Below are positions 1-64,000 of a DNA stretch of 64,000 nt, piece after piece (the stretch's first letter is position 1; each line of letters starts with the position of its first letter). The notes beneath the pieces were generated by a model. That model searched no databases. It saw nothing but the letters and a program-made list of their open reading frames with translations, and was not told the DNA's origin. The DNA is taken from positions 1 through 64,000 of the forward strand of contig NZ_JAQYWB010000002.1 in the NCBI RefSeq assembly GCF_030145185.1, in the 5' to 3' direction. The translations under genes and the position numbers were made by a program. Origin of the DNA: Desulfoluna sp. Its GTDB lineage: Bacteria; Desulfobacterota; Desulfobacteria; Desulfobacterales; Desulfolunaceae.

Positions 1-697
1 CGGCAAAGCCAACCGCCCCCCTCCATCCCTTCTCAATGGCCGAACTCATCACCTCGGGAATGTCCACATGCACCTCGGCTCGCTGGCCTGACGCGAGAAC
101 AGCCACCGGCACCCCGGCCCCGGTGTTTTCGTTTTCATCGGCCAACACCCGGGTTATCGACCCCTCAACGGGAGATTCCAAGCGGGTGTAACCCAGCTGG
201 CGCGTGGCCAGATCCCGCTTCTTCCCGATGGACGTCACCTGGGCCGTGGCCGATTCCCAGGACGCCCGCGCTCGATCCAGATCACTCTTGGAGATGTTGT
301 CGTTTTCCCAGAGACGCCTCGCCCGTTCATAGGAAAGAGACGCATTGCGCGCCTGGGCGCTGGCCTGATCGAGCCCCGCCTCCGCCTCCTGCACCCGCAA
401 CCGATAGTCCCGATCATCCAAAGCGGCCACCAGGTCCCCCTTTGCAAGGGAATCCCCCACCTTCACGGCGATCTCCTTCAAGGTGCCGGGGACCTTGAAA
501 CTCAACTTGGACTCCACCGATGACAGGGCATATCCGGAAAAAATCCGAGCCACTTCCGAGTCCACCCGCACGACCCTTTGTACCCGCACCGGCCTCAAGC
601 GAACGACCTCTTCCGCCTTCTCTTCGGCACACCCAACGAGCCCCAGCACCATCAGGAACCCAGCCAAAACGAGCCTTCCCACTACCCGACCGACCAT
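1..697 (-). CDS. RND efflux periplasmic adaptor, lipoprotein (partial, 3' end outside window)
   Basis: This is the membrane-fusion subunit of a tripartite RND efflux pump, bridging an inner-membrane pump and a TolC-type channel in the periplasm. The ATG at 697 opens a frame that stays open to the window edge, giving about 232 residues. The N-terminus is a lipoprotein signal with a lipobox (LVGC, Cys near residue 23), so the protein should be lipid-anchored. It is followed by a biotinyl-lipoyl-like half (KVPGTLKEIAVKVGDSLAKGD), a helical hairpin (about residues 85-145) and the second lipoyl half (YTRLESPVEGSITRVLADEN). It lies 87 bases after the TolC-fusion gene in the order regulator, channel, adaptor. 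The RND pump gene is expected beyond the left edge, which is inference. Family assignment is firm; the substrate is unknown. Confidence 0.88.
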   Translation of the reverse strand, partial: MVGRVVGRLVLAGFLMVLGLVGCAEEKAEEVVRLRPVRVQRVVRVDSEVARIFSGYALSSVESKLSFKVPGTLKEIAVKVGDSLAKGDLVAALDDRDYRLRVQEAEAGLDQASAQARNASLSYERARRLWENDNISKSDLDRARASWESATAQVTSIGKKRDLATRQLGYTRLESPVEGSITRVLADENENTGAGVPVAVLASGQRAEVHVDIPEVMSSAIEKGWRGAVGFA

Positions 698-784
698 GCC
701 CTCTCCTTATGCCCACCCACTATTCGTTGATATGATTGCCCTGCCAGAACGCGACAGAGATGCTTCCCGTTTTATCGGTAAACC

Positions 785-3127
785 TTACCTCCCCGCCTCC
801 GACAAGGCGTTTCCCAGCGCACGGACCATCTCTTTTCCGGCGTCCCCGGAGAGATCCACCTGGCCCAACAGACGCTGGAGGCGCAACACCCCCACCATGT
901 GATCGTAGACGGCATTTTCCGAGGCGATACGTGCATTCACGGCGGTGTTCTGAGCATCCAGCAGGGTGATCACCGCCACCGCCCCTTCACTGTACGCATC
1001 GGTGACCAGGGCGAGGTTTTTCTCCGCGGCATCACGGGAGGCTGCAACCAACCCGATGGTGGCCCCGGAGACCTGCACGGCAAGGGCAGCATCTGTCATT
1101 TTCTCGGCCAGAAGTGTCATGGTATGACGCCGTTTCAGAGACAGAGCGGCGGTTTCTCCGGCCACCTTCCGCAGGTCGGCCAGCCGCTCCCCCCCGGTCA
1201 CAAGCGGAAAACTCGCCTGGATGGCCACATGCCACTCCCGCTCCTCAAAGGGGTCCCGCACCTGATCGTATCCATGACGATCCAACACCTCCGTCACCCC
1301 CCCCTTAAGCGCCACATCCGGCAGATAAAAGGCCCGTTTGAACCCCTTGATCCGGCGACGACCCGCAGAAAGGGCGTGATCAATCTGCAATAGCTCCGGG
1401 GAGGCCTCCCATCCCACCGCCACAAGAGTCGCCACCAGGGCGTCAAATTCGGTGGGACGATCCAGCATCTCCTGAAATCGCAGATGCGAGGTCAGAAGCA
1501 CCCCCTGATCATCCGCTCCGGCCCCCACATCCACCCCCTCGGTCACCGCCAACCCGCAAAGACGCTTGAGGGCATTACCGGCATACTGGACCTGGGCCCT
1601 GATCTTCAGCAACTCCGTACGATTCTTCGCCACCTCACTCTCCCAGCGGAAAAGCTCCGACGGGTTGAGAACCCCGGCCTGCTTCCGGGCCCGGGCCCGC
1701 GCCAGGTTCTCCTGGGTTAACCCCAGGTTCCCCTCACGGACAGCGGCCAGGCTGCGGGCCTTAAGCAGGGTGATATACGCCTCTCCGGCGGCGAGCGCCT
1801 TGTCAAGAACACGCGCCTGCTGCTGCGCCTCCCGGGATCGCTGAAAAAGTTTCGTCGCGCTGTAACCGCTCACCGCCGCCTCTGAGTAGAGCACCTGGGT
1901 CAACGTCAGAGTCCCCTTGATACTCTCCTCAGATTCCGTGCCCATGCTCTTCTCCGCGCTGTTCTCATCGATCCTGAGACCCGTCACCGAGGCGTCAATG
2001 CGGGGAACGAGGTTGGCCAGAGCCTTGTTCACATCCTGGGCCTGGGCCTCCACCCGCCGAGCCTCTGACGCCAGCCCGGGGTTGTAGAGACGGGCCAGGG
2101 TCATGGCCTCGGAGAGGGTCAGGACCACCGGCTCGGGGGCCTCAGCCCCCACCTTGTCCGCCTGACGAAAGAGCTCCCACGCCGGAGAAAACCCAATGGC
2201 TTTGGCCGTGGCCACATTAATGAGGGGGGTCCCCTCCACCGACCACTCTTCACGAGCCGTCCCCAGGGACTCGCCGCGGGCCATGCTGTAGAGAGTCAAG
2301 GCCGTGCGCCGGGCCAGCCGCCGCAGCTCACCCTGGGGCTCTGATCCGAAGAGGAGCCCTGCCTCCACATCGCCCCTCCCGCCCATGGCATACGAAGGGC
2401 ATTTCCGCAGGATAAGGTTTCCGGCCACCTCGGCCATGCCCTCTGGCGAAAGGCCTGGAAACGGAGAAAAAATAACCCCATCCGTCTCCTCGGGCACCGC
2501 CCCAATCATGGCATCCGCACGGGCGGGGACGATTCGCAAGGCCCACTGTTTTCCACGCATCGAGGAGAGGTCCGCCACAAAATCGGAAATCTGCGGGAGG
2601 ACCAGGCCAGCATGTTCATCCACCACCAGGGTCACATGATCCAAGCGCAGGGCCTCAAAAAACTGCTCCAAACCAGAACGAAACAAAGGCCCCACCACGA
2701 TGGCATGAAAATCGGGTCCTCCTTCGGCAGCCCGCGTTAAAAGATGGGTGGCCAGCATCGGCTTTGCCCAGTGTCCCCGCTGGGCTGCCACGCCGGAGGC
2801 CACGTACCCCATCGCCACCCCGAAGGAGACCCTGGGATCCTCCTCCAGGGCCCTGAAAGCGGTCTCCAGGCCTTCCGCTGTCCACGCGCCGTCCGTCATC
2901 GTCTCGGACGCCAGCTCGACCACCAGCTCCGGACTGGCCAGGGTGGCGAGCTCCCGCTGCACGCTGGCGCGAAAGTCGGAAAGGGTAGAGGCAGGACCCG
3001 CCGTGACAGCACCCACCACCACACGCCTCATGTCTGCATGGGAACAAGGCACCCCGATCAGGCCAAAAACCACCCACAGCCACGCCAACCCTGCCCATCC
3101 CCCCCTCATCGCGCCACCCTTTCGCAT
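785..3127 (-). CDS. TolC-family outer-membrane channel with N-terminal ABC substrate-binding-like domain
   Basis: A 780-residue two-domain protein. After a signal peptide (cleavage near CSHADM), residues about 33-325 resemble the PF04392 ABC substrate-binding family: a VVVGAVTAG first strand, a periplasmic-binding-protein alternation of strands and helices, and the typical terminal INVATAKAIGFSPAWELFRQ segment. Residues about 340-780 are a TolC/outer-membrane efflux protein (LTLSEAMTLARLYNPGL start, two helical-hairpin repeats, LLDAQNTAVNARIASENA near the end). Ordinary TolC proteins are about 430-500 residues, so the extra 300-residue domain is the oddity. The ATG at 3127 overlaps the TetR stop by one base (TGATG) and has AAGGAG upstream; a TTG one codon earlier is less likely. 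It probably acts with the adjacent adaptor as outer-membrane exit duct. What the extra domain binds is unknown. Confidence 0.85.
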   Translation of the reverse strand: MRKGGAMRGGWAGLAWLWVVFGLIGVPCSHADMRRVVVGAVTAGPASTLSDFRASVQRELATLASPELVVELASETMTDGAWTAEGLETAFRALEEDPRVSFGVAMGYVASGVAAQRGHWAKPMLATHLLTRAAEGGPDFHAIVVGPLFRSGLEQFFEALRLDHVTLVVDEHAGLVLPQISDFVADLSSMRGKQWALRIVPARADAMIGAVPEETDGVIFSPFPGLSPEGMAEVAGNLILRKCPSYAMGGRGDVEAGLLFGSEPQGELRRLARRTALTLYSMARGESLGTAREEWSVEGTPLINVATAKAIGFSPAWELFRQADKVGAEAPEPVVLTLSEAMTLARLYNPGLASEARRVEAQAQDVNKALANLVPRIDASVTGLRIDENSAEKSMGTESEESIKGTLTLTQVLYSEAAVSGYSATKLFQRSREAQQQARVLDKALAAGEAYITLLKARSLAAVREGNLGLTQENLARARARKQAGVLNPSELFRWESEVAKNRTELLKIRAQVQYAGNALKRLCGLAVTEGVDVGAGADDQGVLLTSHLRFQEMLDRPTEFDALVATLVAVGWEASPELLQIDHALSAGRRRIKGFKRAFYLPDVALKGGVTEVLDRHGYDQVRDPFEEREWHVAIQASFPLVTGGERLADLRKVAGETAALSLKRRHTMTLLAEKMTDAALAVQVSGATIGLVAASRDAAEKNLALVTDAYSEGAVAVITLLDAQNTAVNARIASENAVYDHMVGVLRLQRLLGQVDLSGDAGKEMVRALGNALSEAGR

Positions 3128-3804
3128 CAAAGTCTCCTTGCAACCGCCCTGTGATCCGGAACCGGAAGGCCCAGAATCTGTGTCATACTCTCAGCCATAT
3201 AGCAGGCCGTACCATTGAGAAATGCCTCGTCGTACTGGGTCAAATCAAAGGCGATCAGGACCGCCTCCCGTTCCAGAATGTAGTACTGCAGCTGCGCCAT
3301 GACGTTGATATACCAGTACTGCACAAAGGCCTCGCTCAGCCCCGGAACATGATCGCGGACAAAATGCCGTAACTTTTGGGGTTCTTCCAGCCGCATCAAC
3401 GCGCGGGAGGACTTCGGATGCAGCTCCATGCGAGACCGAACCATCAGGGTCCCGTACCACCCTGGAACCCCCGGGCCGAGCAGGGCGCGAAGGCATCGGT
3501 GCATCATGTAACCCATCGCATCGGACACCTGCTGCAACGTGGAATATGTCCCAGAGTCCAGAATGCCAAACAAACCGGGCAAATCGAGTTTCTCATCCAT
3601 GATGTGGCGAAGACAGGCGAGGTAGAGTCCCTCTTTGTTGGTAAAATGGTAATTCACCGAGGAGAGAGAGGTCCCCGCCTCCTTGACGATTTCGCGAATT
3701 CCGGTTCCCCCCAGACCTTTTCGGGCGAACAACTCCCCGGCCGCATCAAGAATAGCCTGGCGGGTCGACTTACAGGACGACCGATCCGATAACGTCTCTG
3801 GCAT
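3127..3804 (-). CDS. TetR/AcrR-family transcriptional repressor of the efflux operon
   Basis: 225 residues. The N-terminal helix-turn-helix is canonical for TetR (TRQAILDAAGELFARKG, then GTGIREIVKEAGTSLSSVNYHFTNKEGLYLACL). The C-terminal two-thirds is a ligand-binding and dimerisation region resembling the CerR-type/DUF1956 C-terminal domain. It is the first gene of the operon and is translationally coupled to the TolC-fusion gene. A palindromic operator lies between the -35 and -10 of its own promoter, so it probably represses itself and the downstream efflux genes until an inducer binds. The inducer is unknown. No strong ribosome binding site precedes the ATG at 3804, but the HTH position argues against a much later start. 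Confidence 0.9.
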   Translation of the reverse strand: MPETLSDRSSCKSTRQAILDAAGELFARKGLGGTGIREIVKEAGTSLSSVNYHFTNKEGLYLACLRHIMDEKLDLPGLFGILDSGTYSTLQQVSDAMGYMMHRCLRALLGPGVPGWYGTLMVRSRMELHPKSSRALMRLEEPQKLRHFVRDHVPGLSEAFVQYWYINVMAQLQYYILEREAVLIAFDLTQYDEAFLNGTACYMAESMTQILGLPVPDHRAVARRL

Positions 3805-3887
3805 GGCAGCAATATCCGTTCAGGTGGGGAGAGGAGACTCTATTTACGATATGAATTCGGGATCCAGGTAAGAAACATTGTTATATG

Positions 3888-3916
3888 AGATATACGAACG
3901 TTCGTTCGACTGTCAA
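3888..3916 (-). promoter_or_regulatory. Promoter with embedded TetR-type operator
   Basis: On the reverse strand a consensus -35 TTGACA (3916-3911) is followed 16-17 bases later by a -10-like TATATC/ATATCT (3894-3888). The spacer holds the symmetric sequence CGAACGAACGTTCG (about 3896-3909), with the typical TetR core GAACGTTC. A repressor bound here would block RNA polymerase directly, which fits autoregulation of the tetR-tolC-adaptor operon. Seen directly in sequence; binding is inferred. Confidence 0.75.
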
Positions 3917-4056
3917 TCATTTTTCGCGGAGAGCCTGCAAAAAGATGTTTAAAAAACCCGGTAAGGCAGGCGAAGGCTATCTCACGAGGATCAGAGGTTT
4001 TTTTGGAGGACGCATGATGGTTAAGGCCTGACGAAGGGCAGAGCGTAAAGGCACCC

Positions 4057-4527
4057 TCAGGTCCGAAGGGTGGCCTTCAATCGCGTGGGATGCAAAAGGA
4101 GATCCAGGGCCACAAAGATGTCCGGACACACAAGATCTGCAGAGAGAAGAGCCGGAGACGCAGCCCCCTCAGGGCCAGTAATCGCCATCCCGACACAGGC
4201 GAGACTCAACATGCGGCAGTCGTTGCGGCCATTGCCCACCGCCACCACCCCTTCAGCTCCCAGACTCTGAACATAGGCGGCTTTCTGGTCCGCCTCGCCT
4301 CCCGGCGTGAGAACAGACAAGAGCACCGGCCAGTCCGAGAAGATGCCCGCCGCCTTGCCAAAGGTATCGGCGGTGACCACATGGATGGTCAAGGCCGCCG
4401 AGAGAGCCTCAATCCTCTCTCTGACCCCCATCAGGGGCACACCATCCAGCGCAAGGGTCCCGTTGTAATCAAGGACCAGGTGAGAAATGGCAATATCGGA
4501 AAATCCGGGGATAGACTGGGCAATCAT
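4057..4527 (-). CDS. HAD-family hydrolase, soluble P-type-ATPase-like
   Basis: 156 residues. It carries a haloacid-dehalogenase core related to the phosphorylation domain of P-type ATPases (COG4087-like): motif I at about residues 18-25 (LDYNGTLA), a Thr-containing motif II region (HVVTADTFG) and motif III/IV GNGRNDCRML. In motif I the second Asp of the usual DxDGT is Asn, as in the soluble P-type-like group; it could be a phosphatase of unknown substrate. The ATG at 4527 has a strong GAGGAGG upstream. A longer frame to 5025 exists, but its extra 166 codons run through dispersed repeats and are not believed. Downstream the gene abuts the divergent region before the tetR promoter. Confidence 0.75.
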   Translation of the reverse strand: MIAQSIPGFSDIAISHLVLDYNGTLALDGVPLMGVRERIEALSAALTIHVVTADTFGKAAGIFSDWPVLLSVLTPGGEADQKAAYVQSLGAEGVVAVGNGRNDCRMLSLACVGMAITGPEGAASPALLSADLVCPDIFVALDLLLHPTRLKATLRT

Positions 4528-4609
4528 GAAGGCCTCCTCGCGTCGATTTTTTTTGAAAAGAGTGCTATAAACTCTTCTACCACACACAGGACAAAAAGCA
4601 AAAAAGCCT

Positions 4610-4693
4610 GCCTCCGGCGGCCAGGGGATGATCCCCTGGACCCCAGGTTGCGAATGCCCTCTCCCTTCGTTCCTCAGGGTGAGGACATTCGCG
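4610..4693. repeat. Dispersed intergenic repeat, family A (left-end type)
   Basis: Starts GCCTCCGGCGGCCAGGGGAT, continues into a CCAGGGG/CCCCTGG hairpin, then AGGTTGCGAATGC and, after about 35 variable bases, a matching CATTCGC. Same framework as the other family A copies, with the first hairpin replaced by the CCAGGGG version also found at 31985. Confidence 0.8.
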
Positions 4694-4715
4694 AAGGTTT
4701 CTGGAAAATTGAGCA

Positions 4716-4803
4716 AAACCTGTTTATCAAACTTTCTTGTCGCGCCGTAGCCCTTGGACGAAGGCGGATCAAACGTTTGGCCCCCGGCAGGGCCGCCGGA
4801 GGC
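4716..4803. repeat. Dispersed intergenic repeat, family B
   Basis: Begins ACCTGTTTATCAAACTT and ends with TTTGGCCCCCGGCAGGGCCG followed by CCGGAGGC. Compare 9150-9216, 44404-44459 and 60674-60731. The middle contains a GCGCCGTAGCC...GGCGGATC piece seen again near 32080 and 59340. Confidence 0.75.
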
Positions 4804-4818
4804 GTCTTTAACCTGGCT

Positions 4819-5023
4819 GCCTCCGGCGGTGAAGTGTACCAGAGTTATTCCGGTAAAAATCATTCTATGAGATGAAACCTGAACCCCGGGGTGCCAGCAC
4901 GTGTGACACACAACGCAACCCGTCACACGCCACGCGAATGCGGATGCGATAAAGCCTGAGTGACGTAACCCAAAGCGCATTCGCAAACCCGCTTTCAAGG
5001 TGGCACACCTTGCCGCCGGAGGC
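4819..5023. repeat. Dispersed intergenic repeat, family A (full-length copy)
   Basis: Runs from GCCTCCGGCGG through a GAGTTATTCCGG module and a GCGAATGCG...GCGCATTCGC pair to AAACCCGCTTTCAAGGTGGC, ACACCTTGCCGCCGGAGGC. It ends about 45 bases before the glycosyltransferase start. Confidence 0.85.
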
Positions 5024-5069
5024 ACGCTTTTGCTTTACAAAAACCCGGCCCGAAGGCCCTGGAGAAATT

Positions 5070-5909
5070 ATGAACAATCCCTTGATTAGTGTGATCATAC
5101 CGACATACAACCGAGCCTGGGCCCTTGAAGCGGCGGTGGACTCGGTGCTGGCCCAGAATTATCCGGAGGTAGAGCTGATCGTGGTGGATGACGGATCCAC
5201 GGATGAGACCCCTGCGCTGTTGGCCCGGTATGGAGACGCCTTACGGGTCCTCACCCTTGAGAACGGGGGCGTGAGCCGGGCACGGAACCATGGCATTGCC
5301 GCAGCCACTGGGACCTTCATCGCCTTTCTCGACTCTGATGACCGCTGGCTCCCTGAAAAACTCTCCGAGCAGGTCGATTTTTTCCGGCAAAACCCGGAGG
5401 CCCTGATCTGCCAGACGGAAGAGCTCTGGATACGCAACGGCAAACGGGTGAACCCCTGCAAACATCACAAAAAACCATCGGGAGACATCTTTGAGGCCTC
5501 CCTTCATCTTTGCCTGGTCAGCCCCTCGGCCGTGATGATGAAACGCACCCTGCTCGATGAGGTCGGGCTTTTCGATGAATCCCTGCCGGCCTGTGAGGAC
5601 TACGACCTCTGGCTTCGAATCGCCTGGCGTTACCCGGTATACACCACAGCCTCCCCCCTGGTGATCAAACACGGAGGGCATGAGGATCAACTCTCCAAGA
5701 CTCCGCTTCTGGACCGGTTCCGCATTCAATCCCTGGTGCACCTGCTGGAGCAAAACGTCCTCTCCCAGCCCCAGAGGGAAGCGACACGGGCCGTGCTTCA
5801 GAAGAAAGGCCGCATTTACGCCGGGGGTTGCCAGAAACATGGCCGGGAAGCAGAGGCCCAGGCCATCACCCGACTGGTCGACCAGACGCTTGGCGACAAA
5901 ACAGCTTAA
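5070..5909 (+). CDS. Glycosyltransferase family 2
   Basis: 279 residues. It has the GT-A fold signature of GT2 enzymes: ISVIIPTYNRAWALEAAVDS at the N-terminus, the nucleotide-binding VVDDGSTDETP, the NGGVSRARNHGI segment, the metal/sugar-nucleotide DxD motif at about residues 89-93 (FLDSDDRWLPEKL), and the late acceptor-side CEDYDLWLRIA containing the probable catalytic base. It transfers a sugar from a nucleotide donor to an unidentified acceptor, probably at the cytoplasmic face during surface polysaccharide or glycolipid synthesis. The ATG at 5070 is preceded by a weak GGAGAA and is chosen because an in-frame extension to 5010 falls in repeat DNA. It appears to be a single-gene unit. Confidence 0.88.
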   Translation: MNNPLISVIIPTYNRAWALEAAVDSVLAQNYPEVELIVVDDGSTDETPALLARYGDALRVLTLENGGVSRARNHGIAAATGTFIAFLDSDDRWLPEKLSEQVDFFRQNPEALICQTEELWIRNGKRVNPCKHHKKPSGDIFEASLHLCLVSPSAVMMKRTLLDEVGLFDESLPACEDYDLWLRIAWRYPVYTTASPLVIKHGGHEDQLSKTPLLDRFRIQSLVHLLEQNVLSQPQREATRAVLQKKGRIYAGGCQKHGREAEAQAITRLVDQTLGDKTA

Positions 5910-5935
5910 CCCACCTTCATCCTTATACTTTTTTC

Positions 5936-5964
5936 TTGATCTCCACCGCTGTTTTTTCTAAAAT
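5936..5964 (+). promoter_or_regulatory. Sigma-70-type promoter of the secreted hydrolase
   Basis: TTGATC (5936-5941), a 17-base spacer and TAAAAT (5959-5964), about 95 bases before the start codon at 6060. Both hexamers are close to consensus with ideal spacing. Confidence 0.65.
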
Positions 5965-6059
5965 AGATCACCATTCACCCATACAAACGGCGTTCTTAAC
6001 CGAGGTCCTGCCCACCCGGAAAATCTCAGAAAAGGCCTCTTCTTCCAAGGAGGATCACC

Positions 6060-7823
6060 ATGATGATTCGATGGATAGCTGCCCTTTTTCTCGCATTTTT
6101 CCCCATGCAAACCGCCCTTGCCATGGGAACCCTGCCCAACGAAGCGTTCACACTCTCCCCGTCCGATTACGACTGGACCTATCAGGAAAAACTTCTCATC
6201 ACGTCCAAGGATGGGATAACCCTCTCCTGCAACCTCTTTCTCCCCGAACCAAAAACCCCGGGTGAAACCTTTCCCGCCCTGGTCATGCCCAACAGCTGGA
6301 TCATGGAGGAGCACGAATACTGGGTTCAGGCAAAAACCTTCTGTGAGAAGGGATACATCGTTTTATCTTACAGCGCCCGAGGTTGGGGCCAATCGGAAGG
6401 ATGGGTTGATGTGGGAGGACGTAAGGATACCGGAGACATCACCTCCCTCATCACCTGGCTGACGAATAAAACCCCGGTCACCGGCGTGGTCAAAACCGCC
6501 GACGGCACCGTCACCGATGACTCCAACGCCATGATCGGCATGTGCGGCATCTCCCTCGGCGGGGGACTTTCCCTCATGGGGGCTGCCTTCGACCCCCGAA
6601 TCAAGGCGGTGATGGCCATGGTGCCCTGGGGCGACCTGGTGGACTCCCTCTACCTCAACCAAAGTACGAAAACAATCTGGGTCAAAGGGCTTCTCGTGGG
6701 GCTGGGCGGCGTCGTGGCCCATCTGCATCCGGACATCGCAAAGTACAGCGAACAGCTCTTCAACCACGAACACGAGGACCTCCATACCGACCTTCTCCCC
6801 TGGGCCATGGCCCGCTCTCCCATCAACTTCCTGGATCAATACAATGATCCAGACCGGAACCTGGCCATCTGCATCAGCACGAATCTGCAGGACTTCCTCT
6901 TCACCCCCACCCAGATTCTCCGCTTTTATTACGCCCTGGACGTCAAAGCCAAGCGCATCGACTTCAACCGAGGCATCCACGCCTCCTCGGAAGGCACAGG
7001 GCTTATCGGAATCCCCAATACCGTCTGGAACCGGTCGTACGCCTGGTTTGACGAACATCTCAAGGGCATGGAAACCGGCATCATGAACAACCCGCCCATC
7101 TCCATCGACAACAAAAGCAACGACACCCGTCATTACCTGAATCACCTCTACATCAAAGACATCAACGGCACACACCTTCAGGGCCTTACCCGACCCGTCA
7201 TCGCCAACCCAGGCACCGATACGGAATTGAGCCGGCGTTACCTCAGCCACCGCCCCTGGTACCACTACAAGGGCGGGCTGACGACACGAGGAGGCCACAG
7301 CGGCGTCAACACAATCTCCGCAGGTAAAATCTCCGGCCTCACCCTGGGCATTCCGCTTCTCAGCTCCCTGCTGGAGGCCCATACCCAGGCGCTTCATATT
7401 CGGACCAGCCTGCCCCTGACCCTCCGAAACAAAGCCCTTGTCTTCGCCACTGAGCCCCTGACGTCAACCCGTTCCCTCGTGGGCACTCCCAGTATGAGCC
7501 TGACCCTGACCCCTTCCGCCGACCGCGTTCAGCTCATTGCCCATCTCTACACGGTGGACGCGCTGGGCCTCGGGACCCTGATCTCCCACGCCCCCCTGAC
7601 CCTGCTCGAGTCGGACCAGTTGATGCCCAGTGCGGTCCCGGGCACGAAAAAAACCTATGCCTTCAACTTCATCACCACCGCCGCCGAGGTCCCCAGAGGC
7701 CATCGCCTGGCCGTGGCCATCGACACCTTTGACCTCTCGTACGGCAAGGCATCCGACGAACCCTTCGACCTCACCCTCCACTACGGGGAGGGCTCTTTCC
7801 TCGATATTCCCTGGCTGAAATAA
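6060..7823 (+). CDS. Secreted alpha/beta hydrolase, CocE/NonD or X-Pro dipeptidyl-peptidase S15-like
   Basis: 587 residues with an N-terminal signal peptide (MMIRWIAALFLAFFPMQTALA), so it is exported. The hydrolase domain (about 45-340) shows the oxyanion region (YIVLSYSARGWGQSEG), the nucleophile elbow GISLGGG (Ser near residue 167) and later acid/His segments (DLLPWAMARSP, IHASSEG). The last 200 residues form a beta-rich domain like the C-terminal jelly roll of CocE/S15 proteins (HRLAVAIDTFDLSY). It may be an esterase or peptidase; the substrate cannot be told. AGGAGG lies eight bases before the ATG, a good promoter lies upstream, and a strong terminator follows, so it is monocistronic. Confidence 0.82.
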   Translation: MMIRWIAALFLAFFPMQTALAMGTLPNEAFTLSPSDYDWTYQEKLLITSKDGITLSCNLFLPEPKTPGETFPALVMPNSWIMEEHEYWVQAKTFCEKGYIVLSYSARGWGQSEGWVDVGGRKDTGDITSLITWLTNKTPVTGVVKTADGTVTDDSNAMIGMCGISLGGGLSLMGAAFDPRIKAVMAMVPWGDLVDSLYLNQSTKTIWVKGLLVGLGGVVAHLHPDIAKYSEQLFNHEHEDLHTDLLPWAMARSPINFLDQYNDPDRNLAICISTNLQDFLFTPTQILRFYYALDVKAKRIDFNRGIHASSEGTGLIGIPNTVWNRSYAWFDEHLKGMETGIMNNPPISIDNKSNDTRHYLNHLYIKDINGTHLQGLTRPVIANPGTDTELSRRYLSHRPWYHYKGGLTTRGGHSGVNTISAGKISGLTLGIPLLSSLLEAHTQALHIRTSLPLTLRNKALVFATEPLTSTRSLVGTPSMSLTLTPSADRVQLIAHLYTVDALGLGTLISHAPLTLLESDQLMPSAVPGTKKTYAFNFITTAAEVPRGHRLAVAIDTFDLSYGKASDEPFDLTLHYGEGSFLDIPWLK

Positions 7824-7826
7824 AAA

Positions 7827-7868
7827 AACGCCGCAGCCTCCTTAAAAAGGGCTGCGGCGTTTCGTTTT
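7827..7868 (+). terminator. Rho-independent terminator, probably bidirectional
   Basis: A perfect AACGCCGCAGCC / GGCTGCGGCGTT stem flanked by an A-run on the left and TTTCGTTTTT on the right. It sits between the convergent hydrolase and aldolase genes and can serve both. Confidence 0.85.
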
Positions 7869-7896
7869 TGCGCGAACAAACGTTTCTATTAGAAAA

Positions 7897-8700
7897 TCAT
7901 CCCCTGGCCTCCAGAAAAGCCATGGTCTCATCCACGCCTTTTCCCTCGTGCACGACGCCATGAAGGGCTTTCACAAGCAGCGCGGGGTTTTCATCCTGAA
8001 AAACGTTTCGCCCGATGGAGAGTCCGGCGCCCCCGGCCTGGTCGGCATCATAGACCATCTGCACGATGTCCCGATGGCTGGACATCTTGGGACCGCCGGC
8101 AATGACCACGGGAATACAGCACCCGTCCACCACCTGGGCAAAGGTTTCTGGAGAGCCGGTGTAGGGGACCTTCACCACGTCGGCGCCCAGCTCTTCGGCG
8201 AGTCGTGCCGAATGCTTCACCACCTCCACATCGTATTCATCTCGAATCCCGGCCCCACGGGCGTAGACCATGGCAAGGAGCGGCATGCCCCAGCTGGCGG
8301 CCTCGGTGCTGATCCGGCCAAAGGATTCAAGCATCTCCATCTCTTTTTCATCCCCCAAATTCACATGGATGGAGATGGCGTCGGCCCCCAGACGAATGGC
8401 GTCTGCCACGGAACCCACCAGGGTTTTCGCGTTAGGGAAGGGCGAGAGGACGGTACTGGCGGAGAGATGGATGATAAGACCGATATCGTTGCCGTGGCCC
8501 CGGTGGGTGCGCCTCGGCAACCCTTTATGCATAATCACGGCGTTGGCGCCGCCTTCGGCAACCTTGTCCACCGTCCCTTTCAGGTCAACCACTCCGTAAA
8601 TAGGCCCCACGGTGACGCCATGGTCCATGGGGACGATAATGGTTTTCCCGGTGTTACGATTGAAGACACGTTCCAGTCTGATGGCTTTCCCAAGAAGCAT
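7897..8700 (-). CDS. 2-amino-3,7-dideoxy-D-threo-hept-6-ulosonate synthase (archaeal-type AroA')
   Basis: 267 residues of a class I aldolase of the FbaB/LsrF/ADH synthase family. Signature segments are [13 protein letters not shown] at the N-terminus, the [14 protein letters not shown] and LLAMVYARG strands, the Schiff-base lysine in [12 protein letters not shown] (near residue 181) and the phosphate-binding IAGGPKMSS and [13 protein letters not shown] loops. In archaea and several Desulfobacterota this family performs the first step of the alternative 3-dehydroquinate route to aromatic amino acids. A fructose-bisphosphate aldolase role is the alternative. The upstream Phe/Trp-rich leader and terminator strongly favour aromatic biosynthesis. 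The start is preceded by AAGGAGGAGCA. The partner dehydroquinate synthase II is not in the window. Confidence 0.85.
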
Positions 8701-8773
8701 TGCTCCTCCTTCATCGGCTCAGCAGGGTTGATCTTCGACGGCTGGTCGGAATGGGGTTTAAAAAATAAAAAAA

Positions 8774-8801
8774 GGCCGCCGGCGTTTCAATGCCTGCGGC
8801 C
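8774..8801 (-). terminator. Attenuator terminator upstream of the aromatic aldolase
   Basis: On the reverse strand GGCCGCAGGC, an eight-base loop and GCCGGCGGCC form a ten-pair stem with one mismatch. It is followed at once by TTTTTTTATTTTT (8773-8761). It lies between the leader peptide and the aldolase start, the place of a transcription attenuator. Confidence 0.85.
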
Positions 8802-8832
8802 CTTTGCTTATTCGTTGGTTGGTTCTCTACGA

Positions 8833-8910
8833 TCAGCAAACACCCCAGGCGCAAGTAAAAAACCAGAAAAACCAGAAAAATGCGTTTGTGTGGGTGATAG
8901 ATCGTTTCAT
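8833..8910 (-). CDS. Aromatic amino acid attenuator leader peptide (25 aa)
   Basis: An ATG at 8910 opens a 25-codon frame ending in TGA at 8833. It contains six Phe and three Trp codons, including the uninterrupted run FFWFFWFF at residues 11-18 and a further Trp at 22. This composition is what Phe/Trp attenuation leaders look like (compare pheL and trpL in enterobacteria), and a strong terminator follows 30 bases later. When charged tRNA-Phe or tRNA-Trp is scarce, ribosomes would stall on the run and let transcription continue into the aldolase gene. A possible competing pairing is GCCTG of codons 21-22 with CAGGC of the terminator's 5' arm; it is short, so the antiterminator is not firmly identified. 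No good ribosome binding site is visible; the likely transcription start is close to the ATG. Confidence 0.8.
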   Translation of the reverse strand: MKRSITHTNAFFWFFWFFTCAWGVC

Positions 8911-8918
8911 GGGCCAAA

Positions 8919-8948
8919 GTGTTACCAGAACACCTCACCTTTTGTCAA
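8919..8948 (-). promoter_or_regulatory. Promoter of the leader-aldolase unit
   Basis: Reverse-strand TTGACA (8948-8943), 17-18 base spacer and GTAACA/TAACAC (8925-8919). It would start transcription almost at the leader ATG, implying a nearly leaderless message unless another promoter is used. Confidence 0.6.
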
Positions 8949-9030
8949 GAAGGCACCCTCACAATCAACCTGTGCGAACAGAAATAGGGGCTGTTTATGT
9001 AAAAAATAACTATTTAGACCATGAACAACA

Positions 9031-9216
9031 GCCTCCGGCGGCAAGGTGTGCCACCTTGAAAGCAGGTTGCGAATGCTTTTTGCCACTCGTTCCTCGGGTC
9101 AAATCACATTCGCATTTGTATCGAGAGCTACCAGGTATTATTTTTTAAGACCTGTTTGTTAAACCCATCCCATAAAAATTGGCAAAAGTTTGGCCCCCGG
9201 CAGGGCCGCCGGAGGC
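9031..9216. repeat. Dispersed repeats: family A left-end copy followed by family B copy
   Basis: 9031-9125 runs GCCTCCGGCGGCAAGGTGTG...GCGAATGC...CACATTCGC. 9150-9216 runs AAGACCTGTTTGTTAAAC to TTTGGCCCCCGGCAGGGCCG and CCGGAGGC. The same A-B succession occurs at 4610-4803. Confidence 0.8.
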
Positions 9217-9253
9217 CTACAATAATATCTTCTTTCCTGGCCCGACATGGCCC

Positions 9254-10072
9254 TTACTTGTTGTTTCCGAAACGCCCCACCGAACCCGCCAACTTCGCGA
9301 TACGGCCAAAAAAGCCTCGTCGAAAAGCCACCATCAGATAAAGGTTGCCGGGAGCCCCGCCCCCTTTGCCCTCTTTTCCCATACCGGTCAGACGAATCTT
9401 CTGACCCTCCCGAACACCGGGAGGAATTTTCACGACCAGCTTCTTCCCGCGGGCTTTGTGAAAATAGGCAAAGGGTCCGCCCGAAGCGGCCAGCTCTTTT
9501 TCAATGGCAATGGTGTCCAGCACATCCCCCCCTTTTTTCGGCCCTCTGGAGAGGAGCGAACCTAGCAGGGAGGTTGCCTGACCCCCGAGGAAGCCACCCC
9601 CGGATTTTTTTCCTTCCACGGAAGGCCGGGATGCACCGCCGGAAGACTTAAAAAAGGCCCCCTTCATGGAAAAACCAGGCCGTGAGACGTTAAAAGTTTT
9701 CCAGCCATTGCCATAAAACTCTTTGAAGATGGCATCGCCCCCACGGAAGCCGAAATCCTTGGCCAGCTCCTCAAAAATAGCGTGGATATCCGACCCATTA
9801 AAAATATCCTGATCGGTGTAGTCCTGTCGAAATCGATGGGTCGCGTCGGCGCCGAAGGAACTCTGCATCGCATCGTAGTTGCGCCTTTTCTCCGGATCGG
9901 AGAGGACGGCATAGGCTTCGTTCACAGCCTTCATCTTATCCGCTGCATCGGGGTGGGTCCGGTTGCGGTCGGGGTGATGAATCAATGCGAGCTTTCGGTA
10001 GGCATCGCGGATGGTGGTCGCATCGGCGTCTTTGGAGACGTCCAGAGTGGCGTAGTAATCGGTCTGTTCCAT
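9254..10072 (-). CDS. DnaJ-class J-domain co-chaperone
   Basis: 272 residues. Residues about 4-68 are a J domain with the invariant HPD (IHHPDRNRTHPDAADKMKAVNEAYAVLSD), which stimulates DnaK ATPase. The middle (about 95-190) is Gly/Phe- and Lys-rich with no zinc-finger CxxCxGxG repeats, so it is not a type I DnaJ. The last 80 residues (KKLVVKIPPGVREGQKIRLTGMGKEGKGGGAPGNLYLMV) match the C-terminal substrate-binding beta domain of DnaJ/CbpA proteins. The ATG at 10072 was chosen because the longer frame overlaps the end of the upstream membrane-protein gene and adds residues not typical of J domains. It probably shares a transcript with that gene. Confidence 0.85.
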   Translation of the reverse strand: MEQTDYYATLDVSKDADATTIRDAYRKLALIHHPDRNRTHPDAADKMKAVNEAYAVLSDPEKRRNYDAMQSSFGADATHRFRQDYTDQDIFNGSDIHAIFEELAKDFGFRGGDAIFKEFYGNGWKTFNVSRPGFSMKGAFFKSSGGASRPSVEGKKSGGGFLGGQATSLLGSLLSRGPKKGGDVLDTIAIEKELAASGGPFAYFHKARGKKLVVKIPPGVREGQKIRLTGMGKEGKGGGAPGNLYLMVAFRRGFFGRIAKLAGSVGRFGNNK

Positions 10073-10094
10073 GAACCTGCTTATCAAGAGTGTC

Positions 10095-10859
10095 TTATTG
10101 GGAGATGCGTTCTTCCACATTCACGAACGCAGGGAGCACCTTCTCTTCTATAATATCGCCTTCAATCTGCTTGAGGCTCTCATCGGCCACCAGCACCTTG
10201 CCCTCTTCGTTGATCACTGTATTGTTTTCGAGAATAATCAGTCCGGTCTTCTCCATTACCCGGTTCCGATAGTTCCACCGCTGCTCCATCTGATACTTCT
10301 GAAGCTTGAATTTCCAGAAGAGCCAGAAGAGAAGAAAGATCAGGGTCCCCACCACAAGGGCACCCAGGCCGACAAATAAGTAATACGCGGTGCGCTCGCC
10401 CACATGCCCGATGGTCGCCAGGATCACGTCGAGTTTGAAGAGCGCCACGGAACCCAGGCCCAGAATAAAAATACCTGCCAGGGCCGGAAGCTGATGGATC
10501 ACGGAGACAAAACTCTGAAAGGTCCGCCCGAGATTCCGGCGTCGTCCCCCTTCTCCTTCGGACTCCGCCTCATCGCCGAGGTCACCCTCCGGGGTGTTAC
10601 CGAAGAGATAAAAATTGAACCCGATCACCACGAGGCCAATAAGAAAGACCATCACCAGGGGAGAGATAAACGAGACGAAAAAGTATTGTTTCCAGGGAAA
10701 GGGGCCACTTTCCGGGCCGATAGAGCCAATGAAATGCGCCACAAAGATGACGAATTCAATGCCTGAGAGAAGAATAAAGAAGGTATTGAAATACTCTTTT
10801 ATTTCTTCCGCATCAAAGAGTGAGGCCACCCCGATGCGGTTTCTGTTTTCTGATTCCAT
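10095..10859 (-). CDS. Inner-membrane protein of unknown function, upstream of the J-domain gene
   Basis: 254 residues, not assigned to a family. It shows about four hydrophobic segments (near residues 25-45, 62-85, 128-150 and 160-185), an acidic/basic loop (GDLGDEAESEGEGGRRRN, near 95-112) and a soluble C-terminal tail of about 65 residues (LIILENNTVINEEGKVLVADESL). It ends 22 bases before the start of the J-domain gene in the same direction, suggesting one transcript and perhaps a membrane-linked role for the co-chaperone. That link is inference from position only. Confidence 0.7.
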   Translation of the reverse strand: MESENRNRIGVASLFDAEEIKEYFNTFFILLSGIEFVIFVAHFIGSIGPESGPFPWKQYFFVSFISPLVMVFLIGLVVIGFNFYLFGNTPEGDLGDEAESEGEGGRRRNLGRTFQSFVSVIHQLPALAGIFILGLGSVALFKLDVILATIGHVGERTAYYLFVGLGALVVGTLIFLLFWLFWKFKLQKYQMEQRWNYRNRVMEKTGLIILENNTVINEEGKVLVADESLKQIEGDIIEEKVLPAFVNVEERISQ

Positions 10860-11334
10860 GTAAACAACCCCGTGATTCTGAGCGCCAATAATGATGCGTT
10901 TATAAAAGTCGACGTTAAAAATCGCCTCGCAACACCACCCGCCTCAGCTGTTACAGTTCGTCACAACATGTTGAGCGTCGGTATGGCTTGATCCATATTT
11001 CTGCGAGGCCATCAATAAAGGGCTCCGTAAAAAGCCGGGCAGCGGTGTTTCTCTACCCTGTGGCGGGTTGTTACGCACTCGCTATGCATGATGCAGGACG
11101 AAGCGCGCCATGGCCTTACATAACGACGACCGCCTACAATACCAAGCCTTACATGATACTGAAACGCCCCCCTCTTGTCAAATCTAAGAAGCAAGTGACT
11201 GTGGGTATCCATGCCCGGTTTCAGGTGGTTAGGCAAACCCTCATCAGGTAAACACAGAAGGGATGCGTTCATATCAAATTAAGTATACCACGGGTGCTCT
11301 GACAAGGCCCGATTTTTTCAACTCAGGCCCCCTC
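10860..11334. other. Gene-free stretch between uvrA and the membrane protein
   Basis: About 475 bases with no convincing frame, no family A or B repeat and no clear terminator. A short palindrome CAACATGTTG lies at 10964-10973. Base composition is lower in GC than the neighbouring genes. Nothing further could be identified; it may be the remnant of a lost gene. Confidence 0.5.
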
Positions 11335-14238
11335 TTAATTGGCCAGTTTCTTCAACCCGCCCACATGGAGCATATCGGCCAGAAAGGGGGCGGTGTGGCC
11401 CTTCCCGGAAGCGGCCACCTGCTCAGGGGATCCCTCCACCACCACGTGGCCGCCCCCCTCACCACCGTCAGGACCCATGTCGATGATCCAGTCGGCGCTC
11501 TTGATCACATCGAGGTTGTGTTCAATAACTACCACGGTGTTGCCCCCTTCGGTGAGGCGTTGAAGCACCTCAAGGAGCTTGCGCACATCTTCGAAATGGA
11601 GCCCGGTGGTGGGTTCGTCGAGAATATAGAGCGTCCGCCCGGTGCTCCGCTTGGAGAGTTCACGGGCCAGCTTGATGCGCTGGGCCTCCCCACCGGAGAG
11701 GGTGGTGGCCGCCTGCCCCAGCTTGACATACCCCAGCCCCACATCCATCAGGGTGTCAAGAACGGCGGTGATCTTCGGGTGATGCTGAAAAAGCTCCCGA
11801 GCCTGACTCACGGAGAGATCCAGGACGTCACTGATGGAGTGGCCGTTGTACTTAATCTCCAGGGTTGCTTCGTTAAAGCGCTTGCCCCGACAGCTCTCAC
11901 AGGGGACGTAGACATCCGCCAGAAAATGCATCTCCACTTTAAGAAAACCGTCCCCGCAACAGGTCTCGCAACGCCCGCCTTTCACGTTGAAGGAATAGCG
12001 CCCCTTTTTGTAACCCCGGGCCTGGGACTCGGGGAGCATGGCAAAAAGATCCCGGATGTGATCGAACACCTTGGTGTAGGTGGCCGGATTGCTTCGCGGG
12101 GTGCGGCCGATGGGCCGCTGGTCGATGTTGATCACCTTGTCGAGATGCTCCAACCCCTGGATCGCCTTGTGACGGCCCACCTGCAGAGTGCCGCCATTGA
12201 GGTGCCGAGAAAGCGCCGGATAGAGAATCTGATTGACCAGGGTCGATTTTCCGGCCCCGGAGACCCCCGTCACTGCCACAAAAAGCTCCAGAGGAATCGC
12301 CACGTCATCCCCTTTGAGGTTATTCTCCACAGCGCCCGTCACCACTACCTTTGGGTGGCCCTTCTTTTTGGCGACACGCCGGGTTTCCGGCACCTCAATG
12401 GCCCGTCGCCCCGCCAGATAATCGCCGGTGAGGGAATTTTTCTGCTTCATGAGAGAGGCCGGGGGCCCCTCGGCCACCACCTGGCCCCCTAAATGCCCGG
12501 CACCAGGGCCCATGTCCACCACCCAGTCCGCACATTCGATGGTCTCCTGATCGTGCTCCACCACAATGAGGCTGTTGCCGATGTCCCGCAGGTGACAAAG
12601 AGTTTTCAATAATTTGACGTTGTCCCGCTGGTGCAGTCCGATGGAGGGCTCGTCGAGAATGTAGAGCACCCCGGTGAGCTCAGAGCCCACCTGGGAGGCG
12701 AGACGGATCCGCTGGGACTCCCCACCGGAAAGGGTGGGGCCGCTGCGATCCAGGGTGAGATAATCGAGCCCCACGTTCACCAGAAACCCGAGGCGATCCC
12801 CGATCTCCTTGACGAGCTCTTCGGCGATCACCTTCCGATTGCCGGAGAGATCCAGCTCCCGGACAAACCGATACGCCTGGGTAATGGTCATGGCCGTGAC
12901 GTCGATGATAGAGACCCCATCGATGAGAATCTTCAACACCTCGGGCTTGAGGCGTTTGCCTTTGCAGCTTCGGCACTGCTTGGAGCTCATGAACGAGGCG
13001 TACCACTTCTTGCGGCGCTCGGAGTGGCTCTGGTGATACCGCCGCATCATCTCGTGGACCAGCCCCTCAAAGGAGGTGGTCACCTCGCCCTTCACGGACT
13101 TGGAATTCCAGTCCACCACCAGGGTGCGCCCATCGGAACCGAAGAGAACAATCTCCTTCATCCAAGCGGCCATGGACTCCCAGGGGGTGTCAAAATCAAT
13201 ACCCCACTGCTCCTCCATGGCCACCAGCTGGCTCATGCCCCAGCCGCCGGTCCCCAGGTCCTCCTCCTTGAGAAAATAATTTTTCCACGGCACCACAGCC
13301 CCTTGACGGATGGTGAGGGAGGCGTCAGGCACGATCTTCTCCTCGTCCATGAGGAGGTGAGTGCCGATGCCGTTGCACTCAGGGCACATGCCCAAGGGGG
13401 AGTTGAAAGAGAAAAGGGAAGGCTCGGGCTCGGGATAGGCAATGCCGCAACAGGAGCGCGCCTCGCTCATGCGGATGTCTTCGCGCCCCAGCACATGAAT
13501 GATGATCTCACCGCTGCCGCTCGCAAGCGCCGTCTCCACCGAATCGGTGAGCCGCTTGCGAAAGACGTCGCCGGCCTTGATGGCGAGCCGATCCACCACC
13601 ACCTCGATCTTGTGCTTTTTATTTTTGGCCAGCCCGAGGACGTCTTCCAGCTCATGGACCACCCCGTCAATCCGCACCCGGCCGAAGCCGTCGTTTCTCA
13701 GGGTCTCAAAAAGGTCCTTGTGCTCCCCTTTTCGGTTCTCCACCAAAGGGGCCAGGATGAGAATTTTCGTGGCCGGCGGCAGCTCCAGGATCTGGCGCAC
13801 CATGGACTCGGCATCCCCCCGCCCCACCTTTTTTCCGCATGTGATGCAGTGCTGCTCCCCCACCCGGGCAAAAAGCACGCGCAGGTAATCGTAAATCTCG
13901 GTGATCGTCCCCACCGTGGACCGCGGGTTCTTGCTCGCCGCCTTCTGCTCGATGGAGATGGTGGGCGAAAGCCCTCGAATGGTCTCGTACTTCGGCTTCT
14001 CCATCTGCCCGATGAACTGACGCGCATACGCGGAGAGAGACTCCACATACCGCCGCTGCCCCTCGGCATAAATCGTGTCAAAGGCCAGGCTCGACTTGCC
14101 CGACCCGGAAACCCCGGTCACCACCACCAGCTTCTTCTTGGGAATCGCGATATCTATATTCTTGAGGTTGTGCTCCCGCGCGCCCTTCACAAGCACCGCG
14201 TCAAGCTCCACACCCTTGGTATCCATCTTCTCGTCCAT
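11335..14238 (-). CDS. uvrA: Excinuclease ABC subunit A
   Basis: 967 residues, normal length. UvrA is the DNA damage-sensing ATPase of nucleotide excision repair; it loads UvrB on lesions in the cytoplasm. Two ABC ATPase modules are visible: Walker [15 protein letters not shown] near residue 40 and [14 protein letters not shown] near 660, signatures [14 protein letters not shown] and [15 protein letters not shown], and Walker [11 protein letters not shown] and [10 protein letters not shown]. Zinc-binding cysteines are visible, clearest in the second module ([16 protein letters not shown]...[10 protein letters not shown]). The start region with GGTGGTGA upstream and the [20 protein letters not shown] motif fit the family. 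It stands alone; uvrB and uvrC are not in the window. Confidence 0.97.
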
Positions 14239-14284
14239 CTTTTGTCACCACCTTCCAAACTATAAAACAACGAAAACCAAAAAC

Positions 14285-14366
14285 GCCTCCGGCGGCGAGG
14301 TGTGCCACCTCGAAAGCGGGTTGCGAATGCTCCCGGCCTTCGTGCCTCAGGCCGATCACATTCGCT
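14285..14366. repeat. Dispersed intergenic repeat, family A (left-end type)
   Basis: GCCTCCGGCGGCGAGGTGTG, CCACCTCGAAAGCGGGTTGC and GAATGC, then a variable segment with TTCGTGCCTCAGG and a closing CACATTCGC. It lies just upstream of the uvrA start and encodes nothing credible. Confidence 0.8.
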
Positions 14367-14668
14367 GACGGGCTGCGCCCGTGGCATAGGATGACGGCTC
14401 TGTTGAGGCTCCGCCTTTACCCTGACTTATCGCTGGTATTTTCAAACCAAAAACAAAGGGGCTTCACAATGCGCATATGCATCCTGAAACCCCTACAAAG
14501 TGGTACCTTAACCGGCACTTGTCAAGGCGATGACCCTGACAAACAATCGCTGCGTTTTTCCTGCATTGCCGATCCTTTGCGCCTAAAGGCCCGAGGCTCA
14601 TCGCCCATGCTGCCCACCTTTTTTTCTACCGGAAACCGAAATGCCATTCGGGCCAGTGGAACCCTCCG
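14367..14668. other. Gene-free stretch with two inverted repeats downstream of brnA
   Basis: No gene seen. It holds an imperfect hairpin with arms AGGGGCTTCACAATGC and GCATCCTGAAACCCCT (about 14456-14498) and a second inverted repeat TTGTCAAGG...CCCTGACAA (14519-14542). The first could end brnTA transcription on the reverse strand, but no T-run follows, so this is uncertain. Confidence 0.4.
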
Positions 14669-14929
14669 TCACAAATGATCCCCATAGCCGCTCAACTCTT
14701 CCCGGATCACCTCTCGAAGCCGCGACTCTGTCAACGGGACGTCGGCGAGAGCCACCTCTTTTCGTAAGGCGTTGTTAATCAGGGTCTGATACCCCTGACC
14801 TGACGATTCCGCCTTTGCCCTGAACGCATCAAGGATGTCATTATCGAGGTAGATGGTAATCCGAGTCTTACCGGGTTGCTGGACAACAGTCCCCCTCTTC
14901 CCCTTTGAAAAATCATACTCCTTTTCCAT
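14669..14929 (-). CDS. brnA: BrnA-family antitoxin
   Basis: 86 residues. The N-terminal half is charged and unstructured-looking (MEKEYDFSKGKRGTVVQQPGK). The C-terminal half is a ribbon-helix-helix (KTRITIYLDNDILDAFRAKAESSGQGYQTLINNALRKEV), as in BrnA antitoxins, which neutralise BrnT and repress the shared promoter as a BrnTA complex. It follows and overlaps the BrnT frame by 17 bases and has its own GGAG site before the ATG at 14929. The pairing with BrnT makes the call secure. Confidence 0.88.
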   Translation of the reverse strand: MEKEYDFSKGKRGTVVQQPGKTRITIYLDNDILDAFRAKAESSGQGYQTLINNALRKEVALADVPLTESRLREVIREELSGYGDHL

Positions 14930-15185
14930 AACTCCTCCTCTCGCGTTTTGTCGCTTTTCGAGCAGAAACAATACGGAGACACTCACCCCGATACATATAC
15001 ACGACAACCACCAAGACTCCCGTCATCCCCATCCCGAGGGTCACATACCGTTTTTCTCCGGAATAAACCTGCTCTTCCAACGTCAAACCATGGGTATCCC
15101 ACAATGCGGCCTCAGCATCGGAAAACCAAATACGGTGCTTGATCCAATTCGATGCTGCCTTATCTGGGTCCCATGTGATTTCCAT
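14913..15185 (-). CDS. brnT: BrnT-family ribonuclease toxin
   Basis: 90 residues. It matches the BrnT family: N-terminal ITWDPDKAASNWIKH (family pattern WDxxKxxxNxxKH), the FSDAEAALWD segment, a central beta hairpin, and the C-terminal LRIVSARKATKRERRSY pattern. BrnT is a RelE-fold ribonuclease that arrests translation; BrnA inhibits it. It is the first gene of the type II toxin-antitoxin operon, which is the usual order for this family. The start at ATG 15185 lies only about ten bases from a -10 element. Confidence 0.9.
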   Translation of the reverse strand: MEITWDPDKAASNWIKHRIWFSDAEAALWDTHGLTLEEQVYSGEKRYVTLGMGMTGVLVVVVYMYRGECLRIVSARKATKRERRSYGKGV

Positions 15186-15192
15186 GGGTTAT

Positions 15193-15210
15193 ATTATACA
15201 TATATTGTAT
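15193..15210 (-). promoter_or_regulatory. brnTA promoter and probable operator
   Basis: Reverse-strand consensus -10 TATAAT (15198-15193) overlaps an inverted repeat with arms ATACA and TGTAT around TATAT (15196-15210). Such a palindrome over the -10 fits autorepression by BrnTA. The -35 is weak. Confidence 0.55.
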
Positions 15211-15311
15211 GCACGAATAAAGAGATGGATACGATTTGTTGGGTTAATACACCACGCTGAATGAACGCTTAAGGTGTAGGACCTGAGTAACCATTCAGCT
15301 CATGAACAAGG

Positions 15312-15521
15312 GCCTCCGACGGCAAGGTGTGCCGCCGGAGATATCCCTATTAAAATCAACGGAGGAGTTGGATTCTGACCACCGACAGCTCATGCCATTG
15401 CGACGCACAGTGCGTTTCCTTGCACGTCACGCGAATGCGGACGCATTTCAGCCTGGAATCACGACGTCTGATGCGCATTCGCAAACCCGCTTTCGAGGTG
15501 GCCCACCTCGCCGCCGGAGGC
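15312..15521. repeat. Dispersed intergenic repeat, family A (full-length copy)
   Basis: GCCTCCGACGGCAAGGTGTG at the left; a GTCACGCGAATGCGGACGCA module; GCGCATTCGCAAACCCGCTT; and GCCCACCTCGCCGCCGGAGGC at the right. It separates brnTA from the metH stop codon. Confidence 0.85.
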
Positions 15522-15534
15522 ACGTTTTTCGTCC

Positions 15535-18500
15535 TTAAAAGTACTTCACCTCCGGGTGAAAGCAGACAATCGCCGCCGTGGAGCTGGTGGGGTAGAAGCC
15601 GCCGGCGTCGGTGAGGGTGGCGCCCAGGCTTTCACCGCGGAGGAGGCCAAAAATCTGGCGGTTGGCTTCGATGTTGACGCCGGGATAGCCGGGGCTGAAG
15701 CGTTTGCCGGTGCCGTTGGAGAACCCAGCCATTTTTTTGGCCCGATCATTGAGGCAGGTGGCGAAGTCTTCGGCCACGCGGTCGGCCACTCCCTGAAGCA
15801 GGTGGGCCGCAGCCGACTCATTTTCTTTCTGAAAGGCATCCACCTGTTGGGCGGACGGCAGACCGGCAGTGGCCATCTGAAAACCCACCACGTCGGTGAT
15901 GCCGTCTGTGGCAGGTCGGAAGTAACGGGCGAGGCTCACCTTTTTTCCTTTGAGGGCCATGATCGGCATGGGAATGCGGCAGAGCTCCACGCCATGGGCG
16001 TCGGGGTCGAGGACGACGAGATCGTCGCCATCGCTGTTGCAGGGGTAGAGAGCCACGCGTCCTTTGGGCACGACCCAACCGTTGTCCTCGGCGTCTTTGA
16101 GCCACACATCGATCTCGGCGTTGGCGGCTTCGTCGGTGAGGCCCCGTTCCAGGCGCTTCAGGCGGCTCCCTTCGCGCCAGTTCAGGGCGAGGAGGGCTTT
16201 TCGATTCAGGGGAAGGGCCTCCACTTTGGGCGAAAAGGTCATGGTGCCGTGACAGATGGAATCGGTGAGCCCGTCAAAGGAGATCTCCAGGGCCGGAAGG
16301 GCCGCCGGATCCACCCCGGTTTTTTTACCGATGGCTGCTTTCAACGCCTCGCCGTTCGCGGCGATAAAGGCGTCTCGATTCCGTCCGCAAAGGTTCTCCA
16401 TCACGTTGACGCAGGTCATGGACGAATCACAATAGAAGACGTCGGACCGCATGGTCTCAGGATTCTCATCCCCGGCCATGGCCACGGCAGCCCCATGTTT
16501 CATGTTTACCGGAGCCCCCCCGATGAGAATGGGAATCTCCAGGTTTTCTGCCTTGGCCATGGCGGCCACGGTGATCATATGACCGGCTGTCTGAACGAGC
16601 AGGGAGCTCATGCCAATGGCGTCGGCATTTTCCCGTTTGGCGGTCTCAATAAACTCCGCCAGGGGCACCTGCACGCCCAGGTCGATAACCCGGTAGCCGT
16701 AGTTTTCCAGAAGAGTGCGGGTGAGGTCCTTGCCGATGCTGTGGACATCCTGGAACACAGTGCCCAGCACCAGGGTCCCCTTGTAGGAGACCGCGCCGCC
16801 TTCGGAGGTGCCAAGGACCGCTTCGATATAGGTCATCACCTGCTTCATGACGTCCGCGGACTTCAGCAAATGGGGGAGAGAAACCTCGCCACGGGCGAAC
16901 CGCGCCCCGAGCTCCTCCATAGCCACCATAAGATGGCCGGAGATAAACTCGACGGGTTCGATGGTTTTCAGGGCCTCGGCCGCCTGAACCACCACGGCAT
17001 CCTTGTAGGCAAACTCTGCGCCCCGGACGGTAAGGGTGCCGGGCCGGGCCTCGCGAACCCCGTCCTTGATGCGCTCACACACGGCTTCATCGGCTGACAG
17101 GTCCTCGTAATTTTTTTTCTTCACCTTGCGCAGGCCGCTCTTGGCCGAGGCCACCTCTTCCAGGTCTTCGTAGGCGTCCATATCCCGATTAAGGATAATG
17201 GCAAGGGCCAGCTCATAGTCCGTCTTATCGATGCTCTCCACGGGCACGTAGTGGTTGGGGTTGACGATGGCCGCGTCAAGACCCAGCTTTTTGCCCTCAT
17301 CCAGGAAAACCGAGGTCAGCACCATGCGCATATAGGGTTTCCTGGCCAGGCCGTTGGTGAGGTTGCTCACCCCAATGGTGGTCTTGAGCCCAGGAGCCAG
17401 CGCCTTGATCTTCGGAATCGAATTCAGGGACTCCAGGGCAAAGTTCAGCCCCTCGTCCGACTCGGAACCGATGGGAAAGGCGTTGATGTCGACAAAGAGC
17501 TGTCGGGAAGCGATGTCGTATTTTCCGCACAGATCCACCATGGTCTTGGCGACACGCACTTTTTCGTCTGATTTCTGGGCCGGACCGGTGTCATCGGCAC
17601 ACAAACCAATATAAAGGGGTGAATGAAAGGCCGTGGCCTTGAGAATCTGCTCTGCCTTGCTGATGCCGCCCTCCACACTCTCCATGGAGATGGAGTTGAT
17701 CAGGGGACGTCCGGGATAGGCTTTCACCCCCGCGGCCAGGGCCTCGGGATCAAAGGAGTCGATGCTCATCACGCCCCGGAAGTCACCGGTCATGGCCTGG
17801 ATGACCGCAGGAAGCACCTCAGGCGTTTCAACCACGTTGGAGTCCATGCACACATCAAGGACCGGGGTGCCCAGGTCTTCGATCTGCTCCCGCACCACCT
17901 CGGCCAGGGCGTCCACGTCCATGGGGCCCTCGCTCTCCACGGCGTCCCGCACCTTCTTGGAGCCCCGCACGTTAAGACGCTCGCCGATGCGCAGGAAGGA
18001 ACCCTCTTCAACGACCACGCTGTCCTGGGGGCCGGAGAGACGCAACAGCCCATCGGGATTCCGTTTGGCCGGGGCCACTCCCTTGAGGCGCTGAGAAATC
18101 GCCCGGATATGGTCCGGGCTGGTGCCGCAGCACCCCCCCACCATGGACACCCCGTATTGGGTGACAAATTTTTCCAGTTGATCCGCGAAGAGGTCCGGCC
18201 CCAGCCGGTACACCGTACGCCCGAACTCCGACTCCGGCATGCCCGCGTTGGGAAGCACGGAGATGGGAATATCCTGGGTCTCGGACAGCTTCTTGATGAT
18301 GGGCTCCATGAGGTCCGGCCCGATGGAGCAGTTGATGCCGAACACATCCACCCCACAGGCGGCGATCGTGGTGGAGGCCGCCACGATGTCCGTGTTGAAG
18401 ATCTGCATGCGGGAAAACTCGTTCACCGTTACCTGAGCCATGAGCGGCAGGCGAACACCCTTGGCCGCCATGGCCTTCTTCGCCCCGCTGACGGCGGCTT

Positions 18501-19104
18501 TAAGCTCCAGAACATCCTGCTGGGTTTCAAACAGGAGGATATCCACCCCGCCGTCGAGCAGCGCCGTCACCTGATGAAAAAAGTTCTCCTCGATGAGCTC
18601 CCAGGTGCCACGCTTAAGGTCAGCGTCCGTGGGAGAGAGCACGTAGTTGGACGGCCCGATGGACCCCACCACGTAAAGAGGACGCCCGTCGTAATCCGCA
18701 TCGGCCTTGTGGGCCTCCACGGCCCGGCGCGCCACGGCCACCGCCGCAAGGCTCATCTCCCGCGCCATCTCATGGGCCGAAAGAGCCGACAGGTCGACTC
18801 CCTCGGGCACGCCCCGGAAGGCCGTGGTGTCCAGATCTTTGAAATCATACTCCCCAAGGCGCAAGGCACTCGCCCCGAACGTGTTGGTCTCAATGGCGTG
18901 GGCCCCGGCTCGCAGATACTGAAGATGAATCTCCATCAGGTCGTCAGGCCGAGAAAAGCTGAGCAGGTCGCCCAGCATCAGGTAAGACTCCCCCCCAAAA
19001 TCTGCGGGCATCAGCCCCAACTGCTGAATCATCGTCCCCATGGCCCCGTCCAGCAACACCACATGGTCCTTCACATACTCAAGAAACTCATCATACGTCG
19101 TCAT
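15535..19104 (-). CDS. metH: Cobalamin-dependent methionine synthase
   Basis: 1189 residues, full length. It transfers a methyl group from methyltetrahydrofolate to homocysteine via cobalamin in the cytoplasm. All modules are present: homocysteine-binding barrel (about 1-340) with zinc cysteines in INCSIGP and VGGCCGTSPDHI; pterin barrel (about 360-640; GERLNVRGSKKVRDAV, DVCMDSN); B12 cap and Rossmann domain (about 690-930) with the cobalt-ligand motif DVHSIGKD (His near residue 800), SSLLVQTAGHM and ILIGGAPV; and the C-terminal AdoMet activation domain (about 1000-1189) with RFSPGYPGVNIEAN. The ATG at 19104 has AGAGGAAGGG about 12 bases upstream. The ArsR-methyltransferase regulator gene lies just upstream in the same direction, separated by repeats. 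No riboswitch was recognised. Confidence 0.97.
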   Translation of the reverse strand: MTTYDEFLEYVKDHVVLLDGAMGTMIQQLGLMPADFGGESYLMLGDLLSFSRPDDLMEIHLQYLRAGAHAIETNTFGASALRLGEYDFKDLDTTAFRGVPEGVDLSALSAHEMAREMSLAAVAVARRAVEAHKADADYDGRPLYVVGSIGPSNYVLSPTDADLKRGTWELIEENFFHQVTALLDGGVDILLFETQQDVLELKAAVSGAKKAMAAKGVRLPLMAQVTVNEFSRMQIFNTDIVAASTTIAACGVDVFGINCSIGPDLMEPIIKKLSETQDIPISVLPNAGMPESEFGRTVYRLGPDLFADQLEKFVTQYGVSMVGGCCGTSPDHIRAISQRLKGVAPAKRNPDGLLRLSGPQDSVVVEEGSFLRIGERLNVRGSKKVRDAVESEGPMDVDALAEVVREQIEDLGTPVLDVCMDSNVVETPEVLPAVIQAMTGDFRGVMSIDSFDPEALAAGVKAYPGRPLINSISMESVEGGISKAEQILKATAFHSPLYIGLCADDTGPAQKSDEKVRVAKTMVDLCGKYDIASRQLFVDINAFPIGSESDEGLNFALESLNSIPKIKALAPGLKTTIGVSNLTNGLARKPYMRMVLTSVFLDEGKKLGLDAAIVNPNHYVPVESIDKTDYELALAIILNRDMDAYEDLEEVASAKSGLRKVKKKNYEDLSADEAVCERIKDGVREARPGTLTVRGAEFAYKDAVVVQAAEALKTIEPVEFISGHLMVAMEELGARFARGEVSLPHLLKSADVMKQVMTYIEAVLGTSEGGAVSYKGTLVLGTVFQDVHSIGKDLTRTLLENYGYRVIDLGVQVPLAEFIETAKRENADAIGMSSLLVQTAGHMITVAAMAKAENLEIPILIGGAPVNMKHGAAVAMAGDENPETMRSDVFYCDSSMTCVNVMENLCGRNRDAFIAANGEALKAAIGKKTGVDPAALPALEISFDGLTDSICHGTMTFSPKVEALPLNRKALLALNWREGSRLKRLERGLTDEAANAEIDVWLKDAEDNGWVVPKGRVALYPCNSDGDDLVVLDPDAHGVELCRIPMPIMALKGKKVSLARYFRPATDGITDVVGFQMATAGLPSAQQVDAFQKENESAAAHLLQGVADRVAEDFATCLNDRAKKMAGFSNGTGKRFSPGYPGVNIEANRQIFGLLRGESLGATLTDAGGFYPTSSTAAIVCFHPEVKYF

Positions 19105-19185
19105 TACGTCACAACCCTTCCTCTTAAAATCATATCAAAAAGCTTAAAAACCGTTGTTTTCTAAGGACAAATCTCTATATAAAAA

Positions 19186-19585
19186 GCCTCCGGCGGCAAG
19201 GTGTGCCACCTTGAAAGCAAATTGCGACTGGTATTAAAATTTATGCAGCAGAAGTGCTCCACTGCGTACCGGAACACATGAAACCGCCGACCCGCGCCAC
19301 TGTGTTTAAGACGGGCGAATGCCAACGCGACAGTGCCCGAATAACAGCCCCCGAATCGCATTTGCAAACCAGCTTTCGAGGTGTGCCACACCTCGCAGCC
19401 GGAGTTATTCCGGTTAATGTCAACCTATGAGTCGCCAGTGAAAAGCCGTCGGCTCACGCATGTACGACGCACGTTGCTGACCGTCACACGTCGGGCGAAT
19501 GCGGACGCATTTCAGTCTCAAGAGGCGCCTCCCGATGCGCATTCGCAAACCTGCTTTCGAGGTGGCACACCTCGCCGCCGGAGGC
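19186..19585. repeat. Family A repeat cluster (three modules)
   Basis: A left end at 19186-19230 (GCCTCCGGCGGCAAGGTGTG); a right end at about 19350-19405 (GCATTTGCAAACCAGCTTTC, GAGGTG...); and a complete module at 19405-19585 (CCGGAGTTATTCCGG, GGGCGAATGCGGACGC, GCGCATTCGCAAACCTGC, CACCTCGCCGCCGGAGGC). The stretch explains the whole metH-regulator interval and suggests repeated insertion or rearrangement. Confidence 0.8.
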
Positions 19586-19597
19586 ATGCTTTTTAAT

Positions 19598-20515
19598 TCA
19601 CTCCCACACCGCACAGGCTTGGACCGCCCTGAAGCGTTCGCCGCGAGAAGGAGGAAGAGTCTCCAGGGAAGTCATCCTGAACCCGACCTGTTCCATCATG
19701 GCTTCCAGGTCGGTGGCAGCGAACCCAAGGTGGAGGTGACCCAGCTTATCGATGACCCAGGCCTCTTCGTGGGGCAGGAGCTCCATAAGGATGAGGCGAC
19801 CGCCGGATTTCAAGAGTCGCGCGGCGACCTTGAGGCCCACCATGGGGTCGGGCAGATGGTGAAGGGTCTGAGAAAGGACGGCCACATCGCAACAGCTGTC
19901 GGGCAGGTCAAGGGCGCTCATATCCCCTTCGATGAAGCGGGCGTTGGAGAGCCCGGTCCGTTCTGCGTGGGCACGAGCGACGGACAGGGCCGGGCCGCTG
20001 ATGTCCACGCCCACCACCTCGTCACAGACCCGGGCCAGCTCCGCGGTCAGGATGCCGCCGCCACAGCCCAGGTCCACGGCTCGTTCCATGGAAGGCAGCA
20101 GGGTCAGGATCATACGGGACCAGGCATGCCAGGATTCTCCCGGTGCCAGGAGTTTTTCGTGAAGTCCGGGGGCTCCCCCGGCGCGTTTTTCGATGATCTC
20201 GGCAAGACGCACCAGATCGTGGCGACCGTCTTCGGCGGTACGGACCCGATCCATCAGCAGCGCCCAGAGGGGACGGCCCTCGTTGGGCACCTCGCTCTCT
20301 TCCGAAAGACGATAAAAGGTCTTCAGCCCTTCACGGCGCTCCTGCACCAACCCGGCTTTTCTCAGGGTCCCCACCTGCTTGGAGACGCCAGACTGGGCCA
20401 ACCCGAGGATCGTCGTCAGCTCCGTCACATTCAGGGGGATCTCCGAAAGGAGCCGCAACACACGAAGCCGTGTCTCATCCGCCACGATCCTCAACAGGGA
20501 CGCCATCTCTTTCAT
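19598..20515 (-). CDS. ArsR-family regulator fused to SAM-dependent methyltransferase domain (SahR-like)
   Basis: 305 residues. The N-terminus is an ArsR winged helix (ADETRLRVLRLLSEIPLNVT, ELTTILGLAQSGVSKQVGTLRKAGLV). From about residue 140 a class I methyltransferase fold follows (AVDLGCGGGILTAELARV motif I, VVGVDIS, FIEGDMSALDLPD, LSQTLHHLPDP, GGRLILMELLPHE). Regulators with this architecture (SahR type) control the SAM/methionine cycle by sensing S-adenosylhomocysteine, and the adjacent metH supports that role; the name is inferred, not proven. The ATG at 20515 follows GGAG. Upstream in-frame ATG 20599 would place the operator and -35 inside the gene, so it is rejected. Confidence 0.8.
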   Translation of the reverse strand: MKEMASLLRIVADETRLRVLRLLSEIPLNVTELTTILGLAQSGVSKQVGTLRKAGLVQERREGLKTFYRLSEESEVPNEGRPLWALLMDRVRTAEDGRHDLVRLAEIIEKRAGGAPGLHEKLLAPGESWHAWSRMILTLLPSMERAVDLGCGGGILTAELARVCDEVVGVDISGPALSVARAHAERTGLSNARFIEGDMSALDLPDSCCDVAVLSQTLHHLPDPMVGLKVAARLLKSGGRLILMELLPHEEAWVIDKLGHLHLGFAATDLEAMMEQVGFRMTSLETLPPSRGERFRAVQACAVWE

Positions 20516-20538
20516 CTCTTTGCTCCATTGCCGGTTAA

Positions 20539-20580
20539 TATCACCGCATTCGAATACAGTGATACACCATGATTTGTCAA
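20539..20580 (-). promoter_or_regulatory. Promoter with 26-bp palindromic operator of the ArsR-methyltransferase gene
   Basis: Reverse-strand TTGACA (20580-20575) and, 17-18 bases on, GTATTC/TATTCG (20557-20551). The -10 lies in a 26-base palindrome (20539-20564): arms TATCAC and GTGATA around the perfect core ATTCGAAT, with 22 of 26 positions symmetric. Autoregulation is expected. Confidence 0.75.
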
Positions 20581-20747
20581 TAATTTTGTAACGATTCAAC
20601 GATAGTCGACAGGAAAAAACTCTGGAGGCAAGGCCGTCGGTGGCGCCTCCACCGTTGCTGTTTTTTTGGGAAAAGAGGGGCGGGTGTGATACCTAATAGG
20701 CTGTGTAAAAAAGAAAATCCGGTATTTAAACCCAAAGGGAGGTCGCC

Positions 20748-21035
20748 ATGGTTGTCGGCGTTCTGAAAATACGTTTTCGTCTGTTCGGAGTGACCAGCCT
20801 GAAAGAGAAACGAAACGTGGTGAAGGGGATCATCGGTCGCATTCAAAACAACTTTCAGGCCGCAGCTGCAGAGACGGACCTCAACGAGCTCCATCAGAGC
20901 GCCGAGGTGGGCGTCACCATCGTGGGCAATGACAGCCGCCTGATCAACTCACGGCTGGACAAGATCGTGGATGCCGTGGAAGCCTGGGGGCTGGCCGTGA
21001 TCACGGATTCGGAGATGGAAATTATTCACGTCTGA
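20748..21035 (+). CDS. DUF503 (YlxP-like) family protein
   Basis: 95 residues matching the DUF503 family in length and pattern: VGVLKIRFRLFGVTSLKEKRNVVKGIIGRIQNNF, then a variable loop, AEVGVTIVGNDSRLINSRLDKIVDAVE and a C-terminal strand. Family members are small single-domain proteins often found near rbfA/infB; a ribosome-linked role has been suggested but is not established. AAAGGGAGG precedes the ATG. It is divergent from the ArsR-methyltransferase gene and convergent with the DUF4276 gene, whose end overlaps it by ten bases. Confidence 0.85.
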   Translation: MVVGVLKIRFRLFGVTSLKEKRNVVKGIIGRIQNNFQAAAAETDLNELHQSAEVGVTIVGNDSRLINSRLDKIVDAVEAWGLAVITDSEMEIIHV

Positions 21036-21589
21036 GCGGACAGGCGGGTAATCCCACGAACAAGTGCATTGAAACTCGTCGACCGGTTGTCCTCGAGGGA
21101 CAGGTGTGGGCCTATGGCTCGTGATCCCGACACTTTCTGGTAATGTTTTCGGGTGACTTTGATGAGTTCTTCAGATGGGTTTCCCAGGCGATCCGGATCA
21201 CGGAACTTACTCTTCCCCGCCTCTCTTTTTACAAGGCCGGAGAGCCTCAACCCCTTTTCAACAGCAACAAAATCGCCAAGATAAAAGCTCTCGAGTTCCC
21301 GACATGCGATGCGAACAACCGCTTCCGGCTTTCCTGCGCGACAGCACAATTCTGACAGTTTCTCTTTGATCGACACACAATTTCCGGAATCCTGATCCCT
21401 CATCACAACAAAACAAGAGTCCGGACGCATCCACCCTTTCAATCTCCGTTCCAGTTGTTTTTCCAAATCCTGCTTTCCTTCAAAAACAAGATAAACAACG
21501 TCTATGAATTCCGGGAGCATTCGGGGAAGAACACCCTTCAGCATCTCACGCGCCGAGGGCTCCTCAAGACAGAAGACAAAGGTCGTCAT
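21026..21589 (-). CDS. DUF4276-like TOPRIM protein, partner of the upstream AAA ATPase
   Basis: 187 residues from ATG 21589. It shows the TOPRIM pattern: an early acidic pair (VFCLEEPSAREMLKGVLPRM, about residues 5-20) and a later DxD (DSCFVVMRDQDSGNC, near residue 65), followed by CRELESFYLGDF, typical of DUF4276. Such proteins are encoded next to AAA ATPases and may form split OLD-like nucleases. Its start overlaps the ATPase stop by one base (TGATG), so the two are translationally coupled. Resemblance to phage-defence modules of the PARIS type (ATPase plus TOPRIM nuclease) is by architecture only. GC is lower than in the surroundings. Confidence 0.78.
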   Translation of the reverse strand: MTTFVFCLEEPSAREMLKGVLPRMLPEFIDVVYLVFEGKQDLEKQLERRLKGWMRPDSCFVVMRDQDSGNCVSIKEKLSELCCRAGKPEAVVRIACRELESFYLGDFVAVEKGLRLSGLVKREAGKSKFRDPDRLGNPSEELIKVTRKHYQKVSGSRAIGPHLSLEDNRSTSFNALVRGITRLSAQT

Positions 21590-22773
21590 CAGGCGCCCAC
21601 CTTCCCAAAGAACTGTTGTTTCCACAAATACCCCATCTGATCCCCCTCAGCCATATAAGCTGAAATTTGCGGATCATCCGCAGCCCGGTGAATCGATGTT
21701 TCCCCCTGCTCTTTGGATAACCAGAACACCTCATCAAGATGTGTTGCGTTGAGAAAATCAGGAGAATGTGTGGACACAAAGACTTGTCCCCCGCGAATGG
21801 CATAGCTGCGAAACTCTTCGGCCAATTCCCACAAAAGATCCGGGTAAAGCTGATTTTCGGGCTCTTCGACACAAAGCAGCGGATGCGGTCTGGGATCATA
21901 TAACAAGATCAGGTAGGCCAGCATTTTGATGGTTCCGTCCGAGACATATCGGGCAAGGAAGGGATCCTCAAACGTACCGTCCTGAAATTTCAGAAGGACA
22001 CGACCCTCTTCGGTCGTTTTGGATGTCACACTGTCAATACCGGGGACGCGCTGTTTTAAAAGATCAATAATCGTATGAAAGGTGTCAGGCTCATATTGAT
22101 AAAGATACTGCACCACCAAGGAGAGATTGTCTCCTTCCCGCGAAAGGTGATCTGCAAAGCCCGCTTCCTGTTCCGGCCTGGCCCGATTTATATGAAGATC
22201 GGAGATATGCCAGTTTTCAATAAGGTTCCCAAGGGTGACCACTGCCGGAAATCGCTCAAATTGCGCCAGACCTTTGATGGCCAGAATATCCTCAGACTTC
22301 AGGTTCTGCTCTTCCCTCTGAAGATCGGAGACGTCTTCAATGGTATCCAATTCATTGGTAACCGCCGATCCTTTGCCCTTCTTGAAATCGAGAAAATGCC
22401 AAGGTTGCCCACTGCTTCCACGCCGGTACTTTAAAATTTCCCGTTGCACATAAGCCCGCCCATTTTCTTGATTAATTTCGAGGCAATATGTAATCAGGGG
22501 GCTTTTCGAGGACTCGCGAAATTTCAATTCGATTTCGATGGGGCCATGACTGTTTCGGCTCCTCACCTCTTCAAAACCTCGGCTCCCACCCAGCTTTGCC
22601 AACGCAACATTGATATTGGAGGAGAGCGCCTCTTTCAAAAAACCGAAGACACTGAAAATCGTACTTTTACCCGTACCGTTTGCCCCCACGACAACGCAAA
22701 GCCGAGGAATATTCTTCATCTCGGTGTTTCGAAAGGCTTTAAAATTTTTCAGTCGTATGGACTCTATTTTCAT
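21589..22773 (-). CDS. AAA-family ATPase (OLD/SMC-like), possible defence module
   Basis: 394 residues. Features of the AAA_15/AAA_21 group: N-terminal MKIESIRLKNFKAFRNTEM, Walker A VVGANGTGKSTIF near residue 31, a long inserted middle region, an ABC-like ARYVSDGTIKMLAYLILL signature, Walker B LLCVEEPENQLYPDLL and the switch histidine FVSTHSPDFLNATHLDEVF. These ATPases often partner with a nuclease, here the coupled TOPRIM protein. A GGAG site lies upstream of the ATG. The role could be DNA repair, phage defence or a selfish module; no phage, integrase or target site is seen nearby. Base composition is clearly more AT-rich than metH and uvrA, consistent with transfer. Confidence 0.82.
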   Translation of the reverse strand: MKIESIRLKNFKAFRNTEMKNIPRLCVVVGANGTGKSTIFSVFGFLKEALSSNINVALAKLGGSRGFEEVRSRNSHGPIEIELKFRESSKSPLITYCLEINQENGRAYVQREILKYRRGSSGQPWHFLDFKKGKGSAVTNELDTIEDVSDLQREEQNLKSEDILAIKGLAQFERFPAVVTLGNLIENWHISDLHINRARPEQEAGFADHLSREGDNLSLVVQYLYQYEPDTFHTIIDLLKQRVPGIDSVTSKTTEEGRVLLKFQDGTFEDPFLARYVSDGTIKMLAYLILLYDPRPHPLLCVEEPENQLYPDLLWELAEEFRSYAIRGGQVFVSTHSPDFLNATHLDEVFWLSKEQGETSIHRAADDPQISAYMAEGDQMGYLWKQQFFGKVGA

Positions 22774-22894
22774 CTTGTCACTCCATCCTCGCGGATCCCG
22801 ACATATTAGTATAAATACACGTGAAGAAATTTACCCAGAAGTGAACCTTGTCGTCAAGCTTATCCAAACTTCTTAATAACCCTTTTATTATACG

Positions 22895-24577
22895 TTATTT
22901 TAGGGCAAACACATAAACCCCTCGACCGCTGAACACCTGCCGGGTCTCCGACATCAAAAAACGATTCAAGGCCTCTGCATCCCCGGGCCTCCCGTTTTCC
23001 TGTAAAAAAGGCCAGGCGACCTGCATGTTGATCACCAGATGCGTCAGCCCTTTCCGCTTTAAATAGTCAGCCATCGCCTTCGGGGTTCGCAAGGCCCCAC
23101 CCTCATGAAGCAGTCGATCCAGATGAGTTCCCCCACTGTCGGGCACATACGGGATATCGCAGTAATACCCCCGTTTGCCGAGATAAATAAAATAGAGCAG
23201 GGCATCCGGTTCCAGGGCCTGGTTCACATACTGAAAGGCATCATGTTCCGAACGATACCGGGCAATATAGCCGTCCCGATCCACGGTGCCGGAGAGATAA
23301 TCCAAGGGCTTCACATAGCCATAGAGATATCTCGCATACGCCCCATTCACCCAGAGACCGTAGCCGACAAACAGAGCCAGACAAACCACCCCGACTTTTT
23401 TCCCGACAGGCCGGCTCAGTTGATGGAGCGTATCGACGGAGAGCTTGAGCCCATAAACCGCCAAAAGAACCAGGTGCGGAACAATGGGCACCAGGTACCG
23501 AACCCGCACGGCCGTCAGGCAGAGGGCCAGGACGATGTAAATCCAAGAGACAAAAAAGAGACTGCCCACCTCACTGCGCCACGCATCGGGGACTTTACGC
23601 CACAAAAAGAGCAACGGGACAAAGAGAAAGAGAAGAGGTGAAAAACGCCCGTCAAAAAGCCGGGAATTTCCATCCTGGCCCTGAAAAAAAAGCCGCAGAG
23701 GCAAAAGGGAAATATCCAACGCCGATTCATCATAAATCAGCCGCCTCATCTGAAGCGGATGCAGTCGCAGTGAGGGTTTTTTCGAGGCGACCGGAGCGGT
23801 CACCACCGGTGTCACCGTCTTTCTGCCCAGTGCCACCCCCACCTTCCGGATCTTCTGGACGCTCCCGTTGTAGAGAGGATAAACGGGATTGCCCGTCCAT
23901 AGCGTGTTGCGCACCCCGGTGGGTGCATAGGCCAAAAGCGCCGCCACCACAAACACCAAGCCAAACCCGATGGCTTTGGCGTCCCGATGCCGGGACCTGG
24001 GCACCGTCCGGCTCACCAGAAGCGGTACCAGCAACCCCAGAAGCATCAGGATCAAAAGCCCATTGTATTTCACCCCCAGGCCCAGGCCGCAAAGCACCCC
24101 GGCCCCGGCCACCCCCTTCCACCCGGGAAATCCCTTTTCCCGACAGCGGAAAAGAGAAAGGGTGGCTGCCAGGGAAAAAAAAGCCAGCCCCAGATCCACA
24201 TAGACCGTGGTGGACAGCTTCATAATCACGGGCGTGGTCAGGAAAAAAAACGCCCCCGCAAGCCCCCAGATCCCCCCAAGCTTTACCCGCAGATACCGGT
24301 AAATCAGCCCTGCCGTGCCCAGCCCGAAGGCAAAATGAACAAACTTCGGCAACATGTCACTCCCAAGCCGGAGACACCCCCAATAAAGCACATCGAGGTT
24401 CATGGGATAATACGACCAGTCCATGGTCGGCAGCTCCACCATCCCCCCCGCCTTGATATAAAGCTTCGGCACCGCCAGATGATGCACCAGGGCGTCCCGG
24501 CTGATCGGCGGCACCAGACAAAGCAGGGCAATAAACCCCACCACCATCGCAAGCCCTGCCCACAGCCCCTTTTTCAT
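22895..24577 (-). CDS. Membrane glycosyltransferase, GT-C fold (PMT/ArnT-like)
   Basis: About 560 residues with roughly ten hydrophobic segments. The first periplasmic loop holds PPISRDALVHHLAVPKLYIKAGG, placing an Asp after the first membrane helix as in PMT/ArnT and family 39 enzymes, which use lipid-linked sugars. Conserved-looking segments follow (MDWSYYPMNLDVLYWGCLRLG, TTPVIMKLSTTVYVDLGLAFFSL, GLGVKYNGLLIL). The last 150 residues are a soluble periplasmic domain (YCDIPYVPDSGGTHLDRLL). It probably glycosylates a lipid or protein on the outer face of the inner membrane; the acceptor is unknown. The ATG at 24577 was chosen over longer frames because everything upstream of about 24640 is repeat DNA. 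Confidence 0.8.
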   Translation of the reverse strand: MKKGLWAGLAMVVGFIALLCLVPPISRDALVHHLAVPKLYIKAGGMVELPTMDWSYYPMNLDVLYWGCLRLGSDMLPKFVHFAFGLGTAGLIYRYLRVKLGGIWGLAGAFFFLTTPVIMKLSTTVYVDLGLAFFSLAATLSLFRCREKGFPGWKGVAGAGVLCGLGLGVKYNGLLILMLLGLLVPLLVSRTVPRSRHRDAKAIGFGLVFVVAALLAYAPTGVRNTLWTGNPVYPLYNGSVQKIRKVGVALGRKTVTPVVTAPVASKKPSLRLHPLQMRRLIYDESALDISLLPLRLFFQGQDGNSRLFDGRFSPLLFLFVPLLFLWRKVPDAWRSEVGSLFFVSWIYIVLALCLTAVRVRYLVPIVPHLVLLAVYGLKLSVDTLHQLSRPVGKKVGVVCLALFVGYGLWVNGAYARYLYGYVKPLDYLSGTVDRDGYIARYRSEHDAFQYVNQALEPDALLYFIYLGKRGYYCDIPYVPDSGGTHLDRLLHEGGALRTPKAMADYLKRKGLTHLVINMQVAWPFLQENGRPGDAEALNRFLMSETRQVFSGRGVYVFALK

Positions 24578-24646
24578 CCAATCCCGTTCCGGCACCTTAC
24601 CCCCTGATATGAATAAACATTTAAATCGACAAGAAAAATAAAAGAA

Positions 24647-24960
24647 GCCTCCGGCGGCAAGGTGGCGCCACCTTGAAAGCGGGTTTGCGAATGCTCTACG
24701 GCTGTCGGAACTCTCAGCACCTCGCGTCCGCATTCGCGTGATGTGCAAGGAAACGCACCGTACGTCGCAAGGGCATGAATTGTCGGTGGGCAAAATCCAA
24801 CTCAACCGTTGACTTTCACCGGAATAACTCCGGCGGCGAGGTGTGCCCCTTGAAAGCGGGTTTGCGAATGCTCTACGGCTGTCGGAACTCTCAGTACCTC
24901 GCGTCCGCATTCGCGTGATGTGTCAGGTGATGCGACGGACACCACAAGCTCATGCACTGC
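24647..24960. repeat. Two tandem family A repeat copies
   Basis: 24647-24825 and 24826-24960 are near-identical over GAAAGCGGGTTTGCGAATGC, CTCTACGGCTGTCGGAACTC and CTCGCGTCCGCATTCGCGTG. The second begins CCGGAATAACTCCGGCGGCG. The high identity of the two suggests a recent duplication. Together they fill the gap between the GT-C gene and the small membrane protein. Confidence 0.85.
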
Positions 24961-25001
24961 GGGGACACGGTCTTAAACCCAAGGGGTGCCGGTAACCGCC
25001 A

Positions 25002-25292
25002 TCACTCCGGCCCTGCAATTTCCTCCAAAACAATACGGTACCATCTGTCCCCGATCTTAATGGGGGAGAGGGCCTCGATCTCGGCGACGGAGCCCCATGC
25101 ACATGCATCCAGGCGCTTCGCACGATAGAGGTCATGCTGAGTCCCGACATAAGCGGCCCCGCCGAGCAGAACGACCCCTGAAAAAATCACCAGAGAGATC
25201 AGCTTGAGCAGCTTTTTGGGCGGATCACAGATCACCACAACCACGCCGCCGAAAAACAAAATAAGTCCCACCGCAGTCAAAAACAGAACCAT
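25002..25292 (-). CDS. Small membrane protein of unknown function
   Basis: 96 residues from the ATG at 25292, which has a good GGGAGG seven bases upstream. Two hydrophobic helices at the N-terminus (MVLFLTAVGLILFFGGVVVV and LLKLISLVIFSGVVLLGGAA) are followed by a small soluble tail (KIGDRWYRIVLEEIAGPE). No family recognised. It lies 24 bases after the DUF362 gene in the same direction, so the two probably share a transcript. Confidence 0.65.
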   Translation of the reverse strand: MVLFLTAVGLILFFGGVVVVICDPPKKLLKLISLVIFSGVVLLGGAAYVGTQHDLYRAKRLDACAWGSVAEIEALSPIKIGDRWYRIVLEEIAGPE

Positions 25293-25316
25293 GGTTGTTC
25301 CTCCCAAGAAAAACCC

Positions 25317-26462
25317 TTACCCGTCCGACGGGCTATTGAGTTTCAACCCTTTGGACTCCAGCTTGACCAGTTCATAGGTCCGGGAACCGAGGCCGAGTTC
25401 TTCGGCATGGATGAATTGAAGGGGCCAGTCCACGTGGGGATGAAGGCCTTTAATTTTGTCTTCGCCGGGGGCGGTGTTTACGGTCAGACTGGAGCCAGGA
25501 ATGGCGGCCTGGGCGTTGACGAGGTCGACGCAGGCCTGGTCGATGGCCACGGGATCTGTGGAGGCCAGGATGCCGATATTAGGGACGATGGGCACGTCGC
25601 TGTGGCCGATGCAGTCGCACAGGGGGGAGACATCGGTGATAAAATTGATAAAGAGGGTTTTTCCCTCTTTGCCGGTGAGAGCGGCTTTGGCGTACTCCAC
25701 CATGGTCTCAAGGAAGGTGGAGCCGGACTGGTTCCACTGAATCTGAACCGCCCCGGTGGGACAGACGAGGATGCAGTCCCCACAGCCGATGCAGGTCTCG
25801 GGGTTGATGAAGGCCTTCTTTTCATCCAGACTGATGGCAGCCACAGGGCAATGGGTGGTGCAGACGCCGCAGCCGATACATTTTTTTCGTTTCACTTTGG
25901 GGCTGACAGAGGAGTGCTGAGCCAGTTTACCACGCCTTGAGGCGCAGCCCATACCGAGGTTCTTCAGGGCACCGCCAAAACCGGTGAGCTTGTGGCCTTT
26001 GAAATGAGAGAGCACCACCAAAGCGTCTGCATGGTAAATATCCGCCCCAATGTGGGCCGTCTGGACGTATTTTGCGTTGACCGCCACATCTTCATCGCTT
26101 TGCCCGCGAAGGCCGTCGGCAATAATGACAGGAGCCCCCACCACGGAGTAGGCAAAGCCGTTCTCCACCGCGGTGGCGAGATGGGAGGGGGTGTCACTGC
26201 GGGTCCCGGCGTAGAGGGTGTTGGTATCGGTCAGAAAAGGGGTGGCCCCGGTCTCTGTAATTTTTTCGATAATTTTCCGGACAAACACCGGATTGATGAA
26301 GGCGGTGTTGCCCTTCTCGCCGAAATGAATTTTTACGGCGGTGAGCTCGCGTGCCTCCAGAATATCTTCAAGCCCTGCGGTGGCAAGCAGGCGCCCCAGT
26401 TTCTCGGGAAGACTCTCCTGAAAGGTGGCGCGTAAATCAATATGGTACACAGTCGAAGCCAT
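25317..26462 (-). CDS. DUF362 domain protein with two [4Fe-4S] ferredoxin clusters
   Basis: 381 residues. The N-terminal (about 40-185) and C-terminal (about 255-350) parts form the DUF362 domain (KIHFGEKGNTAFINP, LSHFKGHKLTGFGGALKNLGMGC, DPVAIDQACVDLVN). Between them are two complete ferredoxin motifs: CIGCGVCTTHCP near residue 195 and CIGCGDCILVCP near 225. Such proteins are common in strict anaerobes and are thought to move electrons or help assemble metal centres; the exact role is not established. No signal peptide, so cytoplasmic. The ATG at 26462 is preceded by AAGGAGACCCCC. Confidence 0.9.
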   Translation of the reverse strand: MASTVYHIDLRATFQESLPEKLGRLLATAGLEDILEARELTAVKIHFGEKGNTAFINPVFVRKIIEKITETGATPFLTDTNTLYAGTRSDTPSHLATAVENGFAYSVVGAPVIIADGLRGQSDEDVAVNAKYVQTAHIGADIYHADALVVLSHFKGHKLTGFGGALKNLGMGCASRRGKLAQHSSVSPKVKRKKCIGCGVCTTHCPVAAISLDEKKAFINPETCIGCGDCILVCPTGAVQIQWNQSGSTFLETMVEYAKAALTGKEGKTLFINFITDVSPLCDCIGHSDVPIVPNIGILASTDPVAIDQACVDLVNAQAAIPGSSLTVNTAPGEDKIKGLHPHVDWPLQFIHAEELGLGSRTYELVKLESKGLKLNSPSDG

Positions 26463-26624
26463 GGGGGTCTCCTTTTTTCATTGCCTCAAGGGATAAGAAC
26501 CTGTTACGTCGATGTCACTATGCCACAGGCCCTGCACCGCTTCAAGTAAGAGAACACGATGTTTCGATGAAGGAAAAGTCATCTCAAACCTTACGAAACA
26601 CCCTTACCGATAAGGAGATTTTCC

Positions 26625-27302
26625 ATGGACGCCCGGTTGAAGACCCTTGCCATCATCTATTCAGCCCACAAAGAACAGATGACTGAAAAAACGTTGGCCT
26701 GTGCCAAAGGTTGCGCCACCTGCTGCACACGTAACGTCACCCTCACCACGTTAGAAGGTCGGCGCCTTTACGACTGGATTGCCTCCGAAGCCCCCCATCT
26801 CATGGATGAGATAAAAAAGGATGCCCACAAACCCCGTCAGATTCCCACATACACCATCAACGGCCTCACCGACCTCTGCATGGCCGGAGACGAGGTGCCC
26901 GAAGAGTCCAGTGATCCCGGCTGGGGCGCCTGTCCCCTTCTCTCCGAAGAGGGGCTCTGCCAGGTCTACGAAGCGCGTCCCTTTGCCTGCCGCAGCATGG
27001 TCTCCCAAACCCGCTGTGAAGAGGGAGGCTTCGCTGAAATGGACGACCTCACCCTCACCGTCAACAACGCCCTCATGCAGTACATCGAGCACACCGACGA
27101 CAAGGGACTCACCGGCAACCTCACCGATGTTCTCCTGCTCCTTGAAGACGAGGCCAACCGAACGGCCCACGAAGCGGAGACCCTGACCCCACCCGACACC
27201 CACTTCATGGCCAACCGCCCGGCCCAGGTGCTCATGGTGCCGCCTCCGCACCGCGAGGCTGTGGGGAACATCATGCAGGAGATCCAGGCTAAAAAAGGAT
27301 AA
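26625..27302 (+). CDS. YkgJ-family cysteine-cluster protein
   Basis: 225 residues with the zinc- or iron-chelating CxxxCxxCC pattern of the YkgJ family (CAKGCATCCTRNVTLTTLEG near residue 26) and the later CPLLSEEGLCQVYEARPFACRSM segment with conserved Cys, Tyr and RPxxCR. The metal and function are unknown. The C-terminal third (MANRPAQVLMVPPPHRE) is not assignable. AAGGAG lies ten bases before the ATG. Divergent from the DUF362 gene. Confidence 0.85.
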   Translation: MDARLKTLAIIYSAHKEQMTEKTLACAKGCATCCTRNVTLTTLEGRRLYDWIASEAPHLMDEIKKDAHKPRQIPTYTINGLTDLCMAGDEVPEESSDPGWGACPLLSEEGLCQVYEARPFACRSMVSQTRCEEGGFAEMDDLTLTVNNALMQYIEHTDDKGLTGNLTDVLLLLEDEANRTAHEAETLTPPDTHFMANRPAQVLMVPPPHREAVGNIMQEIQAKKG

Positions 27303-27352
27303 AAAAACGGTCTTGATGCTTGCACACAAAGACCCAAAGATAAGCCCTCCTA

Positions 27353-27380
27353 TTGACAAACAAGCATTGGGGGTTACTAT
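27353..27380 (+). promoter_or_regulatory. Sigma-70-type promoter for the zinc-ribbon protein gene
   Basis: TTGACA (27353-27358), a 16-base spacer and TACTAT (27375-27380), 90 bases before the start codon at 27470. Confidence 0.65.
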
Positions 27381-27469
27381 TTAGGCTGATCGGAATCATC
27401 ATTAAAAGTGATGTCCATGCACGGAGACAGCAGGGCATAAAGATATAACAGCGACAAAGGGAGAGTGTC

Positions 27470-28150
27470 ATGCAGCATATTGAAACCCGCGAAGAAGCTC
27501 TGGAACGCGTACTGGCTCTGGATAAACCCAAATGCCCCCACTGCAACCAGCCCATGGAGATCTGGGAAGTCCCCCAGATAACCTGTGGTGATGGTCTCGG
27601 ATGGGGAGAACCCTTTCTCTTTATCTGTTTTAATGACGAGTGTTCCCTGTTCAAGGGAGGCTGGGAGCAGCTCATGGATCAGGTCGGCCAGGTCTCTTCC
27701 TATCGCTGCATGAACTACCCCGGCACCGAGAACTACGAACTGCTGCCCGTATTCAGTCACATGGGCGGGGAAGGCCAGATCATCACCGATGAGTCCATGG
27801 CCCAGCAGGCCGCCATAGAAGAGGCCATCAAAACCGGCTTCTCCATCCTCGCAGACTGCTACGTCAACCACGACCTCGTTCAGCTTCTCAAGATGATCCT
27901 GAACCCCTCGGAGCCCGGACGGGTTCGTCTCAAAGCCGCAGAAATGATTGGTGACCTCGCAGACACCGAAGCCATCGACCCCCTGCGCAACACCAAATTC
28001 GGCATGGCCAAACTCCAGGAGACCGTGAACGAAGCGATCAAGAAAATCCACGAACGCTGCTTCACTCGGGAATGCCCCTTCTGCGCCGAGATCATCAAAA
28101 AGCAGGCAAAAATCTGCAAGCACTGCAACAAAGAGGTGGCCGGCCAGTAA
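27470..28150 (+). CDS. Zinc-ribbon protein with HEAT-like middle (function unknown)
   Basis: 226 residues. It has an N-terminal CPHCNQP site paired with CFNDECSLF (about residues 22-60), a middle helical stretch resembling a HEAT repeat (RVRLKAAEMIGDLADTEAIDPL, about 145-166), and a C-terminal zinc ribbon CPFCAEIIKKQAKICKHCNK (about 201-220) of the kind found in many membrane-linked or regulatory bacterial proteins. No signal peptide or membrane segment. It probably acts as a protein- or nucleic-acid-binding adaptor, but this is a guess from the domains. A good promoter lies upstream, AAAGGGAG precedes the ATG and a strong terminator follows, so it is monocistronic. Confidence 0.75.
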   Translation: MQHIETREEALERVLALDKPKCPHCNQPMEIWEVPQITCGDGLGWGEPFLFICFNDECSLFKGGWEQLMDQVGQVSSYRCMNYPGTENYELLPVFSHMGGEGQIITDESMAQQAAIEEAIKTGFSILADCYVNHDLVQLLKMILNPSEPGRVRLKAAEMIGDLADTEAIDPLRNTKFGMAKLQETVNEAIKKIHERCFTRECPFCAEIIKKQAKICKHCNKEVAGQ

Positions 28151-28176
28151 CCCACCCCGCCATTGAATCAAAAAAA

Positions 28177-28215
28177 AGCCCCTTTGCATGGTGTTATGCA
28201 AAGGGGCTTTTTTTG
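28177..28215 (+). terminator. Rho-independent terminator
   Basis: Perfect 13-base stem AGCCCCTTTGCAT / ATGCAAAGGGGCT with a six-base loop, flanked by an A-run and an eight-base T-run. Confidence 0.92.
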
Positions 28216-28231
28216 TTAAAAGTTAAAAAAA

Positions 28232-28262
28232 CCTCCGGCGGCCCTGCCGGAAGCCAAACTGT
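28232..28262. repeat. Dispersed intergenic repeat, family B (short)
   Basis: CCTCCGGCGGCCCTGCCGG followed by AAGCCAAACTGTT, matching one end of the other family B copies. Confidence 0.65.
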
Positions 28263-28311
28263 TGAACGCGTAACACAAACCGTCTCTTAAAGCCTCATCA
28301 AAGCCATATTC

Positions 28312-28379
28312 TTGACATCAAATACCGACAGAGATACACTGAGCACAGTGCGTTACGCATTCTGCGTAACGCACTGTGC
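28312..28379 (+). promoter_or_regulatory. Promoter and perfect 17-bp inverted repeat before the ATPase_2 gene
   Basis: TTGACA (28312-28317), a 17-base spacer and TACACT (28335-28340). Directly after, around the expected transcription start, are perfect arms GCACAGTGCGTTACGCA (28343-28359) and their complement (28363-28379) with a three-base loop. It may be an operator or, in RNA, a stable 5' hairpin just ahead of the GAGGAGG ribosome site. Confidence 0.7.
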
Positions 28380-28396
28380 GTAAAAGAGGAGGCCTT

Positions 28397-29491
28397 ATGG
28401 AAAATCCCTTTCAATTCACCGGCATTGCCACAACACCCTCGTTCTGCAACCGGAAAAAAGAGTGTGTAGACCTGACACACTACATCTGCAATTCCCAAAA
28501 TGTGCTTCTCTATTCCCACCGACGCTTCGGAAAAACATCTCTCCTGCACAAAGTGCTTGCCGAACTCGATGACGTCACTCCATATTACATCGACCTATAC
28601 GGGACAACCACCGTAGAAGAATTTATTACATCTGTGATTCAAGCGATCACCCGAAAGGTATCACCCGTTGAACGGGCCATGTCTTGGCTGCGTGACACGT
28701 TGACCCGTCTCACCTTCCAGTTCAGCCTGGATCCCATCAGCGGCCTACCCGTGGTCAATCCCACCTTCCATGGCGGCGACCAAGGCCCGGTTCTGACAGA
28801 ACTGTTTGGGCTGATGAAAAGCCTCTCAGAAAAAAACAGGCTTGCGGTTGTCTTTGATGAGTTCCAAGAAGTTACCTCATATGGCGATGCGGCCTTTGAA
28901 AAGAGAGTCCGAAAGGAAATCCAGGGACATCACCGCATCGCTTATGTCTTCTCCGGCAGCCAGCGCCACCTTCTCTCATCCATGTTCGGCGATACCAATC
29001 GAGCCTTCTTCAAACTCGCCGCAAGCTACCCCCTGCCCAAAATCAATACAGACCATTTTATCTCCTGGGCCGAAAATCTGTTTGTAAAAGGGGAAAAACC
29101 AATCCAGGAATCAATCGTCAAAGAAGTCGTTGAACGGTGCGAAAACCACCCCATGTATGTCCAGGAGTTCCTTTATCACCTCTGGGAAGAAGGCCTTGGA
29201 AACCTGGGCCTTGATGCCCTGGAGGCTGCCATCCTGGAAAGACGCACCATAGAATTCATAAACCTCTTTAAAGGCATGACCCCCAACCAGAAAAAAGCCA
29301 TAAAACTTGTGGCCCGGAGCCAGGGAAAAGGCCTCTTTTCCGCCAGAAACCTCCAGAGCGTTGGATTCACCACCCCATCCCAGGCCACTCGGGCCTTAAA
29401 CACCCTCCTCATCCGTGACGAAGTGGTTCACAACGGTTCCTGGGCCATCGCTGATCCCCTGTTTAAACGGTGGATTCTGCAGTTGGGATAA
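28397..29491 (+). CDS. ATPase_2 (archaeal-type) AAA ATPase
   Basis: 364 residues. P-loop ATPase of the PF01637-like STAND-related group: Walker A LLYSHRRFGKTSLLHKV near residue 45, Walker B LAVVFDEFQEV near 158, the sensor segment VFSGSQRHLLSSMF, and a C-terminal winged-helix-like part (KKAIKLVARSQGKGLFSARN to GSWAIADPLFKRWILQL). The family is abundant in archaea and patchy in bacteria; functions are mostly unknown, with suggestions of mobile-element or defence links. A strong AGGAGG precedes the ATG at 28397. It stands alone, with a conspicuous inverted repeat at its promoter. Confidence 0.82.
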   Translation: MENPFQFTGIATTPSFCNRKKECVDLTHYICNSQNVLLYSHRRFGKTSLLHKVLAELDDVTPYYIDLYGTTTVEEFITSVIQAITRKVSPVERAMSWLRDTLTRLTFQFSLDPISGLPVVNPTFHGGDQGPVLTELFGLMKSLSEKNRLAVVFDEFQEVTSYGDAAFEKRVRKEIQGHHRIAYVFSGSQRHLLSSMFGDTNRAFFKLAASYPLPKINTDHFISWAENLFVKGEKPIQESIVKEVVERCENHPMYVQEFLYHLWEEGLGNLGLDALEAAILERRTIEFINLFKGMTPNQKKAIKLVARSQGKGLFSARNLQSVGFTTPSQATRALNTLLIRDEVVHNGSWAIADPLFKRWILQLG

Positions 29492-29541
29492 TAAAAACGA
29501 TGAACCTGAGGGTTAAACACGTGGCCACTGGGGGCAAATAA

Positions 29542-30063
29542 TCACTTGTTTACATTCATGGAATCATAGGACCGAAAGACAATGCGCGCACGATCCATAT
29601 TTTTGGCGTCCAGGGGCTCTGCAGGCGTGGCGGCCAGTTCAGTCGCCCGGGCCGGGGTGGGAATGGCATTCAAGCCTTCGCCGATCTGTTTGCGGGTGAG
29701 GGTATCAAAAACGAGTGCGGTGGAACCGTCCGAGACGACCGCAACGGGAACGGGGGCATCAAAGGCGATGCGGGCGGCGGAGACGGCCTCTTTTTCTCGG
29801 GAGCCAAGGGACCCTGCGGCGCATTTGATCACCATAATCGGGGTCTCTCCGACAGAAACCACGAGGTCGAGTTTTGAGGTCCAGGGGTCACCAGCGGCGG
29901 TGAAGGCGAGCGTGCGGTCCACTTCCACGGCGCTTTTTTCGTAGCCCAACACCTCCACAAGATACTGTTCGACCTGCTGGCGGTTGAGTTCAGCCCCGAC
30001 GATGGGAACTCGATTACCGGTGATGAAATCCTTCATGAACTCCAGATCTGTCAGAAACGCCAT
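29542..30063 (-). CDS. HsdR-N-like (type I restriction N-terminal domain) protein
   Basis: 173 residues. The sequence resembles the stand-alone HsdR_N family: a QQVEQYLVEVLGYEKSAVEV helix, DLVVSVGETPIMVIKCAAGSLGSREKEAVSAARIA corresponding to the nuclease D...ExK core, and a strand-rich end (VAVVSDGSTALVFDTLTRKQIGEGL). In the core the expected ExK is IKC, so nuclease activity is doubtful. No methylase, specificity subunit or helicase is nearby, so it is not a restriction system. Such single genes are common in Desulfobacterota; their function is unknown. Confidence 0.75.
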   Translation of the reverse strand: MAFLTDLEFMKDFITGNRVPIVGAELNRQQVEQYLVEVLGYEKSAVEVDRTLAFTAAGDPWTSKLDLVVSVGETPIMVIKCAAGSLGSREKEAVSAARIAFDAPVPVAVVSDGSTALVFDTLTRKQIGEGLNAIPTPARATELAATPAEPLDAKNMDRARIVFRSYDSMNVNK

Positions 30064-30284
30064 GTCCCACTCCTTCGTTTTTGTCTTTTGATGTACAAAA
30101 AAAGGAATTTACCTCTGTCGCCTGAATGCCGCAAGAAAAAACTGCGCGCTCACAGAGGCACTGGGTCCACAGAATACAAAATGACACCCGCAGCACATTC
30201 GCTCCCTGCTTTCGAAATGGATCTTATGGTGATCGCTCTATCCGGAGCGCAGGCGCTTGTGGCGTACCCCGAGAGCCCTCACAG

Positions 30285-30382
30285 ATCACGCGAATGCGAA
30301 CGCATTGCAGCCTGAAAATAACGGCACCCGAATCGCATTCGCAAACCCGCTTTCAAGGTGACGCCACCTTGCCGCCGGAGGC
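30285..30382. repeat. Dispersed intergenic repeat, family A (right-end type)
   Basis: TCACGCGAATGCGAACGCAT, variable segment, CGCATTCGCAAACCCGCTTT, then CAAGGTGACGCCACCTTG and CCGCCGGAGGC. A less conserved left part may reach back to about 30225. Confidence 0.8.
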
Positions 30383-30404
30383 TGCTTTTTGCCTTTTTCT
30401 GGTC

Positions 30405-31934
30405 TTACGCGATCAGCGACTCCCCGGTCATCGCCTCAGGCTTATCGAGACCCATGAGGTCGAGGAGGGTGGGGGCGACATCGGCGAGTTTCCCTGGTTT
30501 CAGGGTGCGGTCTTTCCGGGTATCGTCCACGAGGATCAGGGGAACGGGGTTCAGGGTGTGGGCGGTATGGGCGCCGCCGTGGCCGTCGCTCATCTGTTCA
30601 GAGTTGCCATGGTCTGCGGTGACGAGCAGGGCTCCACCTTTTGCGGTGAAGGCTTTCACGACGCGCCCCACGCAGGCGTCCACGGTTTCCACGGCTTTGA
30701 CGGCTGCTTCCAGGATTCCTGTATGCCCCACCATATCCATGTTGGCAAAGTTGACGACGATGAGTGTGTGATCGTTTTCTTCAATCTGCTGAATCAGGGT
30801 ATCGGTAACGGCCACGGCGCTCATCTCGGGAATGAGATCGTAGGTGGGAAACTCCCGGGGCGAGGGGATAAGGCAGCGCTCTTCGTGGTCAAAGGGGCTC
30901 TCTTCTCCCCCGTTGAAGAAGTAGGTGACGTGGGCATATTTTTCGGTTTCAGCGATGCGGAGCTGGGAGAGACCGGCCTGGCTCACCACCTGGCCAAGGA
31001 TCCCGTCATGGTGCTGAGGACCGAAGGCCATGGGCAGGTGGAGGCTCTCTTCATAGAGAGACATGCAGACGTAGGAGGCGAGGGCGGGCCTCTGCTTTCT
31101 TGAGAAGCCATCGAAGCCATCAACGGTCAGGGCCCGGGTGATCTGGCGGGCACGGTCGGCGCGAAAGTTAAAGAAGATAACGGCGTCCCCATCGGTGAGG
31201 GTGCCCCCTTCGGTGCCAAAGGAGATCCCTTTGACAAATTCGTCGGTCTCCCCTCGCCCGTACGCATTGGAAACGGCGGTGACGGGATCGGTTTCAGAGA
31301 GACCAACGGCCTCGGTGTAGAGCCGGTAGGCCTCTTCCGTGCGTTCCCATCGGGTGTCCCGATCCATGGCGTAAAAGCGGCCGCAGAGGGTGGCAATACG
31401 CGTGTTGGGAAAATCCTTCAAAAAGGCTACCAGGGTCTCAATGTACTGTTTTCCGCTGTCCGGTGGGGTGTCCCGACCATCCAAAATGGCATGAATGCGA
31501 ACCCTCTCCACCCCTTTTTCATGGGCCATCCGGACCAGGGCCTTGAGGTGGGTGAGCTGGCTGTGAACCCCTCCATCGGAGACGAGCCCCATAAGATGCA
31601 GGGTGGAGCCCCCTTTTTTTACGGTGTCCATGGCCAAAGCCAGGGCCTCGTTTTTAAAAAAATCGCCCTCCTCGATGGACCGATCAATCCGAAGAAGGGT
31701 TTGATAGACCACCCGTCCGGCCCCCAGATTCAAATGCCCCACCTCAGAGTTACCCATGATCCCTTCGGGGAGCCCCACAGCCTTCCCGGAGCAGGCAAGG
31801 GTGGTGGAGGGACCACTCGCTGCCAGGGCGTCAAGAATCGGTGTGCGCGCCTCTTTCACGGCGTTGCCCTCGGCATCGGCCCGAAGGCCCCAGCCGTCCA
31901 GTATCATCAACATACAGGGTCGTACGGTCGTCAT
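30405..31934 (-). CDS. gpmI: 2,3-bisphosphoglycerate-independent phosphoglycerate mutase
   Basis: 509 residues, normal length. It interconverts 3- and 2-phosphoglycerate in glycolysis/gluconeogenesis using two manganese ions. Clear motifs: N-terminal LMILDGWGLR metal Asp, the phospho-serine in IMGNSEVGHLNLGAGRVVYQ (near residue 62), HAILDGRDTPPDSG, NFRADRARQITRAL and ALLVTADHGNSEQM. GGAGA precedes the ATG. It is the last gene of the rplU-to-gpmI cluster but is separated from rsfS by a terminator and a repeat, so it may have its own promoter. Confidence 0.96.
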   Translation of the reverse strand: MTTVRPCMLMILDGWGLRADAEGNAVKEARTPILDALAASGPSTTLACSGKAVGLPEGIMGNSEVGHLNLGAGRVVYQTLLRIDRSIEEGDFFKNEALALAMDTVKKGGSTLHLMGLVSDGGVHSQLTHLKALVRMAHEKGVERVRIHAILDGRDTPPDSGKQYIETLVAFLKDFPNTRIATLCGRFYAMDRDTRWERTEEAYRLYTEAVGLSETDPVTAVSNAYGRGETDEFVKGISFGTEGGTLTDGDAVIFFNFRADRARQITRALTVDGFDGFSRKQRPALASYVCMSLYEESLHLPMAFGPQHHDGILGQVVSQAGLSQLRIAETEKYAHVTYFFNGGEESPFDHEERCLIPSPREFPTYDLIPEMSAVAVTDTLIQQIEENDHTLIVVNFANMDMVGHTGILEAAVKAVETVDACVGRVVKAFTAKGGALLVTADHGNSEQMSDGHGGAHTAHTLNPVPLILVDDTRKDRTLKPGKLADVAPTLLDLMGLDKPEAMTGESLIA

Positions 31935-31984
31935 GGTCTCTCCTTTTTTTGAATCACTACACAGCAGGGAAAAACAAAAAAAAT

Positions 31985-32161
31985 GCCTCCGGCGGCCAGG
32001 GGATGATCCCCTGGACCCCAGGTTGCATCCGGTTCGCTGGCGCTCACCGTCTGCGAGATAATATCATGCCATCCTTGTCACGGCGTAGCCGAAGGCGAAG
32101 ACGGATCGAAAGCAGGTTTGAAATGCGCATCGTGTGTCGTCATCGTCCGCATTCGCGTAAA
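31985..32161. repeat. Dispersed intergenic repeat, family A variant
   Basis: GCCTCCGGCGGCCAGGGGAT with the CCAGGGG/CCCCTGG hairpin, as at 4610, then GTTGCATCCGG, a CACGGCGTAGCCGAAGGCGA piece shared with 4740 and 59340, and GTCCGCATTCGCGT at the end. Confidence 0.75.
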
Positions 32162-32195
32162 GGGTGAGGAGGTGAATGTCCCCTTCTCCAAACGC

Positions 32196-32220
32196 AAAAA
32201 GGGTGCCCGTGGGCACCCTT
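32196..32220 (-). terminator. Rho-independent terminator after rsfS
   Basis: Stem GGGTGCCC / GGGCACCC with a two-base loop (32201-32218) followed on the reverse strand by TTTTT. Located just downstream of the rsfS stop. Confidence 0.75.
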
Positions 32221-32242
32221 CATCATGCAATCGTGTCTGGCA

Positions 32243-32599
32243 CTACTCGATGCCCTCGTGGTCGATAACCACGGCATCGGCCCAGAGGCCGTCGAGATCG
32301 TAATAGTCCCGAGTCTCTTCGTAGAAGACGTGAACAATCACGTCCCCATAGTCGAGAAGCACCCAGGAGCCTTCGCTGAGGCCGTCTACGGCCAGAGGGG
32401 TGATGCCCTCTTTCTTCAATTCAACCTTTATGTATTCACCGACAGCGGCCGCCTGCCGAGTCGAACGGGCGTTGGCCAGGATGAAATAATCCGTGTAAGT
32501 GGTGAGTTCCCGCACATCCAGTACCGCAATATTTTCCGCTTTTCGTCCCTTAACCGCCTTCATGATAGAAACGAGGCGGGGATCCAGCTCTTGGGTCAT
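32243..32599 (-). CDS. rsfS: Ribosomal silencing factor RsfS
   Basis: 118 residues, normal for RsfS/Iojap. It binds ribosomal protein L14 and blocks subunit joining under nutrient limitation. Visible family pattern: VKGRKAENIAVLDVRELTTY, TDYFILANARSTRQAAAVGEY, GSWVLLDYGDVIVHVFYEETRDYYDLDGLW. Its ATG overlaps the nadD stop (ATGA), indicating coupling, and nadD-rsfS pairing is widespread. Confidence 0.95.
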   Translation of the reverse strand: MTQELDPRLVSIMKAVKGRKAENIAVLDVRELTTYTDYFILANARSTRQAAAVGEYIKVELKKEGITPLAVDGLSEGSWVLLDYGDVIVHVFYEETRDYYDLDGLWADAVVIDHEGIE

Positions 32600-33285
32600 C
32601 TGTACAATCCTTTGTCTTCTATGTAGTGGAGAACCTCCGGATCAAGCATGTCCGTCGGACGATCTCCCTGTTCAATGCATGTTCGGACATCCGTGGAGGA
32701 GAGGGGTGAGACGAGGGTCCCCATCAGGGGAACAACCCCGCACAGCGAAGGATGCACGAAACTTGCCCTCTCTTCATTCCAGGAGTATCCCGGATCAATT
32801 CGGTCCTTCAGGTAACGTCCCATCACGTCCATGGGAAGATCCCCGTGGGGAGCCCCCGGCCGATTCACGACAATCAGCCCGGCCATGGACAAAATCATCT
32901 TGTCATAACGCCAGGTGTGAAACTCAAAAAAAGCATCCACGCCCATGGTCAGGTAAATCTCTGCATCGGCTGGCACCTCCTTGCGAAGGTCACGCACGGT
33001 ATCCACCGTAAAGGATGCGCCGCCCCGCTTCAACTCCACATCCGAGAGGATGACAGGCAGGCCTTTCATGGCCCGTTCCAACATGGCCACCCGGTGCTCG
33101 GCTGAGACGATCTTTCGGCCCTGTTTATGGGGCGGTACGGCTGCCGGGACCACATAGAGCCGGTCGGGATCAATGAGTCTTAAAATCTCGTTCACCACAT
33201 GGGTGTGAGCCAGGTGTACCGGATTAAAGGTCCCACCAAAAATCACCACCCGGCGACGTCCACTCTCTCTCTGCATCGTTGCCAT
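32596..33285 (-). CDS. nadD: Nicotinate-nucleotide adenylyltransferase
   Basis: About 229 residues. It adenylates nicotinate mononucleotide in NAD synthesis. The nucleotidyltransferase motif is intact: VVIFGGTFNPVHLAHTHV near the N-terminus, the PPHKQ loop, FTVDTVRDLRKE and the late SSTDVRTCIEQGD (ISSTxIR-type) motif. The true start is uncertain: ATG 33285 is preferred because it follows the proA stop; GTG 33321 would overlap proA by 23 bases and ATG 33276 is also possible. Member of the rplU-rsfS operon. Confidence 0.94.
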   Translation of the reverse strand: MATMQRESGRRRVVIFGGTFNPVHLAHTHVVNEILRLIDPDRLYVVPAAVPPHKQGRKIVSAEHRVAMLERAMKGLPVILSDVELKRGGASFTVDTVRDLRKEVPADAEIYLTMGVDAFFEFHTWRYDKMILSMAGLIVVNRPGAPHGDLPMDVMGRYLKDRIDPGYSWNEERASFVHPSLCGVVPLMGTLVSPLSSTDVRTCIEQGDRPTDMLDPEVLHYIEDKGLYR

Positions 33286-33298
33286 ACCCTGCCGACAG

Positions 33299-34555
33299 CT
33301 ACTGCCGAACCTGTCCGTCACCGTAAACCACGAACTTCCGACTTGTCAGCTCTTCCAGCCCCATGGGGCCAAAAGCGTGGAGCTTGGAGGTGCTGATGCC
33401 TATTTCCGCGCCCAACCCCAACTCCCCACCGTCGTTAAATCGAGTGGACGCATTCACCATCACGGCCGAAGAGTCAGCCTCCTGGACAAAATGACGGGCC
33501 GTGGCCTCGTTGGTCGTCACAATGGCTTCGGTGTGCCCGGAATGATAAGCCGCAATATGGTCCAGGGCCTCGTCAACACTCGTCACCACCTTGACCGCCA
33601 GGATAAGGTCCAGGTACTCCGCAGGCCAATCGGCTTCCACGGCCTCCTCGGCCCAGGGAAGGTACTTCCGAGTTTCAGGACACCCTTTCAAGGTGACGCC
33701 AGCCTCTTGAAAAGCCGCCCCCACAAGGGGAAGATAAGTGGCCGCCACATCCTTGTGCACCAGCAGGGTCTCCATGGCATTGCAGACACCGGGCCGCTGT
33801 ACTTTGGAGTTGAGGCAGATGGCTTTCGCTTTTTCCAGGTCGGCCTCTGCGTCCACATAGACGTGGCAGACCCCCTTGTAATGCTTGAGCACGGGAATAA
33901 GAGAGTTCGCCGTCACAAAACGGATCAGCCCTTCGCCACCCCGGGGAATCATGACGTCGATAAAATCTTCCTGCTTCAGCAGAACATTTACCGCCTCGCG
34001 ATCCCGCATGGGAATGAGTTGAACGACTTCTTTGGGCAGGCCATTCTGCTCCAGGGCATCCGTAATACAGGCCGCAAGGGCACTGTTGGAATGAAACGCC
34101 TCGGAACCGCCCCTTAAAATAATGGCGTTCCCCGCCTTCAGGCAAAGCCCGGCCGCGTCAATGGTGACGTTGGGTCGTGACTCATAAATCATACCGATGA
34201 CCCCTAAAGGGATACGAACCCGAGACACCTGGATCCCGCTGGGACGCTTTTCGGTGGAGGTGATCTCGCCCACAGGATCGGGGAGAGCCACCACATCACG
34301 GAGCCCCCCCACCATAGAGGAAATGGTGGAATCTGTAATGGTCAGCCGGTCGATCATGGCCGGAGAGATGCCCATCTCACGGGCCCGCTCAATATCTTTT
34401 CTGTTTTCCGCCTGAATGGCGACTGACCGGATTTCGATCTTATCTGCGATGGAGGAGAGAACACGGTTTTTCTGGTCCGTGGTGGCTGCCGCCACTTTCC
34501 GGGCCGCTTTTTTCGCCTGCCGAGCCATACCAACAACTGTCGCTTCTACGGTCAT
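33299..34555 (-). CDS. proA: Gamma-glutamyl phosphate reductase
   Basis: 418 residues, normal length. It reduces gamma-glutamyl phosphate to glutamate semialdehyde in proline synthesis. Aldehyde-dehydrogenase-like fold with IPLGVIGMIYESRPNVTIDAAGLCLKAGNAIILRGGSEA, the catalytic-Cys segment VQRPGVCNAMETLLVH and the closing DGGELGLGAEIGISTSKLHAFGPMGLEELTS. GGGAG precedes the ATG. Directly follows proB. Confidence 0.97.
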   Translation of the reverse strand: MTVEATVVGMARQAKKAARKVAAATTDQKNRVLSSIADKIEIRSVAIQAENRKDIERAREMGISPAMIDRLTITDSTISSMVGGLRDVVALPDPVGEITSTEKRPSGIQVSRVRIPLGVIGMIYESRPNVTIDAAGLCLKAGNAIILRGGSEAFHSNSALAACITDALEQNGLPKEVVQLIPMRDREAVNVLLKQEDFIDVMIPRGGEGLIRFVTANSLIPVLKHYKGVCHVYVDAEADLEKAKAICLNSKVQRPGVCNAMETLLVHKDVAATYLPLVGAAFQEAGVTLKGCPETRKYLPWAEEAVEADWPAEYLDLILAVKVVTSVDEALDHIAAYHSGHTEAIVTTNEATARHFVQEADSSAVMVNASTRFNDGGELGLGAEIGISTSKLHAFGPMGLEELTSRKFVVYGDGQVRQ

Positions 34556-34627
34556 GAGTCTGTCACTCCCTGGTCAGAATAGAAATGTTCATGAGATGGA
34601 GGGTCTTCTGTTTCCCGTATCATGCCG

Positions 34628-35764
34628 TCAGGAGGCCACGGTCACCACCAGGTTGTCCCGATGGATGACTTCATCGTACTCCCAGGAGCCGAGGGTGGCT
34701 TCGATTTGATCGGTCTTAAGGCCCTTGATGGCCCGAATATCGTCTGCCGCAAAATTAGTCAGACCGCGCCCCAGCTCGTTTCCATAGGTATCAAACACGG
34801 CCACGGCCGCCCCCACCTCAAAATCACCGGACACCGACAGAATCCCACTGGGAAGCAGGCTTTTGCCACGCTCCACAAGGGCTTTCACGGCCCCGTCATC
34901 CACGATGACCTCTCCAAATGTTTTCGAAGTAAAGGCAATCCAGCGCTTGCGGCTTCCAAGCTTATCCGCCCTGGGCACAAAATAGGTCCCCTGGGCGATG
35001 CCGTTAAACAGATCGATCAACACCCTGGGCTGAGACCCGCAGGCAATCACCATGGGAACCCCGGAAGCGGTGGTTTTTTTCGCCGCTTCAATCTTGGTCC
35101 ACATGCCTCCCGTCCCCATGACACCGGCACGTCCTCTGGAGGATTCTTCAATGGCAGGGGTAATCTTATGAACAACATCAAGGCGCCTGGCCTCGGGGTT
35201 GGTCCGGGGATCCCCGTCGTAAAGGCCATCGATATCGGTGAGGTTGATGAGCAGGTCAGCGTCCAGAAGAAGAGCGATCATGGCCGACAGGTTATCGTTG
35301 TCCCCAAAACGGATTTCATCGGTAACCACGGTATCATTTTCGTTGATAATGGGCACCACCCCCCAGGAGAGAAGCGTGTTGAGGGTGTTTCGTGCATTGA
35401 GGTAGCGGCCCCGATGTGAGAGATCGTTGCGTGTCAGAAGGACCTGGGCCACCTTGAGCCCGGTTTCAGCAAAACGCAACTCATATTCGAGGATGAGCCC
35501 CGCCTGACCGACGGCAGCCGCCGCCTGCTTCTCGGGGATGCTGGCAGGACGATGCCCCAGCCCGACCTTGGCGACCCCTGCGGCCACGGCACCGGAAGAG
35601 ACAAGAATCATCTCACGGCCACCCTGGGTCAGGGCCGCCATTTGACGGCTGATGGAGGCCACAACATTATGATTGATCCCTCCATCAAAGGAGAGAACTC
35701 CGCTTCCCACCTTCACCACGACCCGATGAGCCTTGGCAAAGAGGGCTTTTTGATCTTTATCCAT
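34628..35764 (-). CDS. proB: Glutamate 5-kinase with C-terminal PUA domain
   Basis: 378 residues. It phosphorylates glutamate in the first step of proline synthesis; proline inhibits it. Amino-acid-kinase domain (about 10-260): VVVKVGSGVLSF, MILVSSGAVAAGVAKVGLG, FGDNDNLSAMIALLLDADLLINLTDIDGLY and GTGGMWTKIEAA. PUA domain at about 285-365 (SGDFEVGAAVAVFDTYGNELGRGLTNFAADDI). The ATG at 35764 has GCGAGG upstream and the usual N-terminus; a longer frame to 35836 is unlikely. Operon with proA. Confidence 0.96.
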   Translation of the reverse strand: MDKDQKALFAKAHRVVVKVGSGVLSFDGGINHNVVASISRQMAALTQGGREMILVSSGAVAAGVAKVGLGHRPASIPEKQAAAAVGQAGLILEYELRFAETGLKVAQVLLTRNDLSHRGRYLNARNTLNTLLSWGVVPIINENDTVVTDEIRFGDNDNLSAMIALLLDADLLINLTDIDGLYDGDPRTNPEARRLDVVHKITPAIEESSRGRAGVMGTGGMWTKIEAAKKTTASGVPMVIACGSQPRVLIDLFNGIAQGTYFVPRADKLGSRKRWIAFTSKTFGEVIVDDGAVKALVERGKSLLPSGILSVSGDFEVGAAVAVFDTYGNELGRGLTNFAADDIRAIKGLKTDQIEATLGSWEYDEVIHRDNLVVTVAS

Positions 35765-35998
35765 GAAAGCCTCGCAAAAAGTCAAACAAGCGGTATCGGT
35801 AACCGACCCGCGGAAATACAGTTCCTCGGCCAACACAAAGACGTGTTGCGAGGCGCTTATGACGGTGACTTTTTACGAATGCATCATCCATGGGGGTCTC
35901 GCAAAAGAATCGAAGAAGCGAAAACGAAAAACCATCATACAGCCACAGGACAAGAGGGTGTGACAAGGCGCGTGCGGCGCCCCCTTATTTAAAAGGCA

Positions 35999-37006
35999 TC
36001 ACTCATCAAGTTCGGTGCCATTGACGGCCTGATTCAGCTTTTCTTTGAGGACATCCACCCCTTGGGTTGACGCCGCCGAGATCCGCAGAACCGGAATCTC
36101 ACCCAACGCCTTTTCAAACGCCTCGGCCTTCTCCTCCGCCCCGGTTAGATCCAGCTTGTTAAGCACAACAAGCTGTTCCTTCTCCTTCAGCTTATCGCTG
36201 AAGAGAAAAAGCTCCCGGTTGATGGCGTTAAACTGGGCCAATGGATTCTCAGGGTCGATGTCAGAGACATCAATCAGGTGCACCAGCATCCGGGTGCGTT
36301 CAATGTGCTTGAGAAAAGTAGTCCCCAAGCCAATGCCTTCGTGGGCCCCTTCAATGAGGCCGGGAATATCGGCCACGGCAAAGGGTTCACCCCACTCAGA
36401 CTGAACCATGCCAATGCTGGGGGTCAGGGTCGTGAAGGGGTAGTCGGCCGTTTTGGGACGGGCCGAAGAGATCACTCGAATGAGGGTCGACTTTCCGGCG
36501 TTGGGAAATCCAATAATCCCCACGTCGGCCAGCAACTTCAATTCGAGATGGATAATCAGGGATTCGCCCGGTTCACCGGTCTGAGCAAAACGAGGAGCTC
36601 GGTTACGCGCGGTGGTAAACCGTTTATTTCCGCGTCCCCCCTGACCGCCTTTGGCGATCACAAAGCGTTCACCGGGGTTCACGAAGTCACGAATGATCTC
36701 CCCGGTTTCTGCATTGCTCACCACAGTGCCGGCAGGGAGATATACAACAATATCTGTACCGTTTTTACCGTGTCTCTTGGCACCCGAACCATACCCGCCG
36801 TTTTCGGCTTTGATCAGGCGATTGTGCCTGAACTCGTACAGGGTGCGCGTGTCGGCTGTGGCTTCAAGAACCACGTCACCGCCACCACCACCATCGCCGC
36901 CGTCGGGGCCTCCGCGTTCGATATACTTCTCGCGTCGAAAGCTGACGCAGCCCCTTCCTCCGTTACCGGATTGAACAGTGATGGTTGCTTCGTCTATGAA
37001 TTTCAC
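35999..37006 (-). CDS. obgE: GTPase Obg
   Basis: 335 residues. Ribosome-assembly GTPase. The glycine-rich Obg fold fills residues 1-158 ([39 protein letters not shown]); the G domain has G1 [11 protein letters not shown], switch [18 protein letters not shown] and NKLD. It starts with GTG at 37006, overlapping the rpmA stop (GTGA), so it is coupled to L27. The rplU-rpmA-obgE order is conserved in most bacteria. Confidence 0.97.
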
Positions 37007-37257
37007 GCGGCATATACACTGACTTTTTTGCGGGTACGACCCATGCGCTCATACTTGACCACACCGTCGATGGTGGCAAAGAGGGTAAAGTCTTTGCCCA
37101 AGCCCACATTGTTACCGGGGTGGATGGAAGTGCCAACCTGACGAACAAGAATGCTCCCGGAGGTTACTTCTTCCCCACCATACTTCTTCACACCGCGTCG
37201 CTGCGCGTTACTGTCGCGGCCGTTTTTGGTACTGCCGCCAGCTTTTTTATGTGCCAT
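37003..37257 (-). CDS. rpmA: 50S ribosomal protein L27
   Basis: 84 residues with the canonical N-terminus [20 protein letters not shown] and [28 protein letters not shown]. The N-terminal tail reaches the peptidyl-transferase centre. AGGAGCAAT lies before the ATG. Confidence 0.98.
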
Positions 37258-37379
37258 TTCGATTGCTCCTTAAAGCCGTGTACGTGTCTGTATGGAGAGT
37301 GATGCCTGAAAAAACTCAATGCCCACCACAAGGGGAGGGCACCTGTCTTTCACTATTTTACACATCACATCCCACGGGT

Positions 37380-37395
37380 GCTCCGCATGCGGAGC
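37380..37395. repeat. Perfect 16-bp palindrome between rplU and rpmA
   Basis: GCTCCGCATGCGGAGC, a few bases after the rplU stop. No T-run follows, so it is more likely an mRNA-stability or processing hairpin than a terminator. Confidence 0.45.
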
Positions 37396-37402
37396 GACCG
37401 AC

Positions 37403-37714
37403 TTACGCGTTGATGGTATTGATTTTAACGGCGGTATAGGGCTGACGATGGCCCTGCATCTTGCGAAACCGCTTGCGGCGCTTGTACTTGAAGACAAGAA
37501 CCTTTTTCGATTTATCCTGCTCCACGATCTGGCCGACAACAGCGACGCCTTCGAGAAGAGGTGCTCCCAGGGCAACATTCGTGCCGTCGGAGGTCATCAG
37601 GACCTGATCGAAGGTCACGGCGGAACCGACTTCACCTGCCAGTTTTTCAACTCGCAGGATCTCGCCTTCCTGAACCTTATATTGCTTGCCGCCCGTAGCA
37701 ACTACAGCATACAT
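37403..37714 (-). CDS. rplU: 50S ribosomal protein L21
   Basis: 103 residues, full L21 pattern: MYAVVATGGKQYKVQEGEIL, a VEKLAGEVGSAVTFDQVLM middle and the basic KVLVFKYKRRKRFRKMQGHR end that binds 23S rRNA. First gene of the cluster; GGGAGAA precedes the ATG and a good promoter lies 58 bases upstream. Confidence 0.98.
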   Translation of the reverse strand: MYAVVATGGKQYKVQEGEILRVEKLAGEVGSAVTFDQVLMTSDGTNVALGAPLLEGVAVVGQIVEQDKSKKVLVFKYKRRKRFRKMQGHRQPYTAVKINTINA

Positions 37715-37771
37715 AGTTTATTCTCCCAATTGTGCTTTCAAACTTGAGCCTCTGGATCAAAAAACCCAACC

Positions 37772-37799
37772 ATTTTAAAACCCTTAAGCAATTTGTCAA
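37772..37799 (-). promoter_or_regulatory. Promoter of the rplU cluster
   Basis: Reverse-strand TTGACA (37799-37794), a 16-base spacer and TAAAAT (37777-37772). Both hexamers are close to consensus, as expected for a ribosomal-protein operon. Confidence 0.7.
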
Positions 37800-37894
37800 G
37801 AAATATTTTGCATTTTTAACGTAAGGATAGCCCTCGCCCTTGAAAATGCCGACAAATCCAGGGTTCCACTGTGGGTCTCACATGTCGCGGGTGA

Positions 37895-37936
37895 TAAAAA
37901 AAGATCACCCTCCGGGACCACAATCGTATCGTGGTC
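37895..37936 (-). terminator. Possible terminator after the YibQ-like gene
   Basis: Reverse-strand stem GACCAC / GTGGTC (37936-37916) with a nine-base loop, then 14 bases and a seven-base T-run (37901-37895). The gap between stem and T-run weakens the call. Confidence 0.4.
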
Positions 37937-37998
37937 AATCCCCTACAATACCATGACAAAAAAAAAATTCAACCAAAAGCTTATACATCGGGCCGGGA

Positions 37999-38940
37999 TC
38001 ACGGAAGCGCCACTAAAGTAGAGGGCCGCACCAGGGTCACCCGCCGGTGAATCTCGGGCATCATCTCTGAAAGAACGGTCCAGGTGACGTTGTGGGGATG
38101 CCCGATACCCACCGCGCTGCCATGCTTCTCTGCAATGACCAGCATCTTCTCCACCTGCCTCTGTACCGCTTTTCGGGATTGGATATGGTCAAGAAAAACG
38201 TCCCGCTCGGCAAAAGGGACCTGCATCAGCCGAGCCGCAGACCGCCCTACCGTCCTCGCCGAGGTCCGACTGTCGATAAAATAAAGTCCCCGTTTTTTTA
38301 AAAGGGTCATCACCTGGTACATCTGCGGGGACAGAGAGGTAAGTTTCGACCCCATATGATTGTTCACCCCCTTGATACCCGGAAAATCTGCAAGATTTGC
38401 CTCGAAGGTACCGATCAGACGGTCCGGTTCCATGGAGGCAAAAAGCGCTCCGGACCCGGGGTCCACCCTCGGGTATTCATTGGGTTCCATGGGCTGATGC
38501 AGCATCAACTCCCGGCCCTTGGCCTGGGCGGCTTTGGCAATGGACTTCCCATACGGACTCCCGGGAAGAATCGACAGGGTGATCTCCGGGTCCAGGGCCA
38601 TCAAATGAAAGGCCATGGATTTGCTGTACCCGATGTCATCGATAATCAAGACGAGCTTCGGTTTATGTGACACGGGGGGTACCACCGGACGCACGGGTCG
38701 CTCCGGTACCGCCTGCTTATCGAAGACCTCATACTGGGGCGGCAGGGTCACCCCGGCCGTTTTGCGTACCGTCGCATGCTTCTGAGGCACCACCCTGGGA
38801 GGCAGAACCCGTATGGCAAAAATCCCGGAGACCACCACAATCACCGCCACCAGTGAAATCGCAAAGGCCACCCGCCCGAATGAACTCCGGGGGGGCATCT
38901 TTGATGCCCCCTTTTTTTTCTCCTTTTTCCCCCCTGCCAT
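37999..38940 (-). CDS. Divergent polysaccharide deacetylase family protein (YibQ-like)
   Basis: 313 residues from ATG 38940 (GGAAGGGG upstream). A basic N-terminus precedes one membrane segment (FGRVAFAISLVAVIVVVSGIFAI, about 22-44), a Pro-rich linker and a periplasmic catalytic-fold domain: KLVLIIDDIGYSKSMAFHLMALDPEITLSILPGSPYG, ELMLHQPMEP and GVNNHMGSKLTS with the metal-site Asp/His positions of the DUF610 family, then GIGHPHNVTW. The family lies beside envC and ctpA in many proteobacteria and is presumed to act on the cell wall, but activity is unproven. Confidence 0.87.
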   Translation of the reverse strand: MAGGKKEKKKGASKMPPRSSFGRVAFAISLVAVIVVVSGIFAIRVLPPRVVPQKHATVRKTAGVTLPPQYEVFDKQAVPERPVRPVVPPVSHKPKLVLIIDDIGYSKSMAFHLMALDPEITLSILPGSPYGKSIAKAAQAKGRELMLHQPMEPNEYPRVDPGSGALFASMEPDRLIGTFEANLADFPGIKGVNNHMGSKLTSLSPQMYQVMTLLKKRGLYFIDSRTSARTVGRSAARLMQVPFAERDVFLDHIQSRKAVQRQVEKMLVIAEKHGSAVGIGHPHNVTWTVLSEMMPEIHRRVTLVRPSTLVALP

Positions 38941-39175
38941 ACCACCCCTTCCCCTTATGATCTCTTTAGTCCACCCTCTGATGGCCCCCCTCACCCTCTC
39001 CAGCAAGGAAGGTCACCGGCCTGTCTGCAGCCCCTTCATACCCCAATCAACGGGGTGAGGTCATGGAAAAAACACCTCCCCCCTTTCCGTCTTCCAGACG
39101 CCACAACCGCCGCAAGCGGTCCTCGGGATCTCTCCCGACTCGTTTCAAACATCCCGAAACCGGAGCCGCACAGGG

Positions 39176-39202
39176 AGCCAGGCCTCTGAGGCCTGGCTCG
39201 TT
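39176..39202. repeat. Strong 12-bp hairpin downstream of ctpA
   Basis: GAGCCAGGCCTC / GAGGCCTGGCTC with a two-base loop. On the reverse strand no T-run follows. It may protect mRNA ends or act with Rho. No gene lies in 38941-39233. Confidence 0.55.
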
Positions 39203-39233
39203 TCCCCTCGGCCACACCGCGTGGCGCCGTGCA

Positions 39234-40478
39234 TCACCCCTTGCCGAAAATATCTCGACTGAGGAGGAGTTCCAGGGCTCGCTGGACCTGATTATCCCGT
39301 TTCAAACGATCCGGAGCCTGGGGAAGTGGCTCTTCGTCGGCGCTCTCGCGGGGTTTGATATGATTGGGCAAATCCCGCTCTGTCATGGGGGGCTCGTCCG
39401 GTGTGAAGTCCATCTCCTGAAAGGGGAGCTCCACATCGGGCACGATGCCCTTGGCCTGGATGGAAACCCCGGAAGGCGTGTAATACAAAGCCACGGTGAG
39501 CTTGAGCCCGTAGCCGTCCGTGAGGGGAATAATGTTCTGAACAGAACCCTTCCCGAAGCTGGTGGTGCCAAGAATCAGCCCACGTTTACGATCTTTCAAG
39601 GCACCGGCCACAATCTCCGAAGCGCTGGCCGATCCGCCGTTGATCAGCACCACCACCGGAAAGGAACGCACGGGCTTTTCGGTGGTGGCCCGCCATACCT
39701 GTCGCTCTTCCATAGAGCGCCCCTTGATGGAGACGATCACCCCGTCCTCGATAAAAAAGTCCACTATATCCACGGCCTGCTGAAGGATCCCTCCGGGGTT
39801 ATCCCGCAGATCCAGAACCAGGCCTTTGACAGGGCCGTTGGCTTCATGGGCCAGAAGCGCCGCCTCAAAATCACGGGCGGTGTTGTCGTTAAAGGAGGTG
39901 ACAGCAATAAAAGGGAACCCGCGCTTCAACTCATAATGAGCCACGGACTGCAGGGGGATCTCGTCCCGACGCAGGGTCACCCTCACCTCTTTGCCCCCCG
40001 TCTTCTGCAACACGGTAAGGCTTACCATGCTTCCCCGGGGCCCACGCATCAGGGTGATGGATTCTTCCATGGTCAGGGTGGCGGTCTTCTCACCGTCAAT
40101 GGCGATGATTAAATCCCCCCCTCGGATCCCCGCATTCTTGGCCGGAGACCCATCGATGGGCGAGACCACGATGAGCTTTTCGTTCCGCATGGAGAGCACG
40201 AGCCCCACCCCGGAGAAACGCCCCCGGGTGTCTTCCTGAAGTTCGCTGTGCGCCTGGGGTGGCAGCAAGGCCGAGTGAGGATCCAGGCTGTTGACCATCC
40301 CCTTGATGGCTTCTTCAATCAACTGCTCGGAGTTGGGCTCATCGACGTAACTTCGCTCAATCTCCTCGATGACGTCCGTGAAGATGCGAAGGTTCCGGTA
40401 GGTGCCATTCTCCGCGGCCGTGGCGCAAAGGGGCACCAGCAGCCAGAGAAGGGCCATAAGAGAAGAAACTCGTTTCAT
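39234..40478 (-). CDS. S41-family C-terminal processing peptidase
   Basis: 414 residues from ATG 40478. Signal peptide (MKRVSSLMALLWLLVPLCATAA) for export; PDZ domain at about 90-165 (GVGLVLSMRNEKLIVVSPIDGSPAKNAGIRGGDLIIAIDGE); tail-specific protease core with the Ser in GSASASEIVAGALKDRKR (near residue 295) and the Lys in TSFGKGSVQNIIPL. CtpA-type proteases trim periplasmic proteins; next to envC they often regulate cell-wall hydrolase activity. Follows the EnvC-like gene by about 110 bases in the same direction. Confidence 0.94.
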   Translation of the reverse strand: MKRVSSLMALLWLLVPLCATAAENGTYRNLRIFTDVIEEIERSYVDEPNSEQLIEEAIKGMVNSLDPHSALLPPQAHSELQEDTRGRFSGVGLVLSMRNEKLIVVSPIDGSPAKNAGIRGGDLIIAIDGEKTATLTMEESITLMRGPRGSMVSLTVLQKTGGKEVRVTLRRDEIPLQSVAHYELKRGFPFIAVTSFNDNTARDFEAALLAHEANGPVKGLVLDLRDNPGGILQQAVDIVDFFIEDGVIVSIKGRSMEERQVWRATTEKPVRSFPVVVLINGGSASASEIVAGALKDRKRGLILGTTSFGKGSVQNIIPLTDGYGLKLTVALYYTPSGVSIQAKGIVPDVELPFQEMDFTPDEPPMTERDLPNHIKPRESADEEPLPQAPDRLKRDNQVQRALELLLSRDIFGKG

Positions 40479-40588
40479 GGTCAGGGGTCTCCATGGTGGC
40501 AAAAAGGTAAGCATCAGTTGATCAGACGAGCCATCAGTTCGGCAGAGAAGGCAGGCCTCCAGAGGCTATTTTGGACGCTGAATAGTGA

Positions 40589-42010
40589 CTATTTTTTAAA
40601 CCAGGGGCTGGGGTTGAGGGGTTTGCCGTGGTGTCGAATTTCGAAATGGAGGTCGGGATGTCCGGAGAGGCTGGAATCTCCGACAGTGGCGATCACTTCC
40701 CGCGCATCCACGCGGTCGCCTTTTTCTTTGAACATCTCATCGGCGTGGGCGTAAAGGGTGTACCAGTTCTCGCCATGATTGACGATGATAAGGTTCCCGT
40801 AACCCTTCAGCCAGTCGGCAAAGAGGACGTCACCGGAGGTGACAGCATGGACCGGTTCCCCTCGCTGGGTCCGAATATTGATCCCATTTTCAAAGGTGGT
40901 GAGGTTCATGCGGGAATCTTTATGGCGTCCAAAGGTATTCACAATTTTACCGGTTACCGGATATTTCAACAAGCCTTTATACCGAACAAAGCGATTTTTT
41001 GATGCCAGGGCTTTGCGTGCCTTGATCAGCGCCTCTACCTTGGCCGCCAGGGCGCGTTCAGCCTGTTTCATTTCAGCAATCGCCGCCAGGCTGAGCACTT
41101 TTTTTTCACGAACCGCCTTCAGCATCTTCGCCCGATGTTGATATTTTGCCTCTACATCGGCCAGCACGGCCCCATGGGCGGCCATGGCTGCGGCCAGGGC
41201 CGACCGCTCGGCGGCCAGCCGCGATTCCGCGGCGTCTTTCTTCTTCAGCAGAGCGGCATAGTGCGCCAACAGATCGGCATCACGCCCCAGGATAGTGGTC
41301 AGGGCCTTTTTTTTAACCACCATGTCGTGAAACGACCCCGAAGAAGCAAAGGTGTTCATCTCACCGATCTGATTCAGCTTGTGATAGGCGACCAGACGGG
41401 CCATCAGGCGTCGTCGTCCGATGCGGATGTCGGCGGCCACCTTCGCCTTGTCCGCCAGGGCCCCCGCCACCTTCTTCTCGACCGTCGCCAGCTTGCGGCT
41501 CAGCCCGCGCTCTTTCTTCCGGGCCAGGGCCAAAGACTTGTTGAACCGATCCAACTCCCGAATCACCGACCGCTCTTCCTTGCGAACCGCCGTCAGAGAC
41601 GCCTCCTCGACCTGCACCGCATGGCGGATATCCACCAGGGTCGTTTGGGCTGTTTTCTCCACGACAGGAGCGGTTTTCTTTGCCGACGTCTTGATCGTCT
41701 GCCTCTCTTTGGCGACATAAAGAACCGCCAGCTGCTCCGAGACGGCAATATATCCGTTGCGCTTCTTGAATCGAATCAGCGCCCAGCCTCCAGAATGACG
41801 GATCACCTCCGCCACGTCCCCGCGTGACAGACCCCAGAGCACCTCAGCCGAAGCGCTGGGCTGCCGCCTCACGTTCAGGGCCTCCGCCACCACCACGGCA
41901 TGATCCGGCCGCCCGGCCGCCGCAACAGGTCCCCCGAGGAGCACACACACAAGGATCAGGAGGAGGCTTCTTTCATAAACTCGCGCAGAGACAAAAAACA
42001 TCCAAACCAC
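40589..42010 (-). CDS. EnvC-like murein hydrolase activator with N-terminal SH3b domain
   Basis: 473 residues. After a signal sequence there is a bacterial SH3 domain (about 38-95: AEALNVRRQPSASAEVLWGL to RFKKRNGYIAVS), a long coiled coil (about 130-340) and a C-terminal LytM/M23 domain. In the LytM domain the metal-binding residues are altered: the first HxxxD position reads ENGINI and the HxH position reads PDLHFEIR. It is therefore probably catalytically inactive and works, like E. coli EnvC, by activating amidases under FtsEX control. Its start overlaps the end of ftsX by about 55 bases; ATG 42001 is also possible. Confidence 0.88.
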   Translation of the reverse strand: MVWMFFVSARVYERSLLLILVCVLLGGPVAAAGRPDHAVVVAEALNVRRQPSASAEVLWGLSRGDVAEVIRHSGGWALIRFKKRNGYIAVSEQLAVLYVAKERQTIKTSAKKTAPVVEKTAQTTLVDIRHAVQVEEASLTAVRKEERSVIRELDRFNKSLALARKKERGLSRKLATVEKKVAGALADKAKVAADIRIGRRRLMARLVAYHKLNQIGEMNTFASSGSFHDMVVKKKALTTILGRDADLLAHYAALLKKKDAAESRLAAERSALAAAMAAHGAVLADVEAKYQHRAKMLKAVREKKVLSLAAIAEMKQAERALAAKVEALIKARKALASKNRFVRYKGLLKYPVTGKIVNTFGRHKDSRMNLTTFENGINIRTQRGEPVHAVTSGDVLFADWLKGYGNLIIVNHGENWYTLYAHADEMFKEKGDRVDAREVIATVGDSSLSGHPDLHFEIRHHGKPLNPSPWFKK

Positions 42011-42837
42011 CCCACAAAAATGCCATAAAGAATCACGCCCCCCATGGAGCCCAGAGAGAGGAACGACAAGGGAAAGGCATCGGCTCCCCCTCCCGCTCCG
42101 GCGGCAAAAAGCGCGTACGCCCCGAACAGAGTCACCAGGGCCAGAATCGAGCCCATGGCCCCTTCCATCACCCCTGCCAGGTACAAAGGGATCTTGATAA
42201 ACGCACCGGTGGCCCCCACGAGCTGCATGATCTCAATCTCATCCCGCCGGGAATACAGGGCCAGACGCACGGTGTTATAAACGATAAACAGGGCGACGAT
42301 AAAAAAGAGTCCGGCCAAAGCGATGCCGGCCAGCTCCATCATCCCCAGCAAACGGGAAACCCGAGCCAGCCAGGAACGGCCATACTCCACCTCATCCACC
42401 GCGGGCAGTCGCATCATGGCCGCGGCCATGGCCTTCACCCGGTCCCACTGCGCCGCCTCCGGCGTCACCTCCACCTCATAGGCGTCAGGCAAGGGGTTCT
42501 CACCCAAGCCTTCGAAGAGAGAAACCTGCCCCTCCATGCTCTCCATTAAATCGGTGAGGGCTTCATCGCGGGAGATAAAAGAGACCTTTGCCACCCCCCC
42601 CATGGTCTCCAGAGAATGCCCGGCCTCCGTCACCTCTGCCGATCCGGCATCGCCCTTCAGGTACACCATGATCCTCACCCCGTTCTTCCATGAGGCGATC
42701 ACCGTCTCCCCGTTCTCCACCACCAGGAGCAAAGCGCCCGCTATCAGAATCGTCAAGGCAATGGTCACCACCGTGATGCTGTGGAGAAAGGCATGGCTGG
42801 TGAAATCCTTCACGGTCCGTTTCATGTATCGCTTCAT
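41956..42837 (-). CDS. ftsX: Cell division protein FtsX
   Basis: 293 residues. Membrane subunit of the FtsEX complex: one N-terminal helix (SITVVTIALTILIAGALLLVV), a periplasmic domain of about 125 residues that binds EnvC, then three more helices (LLGMMELAGIALAGLFFIVALFIVYNTVRLAL; GAMGSILALVTLFGAYALFAAG; ILYGIFVGWFGCFLSL). RRDEIEIMQLVGATGAFIKIP is the FtsX/MacB-type motif. Its ATG overlaps the ftsE stop (ATGA). Confidence 0.94.
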   Translation of the reverse strand: MKRYMKRTVKDFTSHAFLHSITVVTIALTILIAGALLLVVENGETVIASWKNGVRIMVYLKGDAGSAEVTEAGHSLETMGGVAKVSFISRDEALTDLMESMEGQVSLFEGLGENPLPDAYEVEVTPEAAQWDRVKAMAAAMMRLPAVDEVEYGRSWLARVSRLLGMMELAGIALAGLFFIVALFIVYNTVRLALYSRRDEIEIMQLVGATGAFIKIPLYLAGVMEGAMGSILALVTLFGAYALFAAGAGGGADAFPLSFLSLGSMGGVILYGIFVGWFGCFLSLREFMKEASS

Positions 42838-43541
42838 GCTCGCCCCCCTGTCACCGGCTCTGCGGCCACCAGCCGCCCCTCTTCAAGCCGGATAATACGC
42901 CCCTGCTTACGCGCCAGAAGGTCCCTGTCGTGGGTGGCCACCATCACCGTGGCCCCCTTTTTATGGTAGGCGGAAAGCAGTCCAATGATAATTTCTGCCG
43001 ATCTCGGGTCCAGACTGCCGGTGGGTTCGTCGGCAAGAATCACGTCCGGCTGGCCGGCAATGGCCCTTGCCACGGCTACCCGCTGCTGCTCTCCACCGGA
43101 GAGACTCGTGGGCATGGCCTCCATGCGCTTGTCCATGCCGGCATGGCGCAGAATATTTCGCGCGCGCTTGTCGATCATGTTCTGGGGCTCTCCCCGGGCC
43201 TCCAGGACCAGGGCCACGTTCTCGAACACGTTGCGGTTGGGAATCAGCTTGAAATCCTGAAAAATAATCCCGAAGCGACGGCGAAGAAAGGGCACATCCC
43301 GAGGGGCCAGACGGTTCATGTTGGTGCCGAAGGCAAGCACCTGACCGCTGGTGGTCTTCTCTCCCAGATAGAAGAGCTTGAGAAGGGTGGACTTGCCGGC
43401 ACCCGAGGGGCCGGTCACATAGAGCCACTCCCCTTTGTGGACGTCGAGGGTAATATTTGAAAGGGCCAGCTTGGCGCCAAAACGCTTGCTGACATTGAAA
43501 AGGCGGATAACGGCTTCATCCGTATTGTCTGGCTGTGTCAT
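42834..43541 (-). CDS. ftsE: Cell division ATP-binding protein FtsE
   Basis: 235 residues, ABC ATPase: Walker [20 protein letters not shown]-loop [18 protein letters not shown], signature [14 protein letters not shown], Walker [14 protein letters not shown]-loop MVATHD. It powers FtsX-EnvC signalling at the division site. First gene of the ftsE-ftsX-envC-ctpA-yibQ run. Confidence 0.95.
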
Positions 43542-43688
43542 AGGCTCCGGTCCAGGGTAAAGAGGCGGGACGCGAAGGGAAAATCCGTTTCCGATGAAAC
43601 GATTCCCGTTGATTTTTTACCCCATTTTCTGGTAATTGGACTTGCACGAGTCAAGGAGTGCCGCAAAACGGTTTTCCTTACGTGCGAG

Positions 43689-43729
43689 CCTCCACTGACT
43701 ATCCCAAAGGCTTCTTCCATCAGTGGAGG
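43689..43729. repeat. Inverted repeat between ftsE and pyrE
   Basis: Perfect ten-base arms CCTCCACTGA (43689-43698) and TCAGTGGAGG (43720-43729) with a 21-base loop, in the divergent ftsE/pyrE interval. Function unknown; no T-run follows. The rest of 43542-43834 shows no gene. Confidence 0.5.
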
Positions 43730-43834
43730 TTTCCTGTATCTACAGGTCGGACTCTCTCCGTAACCTTTTTTACATAGCCAGCACCTATCACAAAAGCAAC
43801 CGATTTTTATCGGGAACTCTTTAAGGAGACCTCC

Positions 43835-44395
43835 ATGAAAAACGAACTTTTAGATATTGTCTGTAAAACATCCTTCAAATTCTCCGAAGAGGCTACCTTC
43901 AAGCTGGCCTCGGGCAAAATGAGCCACTTCTACGTCAACTGCAAGCCCACCACCTTGAGCCCCCGCGGCATGTTCCTTGTGGGTAACCTCGTCTTTGACG
44001 CCGTGAAAGACCTGGACATCACCGGCATCGGCGGCCTCACCTTCGGTGCCGACCCCATCGCCGTGGCCACCTCGTTTGCCTCCGAGCTGGGGGACAAGCC
44101 CATAAAAGCCTTCTCCATCCGCAAAGAGCTGAAGGACCACGGCATCATTAATTGGGTAGAAGGGGACATGGCCAAGGGCGAGAAAGTGGTCATCATCGAT
44201 GACGTCATCACCACCGGCGGCTCCACCATAAAAGCCATCGAACGCGCCCGCGTCCAGGGCCTCGAAGTCGTCCGCGTCATCACCCTCATCGATCGCCAGG
44301 AAGGCGGCCTCGAAAACGTCCAGGAATACGTGGAAGACGTTCGCTCCATCATCACCCGCGACGACCTCATGAAGCACCTGGGCGTTTCCCTGTAA
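43835..44395 (+). CDS. pyrE: Orotate phosphoribosyltransferase
   Basis: 186 residues. It forms orotidine 5'-phosphate in pyrimidine synthesis. PRPP-binding motif [19 protein letters not shown] near residue 110, [20 protein letters not shown] and the mobile catalytic loop [26 protein letters not shown] precedes the ATG. Single gene, divergent from ftsE. Confidence 0.95.
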
Positions 44396-44403
44396 AAAAA
44401 CAA

Positions 44404-44459
44404 GCCTCCGGCGGCCCTGCCGGGGGCCAAACTTTTAAAAAATTTGACAAACAGGTTTT
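44404..44459. repeat. Dispersed intergenic repeat, family B
   Basis: GCCTCCGGCGGCCCTGCCGG, GGGCCAAACTTTTAAAAAATTTG and ACAAACAGGTTTT, reverse orientation relative to 4716 and 9150. Placed directly after the pyrE stop. Confidence 0.8.
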
Positions 44460-44560
44460 AAAAACGTTTCGGCCGCCCCACCTTTGTTACCACCTGAAAG
44501 ATTTTGCGGCGTGTGACACCGGAGACTTTTGCACTGGCGCAAGTTTTTTTTAAACGGTCC

Positions 44561-44747
44561 GCCGGAGTTATTCCGGTTCATGTCAACCCGTGAATTGATA
44601 CGGAAGCACAGGCAGCTCAAGCCCTTGCGACATCCGTTGCCATCCCTCAGCCGTCACGCGAATGCGAACGCAAGGTGTCTCGGGTACCACCAGCCGTATA
44701 GCATTCGCAAACCCGCTTTCGAGGTGGCCCACCTCGCCGCCGGAGGC
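44561..44747. repeat. Dispersed intergenic repeat, family A (full-length copy)
   Basis: GCCGGAGTTATTCCGGTTCA, GTGAATTGATACGGAAGCAC, GTCACGCGAATGCGAACGCA, AGCATTCGCAAACCCGCTTT and CGAGGTGGCCCACCTCGCCG plus CCGGAGGC. Very like 59390-59613. Confidence 0.85.
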
Positions 44748-44815
44748 ACGCTTTTCGCCCTGGGACCTAAGGCTCTATGGTTCACCCGGCGTTAACCCTA
44801 TAAGGCCATTTGCGG

Positions 44816-45787
44816 TCACCGCGACGCTTCACGCCAGAACGTCTCGGCACCGGGGTGGGTGACAATACCGGGGCTGACGGCTTCGTCGGCCCTCATCTCC
44901 CCCAAGTCTTTCACCACGGACGCCAGGCTCTCGCGATGGGCGTAGAGAGATTTTGCCAGGTTGTAGGCGGTCTCTTCGGCGACGGAGCGACGAATCACGA
45001 TGCAGGTATAATCCCCCACCACCGGGACCGGCCCGGTCACGGACTGATACAGGTCCTGGTCCACCTCAAAGGTGGTGGTGCCGTAAGCCCGGGCCATACT
45101 GGTACGCGCCACCTCATCCACGGGCAGGATGACAACCTCCGTCTGGCTCTCGATTTTCATCACGATGGAGGCGGCGCGGCCCACGGCAAAGGCAAACAGG
45201 TCGATGTGGCCATCGGCGATGAGGTTGGCCCCTCCGGAATACGTGGCAAACTGCACGGAGCCGCCGTTTCGTTTAATATCTTTCCAGTCCGCGTCAAATC
45301 CCTTCTCAAAAATCGAGCGAATCACAAACTCTGAGGAGGTGCCTGGCTTCAGGGTACAGAGCCGAACCGGCACTTTTTTGCGAATGATATCCCCCAGGGT
45401 CTTGATGCCGTATTTCTCGACAAACCCCTTGCGGGCGACAAAATAGGTGTACTGACGATACAGGTTGGCAAAGTTCTGGGCATCGGCCATTTTATGTTTA
45501 AAGGGCCCCTCCCCTTTCTGGGCGGCCCCCAGCACAGAGGCCACAGTCAGCCCCAGATCTCCCTTGCCCCGGGACACGTTGATCACATTGCTCAAGCCGC
45601 CGCCGGTGCCGCTTGTGACCGGCACAACGTCTTGGGTCCACAGATCGGCAAAGGCCCCACCCATGGCAAACCAGTTTCCTCCGGGAGGCCCCGCCATGAA
45701 TCGCATATGCTGATCCGAGGCACCGGCAAGCCGCCCCCCGAGAGCGATGAGAAAAAACCCCAGAAAGGCGATAAGCATTCGTTTCAT
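44816..45787 (-). CDS. TAXI-family TRAP transporter solute-binding protein
   Basis: 323 residues with a signal peptide (MKRMLIAFLGFFLIALGGRLAGA). TAXI family pattern: HMRFMAGPPGGNWFAMGGAFADLW, VTSGTGGGLSNVINVSRGKGDLGLTVASV and GVDAD-like middle. It binds a solute, often a carboxylate, in the periplasm and delivers it to the membrane subunit encoded immediately upstream. The ATG overlaps the permease stop (ATGA), so the two are coupled. Substrate unknown. Confidence 0.93.
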   Translation of the reverse strand: MKRMLIAFLGFFLIALGGRLAGASDQHMRFMAGPPGGNWFAMGGAFADLWTQDVVPVTSGTGGGLSNVINVSRGKGDLGLTVASVLGAAQKGEGPFKHKMADAQNFANLYRQYTYFVARKGFVEKYGIKTLGDIIRKKVPVRLCTLKPGTSSEFVIRSIFEKGFDADWKDIKRNGGSVQFATYSGGANLIADGHIDLFAFAVGRAASIVMKIESQTEVVILPVDEVARTSMARAYGTTTFEVDQDLYQSVTGPVPVVGDYTCIVIRRSVAEETAYNLAKSLYAHRESLASVVKDLGEMRADEAVSPGIVTHPGAETFWREASR

Positions 45788-47685
45788 GACAAGCTCCTGT
45801 TCTCGTGTGGTACATGATTAAAACGTTCGCCGCTGCGGCCCCGTTTGGCTTTTGACATCAGGGCGCTGATCAAAACGACACCGATGCCCCCCAGTTTCAC
45901 GCCGACAAAAGGGGTAAAGCAGGCAACGGCAGCGATGATCAATACGATGCGAACCGGCAGAGACAACGGCGTGAAGAGATACCCTTCCAAGGCAACCCCA
46001 AAGGCCACAGCACCCGAAAGCCCCCCCAGCACAGCCAGGCTATTTTGCACCCAGGTCCCGCAGAGAAGCAGACCCGGATCATAGCAGAACGCAAAGGGAA
46101 CGACAAAGGCCAGCACCCCTAAGCGCATCGCCTGGAGCCCGGTTCGGTTGGGCTCCGAACCGGCGACGGAGCTGGCGGCATAGGCCGCCAGGGCCACAGG
46201 GGGAGTGATGGCAGAGATAATGGCAAAATAAAAAACAAACAGGTGGGAGGCCAGGGGCTCAAACCCCAGGTTAGCAAGGGCCGGAACGCCCAGGGCCGCA
46301 GCCAGGATATAGGCCCCCACGGTGGGCAACCCCATGCCGAGGATCAGGGAGACAACCATGATCATCATCAGGGCGGCAAAGGGAACCCCCTGGGCCAGAG
46401 AGGTCACCAGCCCCACAAATTTAAACCCCACCCCCGTAAGCGAGACCGACCCCACGATAATCCCGGCCGCAGCGCAGGCGATGGCCACCACAGTGATATG
46501 ACGGGTGCCGGTATAGATCGCATCGAGAACCTGCCGGGGCCCCATGCGGGACTCCCTGTTAAAGAGAGAAATCACCCAGGCCAGGACAATGCCGCAGACA
46601 GCCGAACGCATCGGGGTGGACCCCGTCAGGAGCATAAAAACCAGAACGCCGATGGGGATCAGGTTGTACAGGCCTTTGATGACCTTTTTCCTGCTGGGAA
46701 GTTCCTCGGCAGAGAGCCCTCGCAACCCGATCTTAACGGCTCTCAGGTGCACCATCAGGAAAAGGGTCACATAGTAAAGAATGGCGGGCAGGGTGGCCGC
46801 GATCACAATGGTTTTAAAAGGAATGCCAAGAAGGGACGCCATAATGAAGGCCCCGGCCCCCATCACCGGCGGCATGATCTGCCCCCCGGAGCTGGCCACA
46901 GCCTCCACGGCCCCAGCGAAATGGCTGGGGTAACCGATGCGCTTCATAAGAGGAATGGTGAAGGTGCCGGTGCCGTAGACATTGGCCACGGCCGATCCGG
47001 AGATGGAGCCAAACAGGCAAGAGCTCACCACGGCGATCTTGGCCGGGCCCCCCGGGGTGGTCCCGGCAAAGGCCTGGGCAAACCGCATGAAGTATTCGCC
47101 GATTCCGCTTTTTTCGAGAAATCCACCGAAAATAAGGAAAATAATCACAAAGGTGGCCGACACGCCCAGGGGAATGGAGAAGATCCCCTCGTCCGTAAGG
47201 TAAAGGAGCTCCGCGATTTCATCCAGGCTGAAGGCCATGCCCTGCATCACCCCCGGAACCAGGTGCCCCCAGTACATATAGGCCCCAAAAAAAACGGCAA
47301 CAAGCATCAGCGGAAGCCCGACCACACGCCGGGTCGCCTCCAGGAGCAGCCCGGTAAGCAACAGGGCCATCCAGAAATAAAGGGGGGCGACCTCGGAGAC
47401 CTGCACCATGCGCATGGAGATGTCCTCGTAGCAGAGCACACCACATATTCCGGGCAAAAGAGACAGAAAAGCCAGAAAAAGATCCAGCCAGGTCGGCCGG
47501 TCCACAGGGGACGTGCCGGTGGCGGGAAAAAAACAGAAGGCCAGCGGAAACACCAAGGTCAAATGAATCATCCGTTGGAGGTAGGCCTCATAATTTCCAA
47601 AAACGGCGGTGTACAGATGAAACACGCCGATGGCGATGACATAGAGGTAAAAAAAAGAGTGATAAGAGCCTGTCAGCTTTCGCAT
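45784..47685 (-). CDS. TRAP transporter fused 4TM/12TM permease (DctQM)
   Basis: 633 residues, about 16 membrane helices: a DctQ-like N-terminal part (to about residue 120) and a DctM-like channel part with GGFLEKSGIGEYFMRFAQAFAGTTPGGPAKIAVVSSCLFGSISGSAVANVYGTGTFTIPLM and GMGLPTVGAYILAAALGVPAL. Fused permeases of this type always pair with TAXI proteins. They use an ion gradient. GAGGAAG precedes the ATG at 47685. Divergent from the RND operon. Confidence 0.94.
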   Translation of the reverse strand: MRKLTGSYHSFFYLYVIAIGVFHLYTAVFGNYEAYLQRMIHLTLVFPLAFCFFPATGTSPVDRPTWLDLFLAFLSLLPGICGVLCYEDISMRMVQVSEVAPLYFWMALLLTGLLLEATRRVVGLPLMLVAVFFGAYMYWGHLVPGVMQGMAFSLDEIAELLYLTDEGIFSIPLGVSATFVIIFLIFGGFLEKSGIGEYFMRFAQAFAGTTPGGPAKIAVVSSCLFGSISGSAVANVYGTGTFTIPLMKRIGYPSHFAGAVEAVASSGGQIMPPVMGAGAFIMASLLGIPFKTIVIAATLPAILYYVTLFLMVHLRAVKIGLRGLSAEELPSRKKVIKGLYNLIPIGVLVFMLLTGSTPMRSAVCGIVLAWVISLFNRESRMGPRQVLDAIYTGTRHITVVAIACAAAGIIVGSVSLTGVGFKFVGLVTSLAQGVPFAALMMIMVVSLILGMGLPTVGAYILAAALGVPALANLGFEPLASHLFVFYFAIISAITPPVALAAYAASSVAGSEPNRTGLQAMRLGVLAFVVPFAFCYDPGLLLCGTWVQNSLAVLGGLSGAVAFGVALEGYLFTPLSLPVRIVLIIAAVACFTPFVGVKLGGIGVVLISALMSKAKRGRSGERFNHVPHENRSLS

Positions 47686-47777
47686 ATACTTCCTCGTGTT
47701 ACGGTGTTTCTGATAACCGTGATCTTTATAACACAGCAGATGCGAGAAGAACCGTCCCCCTTTCTCTTCCTGACCAT

Positions 47778-47840
47778 TTCACAAAAAATTCACACCGGTT
47801 TCACATCCCTTTCACCCGCCCTGGTCTACCCTGGTACCTA
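47778..47840 (+). promoter_or_regulatory. Four 11-bp-spaced TTCACA direct repeats and promoter of the RND/two-component operon
   Basis: TTCACA begins at 47778, 47789, 47800 and (as TTCACC) 47811, each separated by five bases, giving an exact 11-base period. That is the layout of OmpR/PhoB-family binding sites, and an OmpR-type regulator is encoded in this operon. The last hexamer can serve as a -35 to TACCTA (47835-47840) at 18 bases. Regulator identity is inferred. Confidence 0.7.
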
Positions 47841-47874
47841 AAAATAGCGATTCTCACATTTATAAGGAAACCAG

Positions 47875-49068
47875 ATGCCGGAAAAAAAGAAACATAAAAA
47901 AGCCATGACCAAGGCATTGCTATGTACCCTGGTGCTCTTGGGTGGGGCCGTCTCCATGACGGCCCTGGCCAGCCTGAAAAAGCCCCCCAAAGAAAATGTG
48001 ATGCCCGAGCTAAAGCTTGCTGTGGATGTGACGGCAAGCCGCCCGCAGGAGGTTCAGTCCATGATCTCTGGATACGGTGAAGTCCAAGCCCTGAATACGG
48101 TGGCCCTTGCCCCTGAACGTTCAGGCCGGGTGGTGGCTATTCACCCGAGACTTGAGGAAGGAGAGGTGATCGATGCAGGAGAGGTGCTTTTCCGTCTGGA
48201 CACCGAGGCACTGATGCTGGAAAAAACCACAGCCACCCGTCGTCTTGTCACCCTGACGCGAAATCGGGACCTTCTGAAAAAGGAGTACGAACGGACCCAG
48301 ACCCTCTTTGAGAACATGAAGACAGGCAGCCTCACCGCTGTGGAAACCGCCGAGCAGAATTACAACTCAGCCAAGGACTCTGTGGACCAACAGGTATACG
48401 TCCTGGCCGAGACCAACCTAAACCTTAAAAAATCGGTGATCCGTGCCCCGTTCAAAGCCCGGGTGAAAACCGTCTCCATAGAAAAAGAGCACTATGTCAC
48501 GGCGGGAACCGAGGTGATCACCCTCGCCGATGATGCCATCCTCGAAATGGCCGTGCCCATCAAGGGAGACGAAGCGGCGACGTATCTCGCGTTTGACGAA
48601 AACTCGGCCCCGGCCACCTGGTTCGGCACCCTGAAAAAAAACCGTTGCCAGGTCTCCTGGACCAACGGCATGGCAACGGCATCCGGTACATTGGACCGGG
48701 TCATACGTTACGACACCGCCTCCCGGACCGTCTATGTGGCCATCCGCATTGACCAGAAAAAACAGGTCGGGTTTCCCGTCACCGAAGGCATGTTCTGCAA
48801 GGCATCCATTCCCGGACGCACCTTTGACAACCTCATCCCCCTCCCATCCCATGCCGTCAGTTATGACGGAAAGGTGTACGTCGCAGAGGACGGACGACTT
48901 AAAACCGTCCAGGTTGATACCCCATACACACACGAAGGGTTCACCTATGTCTCCTCGGGGCTCGCACCCGGAGCCATGGTCATCACGAGTCGCCTGACCT
49001 CCCCTCTGGAAGGTGCCCTGCTCACAATACAGGCCCCCAAAGAGCTTGCCGCCGGAGACACCCCATGA
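47875..49068 (+). CDS. RND efflux periplasmic adaptor
   Basis: 397 residues. A basic N-terminus and one uncleaved membrane anchor (ALLCTLVLLGGAVSMTALA) precede the adaptor domain: first lipoyl half VALAPERSGRVVAIHPRLEEGEVIDAGEVLF, coiled-coil hairpin at about 120-190, second half VIRAPFKARVKTVSIEKEHYVTAGTEV, beta-barrel and membrane-proximal parts. It links the RND pump to TolC. Start overlap with the pump gene (ATGA) shows coupling. First gene of the operon; AAGGAAACC precedes the ATG. Confidence 0.93.
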   Translation: MPEKKKHKKAMTKALLCTLVLLGGAVSMTALASLKKPPKENVMPELKLAVDVTASRPQEVQSMISGYGEVQALNTVALAPERSGRVVAIHPRLEEGEVIDAGEVLFRLDTEALMLEKTTATRRLVTLTRNRDLLKKEYERTQTLFENMKTGSLTAVETAEQNYNSAKDSVDQQVYVLAETNLNLKKSVIRAPFKARVKTVSIEKEHYVTAGTEVITLADDAILEMAVPIKGDEAATYLAFDENSAPATWFGTLKKNRCQVSWTNGMATASGTLDRVIRYDTASRTVYVAIRIDQKKQVGFPVTEGMFCKASIPGRTFDNLIPLPSHAVSYDGKVYVAEDGRLKTVQVDTPYTHEGFTYVSSGLAPGAMVITSRLTSPLEGALLTIQAPKELAAGDTP

Positions 49069-52000
49069 ATAAACTCGTTGAAGCCTTTGTGCAAAACAAG
49101 GTGTTTGCCAACATTCTTCTTGTTGTCGTCCTTCTCGGCGGCATGGTGGCCGCACACACCATGATCCGAGAAGATTTTCCGTCCGTGACCCTGGATTCCG
49201 TGACGGTAAACCTTGACTGGGATGGCGCCTCTCCAGAAGATGTCGAGGAGGGGATTTCTCGAAAAGTGGAAGACGCCATCGACTCCCTGGAAGGGATCGA
49301 CACCTACACCACCTCCTCCGTCGAGGGGCATTCCTCCACCAACATCACCGTAAACTACGGGTACGATGTCAACACGCTGTATGACCGGGTAAAAAACAAA
49401 ATCGATCAGATCTCCACCTTCCCCGGAGAGGCTGACAACCCGGTGGTCACCATCCCCACCAAACTCTCCCATGTCATGGCCCTTGGGGTGACGGGCCCCA
49501 TGGATGAAGTGACCCTCAAAAAATGGGCCGACACCATCGAAGATGAGCTCAAGCGTCTTCCCGAAATCTCCCAGATAGCCGTGGCCGGAACACGAGACTA
49601 TCAGGTGACGGTGGAAATATCCGAACAGGCCTTACAAAAATATAATCTCACCCTCTCGGATGTGACCTCTGCCATCGCACACTCAAGCTTAAACCTCTCC
49701 GGCGGCACGATCAAAACATCCGGTGAGGAGTTCAGTGTCCGCACCGTGGGCAAGCGGTACTCCAGCAAGGAGCTGGCCGGCATCGTCGTGATCGCGGGAG
49801 ATAAGGGGGAAGCCATCACCCTGGGCCAGCTGGCAGAAATCCGGGATGATTTCGAGCAGGACGACCTCTCTTTCCAGGCCGACGGCAGCCCCATGGCCGT
49901 GATCGATGTGAAACAGACGGAACAAGAAGACGCCATCACCATCGCCGACAGAATCAAGCGTTATGTGACTGAGAAGAACCCCACCCTCCCCCCGGGGACG
50001 CGCATCATCATTTTATCCGACAGCACCGCAAAAATACGCGCCAACATAGACATTTTAACCGGAAACGGCCTGATGGGGCTGGTGCTGGTCTTCGCTGTTC
50101 TCTGGCTCTTTCTCGACACACGCCTGGCCTTCTGGGCCGGCATGGGCATCCCCACCTCCCTGGCCGGTGGCCTCGCCGTCCTCTGGTTCTCCGGGTACAC
50201 CATAAATTCAATCACCCTCTTCGGGCTCATCATGGTTCTGGGCATCGTGGCCGATGACGCCATTGTCGTGGGAGAAGCGATCTACGTTCAGAGAAAAAAC
50301 GGCGCCAGCCCCCTTGCCGCGGCGATGAACGGCCTCACCGAGGTGGGACTCCCCGTCATCGCCTCTGTGGCCACCACCGTTGTGGCTTTTTTGCCCCTGA
50401 TGCATGTGGCCGGCGTCCTGGGAAAAATCATCATCGGACTCGCCATGGCGGTCATCGGCTGTCTCCTGATTTCTCTCATAGAGTGCACGATCCTCCTGCC
50501 TGCTCACCTCTCCAATCTGCCCGATCCAAACCGCCCTGAAAGGTCCCTATTCGCCTTGCTGCGTGGTATTGGGGCGTTTCACGACCGCAGCGTGGCAAGC
50601 ATGGAGTATGTAGCGGAGACCCTCTATCAATCATGGGTGAAAAAGGTAATCCATCACCGTTACCTGGCCGCAAGCGTCGCCGTTGCCGTTGCCATGATCA
50701 CCCTTGGACTCTTCCAGGGGGGGCTGCTCAAGTACAACATGTTTCCCGAGCGGGACGGGTATGAAATTGCCGCCCAGCTCACCTTCCCCGAAGGCACCCC
50801 CTATGGGGTAACAAAAGCCGCGGTGAAACGCATCGAGGCGGGCATGCTCTCCCTGGCTGAAAAAACAGAAACTCAATCGGGAGCCCCCTTAATTGAAAAC
50901 CTCATCACCGTGACAGGCCAGGGGGTGGAGAATCACATCGGCGCAACCGGTTCCACCGGGGCCAACCTCGGAGGGGTCCAGGTGGCCCTGCTGAACGACT
51001 CGGACCGAGGCATCCATGCCCGTGACATTTGCCGCGCCTGGGAAAAGGAAGTGGGACCCATCGCCGGCGTGGAGAAACTCACCTACACCTCAGGCGGGGG
51101 AGGGCCGCCAGGGGGAGACATTGAAATCTGCCTCCAAGGCGAGAACCTTGAGAACCTCACCGGGGCCTCTGCGGTGGTGATGGAACGACTCAGACAGATC
51201 GACGGGGTCTTTCGTATCGAAAATGACAGCTCCCCAGGGAAAAAGGAGGTCCGCTTTACCCTGAAACCAGAGGCACGTAACTTAGGAATTGAGGTGACAG
51301 ATATAGCGGATCAAGCCTTCGCGGCCTACTTCGGAAAGAACGCAATCACCATTCAGAGGGGCGACGATGAGGTGGACGTCCGGGTCACCTACACCGAAGA
51401 GGAACGAAGCACCCTTGAGAGTCTACAGGATCTCATGGTGAGCACCCCCGACGGCACGAGGGTCCCGGTGAAGGCCGTGGCCAACGTGGAGATCCGCCCT
51501 GGCTTTTCCACCATCAAGCGCACCGACAATCGCCGCCAGGTGATGGTCAGCGCCGACGTGGACACCACCATAATCGTCTCGGGCGAGGTCTTGGCACAGC
51601 TGCAGGGGAAATTTTTCAGTGACTTGGAAAAGGACTGGAATGTTCGCGTTAAACTGGAAGGAAACGCCAAAAAAGACAAAGAAACCAACGGAAGCCTCGC
51701 CATCTGGCTTCCCCTGGCCGTGCTGATGATCTACATGATCGTGGCCACCATGTTCCGCTCCTACCTGCAGCCCCTGATCATTCTCCTCACGGTTCCCTTC
51801 GGACTCATCGGTGCGGCCCTCGGCCACCTTATCATGGGCCTGAACCTCTCCATGTTCAGCGTCTTCGGCATGGTGGCCCTCACCGGCGTTGTGGTCAACG
51901 ACGCCATTGTCCTCATCGACCGGATCAACAGCAACCTGAAAGAAGGAATGCCCATGATTCCGGCTGTGGTCGCAGGGGGAGTCCGGCGCTTCCGATCGGT

Positions 52001-52337
52001 CATACTCACCAGCGTCACCACCGTGGGCGGGCTCTTGCCCCTGATTCTGGAAACCGACTCTGCGGCCACCACCATGATCCCCATGGCCGTCTCCCTGGCG
52101 GCGGGCCTCACCTTTGCGACCCTCTTGACCCTCCTGCTGATTCCCGGGTTGATGGTCATCTTAAATGATGCCAGATGCCTTGCCGCCCGACTGCTTCACA
52201 GGACGCCACAAAGCCGTGAGAGTGTCGAGCCCGCATACAGGGTGAGCGATGCCGGAAAGATCCTGGCTCCCGAAATGACTACCCAGAAAAACACGGCCAT
52301 TGCCACGGACACCATGGCACTCATACCCAAAGGATAA
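49065..52337 (+). CDS. RND-family efflux permease (HAE-type)
   Basis: 1090 residues, twelve helices and two large periplasmic loops. Proton-relay acids are present: TM4 GIVADDAIVVGEAIY (about residue 400) and TM10 LTGVVVNDAIVLIDRINSN. Other markers: GASPEDVEEGISRKVEDAID at the N-terminus, VFAVLWLFLDTRLAFWAGMGIPTSL, and VTTVGGLLPLILETDSAA near the end. It extrudes a substrate by proton antiport through the TolC protein encoded next. The C-terminal 40 residues (after about 1050) are polar and unusual. Substrate unknown. Confidence 0.95.
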   Translation: MNKLVEAFVQNKVFANILLVVVLLGGMVAAHTMIREDFPSVTLDSVTVNLDWDGASPEDVEEGISRKVEDAIDSLEGIDTYTTSSVEGHSSTNITVNYGYDVNTLYDRVKNKIDQISTFPGEADNPVVTIPTKLSHVMALGVTGPMDEVTLKKWADTIEDELKRLPEISQIAVAGTRDYQVTVEISEQALQKYNLTLSDVTSAIAHSSLNLSGGTIKTSGEEFSVRTVGKRYSSKELAGIVVIAGDKGEAITLGQLAEIRDDFEQDDLSFQADGSPMAVIDVKQTEQEDAITIADRIKRYVTEKNPTLPPGTRIIILSDSTAKIRANIDILTGNGLMGLVLVFAVLWLFLDTRLAFWAGMGIPTSLAGGLAVLWFSGYTINSITLFGLIMVLGIVADDAIVVGEAIYVQRKNGASPLAAAMNGLTEVGLPVIASVATTVVAFLPLMHVAGVLGKIIIGLAMAVIGCLLISLIECTILLPAHLSNLPDPNRPERSLFALLRGIGAFHDRSVASMEYVAETLYQSWVKKVIHHRYLAASVAVAVAMITLGLFQGGLLKYNMFPERDGYEIAAQLTFPEGTPYGVTKAAVKRIEAGMLSLAEKTETQSGAPLIENLITVTGQGVENHIGATGSTGANLGGVQVALLNDSDRGIHARDICRAWEKEVGPIAGVEKLTYTSGGGGPPGGDIEICLQGENLENLTGASAVVMERLRQIDGVFRIENDSSPGKKEVRFTLKPEARNLGIEVTDIADQAFAAYFGKNAITIQRGDDEVDVRVTYTEEERSTLESLQDLMVSTPDGTRVPVKAVANVEIRPGFSTIKRTDNRRQVMVSADVDTTIIVSGEVLAQLQGKFFSDLEKDWNVRVKLEGNAKKDKETNGSLAIWLPLAVLMIYMIVATMFRSYLQPLIILLTVPFGLIGAALGHLIMGLNLSMFSVFGMVALTGVVVNDAIVLIDRINSNLKEGMPMIPAVVAGGVRRFRSVILTSVTTVGGLLPLILETDSAATTMIPMAVSLAAGLTFATLLTLLLIPGLMVILNDARCLAARLLHRTPQSRESVEPAYRVSDAGKILAPEMTTQKNTAIATDTMALIPKG

Positions 52338-52342
52338 GCCCC

Positions 52343-53680
52343 ATGAATCGAAAAATACATGCCCTCTTGTATAGCGCCGTGGCACTGTTCACCGCGGCCA
52401 TCCCCATGGCCTCAGCAGGAGTCCACACCACCCCCCAGCAGCTTGCCACCCTCAAGGTCCTCGACCTGGGCACGGCAAAAGTGCTGGCTGTCACCGGCAA
52501 CCCTTCCCTCCTGGCGATGAAGGAGCGGATTGAGCAGGCCCGGCAACAGGTCAGGCAGGAAAAAGCCGCCTGGCTTCCCAGCCTCGACGCCGAAACCTCC
52601 CTCACTCGGGAAGATAACTCAACAAGCTCAGGGGGGGATGACGCGTACGAAGCCTATAAGACATCGCTGATCGCAACGCTTACCCTGTTTGATGGGTTCA
52701 ACAGAACCCATGCGCTGGACTCTGCCACCCAAGGCGAGAGCGTCTCCTTTGAGGAGGAAAAGGACGCTCGCCGCCTGCTGCTTTTCAATGTGGCTCAGAG
52801 CTACTACAGCCTCCAGAGTGCCGCCGCGGATATCGCCATCGCACGCTCAGACAGGGCTTACAACGCCAGACAGCTGACCGAAGCCGAGGCCCGCCACAAC
52901 GTGGGGGCCGGCTCCTTGAGTGATGTCCTCAACTTCAAAATCCAAGTCAACACAGCCTCAGCCACACTCATGGATGTGGAGAAGACCTACGCCATCGCTC
53001 TCACCGGCCTGGCCACGCTCATGGGCGTCGAGAAAACCGCCTTCCAAGAAGGGATGAGCCTGACACCCCTTCAGGAAAGCGGCGACTGGAACAACCACAC
53101 CCTTGTAAGGGAAGAGCTGGTTCGCATCGCCCTGGTCCATCGCCCAGACCTGGCCCAAAACCACTACGTGCTGGAACAGACCACCAGCGCCATCGGCATT
53201 GCCCGCGCCGACTACTACCCCACGGTCAGTCTCTCGGGCATCGTCTCTGGAGCCCGGAATGGGAGTGCCGCCTATGACTCGGATGACCAGGGAAATAGCA
53301 TAGCGATAACGATGGCAATCAATCTCTTTGCTGGCGGAGAGACCCGGGCAAAGGTGGCAAAAGCCGAGGCAACACGCAGAGAAGCCCTCTACACCCTTCA
53401 AGACCTCAGACTCACGGTGAGGCAAGAGGTAAGCGACGCCTTGGAAGAGTTTAAGACAGCCCTCAAGCAGGTGGCACTACAGGTCGAAACCGTCACCCTC
53501 ACCCGCCAAAATCGAGACCTGGTGGAGCAGGAGTACCGGGCAGGGCTGACAAGCGTGGTGCAACTCAATGAAGCCCAGAACAATCTGGTCAGCGCCCAGG
53601 GCAACCTGGTGACGGCCCGAGTGACCCTCCATACCGCGTGGGAGACCATCCAAAAGGTGACAGCTTCAAACCTGATCTGA
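52343..53680 (+). CDS. TolC-family outer-membrane efflux protein
   Basis: 445 residues with a signal peptide (MNRKIHALLYSAVALFTAAIPMASA). Two outer-membrane efflux repeats: VLAVTGNPSLLAMKERIEQARQQVRQEKAAWLPSLD and the second from about residue 240 (HRPDLAQNHYVLEQTTSAIGIARADYYPTVSL), with the EYRAGLTSVVQLNEAQNNLVSAQGNLV helix near the end. Channel of the same efflux system; six bases after the pump stop, with AAAGGA. Confidence 0.93.
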   Translation: MNRKIHALLYSAVALFTAAIPMASAGVHTTPQQLATLKVLDLGTAKVLAVTGNPSLLAMKERIEQARQQVRQEKAAWLPSLDAETSLTREDNSTSSGGDDAYEAYKTSLIATLTLFDGFNRTHALDSATQGESVSFEEEKDARRLLLFNVAQSYYSLQSAAADIAIARSDRAYNARQLTEAEARHNVGAGSLSDVLNFKIQVNTASATLMDVEKTYAIALTGLATLMGVEKTAFQEGMSLTPLQESGDWNNHTLVREELVRIALVHRPDLAQNHYVLEQTTSAIGIARADYYPTVSLSGIVSGARNGSAAYDSDDQGNSIAITMAINLFAGGETRAKVAKAEATRREALYTLQDLRLTVRQEVSDALEEFKTALKQVALQVETVTLTRQNRDLVEQEYRAGLTSVVQLNEAQNNLVSAQGNLVTARVTLHTAWETIQKVTASNLI

Positions 53681-53727
53681 TAAGAACAAGGCTTAAATAA
53701 ATACATCACATCAAAGAGACCCATAAA

Positions 53728-54417
53728 ATGAAGCAGCCCCATTTGCGCATTCTGATCATTGAAGACAACCGGGACATTGCCGAAAACATCGGCGACTATT
53801 TTGAAACCCGCGGCCATGTCTCCGATTTTGCCATGGACGGCATCACCGGCCTTCACCTGGCCCTCACCGGGGAGTACGACGTGATCGTCCTGGACCTGAT
53901 GCTTCCCGGGATGGACGGGCTGACCCTCTGCACGAAACTCCGGCAGGAAGGCGGGAAAACAACGCCCGTCCTCATGCTCACCGCCCGGGACACCCTGGAC
54001 GATAAGCTGGCCGGGTTTCACACCGGGGCCGATGACTATCTGGTGAAGCCCTTCGCCTTGGAAGAGTTGGCCGCACGCGTTCAGGCCCTCACACGACGGC
54101 TAAGCAGATCCGAGGGCTCCCTGCTTCAGGTCGGGAATCTCACCCTGGACACGGCCACCCTCAAGGTGCACCGCCAGGGCCAGAATATCGAGCTGAACAA
54201 CACCTGCCTCACTCTTTTGAAAATTCTTTTGCACGCATCGCCCCAAGTGGTCACCCGCAATGAACTGGAACGCGCCCTCTGGGGAGACACCCCACCGGGG
54301 AGCGATGCCCTGAGAACCCACATGTACACCCTGCGCAATAAAATCGACAAACCCTTTGCAAGCCCGCTGATTCATACTCTCCACGGTATCGGCTTTCGAA
54401 TGGAGGAGGCGTCATGA
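53728..54417 (+). CDS. OmpR/PhoB-family response regulator
   Basis: 229 residues. Receiver domain (about 6-120): LIIEDNRDIAENIGDYF acidic pocket, phospho-Asp in VLDLMLPGMDG (near residue 54), MLTARDTLDDK and the Lys in YLVKPF. C-terminal winged helix (about 133-227): LHASPQVVTRNELERALWG and RTHMYTLRNKIDKPF. Partner of the histidine kinase that follows (ATGA overlap). It probably binds the 11-bp repeats at the head of the operon. Confidence 0.95.
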   Translation: MKQPHLRILIIEDNRDIAENIGDYFETRGHVSDFAMDGITGLHLALTGEYDVIVLDLMLPGMDGLTLCTKLRQEGGKTTPVLMLTARDTLDDKLAGFHTGADDYLVKPFALEELAARVQALTRRLSRSEGSLLQVGNLTLDTATLKVHRQGQNIELNNTCLTLLKILLHASPQVVTRNELERALWGDTPPGSDALRTHMYTLRNKIDKPFASPLIHTLHGIGFRMEEAS

Positions 54418-55739
54418 CCCCTGGCCAAGGCCCTCCCATGGAATTCAAGCCGCCTTTTTTCAAAACCCATGCGTTTCGAGTCTTTATCTCTTTTGTCCTC
54501 TTCGGCTCCCTGCTGACCCTGGGCTATGGATGGGCTGTCTCCGACCAGATGCGTCGCATGCATAATAAAATGGAGGACTTTCGGGTCAAGGAAGAGGTCA
54601 AAAACTATCTGGACACGTATGCCCGACAAGAAGAGCCTCTCCTGACCCGAAGTCTTTTCCTTAACATCTATGACGACATCAACGAGGTACCCACCGACTT
54701 TCGGGTGGCCATTCAAAGCCTGCCCGACGGAAACTATTTTTCAAGCGGTTCCGAGGGTATCGGTGGCCCGAAGTTGTACCGGTACCTCATCCGCAGTCTT
54801 CCCGACAAAAACAAGACACTCTACTTCATCATGGATGACGGGGGATTTCAGGAACGGTTCGGTCTTCGTGAAAAAGTGTCCCGTGTGTTTCTCTATGGGT
54901 TCTTTCTGGCCACCGTCTTGAGCTTCATCGCGGGCCTGGCCAACGCCCACCTGCTTATCCATCCCATGTCCCGCCTGCTCGAACAGGTCAGCCGGTCCCG
55001 GCCCGATGATTTGCCGGTGGGGTTTGCCAAGGACTACGCCCATGACGAGGTGGGCTCTCTTGCCCGCGCCCTGGACCAAACCAACAAACGCATTCGGACC
55101 TTTATCGAACGGGAACAGCAGTTCACCCGGGATGCCAGCCATGAACTTCGGACCCCCGTCACCGTCATCAAAGGGGCCGTGGAGCTCCTGAACCAGCTGC
55201 CCGAGCAGGACATGCAAAAAATCCAACGGCCCTTAAAACGCATCGAGCGCTCCGTCACCGAAATGGAACACCTCATCGAGAGCCTGCTGCAAAAGGCGCG
55301 AGAAGAAAACGCCCCCGGCAACGCCTCATGTGTGGCCCGCCCCCTGGTGGAACAGGCCATCCAGGAGAGCCGTTACCTCGTGGAGGGAAAGGCGATCACC
55401 CTCGCCTTTGAGTGCACCGGCACCCCAGCCTTGACGATGTCAGGCTCCGATTTTAAAATGGCCGTCTCCAACCTGATCCGCAACGCCTGCGCCTATACCC
55501 ACTCAGGCACCGTCATCATCCGCCTTTCCGAAACATTCATCGAGGTGGAAGACACCGGCCCGGGAATCGACCCGGCCATCATCGACCAGATCACGGACCC
55601 GTTCGTCAAAGGGACATCAAGCCAGGGACACGGCATCGGCCTGTCCATCGTCAAACGGGTTTGCGATCAATCCAACGGGCACCTTGCCATCACCTCCCAG
55701 AGCAGCGGCACCCGGATCCGCATCACCTTTTCACACTGA
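54414..55739 (+). CDS. Sensor histidine kinase
   Basis: 441 residues. TM1 at about 22-42 (FISFVLFGSLLTLGYGWAV), a periplasmic sensor region of about 110 residues, TM2 at about 158-182 (VFLYGFFLATVLSFIAGLANAHLLI), HAMP-like linker, DHp with the phospho-His in FTRDASHELRTPVTVIKGAVELL (near residue 243), and a catalytic domain with NLIRNACAYTH (N box), DTGPGID and GHGIGLSIVKRV. It senses an unknown signal, probably related to the pump substrate or envelope stress, and phosphorylates the coupled regulator. Confidence 0.94.
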   Translation: MTPGQGPPMEFKPPFFKTHAFRVFISFVLFGSLLTLGYGWAVSDQMRRMHNKMEDFRVKEEVKNYLDTYARQEEPLLTRSLFLNIYDDINEVPTDFRVAIQSLPDGNYFSSGSEGIGGPKLYRYLIRSLPDKNKTLYFIMDDGGFQERFGLREKVSRVFLYGFFLATVLSFIAGLANAHLLIHPMSRLLEQVSRSRPDDLPVGFAKDYAHDEVGSLARALDQTNKRIRTFIEREQQFTRDASHELRTPVTVIKGAVELLNQLPEQDMQKIQRPLKRIERSVTEMEHLIESLLQKAREENAPGNASCVARPLVEQAIQESRYLVEGKAITLAFECTGTPALTMSGSDFKMAVSNLIRNACAYTHSGTVIIRLSETFIEVEDTGPGIDPAIIDQITDPFVKGTSSQGHGIGLSIVKRVCDQSNGHLAITSQSSGTRIRITFSH

Positions 55740-55757
55740 GTCACGTGGTATTGAGCA

Positions 55758-55892
55758 CCTCCACGGCGGGCCTACCGGGGGCTAAACTTTTGCCTGATTT
55801 TATAAAGACGGGTTTAACAAAAAGGCCTTAAATATATATTTCAGATTTACATCGGCCCAAATGCGGATGTGATTTGGCCCGAGGAACGAAGG
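55758..55892. repeat. Degenerate family B and family A repeat pieces
   Basis: 55758-55815 has CTCCACGGCGGGCCTACCGG, GGGCTAAACTTTTG and GACGGGTTTAACAAA (family B, diverged). 55858-55892 has AAATGCGGATGTGATTTGGC and CGAGGAACGAAGGCC, the complement of the variable arm seen at 9065-9115 and 14315-14360. Confidence 0.6.
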
Positions 55893-55929
55893 CCAAGAGT
55901 CTCAGCGAGACTGGAAAGCAGGGACGGCC

Positions 55930-56517
55930 CTATGTTTCAAACAAATACCCCAGCCAGACATCATCGCCCCCCCGTGCCGAGGGGGAACGGGACATGGAAA
56001 GACAGATCAACCCGGCGCTTTTCGCCATTCTTCTGAATGCGGAATCCTGCCAATAATAGAAGGTGCGATGATCTTTGTCTTTGGCGGAACCCACCCCCTC
56101 CTTAATGGAGACATAGAGACGGCCACCGGGGGCCAGGGCGCTGGCGAGCCGGGAAAGAATTTCCGGGAGGGCGGCGTGGGGAAGATGGACCAGGACACCG
56201 GAGACCAGAAGGCCGTCCCAGGGCTGAGAAAGCAACTCAGTGGACCGGATGTCTCCGAGGGTCACAGGACACCCGGAATGCCTTTCCGCCAGAGCGGCCA
56301 GGGCGGAAGACGGCTCCAGTCCATGGGGAAAAAAACCTTTATTTTTCAGCCAGAGCAGGTCACGGCCGGAGCCGCAGCCCAGATCAAGGACACGGGCCCC
56401 GGGTTGAAGTGCTTGCGCCAGGGGGGCCAAAAAGGGGGTGGGGTCGATATGAACCGTGGCGTCAAAAAATAGTTTCGCCTCCGACTCGTAGTACGCGCTT
56501 GTTCTCTCCTTCATCAT
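55930..56517 (-). CDS. Class I SAM-dependent methyltransferase
   Basis: 195 residues. Motif I VLDLGCGSGRDLLWLKNKGF near residue 42, motif II acid in HGLEPSSALAALAERH, DIRSTELLSQPWDGLLVSGVLVHLPHAALPEILSRLASALAPGGRLYVSIKEG. It resembles tellurite-resistance/UbiE-like small-molecule methyltransferases; the target is unknown. Two adjacent ATGs (56517, 56514) follow AAAGG. Convergent with the histidine kinase. Confidence 0.82.
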   Translation of the reverse strand: MMKERTSAYYESEAKLFFDATVHIDPTPFLAPLAQALQPGARVLDLGCGSGRDLLWLKNKGFFPHGLEPSSALAALAERHSGCPVTLGDIRSTELLSQPWDGLLVSGVLVHLPHAALPEILSRLASALAPGGRLYVSIKEGVGSAKDKDHRTFYYWQDSAFRRMAKSAGLICLSMSRSPSARGGDDVWLGYLFET

Positions 56518-57814
56518 CCGTACCTTTCAGTATGACTCATTCACCATGAATATGGCTTTATTAACAAAACAGGGCGTGCAAACGAAAGGCTCTCCTCAGG
56601 ACCCGTTGTCTTCGTCAGACATCAGGGGTCAAGGGCCACACTCACGTCACCCCTATCCCGAATATTTCATGAGAAAACAATCAGGACTAAGGAATAAATC
56701 GTAATGACAGTTCTTTGCCGTCATATTTTCAGTCGTTTCAAAAATGCAAAATGTAATTCACGGTATTCTGTTTGATTTTCTCACCCTTCGGACTAAATCC
56801 TCTCTCCAATTCAGCGGTCATCGACACCTCCCTCCCGTTTGGCGTCCCAGCACGCATCGAGAAATGTACATGATTAAACAAATGAACGCTCATTAAACCT
56901 TTTTGTTTCTGATAACGGCATCGGTGTTTAAATTCATACGATCCCGTCTATATATTTTTAGTACATAAATCAAGTGGTTTAAGGAGAAGACTAACTAAAT
57001 CATTCTCATCATTTTTTTGAACCGCTTTTTTGAAACAATCCTTCGTTTATATTTTTACTGTTCAAAGATAAATCGCCCTGCGCCCAAGAGAACCCCCAAC
57101 CTACCAGGCCAGAGGGGGACGGGACAGGCGCCGCAACCCCCTTAAATTTTACAGTCAAAAAATGATAAACAAACGTTCATTCATTTTTAATATAGCCTTC
57201 TTTCTTGTTGATCGATGGCCTCTCTCATTGCGCCATGACCCGATCCGCCCGAGCCAACGCTCTAAGATTGAGGACATTACACATCAAAAGAACGCGCGGA
57301 GAGAGGGGCCGTTTATCATCAACCCTGCATAACCGAACAATCGTTTATCTCTATTTTTCTAAGAAAACCGGACAACAACGGCTGCTGATGTAGGGCCGCA
57401 TCCACCCTGACCACGAAAAAAAGTCAGGCCCGCCCCACGCGCTGAAATCGACGGATCCCTGCGGCGGCACCGAAGAGTGACACCCCACCTGCCCCCCTTT
57501 AAAAATTAAGGAAAATTGGTACGCAACCATGGTCATAAAATAAAGTAAAGAGGCAGGGGCCACTCTATGCCGGGAGACCCTATTTGTAGTTATATCAATC
57601 AAAATATTCACAAGTGAAAAATCGGTAATCAAAGTCAAACAGTACGGTACTTAGCTGCCTAACTAAAGTTATGAATTTACCTGTCGATGTGGCTTTCAAA
57701 CCCTGGAATTAGGTTGGGTTGCAAACCAACCGTCACATGTAAAGCACCTATAACGCTTGATGTTCCCTGAAGTTGCGTTCAGAGGTGCATCCACGGCAAG
57801 GAGACGTCATTGAG
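56518..57814. other. Long AT-richer gene-free region upstream of the OmpP1/FadL gene
   Basis: About 1.3 kb with no convincing gene on either strand and no family A or B repeat. AT content is well above the genes. It contains two TetR-operator-like elements sharing CGTTCATT or its complement: AATGAACGCTCATT (56881-56894) and AAACGTTCATTCATT (57171-57185). A short inverted repeat GGTTGG...CCAACC lies at 57711-57730. It may be an extended regulatory region, a decayed gene, or hold a small RNA. Confidence 0.5.
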
Positions 57815-59032
57815 ATGAAAAAAAACATCGCGGCCATTTTAGCCATCGTCACGGGGGTCGTCTTCGCCTCCCCCGCCAGCGCGACCCTCATCGAAAACAA
57901 CACCAACTTAAGCGCGGACTGGACCCGCATGCCGGCCCGGGTCGCCGCCACCGACTCCGTGGACACCGTCCTCTACAACCCGGCGGGCACCATCCGCCTG
58001 GGCGAGGGCACCTACATCATGGCGGGAAACCAGATCCTTCCCAAGGCATACAGCCACACCAAAGACGGGGTAAAACACGAGACCACCACCCTCACCACCG
58101 TTGTGCCTGATTTTTTTGTCTTGAAGAACGGAAAAAAATGGAGTGGATTTACAGGATTTGGGGTCATCGGGGGCGGAGGATCGCTGGAGTATGACAACGG
58201 AATACTCAACAAAGAGATGGGGATCACCACTAAGCAGGTGGCCGATCTTCTATCGAAACATCCCGTAGGCGCCGCCGTGACGGAAGAGGTGGCCTCGGCC
58301 TGGATCGGGGCCTACGTGGGCGGCGCCTATGCCGTGAGCGACACCCTCTCTCTCTCGCTGACCGGCCGACTGGTCTACGGCACCAACACGTACGAAATCG
58401 ACGGCGGAAAAGTCCTGGACTATGAAAAAACCGGCACCGGCTTCGCCCCCATCATCGGGGTCAACTACACCCCCAGCCCGGTCCTCAACATCGGCTTTCG
58501 CCACGAGTTCCGCACCCGGGTAGAGTGGGACGTGGACAAAATCGATGGAACAGCGGCACCTGTCTTATCACAATCCCCAACGTTTGGAGCCAAAGGCGAC
58601 ACCTCCCGCAAGGACTTCCCCGCCATGACCGCCCTGGGCGCCTCCTGGAAAGCCACCGAAGCCCTCACCCTGGCCACGGACATCAGCTACGCCTGGCATG
58701 ATGACATCGACTGGGAGGGGGTGGAAAAAGGGCTCGACAACGGAGTAGAGTTCGCCCTGGCCGGAGAGTACGCCCTCACCCCCACCCTCAAGGTGAGCAC
58801 GGGCTACTCCTACTCCAACGCCGGACAGGACAAAGAGAAATACTCCACCGCCATCTCCAAGAACGTCTACCACGGCCTCTCCGCAGGCTTTATGATCGAG
58901 CCGAAGCCGGGCCTTAAATTCAACGTCGGCGCCACCAAGCTCTTCTACGAAAAAGACACCGACAGCCACGGCATCACCTATGAAAAGGACCTCTGGATCA
59001 TCGGTACCAGCGTGCAGTATAAATTTAATTAA
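57815..59032 (+). CDS. OmpP1/FadL-family outer-membrane transporter
   Basis: 405 residues from ATG 57815 (AAGGAGACGTC upstream). Signal peptide (MKKNIAAILAIVTGVVFASPASA), then the OmpP1/FadL pattern: an N-terminal region with DWTRMPARVAATDSVDTVLYNPAGTIRLGEGTY, AYVGGAYAVSDTLSLSLTGRLVYG, alternating beta-strands and a C-terminal strand WIIGTSVQYKFN ending in an aromatic residue followed by Asn. FadL-type barrels import long-chain fatty acids or other hydrophobic compounds. The two TetR-like motifs upstream would suit fatty-acid control, which is inference. Confidence 0.88.
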   Translation: MKKNIAAILAIVTGVVFASPASATLIENNTNLSADWTRMPARVAATDSVDTVLYNPAGTIRLGEGTYIMAGNQILPKAYSHTKDGVKHETTTLTTVVPDFFVLKNGKKWSGFTGFGVIGGGGSLEYDNGILNKEMGITTKQVADLLSKHPVGAAVTEEVASAWIGAYVGGAYAVSDTLSLSLTGRLVYGTNTYEIDGGKVLDYEKTGTGFAPIIGVNYTPSPVLNIGFRHEFRTRVEWDVDKIDGTAAPVLSQSPTFGAKGDTSRKDFPAMTALGASWKATEALTLATDISYAWHDDIDWEGVEKGLDNGVEFALAGEYALTPTLKVSTGYSYSNAGQDKEKYSTAISKNVYHGLSAGFMIEPKPGLKFNVGATKLFYEKDTDSHGITYEKDLWIIGTSVQYKFN

Positions 59033-59076
59033 AGCTGGCCTGCAGCGACAGGGTGGTCATCAAAAAAATGCCCCTA

Positions 59077-59122
59077 AAAACAAAAAGCCCTGTCTGATCC
59101 CAACGGATCACTCAGGGCTTTG
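59077..59122 (+). terminator. Hairpin terminator after the OmpP1/FadL gene
   Basis: AAAGCCCTG / CAGGGCTTT arms with a loop holding GATCCCAACGGATC, a second inner stem. The right arm ends in TTTGG, so the T-run is short. Confidence 0.6.
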
Positions 59123-59215
59123 GCATGAAACGAACAGAATGCGTCGTTTGGGTTGGTGGGAACAAATAATGATACCGTGGCTTGCCGGAATACCGCTGGG
59201 ATTTGACCCGAGGAA

Positions 59216-59290
59216 TCCGCCTACGCAAAAGCCTCCGGCGTGACAAGTCCGCCTAAGCAAAAGCCTCCGGCGTGACACGTCCGCCTACGC
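59216..59290. repeat. 32-bp tandem repeat, 2.3 copies
   Basis: Unit TCCGCCTACGCAAAAGCCTC continuing CGGCGTGACAAG. Copy 1 is 59216-59247, copy 2 is 59248-59279 with two or three changes, and a partial third copy ends at 59290. The GCCTCCGGCG core is that of the dispersed repeats. Confidence 0.85.
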
Positions 59291-59389
59291 CCATGTTCAT
59301 GCGTCACCGTTCGACCGACATCAATGGGCTTCGGCGCGACAAGCGATCCGTCTTCGCCTGCGGCTACGCCGTGACATGGGGGCAAAGCG

Positions 59390-59613
59390 CATTTGCAACC
59401 TGCTTTCAAGGTGGCACACCTTGCCGCCGGAATTAATCCGGTTCATGTCTACCCATGAGTTGATACGGAAGCACCGGTAACTTATGCGCTTGCGACACAC
59501 GAGGCACCCCCTCACCCTTCACGCGAATGCGGAGGCGGGGTGCCGCAAGTACCGATAGCCGGGGAGCATTCGCAAACCCGCTTTCAAGGTGGCATCACCT
59601 TGCCGCCGGAGGC
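59390..59613. repeat. Dispersed intergenic repeat, family A (full-length copy)
   Basis: AGCGCATTTGCAACCTGCTT, CAAGGTGGCACACCTTGCCG, CCGGAATTAATCCGG, GAGTTGATACGGAAGCACCG, TTCACGCGAATGCGG, GCATTCGCAAACCCGCTTTC and TCACCTTGCCGCCGGAGGC. The left flank (59330-59380) shares TCTTCGCCTGCGGCTACGCC with 4740 and 32080. Confidence 0.85.
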
Positions 59614-59660
59614 ATTGCTTTTTGTTCTTTTATTTTTTCCTGCAACCTTACCCCTCGGCG

Positions 59661-60542
59661 TCACTCGGGGGGACGGGTCTTCCACCGGTTGTGCACCCAG
59701 AACCACTGCTCCGGAAATTTGAGGATCATCTTCTCTATGGCGTAGCTGAAGTTCTGGGTGTTGGTCTGGACATCGGCCTCAAAATCACCCGTGTTGACAA
59801 GGGGGATCTCCGGGCCGAACTCCCCGCGGACAAACCGGCCGTCCCGGGCCACGAAATAGGGAATCACGGGGGCGCCGGTGGACAAAGCCAATTGGGCGAT
59901 CCCATTGTTGGCGCTGGCTTTCTTACCAAACATGTCGACAAAGACACTCTGATGAGGCTTGGGGGCGTTCTGGTCACTTAAAAGCCCCACGGCGTTGCCC
60001 TCGCTGAGTTCCTGAAGGATGCCTTTCACGGCTTTTTTGGTCGGGTACATGCGGCAGCCGAAGCGCTCTCGCATCTCCTGGATAAACCGATCCATGGGCT
60101 TAAAATCCAAGGGGCGGTAAACCGCCGAGATCTGAAACCCGGTGATGCCCATGGAGGTGGGGAGAAACTCCCAGTTCCCCATATGGCAGGTCAGCACCAG
60201 CACCCCTTTGCCTTTTTTTTGAGCCGCAGCCAGATGGTACACCCCGTAAAGGCGAAACCGCGCCTTGATCTCCTGCCAGCCCCAGCGCAGACTGCGCCCC
60301 ATTTCAAAGGGAACCAGGGCGATGTGATCAAAGGCCTGCCGACTGAGGCGTTCAATCTCCTGGCGGGACTTCTCCCGGCCAAAGACGAGGGTCATGTTGT
60401 CTATCGCCACCTGACGATGACGCGCATCACGACGATACCAGAGACCACCGATGGCATGGGCCATCCGCACGGCCTGCCGCTCCGGGATCAAGCCCAACAG
60501 CAGAAAAAACAATCGAATCATTTTGTACGCCAGACATTCCAT
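59661..60542 (-). CDS. Lysophospholipid/lipid A acyltransferase (LpxL/HtrB-like)
   Basis: About 293 residues from ATG 60542. Adds a secondary acyl chain to Kdo-lipid A or a related lipid at the inner membrane. The catalytic HxxxxE motif is intact in LVLTCHMGNWEFLPTSMG (His near residue 130), with the AVYRPLDFKPMDRFIQEMRERFG and LLSDQNAPKPHQSVFVDMFGKKA segments of the family. The N-terminal helix (MIRLFFLLLGLIPERQAVRM) anchors it. Starts at 60578 or 60521 are also possible; 60542 has GGAGGGG upstream. Confidence 0.9.
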   Translation of the reverse strand: MECLAYKMIRLFFLLLGLIPERQAVRMAHAIGGLWYRRDARHRQVAIDNMTLVFGREKSRQEIERLSRQAFDHIALVPFEMGRSLRWGWQEIKARFRLYGVYHLAAAQKKGKGVLVLTCHMGNWEFLPTSMGITGFQISAVYRPLDFKPMDRFIQEMRERFGCRMYPTKKAVKGILQELSEGNAVGLLSDQNAPKPHQSVFVDMFGKKASANNGIAQLALSTGAPVIPYFVARDGRFVRGEFGPEIPLVNTGDFEADVQTNTQNFSYAIEKMILKFPEQWFWVHNRWKTRPPE

Positions 60543-60673
60543 ACCCTGCGTCCACCCCTCCCTCTTCCACGAATTCATATCATCGGGTCACTCTTCAGCT
60601 TGTGCCTTCTATGGTTAAAGTTCGGGGCAAAAACGTGCCTTGGGCTTTAGATTTACCCAAGATTATAATTCAA

Positions 60674-60731
60674 GACCTGTTTATCTAACTGTTCAAAAGT
60701 TTGGCCTCCGGCGGTTCTGACGGGGGCCAAC
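60674..60731. repeat. Dispersed intergenic repeat, family B
   Basis: AGACCTGTTTATCTAACTG, TTCAAAAGTTTGGCCTCCGG and CGGTTCTGACGGGGGCCAA. Same order as 4716 and 9150. The following 60732-60964 shows no gene or other signal. Confidence 0.75.
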
Positions 60732-60964
60732 CAAGTGACCTCGCCCCTTCCTTTTTTTAAAAAGGCGCGTTCAACCACAGAGAGGGCACTATACGTGTGG
60801 ATCCGGGGTTTTGCAATGGGAAAACCGTTCAGAGGAATTCTGGAAAAACAAGGAAAAGCATGAAGGGAGACGCTGTTTCCACGGGATGTCTTAGACAGAC
60901 AAACCTCGTGGAAACACGCCTGGTGGGTGAGGCAAATCCATGGACCACCTCACCGGCACATCAT

Positions 60965-61555
60965 TTAAGACCTCATCCCTATGGGCGAGTCGAGAATCTC
61001 TTTCCAGATGACCGCCTCTTTAAGACGCCGCCGCCGTTTTCGTTGACCACGGCACCTGTCCTCCGGCACCTCAGAGGGCCCCACACGTTTGCGGGTGACG
61101 CAGGGTGCGGCCTCCGATTCCCCGGGAAGGTCCCAAAGGGAGGGGGTCTCGTCCACAGCATCCCACCGTTCCTGGGAAGACGGACTCTCATCCGTCACCT
61201 CCCACCGTTCATGGAGAGAGGGTCGTTCCTCTTCTGCCTCCCAGCGATTACGGGGCGCATCAGGAAGATCGCTATCCGTTTCGCAGAGAACCTCTGAACG
61301 AGGTACATCCGCCCCCCGAAGCTCCTCCCAGGGGTCATCATCCATAAGGATCTCTGCGTCCGTACCTGAAGCTTCCCGCTCCGCCTCGAGCCTGGCCTTC
61401 TCCATCTCCTGCTTCATCTGCTGGATCACGTTGCCCATTTTATTTTTCAGGGCTCCGCCCCCTTCCGAATTCACGGCAGAGAGAACCTTCCTCATGATGG
61501 AGCGAAAGATCAGGTAGATCACAAAAAGCGTGATCAGAAACTTCAGGCCACTCAT
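60965..61555 (-). CDS. Membrane-anchored protein with acidic 13-residue repeats, downstream of floA
   Basis: 196 residues, no family recognised. One N-terminal membrane helix (LKFLITLFVIYLIFRSIM), a short coiled coil (GNVIQQMKQEMEKARLEAER), then an acidic part with three consecutive repeats of about 13 residues (RWEAEEERPSLHE, RWEVTDESPSSQE, RWDAVDETPSLWD; about residues 103-141) and a very basic end (RCRGQRKRRRRLKEAVIWKE). The start overlaps the floA stop by one base (TGATG), so it is translationally coupled to floA and is likely a partner. Function unknown. Confidence 0.72.
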   Translation of the reverse strand: MSGLKFLITLFVIYLIFRSIMRKVLSAVNSEGGGALKNKMGNVIQQMKQEMEKARLEAEREASGTDAEILMDDDPWEELRGADVPRSEVLCETDSDLPDAPRNRWEAEEERPSLHERWEVTDESPSSQERWDAVDETPSLWDLPGESEAAPCVTRKRVGPSEVPEDRCRGQRKRRRRLKEAVIWKEILDSPIGMRS

Positions 61556-62541
61556 CAGGTGGTCTCCTTGTCATCCGGCCCTTTCTCGTCACCGGCAATG
61601 GAGCTGCGCATATCGGTATCGGCCATGATGTTCTTCATTTTGTAATAATCCATAATGCCAAGGTTGCCGCTGCGGAAGGCTTCGGCCATGGCCAGAGGCA
61701 CCTGGGCCTCGGCTTCAACGACCTTGGCCTGCATCTCCTGAACCCTTGCACTCATCTCCTGCTCGACGGCATACGCCATGGCACGACGCTCTTCGGCCTT
61801 GGCCTGGGCGATCTTCTTGTCGGCTTCCGCACGATCGGTCTCAAGATCTGCCCCGATGTTCTTGCCCACATCCACGTCGGCAATATCGATGGAGAGAATC
61901 TCGTAGGCTGTCCCTGAGTCGAGGCCCTTGGCAAGCACGGTCTTGGAGATACGGTCCGGATTCTCCAGAACCTGCTTGTGGTTCTCCGCAGAACCAATGG
62001 TGGAGACAATCCCCTCGCCCACACGGGCAAGAATCGTATCGGCACCGGCGCCCCCCACCAGGCGATCGAGGTTCGCGCGAACCGTCACCAGAGCCAGGGC
62101 TTTCAGCTGAATGCCGTCCTTGGCCATGGCGGCAATTTTCGGGGTCTCGATGACCTTGGGGTTGACACTCATCTGCACGGCTTCGAGCACATCACGTCCG
62201 GCCAGGTCAATGGCCGCCGAACGGTTAAACTCCAGCTCGATGTTGGCTTTATCAGCCGCGATAAGGGACTGGACCACACGGGCCAGGTTACCGCCAGCCA
62301 GAAAATGGGATTCCAGCATGTCCGTGTCAATATCGATTCCCGCCTTCACGGCCATGATCTTGGATTCAATGATCAGCGGAGCCGGGACCTTCCTGAGCCG
62401 CATAAAGACAATGTTCAACATCCCCACATGGGCACCGGAGACCAGGGCCTGAATCCAGAGCTTGATGGCGGAGCCGATGACAAACAGAATCACCAGCACA
62501 ATGGCCAAGACGACAAACGTTAAAATCATATTCGGGTTCAT
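61555..62541 (-). CDS. floA: Flotillin-like protein FloA
   Basis: 328 residues, the size of the UPF0365/YqfA family. N-terminal membrane-embedded hairpin ([36 protein letters not shown]), then the SPFH domain ([47 protein letters not shown]), a helical region with [26 protein letters not shown], and a Glu/Ala-rich coiled coil ([27 protein letters not shown]). Organises functional membrane microdomains and is regularly encoded beside nfeD genes, as here. Confidence 0.95.
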
Positions 62542-62661
62542 GTATTCTCCTGGGTTACGCGTTATCTAAATGGCCTTCCGCTTCCAAAAGACCGGGTTTC
62601 GTCTAAAAACTGCCCACGGTGTCACAGGGGGAGGACCCAAGGGGCACAAAAAAGCCACCTT

Positions 62662-63138
62662 CTACCCCACCTTTTTGACAATCACGCGGTTGGCGGTGAC
62701 GGAGAGTACCCGCAGGGGACTCCCCTTTTCGATGTATTCGCCACGAGTGACCACATCGATGCGTTCGTCACCTAAAAGGGCCACGCCCGATGGGCGCAAA
62801 TCGGTCAGGGCACGTCCTTCGAGCCCCACGAAATGATCCAGGCCTTTTTTCTGTGAGGTGGCACCTTCGGATCGTTTCAACTGCTGCTTGAGGGTGATCG
62901 GGGAATGTTCCAAGAGTCTGACCCCCAAAAAAATGGCGGCGGGGACCAGGAAGAGGTCGGCAATCAGCAGGGCATAGCCCATCTGGCTGGAAACCTCGGT
63001 AAAGACCATATAGAGAGAGAGACCCAGAAGCGACGCAGCGATGACGGAGATCACCCCAAAAGAGGGAATGAGAAACTCTGCAATGATGGCGGCAGCCCCT
63101 GTGAGTTGCAGGAAAAAAATGGCGAAAGCAAATTTCAT
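62662..63138 (-). CDS. Short NfeD family protein
   Basis: 158 residues: two to three hydrophobic segments in the first 85 residues (FAFAIFFLQLTGAAAIIAEF; GVISVIAASLLGLSLYMVF; YALLIADLFLVPAAIFLGV) and a C-terminal OB-fold NfeD domain (GLEGRALTDLRPSGVALLGDERIDVVTRGEYIEKGSPLRVLSVTANRVIVKKV). Works with the flotillin encoded 120 bases downstream. Starts 18 bases after the long NfeD gene. Confidence 0.9.
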   Translation of the reverse strand: MKFAFAIFFLQLTGAAAIIAEFLIPSFGVISVIAASLLGLSLYMVFTEVSSQMGYALLIADLFLVPAAIFLGVRLLEHSPITLKQQLKRSEGATSQKKGLDHFVGLEGRALTDLRPSGVALLGDERIDVVTRGEYIEKGSPLRVLSVTANRVIVKKVG

Positions 63139-63156
63139 GATCGTGGGTTGACTCCT

Positions 63157-64000
63157 TTAAGAGACAGATTCAGAAGATGGCCCCTTCCAGGCCACAAGGA
63201 TACGATTGCCTTCGACAGCGGTCACCACAACGGGGTCGCTTCGATCTATAAAATCCCCCTGGGTGACCACGTCAAAGGGCTCGCCATGGAATTCCGCCTT
63301 GCCTGCCGGACGAAGGGGGGTGAGAGCGACGCCGTTCTCTCCCACGGCGATCCGAGAGGTCTCCTCGGAATCGGCTTTGGACGCTTTAAGGTCTGCATCC
63401 AGATAGGGTCCGCTCACGCGGCCTGCCATGGCGGGCACAAGATAACGCAAGAGCATGACGGCCATGAGCACGGAGGCCCCGACGGAGATCACCACGGTCA
63501 ACAGGTTGCCCCGGAACAGGGTGCCCTCCCAGGGCAGGGTGGGGTCAGGCAATACGAAATCCTGAAGCGAAAGGATCAGGCCAATCATCACCAGCAGAAA
63601 CCCGCTGATGCCTGCCACCCCGAACCCGGGGAGAATAAAAATCTCCACAATGATCAGCAGCAGGCCCATGACGATAATCAGAATCTCCGCATAAGTGGCG
63701 AGCCCGGCGATATGATGGCCGAAAAGAGCCAGCCCCAGGGCGCTGAGGCCCACGATCCCGAAGATGCCAAATCCCGGGGCCTTGAGTTCGGTGTAGAGAG
63801 CCCCCAGCCCGATCATCATAAGAACAGGGGCGATGGAGAGAATCCAGCCGGAGAGCCCTTCGGACCAGGAGGGGATGACACGCGTCACCGGCAGGGCACC
63901 ATGGCCCATGGCCCCAGCCACCTCGGCGGTGGTTTTTACCGTGGCCCGGGAAAAACCGAACCCCTTGGCTTCCACATCATCCATGGTGAGGAGTTCCCCC
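63157..64000 (-). CDS. NfeD long form, C-terminal part (5' end outside window)
   Basis: The frame is open to the right edge (GELLTMDDVEAKGFGF) and covers about 281 residues. It begins in the end of the ClpP-like serine protease domain of long NfeD proteins, continues with a five-helix membrane region (LSGWILSIAPVLMMIGLGALYTELKAPGFGIFGIVGLSALGLALFG ... ILIIVMGLLLIIVEIFILPGFGVAGISGFLLVMIGLIL) and ends with the OB-fold (GENGVALTPLRPAGKAEFHGEPFDVVTQGDFIDRSDPVVVTAVEGNRILVAWK). The protease catalytic residues are outside the window. Membrane-associated partner of FloA. Confidence 0.9.
   Translation of the reverse strand, partial: GELLTMDDVEAKGFGFSRATVKTTAEVAGAMGHGALPVTRVIPSWSEGLSGWILSIAPVLMMIGLGALYTELKAPGFGIFGIVGLSALGLALFGHHIAGLATYAEILIIVMGLLLIIVEIFILPGFGVAGISGFLLVMIGLILSLQDFVLPDPTLPWEGTLFRGNLLTVVISVGASVLMAVMLLRYLVPAMAGRVSGPYLDADLKASKADSEETSRIAVGENGVALTPLRPAGKAEFHGEPFDVVTQGDFIDRSDPVVVTAVEGNRILVAWKGPSSESVS

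Follow-up and report, generated by a model that had tools for sequence, protein, structure and literature searches.

A probable ribosome-mediated attenuator with Phe and Trp codons upstream of an orphan ADH synthase gene in Desulfoluna

In E. coli, DAHP synthase is present as three isozymes, AroG (Phe), AroF (Tyr), and AroH (Trp), and the attenuator of the enteric his operon is built of six segments, in which the helices A:B, C:D, and E:F stand against B:C and D:E. Among attenuators of aromatic pathway genes, those of pheA and pheST in gammaproteobacteria (RF01859) combine a Phe-rich leader peptide with a terminator and an antiterminator, and a study by Vitreschak from 2004 reportedly deals with proteobacterial attenuators. 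In Corynebacterium glutamicum, the aroF gene encoding DAHP synthase has a Phe-Tyr-Phe leader (PMC4046766), and the leader peptide of ilvBNC reportedly forms although a ribosome binding site is lacking (Morbach 2000, as cited in PMC4046766). In Desulfovibrio hydrothermalis, a homologous cluster comprising genes for an aldolase and 3-dehydroquinate synthase, pheA, aroA, tyrA, and trp genes moves together under pressure (log2 -3.6 for the aldolase and -2.9 to -3.6 for the listed neighbours), and the text of that paper does not mention attenuation (PMC4162548). In a search that covers the older literature incompletely and does not prove priority, we found no earlier description of an attenuator acting on ADH synthase or of attenuation in Desulfovibrio. 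In this study, we analysed a 64,000-nt stretch of Desulfoluna DNA (the window) and found that an orphan ADH synthase isozyme is very probably coupled to the supply of Phe-tRNA and Trp-tRNA by a ribosome-mediated transcription attenuator. The mechanism is classical, and its target, its breadth, and the isozyme split described below have apparently not been described before.

Like the pheA and pheST attenuators, the Desulfoluna locus has a Phe-rich leader peptide, a terminator and an antiterminator, and a gene of the aromatic pathway, but the downstream gene is a different one, the start is probably leaderless, Trp codons are mixed with the Phe codons, and no sequence homology between the leaders has been shown. 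RF01859 (Phe_leader) gave a weak full-length match to the locus (21.3 bits, positions 1-125 of 125, E 3.2), well below its gathering threshold of 55 bits, and none of the Rfam leader families reached the gathering level in six related loci. In C. glutamicum, the first committed step of the pathway is likewise served by a gene with an aromatic leader peptide, aroF (PMC4046766), but aroF encodes a classical DAHP synthase non-homologous to ADH synthase, belongs to another phylum, and has a single short FYF motif. As far as it is described through that source, the ilvBNC leader also lacks a ribosome binding site, but serves a branched-chain pathway with corresponding codons in Actinobacteria. The Desulfoluna locus combines a short upstream ORF in which codons for the regulated amino acids are clustered, an intrinsic terminator between leader and gene, an exclusive antiterminator which shares the 5' arm of the terminator and is supported by covariation, a computed geometry in which a stalled ribosome frees and a ribosome at the stop codon masks the antiterminator strand, and a downstream gene which, judged by family and pathway context, makes the amino acids of the control codons (Table 1).

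Table 1. Coordinates of the attenuator and of the related leaders in the same genome (window positions unless a contig is named).
Feature	Position	Strand	Remark
-35 element TTGACA	8943-8948	minus	Invariant in six genomes of the genus
Putative -10 TAACAC, preceded by TGG (extended -10)	8919-8924	minus	Ends 8 nt from leader AUG
Leader peptide ORF MKRSITHTNAFFWFFWFFTCAWGVC*	8910-8833	minus	25 codons plus TGA; kept in orthologues
Control codons 11-18, FFWFFWFF	8857-8880	minus	Stalls at codons 11-16 predicted to favour antiterminator
Segment 2, antiterminator strand GCCUGGGGUGUUUGCU	8835-8850	minus	Codons 21-25 and first stop base; includes W22
Segment 3, AGCAAAGGGCCGCAGGC	8792-8808	minus	Pairs with segment 2 (antiterminator) or segment 4 (terminator)
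Segment 4, GCCGGCGGCC plus U tract	8767-8783	minus	3' arm of intrinsic terminator
Intrinsic terminator AGGGCCGCAGGC-ATTGAAAC-GCCGGCGGCCTTTTTTT	about 8803-8767	minus	
Shine-Dalgarno region of ADH synthase gene, GAAGGAGGAGCA	8701-8712	minus	Assigned from sequence
ADH synthase (2-amino-3,7-dideoxy-D-threo-hept-6-ulosonate synthase, AroA'), clade I orphan isozyme	7897-8700	minus	TIGR01949
Main aro operon leader MIRFFSAFYYFYYWYHIGVPRHALNNTHF	L035, contig C151, upstream of 13653	minus	Phe/Tyr/Trp
trpE Trp leader MVHFQSTFHLIATCWWWRPSLQGLPTTPLPAEL	L055, contig C39, upstream of trpE		

The downstream gene had been taken in a first-pass annotation for an ADH synthase/AroA'-type gene with a biosynthetic rather than glycolytic role. 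The first statement is borne out by the curated equivalog model TIGR01949 (score 367.1 bits, cut-off 299.45), and the gene does not reach the cut-off of the class I FBP aldolase model NF040816 (213 vs 430 bits). The nearest solved structure is MJ0400 (2qjg, E 2e-90), and residues K177, D26, and Y146, which are invariant across 16 homologues, align at an offset of 7 with K184, D33, and Y153 of MJ0400, which we take to be the Schiff-base Lys and its partner Asp and Tyr. The nearest named relative is Desulfoluna limicola of the same genus, with 94% identity. In the phylogenetic tree, the gene of the window groups with those of Desulfovibrionales in clade I (support 100/100), the main-operon ADH synthase copy of Desulfobacterales forms clade II (99/93), and divergent aldolase paralogues form clade III.

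The 25-codon leader with FFWFFWFF described earlier is present on the minus strand and contains six Phe and three Trp codons. This coding pattern has a single occurrence in the 5.8 Mb genome, and none of 2000 dinucleotide-shuffled versions of the 250 nt preceding the gene attained eight aromatic codons in nine. A chance origin of the aromatic leader is excluded, because 82% of 125 related upstream regions, as compared to 0.7% of shuffles, contain at least six aromatic codons in nine. The leader ORF is presumably translated, and no Shine-Dalgarno sequence is found before it in Desulfoluna. Its message is probably leaderless because the promoter -10 lies only ~8 nt from the AUG, although we infer the start site itself from the sequence. 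The almost leaderless character that had been remarked on proved to be conserved among relatives: in 46 of 47 clade I loci, a -35 resembling TTGACA stands at a similar distance from the leader start, and across these 47 loci the median distance between the end of the best -10 and the leader AUG is 8 nt. Several clade II leaders differ in that their 5' region is longer and carries an AAGG-type, purine-rich site.

The strong terminator reported after the leader was also recovered, with a folding energy of -20.5 to -21 kcal/mol for the stem-loop and -25.6 kcal/mol with extra flank; a simple consensus terminator scan returned 0 sites, probably owing to an internal mismatch in the stem. In contrast to the earlier impression that no competing antiterminator could be firmly drawn, segment 2, directly after the control codons, pairs with segment 3, the 5' arm of the terminator. 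In Desulfoluna this duplex (GCCUG/GGU/UUUGCU with AGCAAA/GGGCC/CAGGC) has -23.8 kcal/mol, as compared to -20.5 for the terminator stem, contains two G-G mismatches, and shows a modest gain over shuffled sequence (duplex test p 0.025-0.075); the antiterminators of relatives are stronger. The codons that immediately follow the aromatic cluster in clade I (consensus GCC UGY GGY CUG) complement the 5' arm of the terminator (GGGCCGCAGGC), and across 49 loci the antiterminator duplex has a median of -21.5 kcal/mol, beats shuffles at p<0.05 in 46, and lies mostly 5 nt past the aromatic cluster. Folding and covariation in related Desulfobacterota had been proposed as checks, and both exclusive helices were found and covary in an alignment of 43 sequences of relatives (A3). 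For the antiterminator, 93% of cells are paired and 10 carry changes on both sides, and 0 of 500 shuffles reached its covariation score; for the terminator, 99.4% of cells are paired and 12 changed on both sides. Within GCAGGC, the middle A has no pairing partner in the terminator, yet it covaries with the base opposite it in the antiterminator (UA, UG, CG, AU), and this position is therefore explained by the antiterminator only. At the level of sequence, attenuation of a biosynthetic ADH synthase, as first proposed, is thus well supported by conservation, covariation of both helices, and the position of the control codons.

The absence of leader and terminator upstream of close orthologues had been named as evidence that would speak against attenuation, and both are kept in all five other genomes of the genus and in most of the more distant clade I orthologues of Desulfobacterales and Desulfovibrionales. 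In a scan of 80 loci from named genomes, aromatic leaders precede ADH synthase throughout these two orders, and also occur in a few MAGs labelled otherwise. No aromatic leader was found before the seven clade III members examined, which serve as a negative control, and a recognisable one is absent from the orphan clade I ADH synthases L063, L075, L087, L096, L098, and L110. For some of these orphans, the operonic copy in the same genome has a leader. A DnaJ-like gene that is read in the same direction ends at 9254, and the minus strand carries a weak promoter-like match at 8790-8762, so one might suppose that the terminator ends an upstream transcript, that the aromatic-rich ORF is coincidental, and that the gene has its own downstream promoter. 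We consider this very unlikely: the leader is conserved together with the antiterminator and the terminator in two orders whereas the flanking sequence diverges, the helices covary, and such ORFs arise in only 0.7% of shuffles.

In the attenuator that we favour, transcription would begin at, or a few bases from, the leader AUG. With a shortage of charged tRNA-Phe or tRNA-Trp, the ribosome would stall in codons 11-16 (FFWFFW), leaving segment 2 free to pair with segment 3 before segment 4 is made, so that no terminator would form and the ADH synthase gene would be transcribed. If both charged tRNAs are plentiful, the ribosome at the stop codon would cover segment 2, segments 3 and 4 would form the terminator, and transcription would end about 65 bases before the gene. 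Whether transcription terminates or reads through, and how this responds to Phe and Trp, is predicted from codons and folding. For the stall geometry, the transcript was cut before segment 4 and the probability of segment 3 being held upstream was computed with ribosome footprints of 12-18 nt. Segment 3 is sequestered at 0.75 for stalls at codons 11-16, to an intermediate degree for stalls at codons 17 and 18, and at 0-0.08 for stalls at codons 20-24, W22 included; the values for codons 11-16 and 20-24 are robust to footprint, and the codon borders of the effect move by about one codon with the footprint chosen. Readthrough is predicted for stalls in FFWFFW, and termination with the ribosome at the stop codon or at W22. 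In this model, Trp can be sensed at W13 and W16 and Phe at F11-F15, whereas W22, inside the antiterminator strand, cannot be a control codon because folding predicts termination with the ribosome there. The earlier proposal of feedback control by both Phe and Trp is kept as consistent with the codons and folding from which it is deduced, but the Trp response would run through W13 and W16 and not through W22. At equilibrium, folding mostly favours the terminator as soon as segment 4 is available, and the switch would therefore depend on co-transcriptional kinetics, as is usual for such switches.

At W22 (8845-8847), a Cys codon of the antiterminator strand has become Trp (TGT to TGG) in the Desulfoluna and Desulfobotulus leaders, a change which is common to two lineages and breaks one antiterminator pair. 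An origin of W22 by frameshift in the antiterminator was rejected, as the alignment shows the simple TGT to TGG change.

In principle, any regulator of this general type, such as an amino-acid-binding riboswitch, a T-box, or a protein-controlled terminator/antiterminator, for which translation would be irrelevant, could make use of the alternative helices. We give this reading a very small probability: no T-box or riboswitch model of Rfam matched here with E up to 5, none matched in six related loci, no conserved RNA domain was seen beyond the leader codons and helices, and the antiterminator is nearly fixed relative to the codon cluster, as a stalled ribosome would require. That the 25-codon ORF, which is hydrophobic and conserved within the genus, codes for a small membrane peptide with a function of its own, and is no sensor, is the least probable reading of all, since across relatives only its aromatic character persists, with F, Y, and W interchanging and the N-terminus varying freely, and since its conserved C-terminal codons are the antiterminator strand, where changes follow base pairing.

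The attenuated gene is not alone in its genome. No classical DAHP synthase was found there in a search for the PF00793 family, outside which plant-type PF01474 lies, and the sole PF00793 gene is KDO8P synthase. The sole PF01761 gene (L037 513-1958(+), contig C71) encodes an AroB-superfamily protein of 481 aa which falls below the AroB cut-offs (113 vs 305 bits; best PRK06203, 305 vs 333) and is probably not the main-pathway dehydroquinate synthase. The genome has DHQ synthase II in an operon, aroA'-aroB'-pheA-aroE-aroA-aroL-aroC-tyrA, where it adjoins the operon's own ADH synthase behind a separate Phe/Tyr/Trp leader; the gene of the window is therefore a second, orphan first-step isozyme. Thus, of the earlier claim that the attenuator controls the replacement first step, the attenuated ADH synthase stands, but it is not the sole first-step enzyme, given the operonic copy on C151.

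The two kinds of leader were compared in 13 lineages in which the orphan and the operonic ADH synthase of a single genome both have one; these lineages are not fully independent, and the orphans lie at several separate places of the tree, in both orders. The Phe share is higher in the orphan leader in all 13 (mean 0.78 vs 0.37 operonic; Wilcoxon p 0.00012), and the Tyr share is lower in all 13 (0.16 vs 0.48). Among clade I leaders, the Tyr fraction with and without a known paralogue did not differ significantly (p 0.23), and the group without still held orphans. These codon shares suggest a repeated assignment of an isozyme to Phe via its leader codons, to which Desulfoluna would add Trp. It seems fairly probable that in Desulfobacterota the first-step isozymes of the ADH route are assigned to different end products by retuning of attenuator codons, on leaderless leader-peptide messages and more than once, with Phe-dominated orphans (Phe and Trp in Desulfoluna) beside an operonic copy with mixed Phe/Tyr/Trp codons. 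Such an arrangement would match, at the level of transcription and with a non-homologous enzyme, that of AroG, AroF, and AroH, which are likewise parallel first-step isozymes each tied to one aromatic end product; in E. coli, however, the assignment is by allostery and repressors on another enzyme family, whereas in Desulfobacterota it would sit in the leader codons. The leader codons would then predict directly which end product each isozyme serves, and a simple evolutionary route to amino-acid-specific isozymes is suggested, in which the codons of a leader peptide change and not the enzyme. The attenuator is a probable means by which bacteria regulate the archaeal-type entry into aromatic biosynthesis; it speaks for a biosynthetic role of these 'aldolase' genes and is a conserved, easily tested RNA element which is not in Rfam.

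The leader of the main operon is more elaborate. Clade II leaders contain two hairpins, and the helices 2:3, 3:4, 4:5, and 5:6 all covary, with 90-97% of cells paired and a covariation score above all 500 shuffles in each; for 4:5, support by two of the five measures is weaker (16 and 17 of 500), and the likeness of the two hairpins could alone create some 4:5 complementarity. This architecture resembles the enteric his attenuator, but in most clade II species the middle hairpin itself is followed by a U tract, and the Desulfoluna orphan leader has a simpler single-terminator form. In Desulfoluna's own family, the first hairpin of the main-operon leader lacks the U tract, yet is retained, which fits a relay like that of the his attenuator, where 2:3 would free segment 4 and 4:5 would block the terminator 5:6. 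When the Desulfoluna clade II copy was folded, 3:4 formed at 1.00 with the ribosome at the stop codon, and stalls in the cluster gave about 0.9 for 2:3 and about 0.6 for 4:5. In the same genome, two tandem terminators come after the trpE leader, and the arms next to each other look complementary.

The surroundings of the attenuator contain dispersed repeats. An intergenic repeat, GCATTCGCAAACCCGCTTTCGAGGTGGCACACCTCGCCGCCGGAGGC, occurs on either strand in about 10 copies in the window (9027-9080; 4977, 14281, 15475, 19182, 19539, 24822, 30335, 44701, and 59566), and the copy at 9027-9080 lies just upstream of the attenuator promoter and overlaps a weak Rfam P8 match. A second dispersed repeat, GCCTCCGGCGGCCAGGGGATGATCCCCTGGACCCCAGGTTGC, is found at 4584-4651 and 31959-32026.
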